A DNA stretch of 11,139 bases from Synergistaceae bacterium (GTDB lineage: Bacteria > Synergistota > Synergistia > Synergistales > Synergistaceae): contig JAAYEY010000068.1 of the NCBI GenBank assembly GCA_012728505.1, forward strand, positions 1-11,139. The letters run 5' to 3'. The position numbers were made by a program, and so were the translations under genes. Below the pieces are notes generated by a model that was given only the letters and a program-made list of their open reading frames with translations, ran no database searches and was not told the DNA's origin. Shown here one piece after another: positions 1 through 11,139 of the stretch. Numbering within the stretch: the first letter of the stretch is position 1; every line of letters starts with the position of its first letter.

Positions 1-1367
1 ACTTCTAGGAGGCTCGAGTATTCTTCATTTTCTAGATAGTTTCCGTCGAAGCAGGCGGTGCATATTTCTGATGCTGGAAGTCCTATCGCGTCTCTAAGTT
101 GATCGCAAGTCAGGTACTCCAGCGAATCTGCTTTCATTTTTCGGGATAGAGTCGGAATGTCCATCTGTGCTGCGGCGAGTTCGTCTGTACTCGGAGTGTC
201 TATTCCGTAATAACAGGGAAAACATATTGGGGGAGATGCTATGCGCAGGTTGACTTTTTTTGCGCCGTTCTCCCTTAACATGGATACGATCATTTCGGCA
301 GTTGTCCCCCTGACCAGCGAATCGTCTACCACGACAACCTCTTTGTCCCTGAAGACAGTTTGCTGAGGGTTAAGTTTTATCTTAACTCCGATGTCCCTAA
401 CTAACTGAGTCGGCTGTATGAAAGTTCTACCAACGTATCTGTTTCTCACGATCCCCATTTCGAAAGGAAGGCATGCTTTTTGCGCAAACCCAAGAGCAGC
501 CAGAGTCCCGCTGTCAGGCATGCCAGTAACCATAGAATTTCCGGGGACGTTTGATTCGGCGAGTTTGGCACCAAGTTCTTTTCTGGTTTTGTAGACAGAC
601 CTACCGTCTATAACACTGTCTGGACGCGCGAAATATACATATTCAAAAGAACAGTGGCACTTTCTTGACCCACCGAGAGGTAGTTTTCGGGAGATAATAC
701 CCCTTTTGTCGATTACCAGTACCTCTCCCGGCTCAACATCTCGGATTATCTCTGCTCCAAGTATGTCAAGCGCACATGATTCAGATGCCACATAAACGGT
801 ATCTCCCTTTCGTCCGATTATTAAAGGTCTAAAGCCCCACGGATCCCTTGCTGCTATAAGGCATCCGTCAAAGAGGACAGCAAGGCTGTATGCTCCCGTT
901 ACCTTTGCTAGCGATTTTTCAAGGGCTTCAAGCTGTACAACGCCGGGTTGATGAGCCATAAGTTGCAATATAGTCTCTGTGTCGGAAGATGTATGGAATA
1001 TGGCTCCTCTATTTTCAAGATAGCCGGTTAGTCCCTGGGCGTTTGTCAGATTGCCGTTATGAGCTATTGCGACAGGCCCCTGCGAATAGTTGGCGCCTAT
1101 AGGCTGACAATCCTCAATCGGGGTCTCTGTTGACGTCGCGTGTTTTACGTGACCTATGGCAGTTTCGGCATGAATCTGGGAAAGGCAGTTTTGACTAATC
1201 GCTTCGTGGACCAGTCCTTTACCCTTTTTGATATTGACGGCGCCTTCCTCAATCCAGGCTATCCCAGCAGAAAGCTGGCCTCTGTGCTGAAGAGCACAAA
1301 GACCAAGATAGACATCCTCCAGTACTGACGCGCCATTTATGCTGTAAGCGCCGAAAACTCCGGACAT
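1..1367 (-). CDS. purF: Amidophosphoribosyltransferase PurF (partial at C-terminus), atypical glutaminase domain
   Basis: PurF makes 5-phosphoribosylamine from PRPP and an amide nitrogen, the first step of de novo purine synthesis in the cytoplasm. I translated 455 codons from the ATG at 1367-1365; the frame is open to the left edge, so only the last few residues are missing. Seen: an N-terminal Ntn/GATase II domain with LQHRGQ (26-31), AHNGN (102-106, oxyanion Asn/Gly) and SSDTE (127-131). The phosphoribosyltransferase domain follows, with RNRYVGRTFIQPTQ (308-321) and the PRPP loop VVVVDDSLVRGTT (344-356). Candidate Fe-S ligands, as in the Bacillus-type enzyme, are C239, C385, C436 and C439. 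Odd: residue 2 is Ser (TCC, 1364-1362) in place of the catalytic Cys, and the normal GHVRYST motif reads GHVKHAT (72-78), so Arg is Lys. The ATG lies 2 nt after the purL stop, and no upstream in-frame start restores a Cys. PurF identity is very likely; glutamine-dependent activity is doubtful. Confidence 0.95.
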   Translation of the reverse strand, partial: MSGVFGAYSINGASVLEDVYLGLCALQHRGQLSAGIAWIEEGAVNIKKGKGLVHEAISQNCLSQIHAETAIGHVKHATSTETPIEDCQPIGANYSQGPVAIAHNGNLTNAQGLTGYLENRGAIFHTSSDTETILQLMAHQPGVVQLEALEKSLAKVTGAYSLAVLFDGCLIAARDPWGFRPLIIGRKGDTVYVASESCALDILGAEIIRDVEPGEVLVIDKRGIISRKLPLGGSRKCHCSFEYVYFARPDSVIDGRSVYKTRKELGAKLAESNVPGNSMVTGMPDSGTLAALGFAQKACLPFEMGIVRNRYVGRTFIQPTQLVRDIGVKIKLNPQQTVFRDKEVVVVDDSLVRGTTAEMIVSMLRENGAKKVNLRIASPPICFPCYYGIDTPSTDELAAAQMDIPTLSRKMKADSLEYLTCDQLRDAIGLPASEICTACFDGNYLENEEYSSLLE

Positions 1368-1369
1368 TT

Positions 1370-3523
1370 TTAGGAATTGCCCTCAGTGAAGGCCTTTTTA
1401 AGTATTGTTAGAGGGATATTAAAGAAACCCTCCCATTTAAAAGCGTCTCCACTAACTGTTCCTATCTTAACAAAGGGGAATCCCCCCCACATCTTTTCGA
1501 ATGTTTCTTTGTTAGCATCAGGCACTGCATAAATCGCACGAGCTCCGCCCTCTGAGAATAGGACTTCTTCATTGGAGCTGGAGGGTGCGAAATCTATACA
1601 AAAACCTTTGTCGGAAGCTATGGCTTCGTTCGCAAGAGCTGCTGCTAGACCTCCGCCAGCTATAGCTCGTGCTGAAGAGGCTATACCATCTGCGGCAGTC
1701 TTTAATGCCCTCTCTCTGAAAGCTTTTTCCTTTTTGTGATTAGGCTCGACTGTTTTGCCCGATGGCTTTCCCTCTTTCATGACCTGGTAGCGAGAAGCTC
1801 CCAGAGAACCACAAAGGTCTCCTACAAGGTAGAGAGAGTCGCCGGTCATTGCATTTCCGGAGACGAGACGTTTGCGTCTGTCTATAAGAAGTCCGGCTGT
1901 AACTACCAGAGGGGTCGGTTGTATCTGCCCGCTTGCAGTTTCGTTGTAGAGACTTACGTTGCCGGATACTACCGGACAGTCAAGACTACGGCATGTATCA
2001 GCAAGACCCTTTATACATTGTTCAAGTTCGTAGAATTTCTCTGGGGCTTCAGGGGATGCAAAGTTAAGACAGTTTGTCATACCTAGTACTTCTGCTCCCG
2101 CGATCCAGAGACCCCTCAGAGAGAGCGCCATTGTCTCTGCAGCTCCCATGTAAGGATCTGTCCAGCATTTATTTGGTTCTGCTTCCATAGTAAGGAGACA
2201 GGCCCTGTCTGTATCGGGCACTTCGACAACTGCAACCGGGTTTCCCGGTCCTGCTATTGTATGGAGTTGGACCATCGAGTCATACTGTTCCCAGATCTCA
2301 TGCTTGCTTCTTCCGTTGGCGCAGCTGATGACTGAAAGAAGATCTTTACCGGGATTGTTACATATAAGATTAGAACTGTTGAGAGATGCTCTTTCCTCCA
2401 TATTTGCAGGTTCTGCAGATGGCCAGAATATTTCAGGAGCATCTCCGAGGATCGATGTAGGAAGGTCTGCTATAAGCTCTCCTTTATCGTAGATTCTGTA
2501 TCTGTCTGGGTCAGTCATGACGCCGACTACCGCGCAGTCAAGATCGTAATGAGCGGCCATCGTGAATACCTGTTCTAGGTTTTCAGTTTCGACTATCAGC
2601 AACATACGTTCCTGTGACTCTGAAAGGAATATTTCCCATGGAGCCATACCTTCTTCTCGAAGGGGAATGTTTTCTACAGTAATGTCTATTCCGCATCCGC
2701 TCTTATGGGCTATTTCGCTTGAGGAAGATAGGATGCCCGCTGCTCCCATGTCTTGCATAGATGCGATAAGTTTTTCGGAAAGCAAGTCCATGCAGCAATC
2801 AATAAGTAGTTTTTCTTCAAAGGGGTCGCCTATCTGTATCTGAGGCTTGCTCGACTTGGCGTTCTCGTCAAGTTCACGGGAGGCGAAAGAAGCCCCGGCT
2901 ATCCCGTCACGACCTGTTTTTGAGCCTAAAATAACGGCAAGGTCTCCCTTTTTTGCTGTCTGCGAGCTTGCCATTTTATCGAGGCGCACGAAACCAGAAC
3001 TGAAAGCGTTTACTAAGGGGTTTTCATTGTAACAGGGGGAATAAAAAGTCTTTCCTCCAACGATTGGCACACCCACGGCATTGCCATATGCTCCTATCCC
3101 CTCAACTATACCCTTTGAGAGATTCTGGGTCTTTTTGAGGGAGGGATCGCCGAGAAAGAGCCCATCCATTGAAACAGAAGGTCTGGCTCCCATAGCTATT
3201 ATGTCCCTGATGATGCCCCCTACTCCTGTTGCAGCTCCCTGGAAAGGCGCTACCGCGGAAGGATGGTTGTGGCTCTCTGCTTTAAAAGCGAAGCCCCAGC
3301 CCTCTCCCATATCGACAACGCCGGCGTTCTCTCCTTGCCCCTGAAGGACATATTTACCCTCTGAAGGGTATGTCTTCAGAAGTCTTTTAGTCGACTTATA
3401 GCTGCAGTGTTCTGACCACATGACTCCTATCAGCTGAGTCTCAAGAAAGTTAGGTTCTCTTTCTAGAATTTTTATTATACGAATGTATTCTGATTCAGAA
3501 AGGCCTGCGCTTTTGAAATCCAT
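1370..3523 (-). CDS. purL: Phosphoribosylformylglycinamidine synthase subunit PurL
   Basis: PurL is the ATP-dependent synthetase subunit that converts FGAR to FGAM, using ammonia supplied by PurQ, with PurS holding the complex together. Seen: MWSEHCSYKS near the N-terminus (active-site His about residue 39), ESHNHPS (about 83-89) and GAATGVGGIIRD, then the second AIRS-like half with SGNVSLYNET. The start is set at the ATG at 3523-3521, giving 717 residues. This ATG overlaps the purQ stop as TGATG and has a GAGG ribosome site 9 nt upstream. It also yields an N-terminus like that of other small-form PurL proteins. A longer frame begins at 3568 (732 aa) but would overlap purQ by 46 nt, and its extra N-terminus (Arg/Tyr-rich) does not resemble the family. 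The length is normal for the small PurL that needs separate PurS and PurQ, as in Gram-positive bacteria and archaea. It is the third gene of the operon. Confidence 0.97.
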   Translation of the reverse strand: MDFKSAGLSESEYIRIIKILEREPNFLETQLIGVMWSEHCSYKSTKRLLKTYPSEGKYVLQGQGENAGVVDMGEGWGFAFKAESHNHPSAVAPFQGAATGVGGIIRDIIAMGARPSVSMDGLFLGDPSLKKTQNLSKGIVEGIGAYGNAVGVPIVGGKTFYSPCYNENPLVNAFSSGFVRLDKMASSQTAKKGDLAVILGSKTGRDGIAGASFASRELDENAKSSKPQIQIGDPFEEKLLIDCCMDLLSEKLIASMQDMGAAGILSSSSEIAHKSGCGIDITVENIPLREEGMAPWEIFLSESQERMLLIVETENLEQVFTMAAHYDLDCAVVGVMTDPDRYRIYDKGELIADLPTSILGDAPEIFWPSAEPANMEERASLNSSNLICNNPGKDLLSVISCANGRSKHEIWEQYDSMVQLHTIAGPGNPVAVVEVPDTDRACLLTMEAEPNKCWTDPYMGAAETMALSLRGLWIAGAEVLGMTNCLNFASPEAPEKFYELEQCIKGLADTCRSLDCPVVSGNVSLYNETASGQIQPTPLVVTAGLLIDRRKRLVSGNAMTGDSLYLVGDLCGSLGASRYQVMKEGKPSGKTVEPNHKKEKAFRERALKTAADGIASSARAIAGGGLAAALANEAIASDKGFCIDFAPSSSNEEVLFSEGGARAIYAVPDANKETFEKMWGGFPFVKIGTVSGDAFKWEGFFNIPLTILKKAFTEGNS

Positions 3524-4236
3524 CAGCATGTACCTCTTTCTGTAAAAGTTCTGGCGATTGAGTCCCAAAACCTATTGCCATCTGTACCGCCGTTAAGATG
3601 GGCAATAGTAGCACGTTCAGGGTGAGGCATCAGGCCTAATATATTGCCCTTCTCATTGCATATTCCGGCAATGCCGTTCAACGCCCCATTGGGCGCAAAT
3701 TCTGCACCCGCTTTTCCTGTTTCAGGGTCGGCGTATCTAAATACGACGCGGCCGGAGTCTTCAAGTTTCTTAAGTTCGCCTTCAGGAAGGAAAAAGAGCC
3801 CTTCGTGGTGAGCGATAGGGAACTGTAGAACCTCTTTATTATTTAGCTCTGAGGTAAATTTATTGTCCGTCTGTTCTACCCTAACATAGCATTCACGGCA
3901 GATAAAAGTAAGGGATGTATTTGGTAGGAGTGTGCCCGGAAGCATTTTAGTCTCTGTAAGTATCTGAAAACCGTTGCATATCCCTAGCAGCAATCCCCCT
4001 CTGTCAGCGTGTTCCCTGACGGCTTTGATGATGGGAGATCTGGCAGCTATTGCCCCGGAGCGGAGGTAATCTCCATATGAATATCCCCCAGGCAGAACTA
4101 CAAGATCGGGTTGTTCATCGAATTTCTCTTTTTCATGCCATACCATTTCCACTTTTATTTTTAGAGATTCTCTGATTGCCCTCTCAACATCTCTGTCACA
4201 ATTGCTACCGGGAAAGACTACGACAGCGGCCTTCAT
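3523..4236 (-). CDS. purQ: Phosphoribosylformylglycinamidine synthase, glutaminase subunit PurQ
   Basis: PurQ is the class I glutamine amidotransferase subunit of FGAM synthase; it hydrolyses glutamine and passes ammonia to PurL. Seen in the 237-residue protein: the N-terminal FPGSNCDRD (8-16), the PGGYSYGD loop (49-56), and the nucleophile elbow GICNGFQ with Cys87. HPE near the C-terminus (His205, Glu207) completes the triad. The length is usual for stand-alone PurQ. The start ATG overlaps the purS stop in an ATGA arrangement, and the stop overlaps the preferred purL start as TGATG, so the three subunits are probably translationally coupled. The intact triad here contrasts with the missing Cys in the downstream PurF. 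No oddities otherwise. Confidence 0.97.
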   Translation of the reverse strand: MKAAVVVFPGSNCDRDVERAIRESLKIKVEMVWHEKEKFDEQPDLVVLPGGYSYGDYLRSGAIAARSPIIKAVREHADRGGLLLGICNGFQILTETKMLPGTLLPNTSLTFICRECYVRVEQTDNKFTSELNNKEVLQFPIAHHEGLFFLPEGELKKLEDSGRVVFRYADPETGKAGAEFAPNGALNGIAGICNEKGNILGLMPHPERATIAHLNGGTDGNRFWDSIARTFTERGTC

Positions 4237-4490
4237 TGCCCTGCTTCCTTGACTGAAATATTGTAGGTTTCAACCAGATCGTTGCAGAGAAGATCGGAAC
4301 ACATAGATTCAAGATCTACTATTGCCTCTTTCTCTCCTGCAGCCTCAATTTTCATCCTTACTATTTTACCGACCCTTACCTCGCTAAGTCCCTTGTATCC
4401 AAGGCGAGTCAAAGTTTTTTCCACTGCTTTACCCTGTGTGTCGAGGACACCCTCGCGAGGTGTTATAAGAACTTCAGCCATAAAAATCAT
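4233..4490 (-). CDS. purS: Phosphoribosylformylglycinamidine synthase subunit PurS
   Basis: PurS is the small structural subunit that bridges PurQ and PurL in the three-part FGAM synthase. The 85-residue product matches the family in size and in its conserved stretch GVLDTQGKAVEKTLTRLGY followed by VRVGKIVRMKIE. First gene of the purine operon. The ATG at 4490 is chosen because an AAGGGGG ribosome site lies 8 nt upstream. A second in-frame ATG at 4481 would give a protein of 82 residues whose N-terminus fits the family slightly better, but it lies 17 nt from that site. A promoter 53 nt upstream drives the operon. Confidence 0.95.
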   Translation of the reverse strand: MIFMAEVLITPREGVLDTQGKAVEKTLTRLGYKGLSEVRVGKIVRMKIEAAGEKEAIVDLESMCSDLLCNDLVETYNISVKEAGQ

Positions 4491-4549
4491 ATAATCGGCC
4501 CCCTTAATATATTTGTCAGCTAAAAATAAATCTCCGCTACTGTGTTCAT

Positions 4550-4578
4550 AATATATTCCCCAATAAAATAAATGTCAA
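4550..4578 (-). promoter_or_regulatory. Sigma-70-type promoter of the purSQLF operon
   Basis: On the minus strand a perfect TTGACA (-35, 4578-4573) is followed after exactly 17 bases by TATATT (-10, 4555-4550). Transcription should start near 4543, giving a leader of about 53 nt to the purS ATG at 4490. The promoter is called from sequence match and position alone. Confidence 0.8.
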
Positions 4579-4712
4579 CATGTCTTGTGGCTTTTTATCA
4601 ATCATAATTTTTTTAGTTAGGTATTCTTTTCATTAGATGAATGTAATTAGAGAAAACGTTAATTCGTAATGATTCCTCTCTTTATTATATCGATTCGCCA
4701 TGGTATGGACGA

Positions 4713-4722
4713 CACATATGTG
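4713..4722. promoter_or_regulatory. Candidate operator palindrome upstream of the liv promoter
   Basis: CACATATGTG is a perfect 10-base palindrome. It ends 15 bases before the liv -35 box, a position where an activator could bind. I do not recognise the regulator. A palindrome this short can occur by chance, so this is a weak call. Confidence 0.2.
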
Positions 4723-4737
4723 AAAAAAGCTGAATAA

Positions 4738-4767
4738 TTGACATCTTGTTATAAAATTAACTATAAT
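4738..4767 (+). promoter_or_regulatory. Sigma-70-type promoter of the livJHMGF operon
   Basis: A perfect TTGACA (4738-4743) and a perfect TATAAT (4762-4767) are separated by 18 bases. The predicted start is near 4774, giving a leader of about 62 nt to the livJ ATG. This looks like a very strong promoter, which suits an abundant substrate-binding protein. Confidence 0.85.
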
Positions 4768-4819
4768 AGTGTTGTAAGTGATGTACCAGAAACTTGGTTC
4801 TCGTATCATAAATTATTAT

Positions 4820-4826
4820 AGGAGGT
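4820..4826 (+). promoter_or_regulatory. Ribosome-binding site of livJ
   Basis: AGGAGGT is a full match to the anti-Shine-Dalgarno sequence. It lies 9 nt before the ATG at 4836, fixes the livJ start and suggests high translation. Confidence 0.85.
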
Positions 4827-4835
4827 CGATTTTCC

Positions 4836-6101
4836 ATGCAACTAAGAAAGCGTTCCATGATCGCGGTAGTTTTAGTTTTATCTCTTTCTTTAATGATCTG
4901 TGCATCTGCATTTGCAGCTGACAAGGTTATTAAGATTGGTGCTCTCTTCCCACTTACAGGGCCTGCTGCAGTCTCTGGACAGAACTGCGTTAATTCTGTT
5001 CTTGCGGCGGCAGATGTTATTAACATGAAGAACCCAGAAATTAATGCTCCCCTTGCTGCACAAGAAGGTCTCCTCAACGGCTATAAGATCGAAATAGTCA
5101 AGGCTGACCATCAGGGCAAACCTGATGTAGCAAAGTCTGAGGCCGAGCGTCTCTATAACCAGGAGAAAGTCTTTGCTATTATCGGATGCTACAACAGTTC
5201 CGCAACGAAACCGGCTAGCGCTGTGGCAGAACGTGCAAAGAAGATTTTCATGTGCGGCTGCTCTAGCTCTGCGGCACTAACAGAGCGTGGCTACAAATAT
5301 TTCTTCCGTCATGCGCCTACAGATGCCATTGAATCAGACGAATTTGTTGAGTATGTTGAGTATCTTAACAAAGAGAAGAAGGCTGGAATCAAGACACTTG
5401 GTCTGATTTATGAGAACACAGAATTTGGAAAGCACGCTGCTGAAGAGGCTCAAAGAGCTGCAAAAAAGGCAGGTCTCAAAATAGTCGCCAATGTTCCTTT
5501 CAACAACGGTGCAACGAACCTTAACAGTGAAGTTCAAACTCTGAAGGCCGCAAATCCTGATGCAGTATTTGGAGCAGCCCTCGGCGGAGACTACTCACTC
5601 TGGGTTCGTACAATGAAACAGGTCAATTGGCTCCCTAAGATAGCAATCAACTACTGCACCGGGTATCAGAACCCAGCAGTACAGAAAGAACTTGCAGCCG
5701 ATGGTGACTACTTCATGGGCGGAATGGGATACTCTCCTGCACTGGCAAAAGAGTTCATGCCTGAAGCAGTTAAGATCGAAAAGAAATACTACACACCCAG
5801 AAGCAACCAGGCTTTTGACAGCGACTCCATCCAGGAAGCTGTGATGCTGCTGGTTCTTGCACAGGCAATAGAAAAGGCTGGAGCAGTTGACACCGAAAAG
5901 GTCGCAGCGATACTCAGGACCGAATCGTTCCCGTCAGCGCTGTCCCTCAGCGGATCAGTTAAGTTCAATCCCGATGGACAGAACGCCAATGCGCTCAGCG
6001 TCATAACACAGATTAAGAATCTGGATTACAACACAGTTTTCCCACTTAAGTACAAGAAAGCAGATCCTGTGTTCCCCATGACCCCTTGGGATAAACGCTA
6101 G
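4836..6101 (+). CDS. livJ: Branched-chain amino-acid-type ABC transporter substrate-binding protein
   Basis: Extracytoplasmic receptor of a LIV/HAAT-family importer, which captures amino acids (probably branched-chain, possibly other amino acids or amides) and hands them to LivHM. The 421-residue protein begins with a Sec signal peptide: positive residues (RKR, 4-6), a hydrophobic stretch 8-22, then ASAFA before ADK, with likely cleavage after Ala27. Cys22 follows LMI, not a good lipobox, so a soluble periplasmic protein is more likely than a lipoprotein. The mature part opens with KIGALFPLTGPAAVSGQ (33-49), typical of type I periplasmic binding proteins. Ligand-pocket candidates are around GCYNSSATKPAS (117-128) and GCSSSAAL (141-148). 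It is somewhat longer than E. coli LivJ. It is the first gene of the operon, with a strong promoter and ribosome site. Substrate identity cannot be read from the sequence; the symbol is given by family and context. Confidence 0.92.
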   Translation: MQLRKRSMIAVVLVLSLSLMICASAFAADKVIKIGALFPLTGPAAVSGQNCVNSVLAAADVINMKNPEINAPLAAQEGLLNGYKIEIVKADHQGKPDVAKSEAERLYNQEKVFAIIGCYNSSATKPASAVAERAKKIFMCGCSSSAALTERGYKYFFRHAPTDAIESDEFVEYVEYLNKEKKAGIKTLGLIYENTEFGKHAAEEAQRAAKKAGLKIVANVPFNNGATNLNSEVQTLKAANPDAVFGAALGGDYSLWVRTMKQVNWLPKIAINYCTGYQNPAVQKELAADGDYFMGGMGYSPALAKEFMPEAVKIEKKYYTPRSNQAFDSDSIQEAVMLLVLAQAIEKAGAVDTEKVAAILRTESFPSALSLSGSVKFNPDGQNANALSVITQIKNLDYNTVFPLKYKKADPVFPMTPWDKR

Positions 6102-6125
6102 TCTGATTTACAGTTTAGGCGTTGT

Positions 6126-6157
6126 GAGGCGGGGTAATCAATCGCCCCGCCTCTTTT
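6126..6157 (+). terminator. Intra-operon terminator/attenuator hairpin between livJ and livH
   Basis: GAGGCGGGG (6126-6134) pairs perfectly with CCCCGCCTC (6145-6153) around a 10-base loop, and TTTT follows at 6154-6157. The stem is nine base pairs, mostly GC. It sits directly after livJ and just before the livH ribosome site. It probably ends a fraction of transcripts, or protects the livJ mRNA 3' end, so LivJ exceeds the other subunits. The short U run suggests partial termination. Confidence 0.75.
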
Positions 6158-6165
6158 AGGGAGGT
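6158..6165 (+). promoter_or_regulatory. Ribosome-binding site deciding the GTG start of livH
   Basis: AGGGAGGT lies 7 nt upstream of the GTG at 6173. It decides for that GTG start, since no ATG sits at a suitable distance. It directly abuts the U run of the preceding hairpin. Confidence 0.8.
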
Positions 6166-6172
6166 ATTTTTA

Positions 6173-7033
6173 GTGGATAACTTTGTTCAAGTATTGATAG
6201 ATGGGATCCTAAGCGGACTTTTATATGCTCTTGTTGCTGCAGGTCTCAGCTTGATGTGGGGAGTTATGGATGTTATAAACTTTGCCCACGGAGAATTTCT
6301 TATGGTTGCCATGTACCTTTGCTACTGGATAGGAGAAATCCTGGGAATAGATCCGCTTTTTTCTTGGATCGCCGGAGGTATATTCCTATTCTTTGTTGGA
6401 GCTTTAACATATAAGCTAATAATAAAAAACAGTCTTGGCAAAGCTGCGATGGCTCCTCTTCTCGCTACGTTCGGACTATCTATGCTCCTCAAAAATTTTT
6501 GTATGAACCGTTTTACTCCAAATTTCCGTTTGCTCTCCGGCACAATAATGGAAGGCAAGACATTCCAGTTTGCAGGAGCTATCGTCTCTGTGCCTCAGCT
6601 TGTAACGGCAATCTTTTCGCTTGTGGTGTTGCTTGGTGTTTACTGGCTCATCAAAAAGACGAGGGTTGGCTGGGCCATACAGGCGACGGCTATGGACAAA
6701 GAAGCAGCTGAACTTATGGGTATCGACACGGAAAATATTTATCTGCTCGTTTTTGGTATAGGAGGCGCCTGTGTTGGCGTAGCGGGCGGACTTATGACTA
6801 CATATCTTGCAGTACACCCAGAAGTTGGCAGCCTTTTCAGTTTGATTGCGTTTGTAGTAGTTGCGCTCGGTGGATTTGGAAGTATTCCGGGAGCACTATT
6901 TGCCGCGCTGCTGATTGGTCTGGTGGAATCCTTCACAGGTTTCTATGTGGCCGCGGTAGTAAAGTACGTGGCAGTTTTCGCGATATATCTTGTTGTGATT
7001 TTAATCAGACCTAAGGGTCTGTTTGGATGGTGA
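6173..7033 (+). CDS. livH: LIV-type ABC transporter permease LivH
   Basis: Inner-membrane permease of the amino-acid importer, pairing with LivM to form the channel. The 286-residue protein is hydrophobic throughout, with about eight membrane spans. It shows the LivH N-terminal signature: GLLYALVAAGLSLMWGVMDVINFAHGEF, given here in parts as GLLYALVAAGLSL and VINFAHGEF. A cytoplasmic loop contains AMDKEAAELMGID, the region expected to contact the ATPases. The C-terminal half has VVALGGFGSIPGALFAALLIG, the other conserved block (VVALGGFGS then PGAL). The end reads IRPKGLFGW, as in many family members. Start is GTG, supported by the strong ribosome site. The last 7 bases overlap livM. Nothing unusual. 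Confidence 0.95.
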   Translation: MDNFVQVLIDGILSGLLYALVAAGLSLMWGVMDVINFAHGEFLMVAMYLCYWIGEILGIDPLFSWIAGGIFLFFVGALTYKLIIKNSLGKAAMAPLLATFGLSMLLKNFCMNRFTPNFRLLSGTIMEGKTFQFAGAIVSVPQLVTAIFSLVVLLGVYWLIKKTRVGWAIQATAMDKEAAELMGIDTENIYLLVFGIGGACVGVAGGLMTTYLAVHPEVGSLFSLIAFVVVALGGFGSIPGALFAALLIGLVESFTGFYVAAVVKYVAVFAIYLVVILIRPKGLFGW

Positions 7034-8028
7034 CGGCGATGTTTAAGAATAAAGCAGACAAATTATGGTATGGTTTCTTGGCTGTCGCCGTAATATTGCC
7101 CTTTGTGCCAGGTGTAATCGGAGGTTCTTTTTTCGGACATGTGGCAACAATGATACTTCTCTACGCAGCGATGGCACAATCTTGGAATATTATTAGCGGA
7201 TACTGCGGCCAGACTTCATTTGGGCATTCGGTCTTCTTTGGGATCGGAGCCTATGGAGCGGCTTTGGCAGTCGTGAATTTTAACAGCCTTCCGTGGTATG
7301 GAGCACCGTTAGGCATGCTTGCCGCAGCGGTCGTATCTGTGATAATCAGCTATCCCTGTTTTAAGCTCAAGGGACACTATTTTGCGATAGCCACATTTGC
7401 GATAGTTGAAATCTTCAACCGACTATTCATGATTTGGGATAGGGTTGGAGGAGCTTTGGGACTAGACTATCCGATCCTTCCTGACGGCTGGAAAAACTTT
7501 TCATGGTCGGAGACAAAGAACGGATACTATCTCGGTGCTCTTGCGATATTCGTATTAGTCTTCAGCGTGGTTCGCTGGATAGAGAAAAACCGCATGGGCT
7601 ACTATCTCAAGGCGGTCCGTTCAGGACAGGAAACGGCAGAATCCCTTGGAGTTAATAGTACTTTTGTAAAACTTTCAGCGATGGCTCTTTCCGCGTCTTT
7701 GGCAGCGTTGTGCGGGGCTTTCTTTGCGCAGTATAATTATCGCGTTGACCCGCCTATGGTCATGTCTCTTGATATGTCGATGAAATTTGTGCTTATAACC
7801 ATACTTGGAGGTCTTGGGACATTCTGGGGCCCCTTACTCGGAGCATTGGTCCTAATACCGCTTCAGGAATACACCCGTGCATATCTTTCACATCTGGGAG
7901 CTGGGGTAGACCTTATAATCTTCGGTCTGATCATAATTATCGTTATGATCAAGCAGCCTCTCGGAATTATGGGGATTATCAGATACTTTACTAAAAGAAA
8001 AACTGCAAAGATAGAAGGTGACGCGTGA
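7027..8028 (+). CDS. livM: LIV-type ABC transporter permease LivM
   Basis: Second inner-membrane permease of the importer. The 333-residue hydrophobic protein has the LivM hallmarks: LLYAAMAQSWNIISGYCGQTSFGH near residues 44-67 (key residues N-I-S-G and G-Q-S-F-G-H), then KLKGHYFAIATFA, the loop block GYYLKAVRSGQETAESLGV, and ILGGLGTFWGPLLGA. It is shorter than E. coli LivM, lacking that protein's long N-terminal extension, which is common in other phyla. The ATG at 7027 overlaps the livH stop and has AAGGG 9 nt upstream. An ATG at 7039 is a less likely alternative. The stop overlaps the livG start as TGATG. Confidence 0.94.
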   Translation: MVTAMFKNKADKLWYGFLAVAVILPFVPGVIGGSFFGHVATMILLYAAMAQSWNIISGYCGQTSFGHSVFFGIGAYGAALAVVNFNSLPWYGAPLGMLAAAVVSVIISYPCFKLKGHYFAIATFAIVEIFNRLFMIWDRVGGALGLDYPILPDGWKNFSWSETKNGYYLGALAIFVLVFSVVRWIEKNRMGYYLKAVRSGQETAESLGVNSTFVKLSAMALSASLAALCGAFFAQYNYRVDPPMVMSLDMSMKFVLITILGGLGTFWGPLLGALVLIPLQEYTRAYLSHLGAGVDLIIFGLIIIIVMIKQPLGIMGIIRYFTKRKTAKIEGDA

Positions 8029-8801
8029 TGGCACTGCTTGAAGTCAGTAATCTAACGATGAAGTTCGGATCACTGGTTGCCAACAGCGATGTCTCCTTTA
8101 CTGTGGAAGAGGGGACCATAGTAGGCCTCATCGGACCTAACGGAGCAGGCAAGACGACTCTCTTTAACTGTGTGGCTGGACTCTACAAACCTGCAGAAGG
8201 AAAGGTTATGTTTGACGGGCGTGATGTTACGGGATTTCCTTCCTGGAAAATGGCACGACTTGGCCTGGGCAGAACTTTCCAGGTTGTCAGGCCTCTCAAA
8301 GAGATGACGGTTTATGAGAACATACTTGTGGGAGCTTACATGCGCCACAGTAGTACTTTAAAAGCAAATGAAGTGGCTGAACACTGTATGACACTCTGTT
8401 TTTTGGGAGATTTGAAGTATAAGTTGGCTGGAGGTCTTACCATAGGCAACAAGAAAAGGCTCGAGTTGGCGAGATCACTTGCAACAGGCCCTAAACTCCT
8501 CTTGCTGGACGAATCTGTCGCCGGTCTGACATCTACCGAAATTAAGGAAATGGTAGAAGTTATCGTCAGGCTAAAAAATGAGGGAGTCACCATACTGATG
8601 GTCGAACACATTATGGAAGCGATAATGCCAATAGCAGACAAAATTGTAGTTCTTGCGAGCGGCAAAAAAATCGCAGAAGATACCCCTCAGAAAGTTATCC
8701 ACGATCCGAACGTCAGTACAGCTTACTTTGGCGAAAAATTTGCAAAAAGACTTAGGGAATCTAAGGAGGGACAGTGTGATGTCAGCGATGCTAGAAGTTA
8801 A
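8028..8801 (+). CDS. livG: LIV-type ABC transporter ATP-binding protein LivG
   Basis: Cytoplasmic ATPase that, with LivF, powers the importer. Seen: Walker A GPNGAGKTT (about residues 36-44), Q-loop GRTFQVVRP, Walker B KLLLLDES with the catalytic Glu, D-loop-like AGLTSTE, and the H-loop His in VEHIMEA. The signature motif reads LTIGNKKRLELAR where family members usually have LSYGQQRRLEIAR, and the Walker B Pro (DEP) is Ser. The essential Gly, Asp, Glu and His remain, so activity is expected. The start is placed at the ATG at 8028, which overlaps the livM stop (TGATG) and has an AAGG site 9 nt upstream. The GTG at 8025 is the alternative and adds one residue. The 3' end overlaps livF by 23 nt. 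Confidence 0.94.
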   Translation: MALLEVSNLTMKFGSLVANSDVSFTVEEGTIVGLIGPNGAGKTTLFNCVAGLYKPAEGKVMFDGRDVTGFPSWKMARLGLGRTFQVVRPLKEMTVYENILVGAYMRHSSTLKANEVAEHCMTLCFLGDLKYKLAGGLTIGNKKRLELARSLATGPKLLLLDESVAGLTSTEIKEMVEVIVRLKNEGVTILMVEHIMEAIMPIADKIVVLASGKKIAEDTPQKVIHDPNVSTAYFGEKFAKRLRESKEGQCDVSDARS

Positions 8802-9492
8802 AAACATACACTGCGCCTACGACGGAGTACCTGTTATCCATGGAATATCTCTGGAAGTCGAAGAAGGTGAGCTGGTCGCAATAATAGGCGCGAACGGAGC
8901 GGGCAAAAGCACGACGATGAGGACGATTGCAGGACTCATGCATCCCGTGTCTGGTACCATCAGTTTCATGGGCGAAGATATATCAAATATGGGCGCTTCA
9001 AAAACTATCAAATTGGGAGTCAGTTATGTCCCTGAAGGACGCCGTCTTTTCTCAAAGCTGACAGTAAAAGAAAATCTTGAACTGGGCGCTTTTGCGACAA
9101 AAGACAGGAAAGTGATTAATGAGCGTCTTGAAGAGATGTATGATCTTTTCTCAATACTAAAAAACCGAAAAGATCAGATAGCCGAAACTTTGAGCGGAGG
9201 AGAGCAACAGATGTGCGCCATAGCTAGAGGGCTCATGTCAAAACCGAAGCTCCTCCTTCTCGATGAGCTCTCGCTTGGTCTTCAGCCCAGCCTTGTTGAA
9301 AGAGTTTTTGAGGCGGTAGCTGAAATCAATAAAAGGGGTGTAACTATCCTTTTAGTGGAGCAGATGGTTCAGGAAGCTTTAGAGATTGCAAAAAGAGGAT
9401 ATGTGGTGCAGACAGGCCGCATAGTCCACTCTGGTACTTCAAAAGAACTTCTGTGCTCAGAAGAAGTTCGTAAGGCTTATATGGGAATGTAG
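8779..9492 (+). CDS. livF: LIV-type ABC transporter ATP-binding protein LivF
   Basis: Second cytoplasmic ATPase of the importer, forming a heterodimer with LivG. The 237-residue protein has Walker A GANGAGKST, the Q-loop region VPEGRRLFSKLTV typical of LivF, the canonical signature LSGGEQQMCAIARGL, Walker B KLLLLDEL with the catalytic Glu, and the H-loop position occupied by Gln in LLVEQMVQEAL, which is normal for LivF. The start is the ATG at 8779, which has AAGGAGGG at 8763-8770, 8 nt upstream. The frame stays open upstream to a start codon at 8653, but that would overlap livG by about 150 nt and add unrelated residues. Last gene of the operon; a terminator follows. Confidence 0.95.
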   Translation: MSAMLEVKNIHCAYDGVPVIHGISLEVEEGELVAIIGANGAGKSTTMRTIAGLMHPVSGTISFMGEDISNMGASKTIKLGVSYVPEGRRLFSKLTVKENLELGAFATKDRKVINERLEEMYDLFSILKNRKDQIAETLSGGEQQMCAIARGLMSKPKLLLLDELSLGLQPSLVERVFEAVAEINKRGVTILLVEQMVQEALEIAKRGYVVQTGRIVHSGTSKELLCSEEVRKAYMGM

Positions 9493-9529
9493 TAGGTCAG
9501 CCCATAGTAAAATAATTTTTCTAAAACAA

Positions 9530-9576
9530 AAAAGGACCGGCACATCTTCCTTTACAGGGATTGAGCCGGTCCTTTT
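9530..9576. terminator. Bidirectional intrinsic terminator between convergent livF and the glutamate-synthase-like gene
   Basis: AAAAGGACCGGC (9530-9541) is perfectly complementary to GCCGGTCCTTTT (9565-9576), making a 12 bp stem with a 23-base loop. On the plus strand the stem ends in a T run after livF. On the minus strand it is followed by a T-rich tail (TTTTTTG) after the gene ending at 9602. One hairpin therefore can stop both convergent transcripts. Confidence 0.85.
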
Positions 9577-9601
9577 AACGTTTAAAAATCTTGTTTTTTG
9601 A

Positions 9602-11128
9602 TTAGAGCCAGGGATCTTTGAGAAGTTCCTTTGAAATCGTTGTCAGAGGTATAAGGTCGGATCTGTCTATATAGCCTAAGGAGAATTTCCTGTTGAGCGC
9701 CATCAGGAGACGAAGTCCAAATCCAATACGGTTAAGGTATGAAAAGAGACCGATTGAACCGGGTGAAAAATTCTTGGCATCCTTGCCGTAGAGAATATAT
9801 AGGTCCTGCATATCGTGGTATATCTCCTCTGCGGAGGAACCGAACTTTCTGACAGAAACAGGGATCTCCTGGTTTTCGATTCCTTCACCGACCATTTTGG
9901 AGAACATAGCGGCAGCCATTGGAGCTCTGCATACACCAACAAAAGAGATGTAGGGGGCTCCGAAGGCAAGACCCTTGAAAATGCTGTCTTCGAGAGAAAA
10001 ACCTCCCGTAATTGCGACGCCCGGCAGCTGTCTGCCACTTTTTTTCATCTTGTCCAATATGTCCCAGATGATGTTTTCAAGATAAATAGAGGGGAGTCCC
10101 CATTCGTTCATCATTTTACAAGGGCTATCTCCTGTGCCGCCTCCTGCACCATCAAAGGTAACGAGGTCTACTGATGCCTGTGATGCGATGTCGAGTGTGA
10201 GTTCTAGGTCTTTTCTGTTGTAGCCTCCGACCTTTATCATTATTCTCTTTGCGCCCATAGATCTAAGACCTTTTATATAGCTTACGAGGTCTTCAGATTT
10301 GTACATAGGCAGACGACCCATTACCCTAAATACGGGCTTATAACCGGAAGAGACAAGTTTCTGGATTTCTTCTGAGTCAGGATTGGGATAAACAAGGCGC
10401 CCTTTTACTTTAAGTCCCTTTGCCTCTTCAAATGATATTTTTTTAGAAACTGCTTGAATACCTTTTGCTGCTTGTCCCAACTTCAGTTCCACGCTCTTTA
10501 CATTTAGCTTTTCTATGGCGTACTCAAGAACCCCAAAGGAGACATCGTCGTAATTAGCCTGGAGAACTATATCTCCGTATCCTCTTTCATAAGCTCTAAA
10601 AGAAGAGAGCATCTCTTTAATAAGCGGCGAAGATGTGACCTTGCCGTTCGAAAATTCGACATTGCTGTCCTTGTTGATAACAGCCTCTCCAATAACTGCG
10701 CTAACTCCCCCCATTGCAGCTCCTGCGTAGTAGTCTTTCCAGTTCAGCTTGGCTACAGCAGGTAAAATCACTGGCAGCTTCTGCATGACCGGATTCATTA
10801 TACCCAGAGCACATGTAAGGTCTACGCTCAGAGGATGTGCTATATCAGAGTCTTCCGGTAGGCCATGTGCGCCAAAGACTCTGCCGTTTATGTTAAAATC
10901 AGAAAAATCGACAGGATACTTTTTCTCTGATGCGAACTGGCTTCCGTTGGGATTAGATGGGTATACCGCCTCTGTACCCCTTAGGGCTGAAAGTGCTATT
11001 TCACAAAGTGCAGGACACTCCTGAATACAATCGGAACACATCCCGGAACATGATGAATGGTTCGGGGTGCGTAGACGGGTTTCGTTAAACCCTGAGCTTA
11101 GATCTGGACTGTAGGACATTTTCATCAT
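9602..11128 (-). CDS. FMN-binding glutamate synthase-domain protein without glutaminase domain
   Basis: Relative of the FMN domain of the glutamate synthase large subunit, which in the full enzyme reduces 2-iminoglutarate to glutamate. Seen in 508 residues: an N-terminal Cys motif CSGMCSDCIQECPALC (27-42), suggesting an Fe-S cluster. A TIM-barrel-like region follows, with VELKLGQAAKG (213-223, like the family's EIKxxQGAKPG), FDGAGGGTGDSP (325-336, like GHDGGTGASP) and AITGGFSLEDSIFKGLAFGA (372-391). Missing: the N-terminal glutaminase domain, the C-terminal beta-helix domain, and the Cys triad that binds the 3Fe-4S cluster after the GGTG loop (only Cys400 lies near there). It could be an ammonia-using archaeal-type synthase, a subunit like MgsC of N-methylglutamate synthase, or an uncharacterised oxidoreductase. 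No partner gene is visible. Start codons at 11128, 11125 and 11119 are possible; AAAGG lies 6 nt before 11125. Confidence 0.85.
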   Translation of the reverse strand: MMKMSYSPDLSSGFNETRLRTPNHSSCSGMCSDCIQECPALCEIALSALRGTEAVYPSNPNGSQFASEKKYPVDFSDFNINGRVFGAHGLPEDSDIAHPLSVDLTCALGIMNPVMQKLPVILPAVAKLNWKDYYAGAAMGGVSAVIGEAVINKDSNVEFSNGKVTSSPLIKEMLSSFRAYERGYGDIVLQANYDDVSFGVLEYAIEKLNVKSVELKLGQAAKGIQAVSKKISFEEAKGLKVKGRLVYPNPDSEEIQKLVSSGYKPVFRVMGRLPMYKSEDLVSYIKGLRSMGAKRIMIKVGGYNRKDLELTLDIASQASVDLVTFDGAGGGTGDSPCKMMNEWGLPSIYLENIIWDILDKMKKSGRQLPGVAITGGFSLEDSIFKGLAFGAPYISFVGVCRAPMAAAMFSKMVGEGIENQEIPVSVRKFGSSAEEIYHDMQDLYILYGKDAKNFSPGSIGLFSYLNRIGFGLRLLMALNRKFSLGYIDRSDLIPLTTISKELLKDPWL

Positions 11129-11131
11129 CTG

Positions 11132-11136
11132 CCTTT
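11132..11136 (-). promoter_or_regulatory. Ribosome-binding site of the glutamate-synthase-like gene
   Basis: AAAGG on the minus strand lies 6 nt from the ATG at 11125 and 3 nt from the ATG at 11128. It slightly favours the second Met as the true start. The bases to the window edge are too few to show whether another gene lies upstream. Confidence 0.5.
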
Positions 11137-11139
11137 CAT

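Follow-up and report, generated by a model that had tools for sequence, protein, structure and literature searches.

The stretch of DNA analysed here, 11,139 nucleotides of a Synergistaceae contig that we call the window, carries a run of purine biosynthesis genes on its minus strand: purS (4233..4490), purQ (3523..4236), purL (1370..3568) and purF (1..1367). PurS and PurQ exceed the cut-offs of curated models, and PurQ, the class I glutaminase subunit, keeps its Cys (LGICNGFQ). PurL, the FGAM synthase subunit, exceeds the cut-offs of NF002290 and TIGR01736, and its true start probably lies inside the listed open reading frame. PurF (amidophosphoribosyltransferase) catalyses the committed step of purine synthesis and is a textbook glutamine amidotransferase. 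The window purF, which we call copy A, opens at an ATG at 1367 and yields a 455-aa frame that runs off the contig one codon short of its end (the closest homologue, P0001, has 456 aa, one residue more). It scores 451.9 bits against the NCBIfam purF model TIGR01134, whose whole-protein cut-off is 350, and in the PDB its sequence is best matched by plant GPRAT2 (6lbp) and B. subtilis PurF (1ao0, 1gph). Outside the pur genes, positions 4836-9492 on the plus strand encode an ABC transporter of branched-chain amino acid or urea type (a binding protein, two permeases and two ATPases), for which the best NCBIfam models are Liv or Urt ones, the listed matches lying under their cut-offs. On the minus strand, positions 9602-11128 encode a 508-aa protein with a Cys-rich N terminus and a glutamate synthase conserved region (PF01645), besides which it has no Pfam match at 1e-3.

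Copy A is like the PurF of E. coli and B. subtilis in its full length, its two domains, its PRPP loop and Fe-S Cys residues, and its place after purS-purQ-purL. The oxyanion pair Asn104-Gly105 (1053..1058, in the motif HNGNLT) is kept, and so by alignment is Asp129 (981..983), which we take to be Asp127 of E. coli. The PRPP loop VVDDSLVRGTTA (297..332, TSSDTE motif) is intact, as are Cys239 (651..653) and Cys385, Cys436 and Cys439 (215-213, 62-60 and 53-51, all features being on the minus strand), presumably the Fe-S ligands by analogy with B. subtilis PurF. It differs from these enzymes in three respects: it has no catalytic Cys, it has Lys for Arg73 (E. coli numbering), and its glutamine loop is altered. 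The gene begins ATG TCC GGA (Met-Ser-Gly), so that codon 2 (1362..1364) is a Ser codon where the genus relatives that were read have TGC. A wrongly chosen start that hides a Cys can be ruled out, since an in-frame stop lies five codons upstream and none of the five codons between it and the ATG encodes Cys. The loop, GHVKHATSTETP (codons 75-84 at 1116..1145), has Lys75 (AAA at 1145-1143) for Arg, His76 for Tyr, and Ser79-Thr80-Glu81 where canonical enzymes have Ala-Gly-Gly (or Gly-Ser/Gly-Glu). The preliminary description of this DNA had proposed Met-Ser-Gly for Met-Cys-Gly, Lys for the glutamine-binding Arg within a changed loop, a retained Asn104-Gly105 and Asp129, and intact phosphoribosyltransferase and Fe-S Cys positions; reading the residues and fixing the start confirms all of these. 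In E. coli, the carboxylate of a glutamine analogue is contacted by Arg73, and the wall of the channel includes Tyr74 (excerpt of PMC7953260); their equivalents in the window PurF are Lys and His.

Could these substitutions be an artefact of assembly or sequencing? The window is a single contig of a metagenome-assembled genome (MAG), and the change from Cys to Ser needs one base. Sequencing error is made unlikely by P0001 (a cluster of five members), which lies on a 10,929-base contig, carries the same Ser, Lys and loop, and has Met for Ile at residue 10. We infer from the contig sizes (10,929 against 11,139 bases) and the one differing residue that P0001 is a second assembly of the window's species, and its independence hangs on those two points. 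Several codons of one site are altered together, moreover, and relatives display the same kind of loss separately, so that an artefact seems extremely improbable. The next match, P0002 (88% identity), has the canonical motifs MCG and GHVRYATAGE, and Cys is present in 119 of the 120 best matches to copy A (in P0012 it follows an N-terminal extension). The substitutions are also concentrated in the glutamine site. As a reference we took the 115 columns that are invariant among 71 canonical Synergistota PurFs (50 in the glutaminase half and 65 in the phosphoribosyltransferase, or PRT, half), leaving out copy A of G010 (L020), which looked degenerate. The window PurF departs from them at four (C2S, R75K, G80T and H373N), and three of these fall within 8 glutamine-site columns (hypergeometric P about 0.0009, for a site set that was literature-based and picked post hoc). 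When canonical PurFs were left out one at a time, departures averaged 0.21 per protein in the glutaminase half and 0.06 in the PRT half, and the highest glutaminase count, three in L149, included none in the glutamine site. Two other copy-A proteins have unusual glutamine sites with the Cys kept: that of G029 (L013) departs at Y76 and G49 and reads GHVRHVTEGE, and that of G010 (L020/L042) has LNGS for HNGN and, in L020, six invariant columns changed. These are perhaps early steps of the same loss.

The genome of the window is a MAG of 1.53 Mb in 271 contigs (89.4% complete, 1.0% contaminated). A single-sequence search and the purF HMM both find two PurFs in it, and GATase_6 matches nothing else there. 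The preliminary description had suggested looking for a second, canonical PurF. A second PurF (copy B, on contig C139) does exist, but it too begins Met-Ser-Gly; it is 58% identical to copy A and reads HDG where copy A reads HNG. Protein search, the purF HMM and GATase_6 turned up no Cys-bearing, canonical PurF anywhere in this genome; because the MAG is 89% complete, a third PurF could lie in the missing sequence. In relatives the gene order is purF_A - purC - purF_B - purM - purN, and since purF_A reaches the end of the window's contig (C125) and C139 starts inside purC, the two contigs are probably adjacent. The genome also has a glutamine synthetase family gene.

Reading the DNA of relatives (the window's genome not counted, and G078 outside the set) gave Cys in copy A in 19 of 19 and Ser in copy B in 20 of 20. 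A copy-B query returned, among the 120 matches listed, 82 with Ser at this position, 14 with Ala, 3 with Gly and 17 with Cys, the other 4 not covering the site. The oxyanion position is Asp in all 99 Cys-less matches and Asn in all 17 with Cys. At the position of Asp129 the 99 have Asn (53), Asp (31), Ser (14) or His (1), and 95 of them keep Arg75. In the PRPP loop all 99 keep the Asp, Asp, Ser, Arg and Gly, each Fe-S Cys is present in 97 or 98 of them, and copy-B dN/dS among genus relatives, for pairs with estimable dS only, is 0.03-0.09 in the glutaminase half and 0.02-0.04 in the PRT half. From the residue pattern, the kept PRPP loop and Fe-S Cys, and the low dN/dS, copy B appears to be a conserved PurF of long standing whose glutaminase is dead. 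The suggestion that Ser2 and Lys75 might co-occur across a clade is thus borne out for one residue and not the other: Ser2 is general in copy B, which mostly keeps Arg75, and Lys75 occurs once among the 120 copy-A matches, in P0001 of the same species. A contig titled Euryarchaeota archaeon (L034, JAKQBQ010000175.1) also holds a Synergistaceae purF_A/purF_B pair and is probably mislabelled or misbinned.

In a tree of 107 rows, built by a quick method with the active-site columns removed and including no crenarchaeal row, the copy-B clade is nested within Synergistota PurF. The tree requires three changes between Cys and non-Cys, a count that cannot separate gain from loss: one for copy B together with its Gly-bearing sister L062 (grouped at SH-aLRT 87), one for the Ala protein L056 and one for the window's species. 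Ser is encoded by TCC in the window copy A, one base from the TGC of the genus, and by AGT in copy B of the same genome, so the two Ser residues arose separately. Nor do the codons support gene conversion from copy B to copy A, with TCC in copy A, AGT in its own copy B and AGT or AGC in the copy B of five relatives.

Some genomes have a Cys-less PurF alone. With the purF HMM, G011, G013, G030, G060 and G061 each gave one PurF and one GlmS-like match, and a Cys-less PurF is the sole PurF in four genomes, G011, G013, G060 and G061. In G011 (96% complete) a single 132,743-base contig carries purS-purQ-purL followed by purC-purF_B-purM-purN-purH-purD-purE (purH, purD and purE assigned by NCBIfam), and the 459 AT-rich bases between purL and purC (L164:9056-9513) hold no detectable remnant of copy A; copy B of this genome also lacks the Arg, with AHVS for GHVR. 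The sole PurF of G061 (65% complete, the same contig data as G023) begins Met-Gly-Gly, has HDG and lies in the order purC-purL-purF-purM-purN, and that of G060 begins Met-Ala-Gly, retains HNG and lies in the order purL-purF-purM-purN. Compared with its sister L047, G060 is missing the canonical purC along with purS and purQ. A divergent, longer PurC-like protein (a frame of about 340 aa, 80 bits, under the purC cut-off) is the sole purC match in G060 (C3:101703-102395) and stands beside a canonical purC in G039 (C70:102964-103653). In G013 (100% complete) and G030 the sole PurF is a far relative with Gly.

This far relative belongs to a Gly1 PurF-like family found in Oscillospiraceae and in Synergistaceae genus g7 (L137, L138, P0241-P0360). 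Like the window PurF it has no catalytic Cys (Gly in 120 of the 120 listed, the 8000 candidates scored all having passed 1e-60); it differs in being about 30% identical, in missing the glutamine-loop region and in scoring 171.8 bits against the cut-off of 350. It is the only PurF found in G013, where it sits amid pur genes, and the few named records (Oscillospiraceae, Lawsonibacter) call it amidophosphoribosyltransferase. Loci L165:7475-8899 and L166:5741-7165 show its Met-Gly-Gly in place of Met-Cys-Gly.

Changes of a similar kind are seen in other glutaminases of nucleotide synthesis. PurQ (TIGR01737) is over the cut-off in 46 of 55 genomes, and the nine exceptions are of several sorts: in G003 and G006 the contigs end within purL's length of purF; G008 has no PurF match better than 5.8e-12; G013, G030, G037 and G046 match more weakly, within a frame of about 1,220 aa; G060 has no TIGR01737 match and G061 only two 20-bit ones. 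PurS is present in 26 of 28 genomes and absent only in G060 and G061. Since G061 is 65% complete and G060 is without the usual purC, these absences could partly reflect missing sequence or a decaying pathway. Among 33 distinct PurQ proteins (L208 was unparsed), 31 have the Cys nucleophile and two of one genus do not: G011 has Ser (L164:11664-12377, which still passes the PurQ model) and G029 has Ala, encoded by GCT (L167:11981-12700). The losses are therefore not strictly coupled, as copy A of G029 PurF keeps its Cys. That a Cys-less PurF goes universally with the absence of PurQ can be ruled out as well, since PurQ is intact in the window's genome and G013 has a PurQ domain that is fused to PurL and keeps its Cys.

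GuaA and PyrG were read in five genomes (those of the window, G011, G013, G060 and G061), all with a Cys-less PurF, and any co-loss of these enzymes is described for such genomes only. Aligned to E. coli 1gpm, the GuaA of G011 (L235:1453-3015) has Gly at the Cys position (GIGYGM), its PyrG (L231:565-2199) has Ser in alignment (GLSLGM), and both score above curated whole-protein cut-offs for 'glutamine-hydrolyzing' enzymes despite the loss of the nucleophile. All four nucleotide glutaminases found in this genome (PurF, PurQ, GuaA and PyrG) are thus without it; GlmS keeps its Cys there, as in G029, G004, G013 and G060, whereas the GlmS gene of G061 is truncated by its contig before residue 1. 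The PyrG of G061 has Gly (GIGLGM) and its GuaA retains the Cys. In G060 PyrG is intact and GuaA retains the Cys but has FLPE for FHPE, with Leu for what we take to be the triad His. In G013 PyrG (L233:1459-3093) retains the Cys, but Gln replaces the triad His (FQPE in place of FHPE), and the two PF00117 matches of this 100% complete genome include no GuaA glutaminase. In each of G011, G013, G060 and G061, then, one or more nucleotide-pathway glutaminases besides PurF are absent or changed. The window's genome has not lost its glutaminases generally: PurQ, GuaA and PyrG keep their Cys and an FHPE or PHPE motif, and only PurF is affected.

PurF proteins without the N-terminal Cys have precedents. 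In Crenarchaeota a Cys-less PurF' (many with Ala or Val) is encoded close to a canonical purF and to further genes of purine synthesis, Methanocorpusculum has a Cys-less paralogue with Ser (Mlab_0150), and the authors suggested, pending a test, that PurF' depends on ammonia (excerpt of PMC3261824). The missing Cys is the trait that PurF' has in common with both PurFs of the window's genome, a likeness in residues between proteins of different phyla. The setting differs too: the genomes with PurF' or Mlab_0150 also have a canonical PurF, as do 19 relatives of the window's species, but none was found in the window's genome, and in some relatives a Cys-less copy is the only one. A further precedent is man-made. 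E. coli PurF in which Cys1 is replaced by Ser or Ala has no detectable activity with glutamine and still uses ammonia (excerpt of PMC3261824, citing Mei and Zalkin); the change at residue 1 is the same, whereas that in the window is natural and comes with further changes in the glutamine site. The open-access titles and abstracts listed contained no report of a Cys-less PurF in Synergistota or of an ammonia test of PurF'. Relative to PurF', then, what appears to be new is the bacterial phylum, a canonical copy that is also without its nucleophile, a Cys-less enzyme that is alone in some genomes, and the decay of other glutaminases.

In canonical PurF the glutaminase domain frees ammonia, which is channelled to PRPP (excerpt of PMC7056826). 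The preliminary description offered a naturally ammonia-dependent PurF as one of its two readings, and this is the better supported, because no Cys-bearing PurF was found in the window's genome and relatives have a Cys-less PurF alone; the activity itself is predicted from residues. With the PRT half intact and the chemistry of the glutaminase half lost, we consider it likely that the window PurF depends on ammonia. The other reading was that Ser1 itself serves as the N-terminal nucleophile, as Ser does in some other Ntn hydrolases, in which case glutamine or another amide might still be used slowly. Coming directly after the initiator Met, Ser would be exposed, it is found in 82 of 96 rows of the B clade, and copy A retains Asn104-Gly105 and Asp129. 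Yet such a nucleophile is quite unlikely given that Ser1 left E. coli PurF without detectable glutamine activity (excerpt of PMC3261824). Arg75 and Gly80 are changed as well. All 96 rows of the B clade carry Asp where the oxyanion Asn would be, and 14 of them carry an Ala that is incapable of acting as a nucleophile.

Copy A of the window's species might instead be drifting towards a pseudogene, leaving copy B alone to make phosphoribosylamine. Since diverging from P0002 it has a branch of 0.10, about twice as long as the 0.055 of P0002, H373 is lost in the PRT half, and relatives with a sole B copy exist. Against this, the frame is open, the PRPP-loop and Fe-S residues are kept, one of the 65 invariant PRT columns is changed, and dN/dS is low: 0.04-0.08 in the glutaminase half in four of five pairs with estimable dS, and 0.02-0.05 in the PRT half in two of five pairs, the remainder being saturated and most dS values in these comparisons being close to saturation. 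Nor was relaxed selection seen over the whole glutaminase half: the ratio of glutaminase to PRT dN (0.67-0.92 for the window copy A in five pairs) falls inside the range of 10 other copy-A pairs (0.33-1.22), dS being near saturation and in several pairs undefined. We therefore regard pseudogene decay as unlikely. A mixed oligomer of copies A and B, with a dead copy serving for regulation or as a scaffold and the nitrogen supplied by another glutaminase, is very improbable. The genes are close neighbours and both are conserved across the clade, but B occurs alone in G011, and in the window's species both copies are Cys-less, so that neither subunit would be expected to split glutamine.

An ammonia-dependent PurF in the window's species probably came about as follows. 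The locus would descend from an old tandem pair, purF_A - purC - purF_B, of which the window gene is the canonical copy A. Copy B would have lost its glutaminase early, with Cys giving way to Ser or Ala and the oxyanion Asn to Asp, and would have been under purifying selection since. Later, and independently, copy A of the window's species would have lost the Cys, the Arg that binds glutamine and the Gly of the loop, presumably leaving the species with no detectable glutamine-dependent PurF. Phosphoribosylamine would then most likely be made from PRPP and free ammonia, with both copies taking ammonia from solution, and the glutaminase domain would probably be retained for fold, assembly or regulation. 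Synergistota live by fermenting amino acids (excerpt of PMC12366334), and high ammonia from this fermentation is a likely permissive condition, if enough of it is present in the cell. In some relatives the same drift has probably extended to other glutaminases of nucleotide synthesis.

On balance we lean towards a broader proposal, that nucleotide synthesis in Synergistota has repeatedly shifted from glutamine to free ammonia through serial loss of glutaminases across unrelated enzyme classes: an ancient second PurF with a dead glutaminase, the canonical PurF in the window, the disappearance of that copy in G011, the loss of PurQ and PurS in G060 and G061, and losses of the nucleophile or triad in PurQ, GMP synthase and CTP synthase. 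If this is true, the nitrogen donor of core pathways would be tied to an ammonia-rich niche. Bacteria with an apparently sole Cys-less PurF and decayed glutaminases would also let the 2011 proposal of ammonia use by PurF' be tested, and automatic labels such as 'glutamine-hydrolyzing' conceal losses of this kind. A separate observation concerns G024, where contig C78 carries two purF genes (18774-20114 and 46307-47647) of equal score and identity in opposite orientation, with a purQ near each; either the pur operon is duplicated there in inverted orientation or the assembly produced the pattern.
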